Assembly (NCBI GenBank): GCA_027022065.1 | Contig: JALVZS010000076.1 | Coordinates: 1 to 11,070 of the forward strand | Length of the DNA: 11,070 nt | DNA from: a bacterium | GTDB lineage: Bacteria > Thermosulfidibacterota > Thermosulfidibacteria > Thermosulfidibacterales > Thermosulfidibacteraceae | Reading direction: 5' to 3' | Shown here: piece by piece, positions 1 to 11,070 of the stretch | Numbering within the stretch: position 1 is the stretch's first letter | Layout of the letters: each line of letters starts with the position of its first letter | Translations under genes and position numbers: made by a program | The notes under the pieces: generated by a model | The model's database searches: none | What the model saw: the letters and a program-made list of their open reading frames with translations, nothing else | What the model was told of the DNA's origin: nothing

Positions 1-144
1 AAACAGAGCGCACGGGTGCCCCGCCCAAATGCGCTCAGGTAGGCCGCTTGAGGAGAGGGGTAACCCTTTCCCCAGATAAATAACCACCGCCTGGGATAAT
101 ACCCCAGGTAACAGAACCCGGCTTACACGCCTCCTGTCCCATCC
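1..144 (+). ncRNA. rnpB: RNase P RNA, bacterial type A, 3' portion (5' end outside window)
   Basis: This is the catalytic RNA of RNase P, which removes 5' leaders from tRNA precursors. The universally conserved 3' segment is recognisable: GGTAGGCCGCTTGAG at 38-52, then AGATAAATAACC, then ACAGAACCCGGCTTA at 111-125. Helices can be drawn. A perfect 7-bp stem, GAGCGCA (6-12) with TGCGCTC (30-36), encloses CGGG/CCCG (13-16/20-23), matching the P16/P17 arrangement of type A RNAs. GGAGAGGG/CCCTTTCC (52-59/64-71) is closed by a GTAA tetraloop, as expected for P18 and its GNRA loop. CCTGGG/CCCAGG (90-95/103-108) forms another hairpin. The segment after GGCTTA should be the 3' strand of helix P1; its partner lies upstream of the window. 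The mature 3' end near 144 is estimated. No T-rich terminator follows before the next gene. Confidence 0.93.
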
Positions 145-168
145 TTGTGGTTCATTACAGATGGGAGG
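133..168 (+). promoter_or_regulatory. Possible hairpin masking the glutamate dehydrogenase ribosome-binding site
   Basis: The Shine-Dalgarno GGAGGTG (164-170) lies 5 nt before the ATG at 176. The end of rnpB carries its complement: CCT (133-135) and CCCAT (138-142), separated by a 2-nt bulge, can pair with ATGGGAGG (161-168) around an 18-nt loop. If rnpB and the dehydrogenase mRNA are one transcript, this pairing would compete with the P1 helix of RNase P RNA, and cutting at the mature rnpB 3' end would free the site. The complementarity is seen in the sequence; the regulatory role is inference. Confidence 0.3.
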
Positions 169-175
169 TGTTGTT

Positions 176-3100
176 ATGCCTTTGAAGGAGCTTTTCCATG
201 AAGCCTTTTTGGCTCAGGTCCCCAAGTCCTATCTTGCTTCTGCGGATAAGGCCTCTTTTGAGGAGAATGTGAATGAGCTTTGGGAGTTTATCAGGGAGAG
301 GAAAGAGGAGGTTAAAATACGCTGCGTTAAGAAAGATAGGGGCTTTTTCATACATGTGAATATGGATGATCAGCCCTTCATAGTTGACACTATTGAGCTT
401 GTTCTTAAAAGGAAGGCTCTTCCCGTTCGCTCCATTGTGCATCCCGTTATAGAAGTTAGAAGGGATGCCTCGGGGAAGGTGGAGGCTGTAGGCGAGGGAA
501 AGAGAGAGGTGGTAATCCTTGTGGAGATAGGGTCCGAGGCGAAGGAGGAAAAGGTAAAAGAGGCGGTTGAGAGACTTTCTCTCATCCTTCCCATGATTCA
601 CGCCATGGTTGAGGACTTTGTTCTTATGAAGAAGACCATGAGGGATGCCATTAATGACATAGAGTTCCTCTGCGAGCTGGGCAGGCTAAATGCGGATGAG
701 GCTGAGGAGTATAAAGACTTTCTGGAGTGGCTGATTCACGACGCCTATGTCTTCTTTGCCTATGGAGAGCTTAAGGACGGTAATAAGCTAACAAACACCA
801 TGGGTGTCTTAAGGGAAAAATACAGGGAGGACTACCACTACATAGTCAATTTGGATGAGGTGTTTGAGGCACTAAAGGGAGAGGGGGATTTCCTTATAAT
901 AGGTAAGCTCTCCAGTGAGTCTTGGATACACAGGCCCGGCAGATTGGATCTCATAGCCGTTCCCTTGGTTAATGAGGCTGGTGATAGGGTAGGGTGGCGT
1001 GTGTGGCTGGGTCTTTGGACCAAAAAGGCGGTAAGCTCTAAGGGAAGCAGCATTCCCATTTTGAGGAAGAAGCTTGAGGCTCTGCTTGCCAAGAAGAATG
1101 TAACCTTTGGAAGCCACACATACAAAAGAATCGTTGCCATATTTGACTCTATCCCCATAGAGGAGCTCTTTGTTTCCAGCGTGGAGGACCTGGAGGAGAT
1201 AATAGATCTCATCTTCGGCATGGGATTTGAGCCTAGGATAGAGGTTTTGATGAAGAAGAGGCCCAAGGGCATAACCTCTGTTTTGGTTATAATGCCCGAA
1301 AGCCGCTTCTCTATGAACGCCGCAGAGAGGATCAAAACCTACCTTATGGAGAGGTTTGGTTCTGACTATGCGGATATGCGCTTTTCTATATACGAGGGAT
1401 CCATGGCCCTTATATACTTCTTCCTAACCCCTGCGGAGGATGTGGATGTTTCTGAGACAGAGTTAAAAGAGAAGGTAAGGGAGATAACCGCAGAGTGGGA
1501 GGATATATTTAGGGAAGAGCTGAAGAGGGCCTGTCCTGAAGAGTGGGAAGACCTCTACTTTAAGTATGCTGCGGCATTCCCCACCGACTACAAGGCCTCT
1601 GTTTCTCCCAAGAGGGCGGTGAGGGATGTTGCGATATTACAGACGCTCTCAGAGAAGGATCCTTTTAAGGTGGTTGTGGAGGACGAGGAGCAGTTTAGCA
1701 TCATAAAGATATACAGCCTTTTTGAGTGGAAGCTTTCCGATGCGGTCCCTGTTCTTGAAAACTTTTATCTGACCATCTGGGACGAAAAGCCCTTCAAACT
1801 CAGTCTGCCTGCGGGGGAGGTCTTTATCCACTGCTACAGGGTGCTTACCAAGGATAATGTAAAGATTCCAGAGGAGGACAGAGAGAGGCTTTCTGAGGCT
1901 GTATCGGCAGTTATAGAGAAGAAGGTTGAGTCTGATCCTCTGAACAGCCTTGTTCTCAAGGCAGGCTTTGACTGGAAGGCTGTGGATGTTCTCAGAACCT
2001 ACAGAAACTACATAAGGCAGATAAGACCGTCAATTGCATTCTCCACGGCTTACTCTTCCTTTAGAACGTATCCTCACATCACGAGGCTTCTTTGGGAGTA
2101 CTTTGATACAAAATTCAATCCAGACCTTGGGCTCTCTCTAGAGGAGAGGCAGGAGAGGCTGAAGGAGATAGAGGAGAGGTTTTACTCCTCTCTTTCGGAG
2201 GTGAGTAGCCTTGCCGAGGATAAGGTTTTCAGGGCCTACTTTAACGCCATAGAGAGCACCATAAGGACCAACTTCTACAGAACTGATAAAGTGTCCCACT
2301 ACATATCCATCAAGATAGACTGCTCCAGGATAATTGAAATGCCCCTTCCCAGGCCCATGTACGAGGTCTATGTGCACGAGTATGGGATGGAGGGTGTGCA
2401 TCTAAGAGGCGGAAAGGTTGCAAGGGGGGGAATCCGCTGGAGCGATAGGCCCGATGACTTTAGAACAGAGATACTGGGCCTTATGAAGACCCAGATTGTT
2501 AAGAACTCCATAATCGTGCCCACAGGTGCCAAGGGCGGCTTTATCATAAAGATGCGTTACTACCATGTGGAGGACAGAAAGCAACTTGAGGAGCTTGTTA
2601 GGGAGAAGTACACCTTCCTCATAAGGGGAATGCTGGATGTTACTGACAACATAGTTGACGGCAGGGTGGTGAGGCCTCCCAGGGTCATATGCTACGACGA
2701 TGAGGATCCTTACCTTGTTGTTGCGGCGGACAAGGGAACGGCAAGGCTTTCCGATGTGGCCAACTCCATAGCCAGGGAGTATGGATTCTGGCTGGACGAT
2801 GCCTTTGCCTCTGGAGGCTCCACTGGCTATGACCACAAGAAAATGGGGGTTACCGCAAAGGGTGCATGGGTTTGTGTAAAGCGCCACTTCATGGAGATGG
2901 GCATAAATCCCGAGAGGGATGTTATCACCGTCGTTGGTATAGGAGATATGTCGGGAGATGTGTTTGGTAACGGTATGCTGCTTTCAAGAAGCATAAAGCT
3001 TGTGGCGGCCTTTAACCACAGGGTAATATTCATTGATCCAGACCCTGATCCTGAGGTTTCCTATCAGGAAAGGCTTAGGCTTTTTAGGGAGGCCAAAGAC

Positions 3101-4813
3101 TGGGATCACTACAATCCCAAGCTCATAAGCAAGGGTGGAGGCGTTTACAGAAGGGACGCTAAAAGCATCAAGCTTTCTACTGAGGCAAGGAAGGTTCTGG
3201 GAACTGACAAAGAGGAGGTTTCTGGAGAGGAGCTTATAAAGATAATCTTAAGGGCTCCTGTGGATCTTCTCTGGAACGGTGGAATAGGAACCTATGTGAA
3301 GGCCTCTTATGAGACCAACGCAGAGGTGGGGGATCCTCCCAACGACAATGTGAGGGTAAACGCCAACGAGCTGAGAGTAAAGGTGGTGGGTGAGGGAGGA
3401 AACCTCGGATTCACCCAGAAGGCAAGGGTGGAGTACGCCTTAAACGGTGGAAAGATCCACATGGATGCCTTGGACAACTCTGGAGGTGTGGACACCTCGG
3501 ACCACGAGGTCAACCTGAAAATCCTGCTGTCTTTGCCCATGAAGGAGGGCAAGCTCTCCTTTGAGGAGAGAAACAACCTCATATTTGACATAGCGGATGA
3601 GGTGCTCGCCAGCGTGCTTCGCAACAACTACACCCAAAGCCTTTCCGTTAGCCTTGATACCATCAGAAGCAGGAAAGACATAACCCCCTTCGTATATACC
3701 ATTGAGACGCTTATCAGAGACGGCTTCATTGACACAAGAGAGGTCTTTTTGCCCTCTGTGGATGAGCTTATGCAGAGGTTTGACAGAGGCATTGGACTGC
3801 TTAAGCCGGAGCTGGCACTGCTCATTGGCCTTCAGAAGAGGTGGCTCAAGGAGAAGCTCAGGGGTTCTTCACTTCTCAAGGCGGAGTACCTTCAGGAGTT
3901 TCTCTACGAATACTTCCCTGACACGGTTAGGGAGCGCTTTGGTGAGTACATCAACAGGCATCCGTTAAGGGATGAGATAGTGCTCACCTGTGTGGTTAAC
4001 TCTATCGTGGATAATGCGGGTATCTCCTTCTACCACAAGGTTTACAAGGATCACGGGGCGGAGCCTGAGGAAACCACGGCATCCTACATCATGATGGAGG
4101 GGGTGCTAAACGCCAAAGCTCTTAGAAAAAGGATCTTTGAGCTTGACTTCAAGGTACCAGCTGAGGCTCAGTACAAGGCGCTTCTTGATATAGAAGATGC
4201 CATAGAGCAGTTGGTCAAGTGGAGCCACTTCTTTATTGGCGATTGGCTGCCTCTCACCCCTGTGGTTCAGAAGTACAGGGAGCAGATAGGAAAGCTTAAA
4301 ACTGTTATTCCTGCTGTTCTTTCTGCCAAGGAGAAGGAGGAGCTTGTATCCAGGATAAGCTACTTCAAGGACGCTGGATTCCCCGAGGATCTTGCCAGAG
4401 ACGTAGCCATTGTCCCGTTCCTCTCAAATGCCATGGATATTATCACCCTTGCGGAGACTTTGGAGATGGATCCTGTGCTTCTTGCTGGTGTCTACTACAC
4501 CATATCCAACAGGTTCATGCTCATGGAAGTGGAGGATGCCATAGTTACAGGTGATAAAAAGACCGAGTGGGATCATCTTGCCTACAGTATGCTTCACAGG
4601 GAGCTTTACCATGTGAGGAGGCGTCTGGTTCAGAAGTTTGTGGGATTCATGAGGAGCAGAGGTGAGGATAAGGATGTGGATCTTTTCATGAACAGGGAGG
4701 TGAAAAACTGGCAAATGGTTGTGGAGCTTATAAGGAACGCTCTTTCGGAAAAGACCAGAGACGTTGCTGCTTGGTATGTCATTATTAACAGGATGAAGGA
4801 GGTTGTGGTCTGA
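176..4813 (+). CDS. gdhB: NAD-specific glutamate dehydrogenase, large (180-kDa) class
   Basis: This enzyme oxidatively deaminates L-glutamate to 2-oxoglutarate and ammonia with NAD+, in the cytoplasm. The protein is 1545 aa; family members are usually about 1600-1650, and the shortfall lies ahead of the N-terminal ACT-like region. That region has DDQPFIVDT (64-72), FLEWL near 182 and HRPGRLD near 252, all family landmarks. The catalytic domain has HLRGGKVARGGIRWSDR (742-758), VKNS (775-778) and PTGAKGG (782-788). By comparison with hexameric GDHs, K776 and K786 are the substrate and catalytic lysines. The NAD-binding Rossmann loop is GIGDMSGDVFGNG (921-933). A long helical C-terminal domain follows. 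I chose ATG 176 because GGAGGTG sits 5 nt upstream; ATG 161 would place the Shine-Dalgarno inside the gene. The stop overlaps the proposed start of the next gene. No frameshift or missing catalytic residue is seen. Confidence 0.96.
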   Translation: MPLKELFHEAFLAQVPKSYLASADKASFEENVNELWEFIRERKEEVKIRCVKKDRGFFIHVNMDDQPFIVDTIELVLKRKALPVRSIVHPVIEVRRDASGKVEAVGEGKREVVILVEIGSEAKEEKVKEAVERLSLILPMIHAMVEDFVLMKKTMRDAINDIEFLCELGRLNADEAEEYKDFLEWLIHDAYVFFAYGELKDGNKLTNTMGVLREKYREDYHYIVNLDEVFEALKGEGDFLIIGKLSSESWIHRPGRLDLIAVPLVNEAGDRVGWRVWLGLWTKKAVSSKGSSIPILRKKLEALLAKKNVTFGSHTYKRIVAIFDSIPIEELFVSSVEDLEEIIDLIFGMGFEPRIEVLMKKRPKGITSVLVIMPESRFSMNAAERIKTYLMERFGSDYADMRFSIYEGSMALIYFFLTPAEDVDVSETELKEKVREITAEWEDIFREELKRACPEEWEDLYFKYAAAFPTDYKASVSPKRAVRDVAILQTLSEKDPFKVVVEDEEQFSIIKIYSLFEWKLSDAVPVLENFYLTIWDEKPFKLSLPAGEVFIHCYRVLTKDNVKIPEEDRERLSEAVSAVIEKKVESDPLNSLVLKAGFDWKAVDVLRTYRNYIRQIRPSIAFSTAYSSFRTYPHITRLLWEYFDTKFNPDLGLSLEERQERLKEIEERFYSSLSEVSSLAEDKVFRAYFNAIESTIRTNFYRTDKVSHYISIKIDCSRIIEMPLPRPMYEVYVHEYGMEGVHLRGGKVARGGIRWSDRPDDFRTEILGLMKTQIVKNSIIVPTGAKGGFIIKMRYYHVEDRKQLEELVREKYTFLIRGMLDVTDNIVDGRVVRPPRVICYDDEDPYLVVAADKGTARLSDVANSIAREYGFWLDDAFASGGSTGYDHKKMGVTAKGAWVCVKRHFMEMGINPERDVITVVGIGDMSGDVFGNGMLLSRSIKLVAAFNHRVIFIDPDPDPEVSYQERLRLFREAKDWDHYNPKLISKGGGVYRRDAKSIKLSTEARKVLGTDKEEVSGEELIKIILRAPVDLLWNGGIGTYVKASYETNAEVGDPPNDNVRVNANELRVKVVGEGGNLGFTQKARVEYALNGGKIHMDALDNSGGVDTSDHEVNLKILLSLPMKEGKLSFEERNNLIFDIADEVLASVLRNNYTQSLSVSLDTIRSRKDITPFVYTIETLIRDGFIDTREVFLPSVDELMQRFDRGIGLLKPELALLIGLQKRWLKEKLRGSSLLKAEYLQEFLYEYFPDTVRERFGEYINRHPLRDEIVLTCVVNSIVDNAGISFYHKVYKDHGAEPEETTASYIMMEGVLNAKALRKRIFELDFKVPAEAQYKALLDIEDAIEQLVKWSHFFIGDWLPLTPVVQKYREQIGKLKTVIPAVLSAKEKEELVSRISYFKDAGFPEDLARDVAIVPFLSNAMDIITLAETLEMDPVLLAGVYYTISNRFMLMEVEDAIVTGDKKTEWDHLAYSMLHRELYHVRRRLVQKFVGFMRSRGEDKDVDLFMNREVKNWQMVVELIRNALSEKTRDVAAWYVIINRMKEVVV
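4796..4812 (+). promoter_or_regulatory. Shine-Dalgarno and candidate CTG start codon of the methyltransferase
   Basis: AAGGAGGT (4796-4803) is a near-perfect Shine-Dalgarno inside the last codons of the dehydrogenase gene. Six nt later comes CTG (4810-4812), which shares CTGA with the dehydrogenase stop, mirroring the common ATGA coupling junction. The reading frame is closed upstream by TAA at 4786. Between that stop and GTG 4921 it contains no ATG, GTG or TTG. The peptide starting at CTG begins [16 protein letters not shown], which resembles the opening of THUMP methyltransferases. This supports initiation at CTG, unless the C is a sequence error for A. Confidence 0.6.
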
Positions 4814-5970
4814 AGGCCCTCTTCTCAACGGAAAGGGGTATAGAGGGCTTTCTTGCGGATTCCATAGATGGGGTTGGGAGGGTTACTCCCAGCCCCTTTT
4901 CTTTTCCTGGAAGGGTTCTTGTGGAGGACGTGTCAGAAAGAGAGTTTTTAAAGATTCTCTACGCCAATCCCGTTTACCACAGGTGCCTTTTGCTCCTTGA
5001 GCTTTCCCGTATTCCAAAGGGTAGGGAGGCGTTGGATGCCATATACTATGTGGTCAGGGACAGTTGCGTGATTGATGTTATTTTGAGGAAGGGAACCTTT
5101 GGGGTTAAAAGCACCCGCAGGGGCAACCATCCCTTTACCTCTCAGGAGGTTGCATCCTACGCGGGTGCAGCAGTTATTGATGGATGCAGGCTTAGAAGAG
5201 GTTTCAGACCGTTAGTAGATTTGGATGATCCTCAGGTGCAGGTGGTTGCTGATGTGTGCGGCCAGTTTTTCTTTTTGGGAATTGAGCTTGTTGGAGAAAG
5301 GTGTATGCACAGGAGGGGTTGGAGGGTTTACGAGCATCCGGCTTCTTTAAAGTCCACAATAGCCAATGCCCTTTTGATGCTTGCTGGGTTTGGAAGTGGG
5401 GAATCCCTTTGGGATCCCATGTGCGGAGGAGGCACCATTCCCATTGAGGCTGCCCACAGGTGCATGGGTTTGCCTCCTGCTTATTTTAGAAAGCGTGATT
5501 TCGCCTTCTTAAGGGCTGGTCTGTTCAGCGAGAGGCTCTGGGAGGAGGTAACCTGTGGGGTTGATGCCGAAATAAGGTGGGATGCCAACTTTAGGATTTT
5601 TGCTTCCGATGCTTCTTTTCGCCACCTTGAGGGTGCCCTTAGAAATGCGGAAAATGCTTTGATTAAGGATAAAATACTGTTTGAGGTGGCAACCGTTTCC
5701 TGTTTTTCCAAGAAGGATGAGGTGGATGTTGTGGTTACTAATCCACCCTATGGGATAAGGATGGGTGGGCCGAAGAAGGCGAGAAAAGCCCTTGAAGAGC
5801 TTATGCAGACTTTTCTTGTTTCCAGTGCGAGGGTGCTTGTTGTCATTCATCCGTTTCCGGATATGGTCAAGGAAATCGCTCAGAAGCTAGGTATTAAGCT
5901 TGACAAAGAGGTTCGCTCCTATAATGGTAATCTTGAGGTTTCCCTGCTTAGATTTGGGAAAGGAGGTTGA
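4810..5970 (+). CDS. THUMP-domain class I SAM-dependent RNA guanine-N2 methyltransferase (RlmL/YpsC/TrmN-type)
   Basis: This enzyme transfers a methyl group from SAM to a guanine in rRNA or tRNA. Family members make m2G2445 in 23S rRNA (RlmL) or m2G6 in tRNA (TrmN/Trm14); the substrate here cannot be read from the sequence. From CTG 4810 the protein is 386 aa, close to single-domain members such as YpsC. The first 60 residues (STERGIE, then a GRVLVED strand) fit the region leading into the THUMP fold, which continues to about residue 160. HRRGW near 170 and the SAM-binding motif [14 protein letters not shown] (202-215) follow. The catalytic NPPY (311-314) is typical of N2-guanine enzymes. The alternative GTG at 4921, with GGAAGG at 4909-4914, gives 349 aa but loses the N-terminal region. 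A terminator-like hairpin lies within codons 21-32. The stop is 2 nt before yebC. The family is secure; the start is less so. Confidence 0.88.
4870..4907 (+). terminator. Intrinsic-terminator-like hairpin inside the methyltransferase 5' coding region
   Basis: GGGGTTGGGAG (4870-4880) pairs with CTCCCAGCCCC (4886-4896) as an 11-bp stem with 8 G-C pairs and one G-U wobble. The loop is GGTTA, and TTTTCTTTTCC follows directly. The stem starts 57 nt after the dehydrogenase stop, so it could serve as that gene's terminator. It is also inside the methyltransferase frame if that gene starts at 4810, where ribosomes would disrupt it. The opposite strand has no U tract, so it would act in the + direction only. 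The structure is seen directly; termination or attenuation activity is inferred. Confidence 0.65.
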
Positions 5971-5972
5971 AG

Positions 5973-6713
5973 GTGGCAGGCCATTCAAAGTGGGCAAATA
6001 TAAAGCACAAAAAGGCCCGTGAGGATGCCAAGAGGGGAAAGATATTTACAAAGATTGCAAGGGAGATAATCGTTGCTGCCCGGCTGGGAGGGGGTGATCC
6101 TGACAGTAATCCCAGATTAAGGAGGGCTATACAGAAGGCAAAAAGCTACAATATGCCCAAGGAAAACATAGAGAGGGCCATAAAGAGGGGCACAGGAGAG
6201 CTTGAAGGGACAAGCTTTGAGGAGGTGATTTACGAAGGCTACGGTCCTGGTGGTGTCGCTATCCTTATAGAGGCCATAACGGATAATAGAAACAGAACGG
6301 TTTCTGAAATAAGAACCATATTTACCAAGCACGGCGGCAGCTTGGGAGAGGCGGGATGCGTTGCCTGGATGTTTGATAAAAAGGGTATGATCACCGTTGA
6401 AGGGGTGGACGAGGACAAGCTTATGGAGATTGCAATAGAGGCAGGAGCGGAGGATGTAAGGGAAGATGAAGGGGTTTTTCAGGTGATAACCGCTCCCGAT
6501 GAGCTTGAGGATGTAAAGGAGCAGATTGAGCAAAGGGGAATTACCGTTAAGGAGGCGACACTCACCTATCTTCCCCAGAGTACCGTTAGAGTTGAGGGAG
6601 AAAAGGCGGAAAAGCTGATAAAACTGCTTGATGCCCTTGAGAACCACGATGATGTGCAGAATGTCTATGCCAACTTTGATGTGCCTGAGGAAGTGCTTTC
6701 AAGCATTTCGTAA
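5973..6713 (+). CDS. yebC: YebC/PmpR family protein
   Basis: YebC-family proteins have been described as DNA-binding transcriptional regulators, and more recently as ribosome-associated factors that relieve stalling, notably at proline runs. The molecular role here is not settled by sequence. The 246-aa protein has the family's normal length and its hallmark opening [14 protein letters not shown], followed by [17 protein letters not shown], the segment [14 protein letters not shown] around 83-96, and the later TDNRNRT motif. I chose GTG 5973 because it gives this canonical N-terminus and has AGGAGG (5961-5966) 6 nt upstream. A TTG at 5967 would add two residues and crowd the Shine-Dalgarno. 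The gene begins 2 nt after the methyltransferase stop, and its stop shares one base with the ruvC ATG (TAATG). The yebC-ruvC order is common in bacteria. Confidence 0.96.
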
Positions 6714-7168
6714 TGAGGATACTCGGCGTGGATCCTGGGTACAACCTTGGTTATGCAGTTGTTGAGGATGAGAGAAATCTTTTAACCTTTGGTGTCTTGA
6801 AAACTAAAGGGACTTCCTCTGAAAGGCTCAGCACAATCTACAACAAAATCTTCTCAATTATAGGCGATTTTTCCGTAAGTGTTCTTGCACTTGAGGAAGC
6901 ATTTCATGGAAGGAATTCCAAGTCCTTGATAAAGCTTGCCGAGGCAAGGGGCGCGGTTCTTGCCGCAGCTGGTTCAAGAGGTATTGTGGTGGTGGAGCTT
7001 CACCCCTCTGAGGTGAAGAGGGGAGTAACTGGGAGGGGGTCTGCCACGAAGGAGCAGGTGAGGTTTATGGTATCTCAGATTTTCGGAGTGAGAAATATAA
7101 GTCATCACGAGGCCGATGCTATATCTATAGCTTTTTGTGCCTTTTCCAGGAGGGAGGGATATGGATGA
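6713..7168 (+). CDS. ruvC: Crossover junction endodeoxyribonuclease RuvC
   Basis: RuvC cuts Holliday junctions symmetrically and resolves recombination intermediates with the RuvAB branch-migration motor. The 151-aa protein has an RNase H-like fold. Visible family motifs are GVDPG with D7, the LEEAF segment with E61, KLAEARG (74-80), and HHEADAISIA near the C-terminus. D7, E61, H132 and D135 fit the four metal-binding catalytic positions, with His in the third place as in Thermus rather than the Asp of E. coli. The protein is somewhat shorter than E. coli RuvC (173 aa), mainly at the C-terminus. The start overlaps the yebC stop by one base and has no convincing Shine-Dalgarno at normal spacing, so translation is probably coupled to yebC. 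ruvA and ruvB are not in the window. Confidence 0.95.
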   Translation: MRILGVDPGYNLGYAVVEDERNLLTFGVLKTKGTSSERLSTIYNKIFSIIGDFSVSVLALEEAFHGRNSKSLIKLAEARGAVLAAAGSRGIVVVELHPSEVKRGVTGRGSATKEQVRFMVSQIFGVRNISHHEADAISIAFCAFSRREGYG

Positions 7169-8333
7169 GAAGAACATATACGATATAGACTACACAACCT
7201 GGAAACCCCTTTCCCAGATATTCAATGATGAGCATCCCTTTTTCAAATCTACTCTTTTTGTTCCAGGCTACGACATTTCATCAAATATATACGCCGTGAA
7301 CTACGGTGAAGGATGGGCTTTCATTGATCCTGGAAACGACTATACCGCCTTTATTCAGTTCTTCAGGGAATACGCAAGCCCCCTTGATATTAAGAAGATC
7401 TTCATAACCCATGGCCATCCGGAGCATGTTATGGGAGTTATGGAGCTTTTGAGGTACCCAAGCGTCTACAGAGAGCGTGGTTTTACCGTGTACATGCAGG
7501 AAGATGGTCCTGAGGAGATGAAAAATGTGTTCAACAGTTTAAAGATAAAGGTGGAGTATGTTTACCACAACGATGAGATAGATCTTGGGCCCTTTAAGCT
7601 TAAGGTTATACACACCCCTGGACACACTATTGACAGCGTTTGTTACTTCCACGAGGAGACGGGTTCCATTTTTACGGGGGATACCGTTTTACCTTACGCC
7701 TTTGCCAGTGCGGATCCTGTGGCAGGAGGTAGGGATGACTATCACCTTATGGCCCTTAAGATGCTGATGTCCTTCTCTCCCAAGCATCTCCTTCCGGGTC
7801 ATGGAATGCCCGTTAAGGGTAAGGCAATGGAGGTGATAAGGGGAAACTATGCTGCTGCAATAAAGAAAATGGTGGGGGAAGGGGTTCCGTGGATAGAGGC
7901 TGCCGCTTACCTTGCTCAAAAAGGGTATATGGAAGAGGCCTTATTCTGCTGCGATCTGGAGCTTAGAGAAGGGGACAACCCTTATGCCTTGCAGCTTAAA
8001 GCAAGCTGTTTAAACGATATCGGCAGATACGATGATGCGATAGAGATCTTTGACAAGATGCTGGAGAAGAATCCTAGAAATGTTTTTGCCCTTTTGGGAA
8101 AGGGCTACGCCCTCATGGGCAAGGGGAACTATGAGGAGGCGATAGGTTACTTTGACAAGCTCCTTGAGATGAATCCCAACTTTAAAGATGCGGCGGTTTA
8201 CAAGGGAATGGCACTTTTCCTTGCAGGAAGGGAAGAAGAGGCAATGAAGATAGAGGCTTTTAGAAACGAGTACAAAGAGAGATTTAAAGAGGCCCTTGAG
8301 GAGATCAAAAAAGAGAAGTCTGGAGGTGATTAG
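7161..8333 (+). CDS. Metallo-beta-lactamase-fold hydrolase with C-terminal TPR repeats
   Basis: The 390-aa protein is a probable cytoplasmic metal-dependent hydrolase with a protein-interaction tail. Its substrate is unknown. The MBL domain covers about residues 1-225. Metal-ligand motifs are HGHPEH (84-89), HTPGH (151-155), TGD with D174, and PGHG with H214. The first motif has Glu88 where the family consensus HxHxDH has Asp. A helical linker (about 225-272) leads to roughly three tetratricopeptide repeats (about 273-370), with landmarks such as GRYDDAIEIFDKMLEKNP and GNYEEAIGYFDKLLEMNP. There is no signal peptide or membrane segment. I chose ATG 7161 because AGGAGG (7148-7153) lies 7 nt upstream; GTG 7137 would precede that site. 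The gene overlaps ruvC by 8 nt and its stop abuts the next ATG. The fold is secure; any function linked to phosphate uptake or recombination would be speculation. Confidence 0.9.
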   Translation: MDEKNIYDIDYTTWKPLSQIFNDEHPFFKSTLFVPGYDISSNIYAVNYGEGWAFIDPGNDYTAFIQFFREYASPLDIKKIFITHGHPEHVMGVMELLRYPSVYRERGFTVYMQEDGPEEMKNVFNSLKIKVEYVYHNDEIDLGPFKLKVIHTPGHTIDSVCYFHEETGSIFTGDTVLPYAFASADPVAGGRDDYHLMALKMLMSFSPKHLLPGHGMPVKGKAMEVIRGNYAAAIKKMVGEGVPWIEAAAYLAQKGYMEEALFCCDLELREGDNPYALQLKASCLNDIGRYDDAIEIFDKMLEKNPRNVFALLGKGYALMGKGNYEEAIGYFDKLLEMNPNFKDAAVYKGMALFLAGREEEAMKIEAFRNEYKERFKEALEEIKKEKSGGD

Positions 8334-9002
8334 ATGGGTATATTTAACCTTTTCAGGAAGTCTCCCTTTGATCCTCTACAAGAGATGATGGACAAGGTGG
8401 TGGAGTGTGCTCACATGTTAAAGCCTCTCTTTGAAGCCTTTGCTGAGGGAGATTTGAAAAAGGTGAAAGAGATCTCTGATCACATTTCCCACCTAGAGTA
8501 CGAGGCGGATCAGATAAAGAACAGGATAAGAAGCTCTCTTCCGAAAAGCATTTTTATGCCTGTTTCCCGCATGGATATTCTTGAGATACTTGCGAATGAG
8601 GATGCCATAGCGGATGCCACTGAAGATGTGGCGGTCTTAATAAGCCTGAAAGAGCTGAAGGTGCTTCCTGAGTTCAAAAACTGCCTTTTGGAGTTTGTTG
8701 ATAGATGCATATCGGTTGTGGATGAGGCGCATAAGGTCATTAAAGAGCTAGACATACTTGTGGAAACCTCCTTTGAAGGACCGGAGGCTAGAAGGGTTAT
8801 AGCCATGATAGATGGGGTTTGTGATATGGAGCACCATGCCGATGAGTTTCAGAGAAAGGTGACACAGAACTTTCTTTTGCACGAGGACAGATTCACTCCT
8901 GGGGAGCTGTGGCTCTGGCTCAAGATAGTGGCCAAGGTGGGAGATGTGGCCAACTTTGCAGAGCGTATGTGCAATAGGGTAAGATTGTTCCTCTCCAAAT
9001 AA
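8334..9002 (+). CDS. PhoU-like DUF47 (TIGR00153-type) protein, PiT transporter partner
   Basis: DUF47 proteins are all-helical PhoU relatives that are usually encoded beside PiT transporters and are thought to modulate phosphate uptake or homeostasis. The 222-aa protein has the expected length and opening (MGIFNLFRKSPFDPL). It carries PhoU-like acidic helices that can bind metal clusters: EYEADQIKNRIR near 60-70, EDAIADATEDVAV near 92-105, EHHADEFQRKV near 165, and GDVANFAERM near the C-terminus. It is soluble and cytoplasmic, with no signal peptide. GGAGGT (8322-8327) lies 6 nt before ATG 8334, and the preceding stop abuts the start exactly. The PiT gene follows after 23 nt, which is the classic arrangement and strongly supports the assignment. 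Confidence 0.93.
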   Translation: MGIFNLFRKSPFDPLQEMMDKVVECAHMLKPLFEAFAEGDLKKVKEISDHISHLEYEADQIKNRIRSSLPKSIFMPVSRMDILEILANEDAIADATEDVAVLISLKELKVLPEFKNCLLEFVDRCISVVDEAHKVIKELDILVETSFEGPEARRVIAMIDGVCDMEHHADEFQRKVTQNFLLHEDRFTPGELWLWLKIVAKVGDVANFAERMCNRVRLFLSK

Positions 9003-9025
9003 AGAGCCTTTCAGGGAGTCTAGCC

Positions 9026-10264
9026 ATGCACCTGTATATAGTTTCTGGACTGGCTCTGCTTGCTGGCTTTTACATGGCTTGGAACATAGGGGCTAATGAT
9101 GTTGCCAATGCCATGGGTACATCGGTGGGCTCAAAGGCCGTTACTTTGAAAAAAGCCATCCTTATTGCGGCCATATTTGAGTTTACGGGGGCCTTCTTTG
9201 TGGGAAGCCATGTTACCAGCACCATAAGCAAGGGAATTGTGGATCCCATGCTCTTTAAATCCGTTCCTCAAGAGTTTGTTTTGGGCATGCTTGCCTCTCT
9301 CCTTGCGGCAAGTATATGGCTCCAAGTGGCTACCTATTTAGGTTGGCCCGTTTCAACTACCCATTCTATCGTGGGTGCGGTTGTGGGTTTTGGCATAGTG
9401 AGCAAGGGGCTGTCGGCTATAGAGTGGGGAAAGCTTATAACCATAGTGCTTTCCTGGATCGTTTCTCCTATCTGTGGTGCTGTGATTTCCTATCTTATGT
9501 TCAGGTGGGTTACCAAATACATTCTTGCCACAGAGTATCCCGCCGCTGCCACGAGAAAATACGCTCCCTTTTTGGTGGGTATGGTTGCATTTATTATAAC
9601 CCTTTCCGTTGTCTATAAAGGGCTTAAGCTTAAGCTTCCCCTGCCCGAGGCCATTATAGTGGCTTTTGCTGTGGCAGTGGTTGTGGGTCTTTTTGTGAAG
9701 TTTCTGGTTTTTGGTGTTCAGCGCTCTCCTAGGGGAGCTATGAGGGAGAGACTTCTGGAAACGGAGGAGCTTTTTAAGTATCTCCAGCTTGCAACTGCTT
9801 GTTTTATGGCCTTTGCACATGGTGCTAATGATGTGGCGAACGCTACGGGCCCCATGGCGGGTATATTTACCACCATTACAAAGGGCATAGTGGTTTCAAA
9901 GGCCTATGTTCCTGCATGGATACTGTTTCTCGGTGGCATGGGCATTGTGGTGGGCCTTGCCACCTGGGGCTACAGGGTTATAGAGACGGTGGGGAAGAGG
10001 ATAACGCACATCACTCCGAGTCGTGGGTTCTGTGCCGAGTTTGGATGTGCCACAACCGTGCTTGTCTGCTCAAAGCTGGGACTTCCCATATCCACTACAC
10101 ATACACTTGTTGGTTCGGTTATAGGTGTGGGAATGGCGAGGGGATTGGAGGCCCTTAACCTGAAAGTAATAAGGCAGATAGTAAACTCTTGGATCATAAC
10201 CATTCCCTTCACTGCTGGCCTTTGCGTTTTTATTTTAGCCATTCTCAAGGCCATTTTCCTATGA
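9026..10264 (+). CDS. pit: PiT-family inorganic phosphate transporter
   Basis: PiT proteins import inorganic phosphate, often as a metal-phosphate complex, coupled to H+ or Na+ across the inner membrane. The 412-aa protein is almost entirely hydrophobic segments, around ten or more membrane helices. It shows the family's internal duplication: GANDVANA at 22-29 and again at 266-273, and STTH at 110-113 and again at 356-359, each followed by a glycine-rich helix. A charged cytoplasmic loop (about 230-250, with RSPRGAMRERLLETEELF) separates the halves. ATG 9026 follows a modest GGGAG (9014-9018). The last codons overlap truD by 4 nt (ATGA). The low-affinity PiT system without pst genes nearby suggests constitutive uptake; no Pho box was recognised. 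Confidence 0.96.
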   Translation: MHLYIVSGLALLAGFYMAWNIGANDVANAMGTSVGSKAVTLKKAILIAAIFEFTGAFFVGSHVTSTISKGIVDPMLFKSVPQEFVLGMLASLLAASIWLQVATYLGWPVSTTHSIVGAVVGFGIVSKGLSAIEWGKLITIVLSWIVSPICGAVISYLMFRWVTKYILATEYPAAATRKYAPFLVGMVAFIITLSVVYKGLKLKLPLPEAIIVAFAVAVVVGLFVKFLVFGVQRSPRGAMRERLLETEELFKYLQLATACFMAFAHGANDVANATGPMAGIFTTITKGIVVSKAYVPAWILFLGGMGIVVGLATWGYRVIETVGKRITHITPSRGFCAEFGCATTVLVCSKLGLPISTTHTLVGSVIGVGMARGLEALNLKVIRQIVNSWIITIPFTAGLCVFILAILKAIFL

Positions 10265-11070
10265 AGATAAAGTGCAGACCTGAAGATTTTATCGTGGAGG
10301 AGGTCCTCAGGGTTCCCCTTAAGGATAGGGGGAGCTTTGAGGTGTACCTTTTAGAGAAAAGGGGGGCTAATACTTTAGACGTTCTTCAGGATGTAGCTCG
10401 CCGTTTGAAGATCCCTTTGAGAGAGATAGGCTACTGCGGCCTTAAGGATAGGCATTCCCTTTCCCGCCAGTATATCTGCTTTCCCGCTGGTAAAGGTGCT
10501 GAGCTGGTAGGTAAAAACTACAAGCTTGTATTTAGGGGATTTGTAGATGATGGGCTTTTACCTTTCCACCTTAAAGAGAACAGATTTTCTGTTGTTGCAA
10601 GGGATGTGGGGACTCCTCCTCATCTTGTGGAGGAAGAGTTGCAGGATGTTGAAGAACACGGATATCCCAACTACTACGATGTGCAGAGATTTGGTTCTGC
10701 TCGCCACGGAAAGGGTTTTGCAGCCTTAGAGGTTGTAAAGGGAAACTACAAAAAGGCCCTTAGACTTATACTTGCTGAGTATTCAAGTCATGATTCCAAG
10801 GAGGTCAAGGCCTTTAGAAGGTGTGTTTCTGAAAACTGGGGTAGCTGGGATAGGTGTCTGGAGCTTGCCCCAAGCTTGTGGGAAAACAGGATACTTAAGT
10901 TTTTGATGGGTAGAGAGCTTTCCAACTCCACGGCGAAAAAAGCTCTGGCCATGGTGGACGAAAAGATAAGGGAACTTTTCCTAAACGCACTCCAGTCTCA
11001 TCTTTGGAACCAGGTGGTGGTTAAGCTGTTGGAAAGGAATCTAGATCCCCAATACATTGTGAAGGTAAGG
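10261..11070 (+). CDS. truD: tRNA pseudouridine(13) synthase TruD, 5' part (runs off the window)
   Basis: TruD isomerises U13 to pseudouridine in the D-arm of certain tRNAs. The frame stays open for 270 codons to the window edge, so the C-terminus is missing; full proteins are usually 340-430 aa. Motifs are the N-terminal RPEDFIVEE (6-14), GYCGLKDRHSLSRQ (57-70) with D63 as the expected catalytic aspartate, NYYDVQRFGSARHGKGF around 137-153, and FLNALQSHLWNQ near 240. These are diagnostic for TruD rather than TruA, TruB or RluA families. The start ATG overlaps the PiT stop as ATGA. Only a weak AAGG (10247-10250) lies upstream, so initiation is probably coupled to PiT translation. TruD occurs in bacteria, archaea and eukaryotes, so it does not fix the taxon. 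Confidence 0.95.
   Translation, partial: MKIKCRPEDFIVEEVLRVPLKDRGSFEVYLLEKRGANTLDVLQDVARRLKIPLREIGYCGLKDRHSLSRQYICFPAGKGAELVGKNYKLVFRGFVDDGLLPFHLKENRFSVVARDVGTPPHLVEEELQDVEEHGYPNYYDVQRFGSARHGKGFAALEVVKGNYKKALRLILAEYSSHDSKEVKAFRRCVSENWGSWDRCLELAPSLWENRILKFLMGRELSNSTAKKALAMVDEKIRELFLNALQSHLWNQVVVKLLERNLDPQYIVKVR

Follow-up and report, generated by a model that had tools for sequence, protein, structure and literature searches.

A terminator that falls within a gene is commonly put down to prediction noise or taken for a signal that ribosomes have to suppress. Our literature search, conducted mostly outside subscription journals, found no description of a natural, conserved terminator set in the heads of operon-internal genes; the nearest reports concern engineered or incidental terminators in coding regions and mapped 3' ends internal to ORFs. 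The closest experiment is that of Li et al. (2015), who tested one terminator in many different positions in E. coli and found it repressed close behind a stop codon, fully efficient beyond ~27-30 nt past the stop, and only ~10% less efficient when placed 30 bp inside a translated second ORF (PMC4824070). The authors attributed the small effect of translation to the lead of RNA polymerase, which ribosomes rarely catch up with over the first ~100 bp. Here we analyze a stretch of 11,070 nucleotides of bacterial DNA (the window) in which a natural element appears to occupy a similar position. With a probability of roughly 0.7, we read it as a selected intrinsic terminator located inside the 5' coding sequence of the gene that follows a glutamate dehydrogenase, where it would step expression down at the junction.

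The window holds a long operon encoding, in order, the dehydrogenase, a methyltransferase, yebC, ruvC, a metallo-beta-lactamase/TPR protein, DUF47, a Pit-type transporter and truD. The relevant features are these:

161..4813, + strand: large NAD-dependent glutamate dehydrogenase, 1550 aa (Pfam Bac_GDH_CD, 9.4e-231, plus GDH domains)
4797..4803, + strand: Shine-Dalgarno sequence AAGGAGG, 6 nt before CTG 4810, with an anti-SD duplex of -12.4 kcal/mol
4810..4812, + strand: methyltransferase start codon CTG, which overlaps the TGA stop of the dehydrogenase (4811-4813)
4810..5970, + strand: THUMP / UPF0020 Trm14-like methyltransferase, 386 aa, host of the putative terminator (NF040721, 4.6e-70)
4815..4849, + strand: weaker stem-loop GGCCCTC...GAGGGCT right where the methyltransferase frame opens, upstream of the putative terminator
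4870..4896, + strand: putative terminator stem-loop GGGGTTGGGAG-GGTTA-CTCCCAGCCCC, spanning codons 21-29 of the methyltransferase frame
4897..4905, + strand: U-tract TTTTCTTTT, encoding Phe-Ser-Phe
5967..10264, + strand: yebC, ruvC, the metallo-beta-lactamase/TPR protein, DUF47 (PhoU_div) and the pit-type phosphate transporter, all beyond the putative terminator
after 10264 to the window end: truD, named from sequence only

The methyltransferase scored below the curated cut-off of the NF040721 model and is therefore labeled only 'Trm14-like'. It is best matched by an archaeal family model and, in the order members examined, is confined to the family of the window genome.

The arms of the stem (4870-4880 and 4886-4896) form 11 pairs, eight of them G-C, around a loop of 5 nt (4881-4885), and the stem begins exactly 60 nt into the frame counted from CTG 4810, precisely as a preliminary description of this DNA had placed it. 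That description put the stem 57 nt after the dehydrogenase stop; counted from the final base of the stop codon, the spacer is 56 nt. The element thus combines the attributes of an intrinsic terminator, a G-C-rich stem of at least five pairs with a short loop and a U-rich tract directly 3' of it, although the C at position 5 of TTTTCTTTT counts against our preferred reading. The stem energy is -23 kcal/mol. Folding of 4860-4910, which the description had proposed as a check, gave -24.5 kcal/mol (z -2.9), and the narrower segment 4866-4906 gave -24.2 kcal/mol (z -4.3). A generic scan of the window found 11 terminator-like sites against 12.9 expected in shuffled sequence; because this count does not exceed the shuffled expectation, the bare presence of such a site is unremarkable. 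When sites were scanned by hairpin energy and tail, the stem at 4870-4896 ranked first in the 11-kb window. An Rfam scan of the window returned no match to a curated cis-regulatory RNA family. The weaker stem at 4815-4849 was considered as a second terminator, which it resembled, and was set aside, its form not being conserved.

CTG starts are rare in bacteria, and standard gene callers can be expected to pick GTG 4921, the first conventional start codon of the frame. A start there, past the hairpin, would make the stem intergenic. We compared the locus with two congeners (G001 and G002) that belong to the same family as the window genome (G000) and to another genus; all three assemblies are incomplete. 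Both relatives have TTG aligned with CTG 4810, in keeping with the weak start noted before, and each of the three genomes has a two-base overlap of stop and start codons, CTGA in the window and TTGA in the relatives. Methyltransferase homology to the relatives extends from CTG 4810 onward, and the alignment to the Trm14 model NF040721 runs from residue 1 in the relatives and from residue 5 in the window protein. Between G001 and G002, codons 1-45 differ at 9, 9 and 26 sites at codon positions 1, 2 and 3, respectively. The position-3 excess and the relatives' Trm14 match from residue 1 rule out GTG 4921 as the true start. On these comparative grounds, the terminator segment is truly coding and the methyltransferase starts at CTG 4810; homology, codon-position bias and model match agree with the earlier view that the element lies within a real coding region.

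The window methyltransferase shares ~52% identity with its homologues in the relatives, and the order dehydrogenase-methyltransferase-yebC-ruvC is common to the three genomes. Past ruvC, the relatives (L031 and L032) carry ruvA, ruvB and a QueH-like gene, and the window, from 7137 to 11070, carries the metallo-beta-lactamase/TPR, DUF47, pit and truD genes; judged by gene content, the operon tail is rebuilt between genera. Among the genomes compared, only G001 and G002 also pair the methyltransferase with the dehydrogenase, the order-level relatives having the dehydrogenase without the methyltransferase, so that the pair is known from only three genomes, two of them congeners.

Both relatives retain a strong stem followed by a U-tract at the same codons, the tracts being TTTTCTCTT and TTTTTCTTTT; loss of stem and tract with the protein conserved, which the preliminary description had named as evidence against the idea, has not occurred in either. 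In the scan by energy and tail, the homologous site also takes first place in the loci of both relatives (15 and 19.5 kb), which were located by protein homology only. We then compared each element with synonymous recodings that kept the same residues and drew on each genome's own codon usage. Recoded stems matched the observed energy in 0/4000, 2.6% and 0.4% of cases in the three genomes, and stem and U-tract were matched together in 0/4000, 0.125% (0.00125) and 0.075% (0.00075). The values for the two relatives are free of selection bias, because homology was what located these loci.

The pattern of substitutions agrees. Three of the four wobble-to-wobble pairs of the stem have changed on both sides between G001 and G002 and still pair (G-C/A-U, A-U/G-C and C-G/U-A), the compensatory changes at synonymous sites that the preliminary description had proposed to look for; the fourth pair, G-U versus A-U, changed on one side and also still pairs. 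Stem pairs joining codon positions 1 and 2 are invariant between these two genomes. The window stem is offset by one base relative to theirs, and this shifted register suggests that function was kept rather than sequence. Sequence has drifted and structure has stayed, which matches the prediction of selection on the hairpin. By these comparisons, the stem at 4870-4896 is not a product of chance, and its structure is under selection.

A similar arrangement occurs elsewhere in the genome. We sampled 581 kb of it, calling genes outside the window ourselves with a simple in-frame hexamer model, and searched the first 180 nt of 394 operon-internal genes for compact strong terminators, defined as sense-strand elements of at most 44 nt with an energy no weaker than -17 kcal/mol, no less than 0.5 kcal/mol per nt and a strong U-tract. 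Six of the 394 gene heads carry one inside the coding start, where synonymous recoding predicts a mean of 0.10-0.25 and gave a maximum of 2 in 60 trials. None was found in 2,170 mid-gene segments, in 128 E. coli heads (seven stretches, 350 kb) or in 137 heads of an order-level relative, G004 (270 kb). In genes without a co-directional predecessor, 0/136 heads carry one; an equal rate would predict only about two, which makes this contrast weak. Of the compact strong terminators located up to 150 nt past a co-directional stop, 5/20 lie inside the next gene here as against 0/32 in the sampled E. coli DNA. The first members were already known when the compactness rule was set, and only the FlgO-like member comes from DNA obtained later. 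The sharp contrast depends on that rule, since looser thresholds give gene-head enrichment of only about threefold (13 versus 4.0) and, at dG -18, about 2.4-fold. Besides the window methyltransferase, the members are:

L051:2954-2995, + strand: stem-loop inside lpxK, 11 nt past the valS stop
L054, plus coordinates 5532-5561, - strand: stem with TTTTGTTTTTT inside psd, 66 nt into psd; the stop of ilvC, which precedes it, overlaps
L082, plus coordinates 7067-7092, - strand: within pth, a perfect stem of 10 bp with TTTTCTTT, 104 nt past the stop of the ribosomal L25 gene (rplY)
L094:10044-10076, + strand: terminator-like stem embedded in a VanZ-like gene, after an iron-sulfur protein gene
L165:1325-1364, + strand: terminator-like stem embedded in a FlgO-like lipoprotein gene

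The lpxK hairpin, which at 11 nt lies nearer the stop than the full-efficiency spacing of the E. coli test terminator, is retained in G001 (L150; joint p 0.00075) and is not significant in G002 (L149). The G002 homologues of psd and pth have no hairpin, nor does the VanZ homologue in G001, and the FlgO-like gene has no match in the relatives. Apart from the methyltransferase, then, the wider class is weakly conserved and patchy in these comparisons. Whether the members represent a lineage-wide layout, in which operon-internal intrinsic terminators within the first ~100 nt of the next CDS are selected at silent sites as a compact step-down between genes of unequal demand, we regard as an even bet.

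Our preferred reading implies the following course of events. RNA polymerase leaving the dehydrogenase gene would complete the stem and U-tract before a ribosome in the methyltransferase frame could cover them. A fraction of dehydrogenase transcripts would consequently end at ~4900-4906, and only read-through RNA would reach the methyltransferase, yebC, ruvC and the distal genes, stepping expression down at the operon junction with no need for intergenic DNA. The proposal that dehydrogenase transcription tapers into the downstream genes in this way is plausible. Termination in vivo at 4870-4896 would be largely independent of methyltransferase translation. The stem is clear both of a ribosome stopped at 4813 and of one initiating at 4810, and its distances of 56 nt from the stop and 60 nt from the start of the frame put it within the permissive zone of the E. 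coli construct. The weak start codon may also limit futile initiation, because a message ended at the terminator would leave a CTG-initiated ribosome without a stop codon. Rho is present in G001 and three order-level relatives and was not found in the incomplete assemblies G000 and G002.

The preliminary description had put translation from CTG 4810 at the center of a switch, in which ribosomes re-initiating at the overlapping CTG or TTG cover the stem and permit read-through, poor initiation permits termination, and methyltransferase translation thereby sets distal expression. The two-base stop/start overlap in 3/3 genomes, the non-ATG starts and the strong Shine-Dalgarno sequence in the window suit such an attenuator, as does the location of the terminator inside a translated frame; an immediately re-initiating ribosome, unlike a newly loaded one, would already be near RNA polymerase, and ribosome-mediated attenuation is itself established, as the account of B. 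subtilis bmrCD indicates (PMC4191407). The switch would nevertheless need a large effect of translation, and the E. coli construct, with its ~10%, argues against this as the main mechanism, as does the placement of the stem clear of ribosomes at 4813 and 4810. We see neither a leader peptide nor a run of regulatory codons, and no shared competing (antiterminator) fold: single-sequence folds from -60 to +110 keep the terminator stem in 3/3 genomes. Other members of the class, psd and pth, start with an ordinary ATG. Coding-strand purine content, moreover, is 0.557 here and 0.559 in the relatives, compared with 0.515 in E. coli, and strong purine bias accompanies runaway transcription in species of other phyla, where ribosomes would not protect the stem (PMC13323073). 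The bias, if tied to runaway transcription here, would lessen the terminator's dependence on ribosomes still more, which is only suggestive; ordinary terminator-to-stop distances in this genome do not separate clearly enough from those of E. coli to infer runaway transcription. On balance we consider a translation-set switch unlikely. The simpler reading offered alongside it, a dehydrogenase terminator that shares its sequence with a coding region, gives the best fit, and what it left out is that the element is apparently selected and recurs at other junctions.

Two further explanations were weighed. The hairpin might stabilize or process the 3' end of the dehydrogenase mRNA or brake early translation of the methyltransferase, since exonucleases can be blocked, or ribosomes slowed, by stable stems close to the end of a gene, and structure alone would fit either role. 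These roles leave unexplained the U-tract kept directly 3' of the stem in 3/3 genomes and the lack of a comparable excess in antisense or mid-gene segments, and the 0/136 among heads not preceded by a co-directional gene speaks weakly in the same direction; we judge them improbable. More improbable still is that the protein yields the stem as a by-product, through the complementarity of Gly-x-Gly and Pro-x-Pro codons and a T-run supplied by Phe-Ser-Phe, with no need of selection on RNA. The conserved Gly-Ala-Gly and Pro-Ala-Pro residues do fix those pairs that join codon positions 1 and 2, and Phe/Ser codons rich in T are common enough that, in the recoding, the tail alone gives p 0.05-0.17. 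Yet recoded stems average -9 to -12 kcal/mol whereas the real ones have -19 to -23 kcal/mol, the wobble bases covary, and the same pattern is found at other junctions, in unrelated proteins. These comparisons largely refute an origin in the protein sequence.

A terminator embedded in the methyltransferase gene therefore remains our preferred reading. Because the relatives keep the stop signal by matched silent changes and five other junctions share the arrangement, the cell apparently terminates messages within the gene that follows. Compensatory wobble changes and repetition at unrelated junctions suggest that codon choice and an RNA stop signal are co-selected in one stretch of DNA, a pattern that offers a sequence-only route to functional intragenic terminators. 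Such embedded terminators could also serve as natural test cases for the lead of RNA polymerase over ribosomes at gene starts in uncultured bacteria.

Set beside known systems, the window element shares with operon-end intrinsic (Rho-independent) terminators the G-C-rich stem, short loop and U-tract, and its strength is comparable to that of the best intergenic terminators of the same genome. Those terminators mostly lie within ~25 nt of the stop, however, whereas the window element is 56 nt past it and inside the next ORF. Ribosome-mediated attenuators (pyrBI, amino-acid leaders, bmrCD) likewise place a terminator near or inside translated sequence that heads downstream genes, but here neither a leader peptide nor a competing fold is seen, and the host frame is a full enzyme gene. 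Term-seq has mapped 3' ends within coding regions of E. coli (PMC7815308) and Borrelia (PMC10319736), some with intrinsic-terminator scores; most of those mapped ends lack a strong score, whereas the sites in the window genome are predicted from sequence, cluster at the heads of genes that follow a co-directional stop and bear signs of silent-site selection. The nearest parallel is the engineered tR2 in the first 100 bp of a CDS, which also lies tens of bases past a stop, inside the start of a second ORF, where it works nearly unaffected by translation (Li et al. 2015, PMC4824070). That terminator belongs to a constructed plasmid; the window element is natural, constrained by its codons and conserved.
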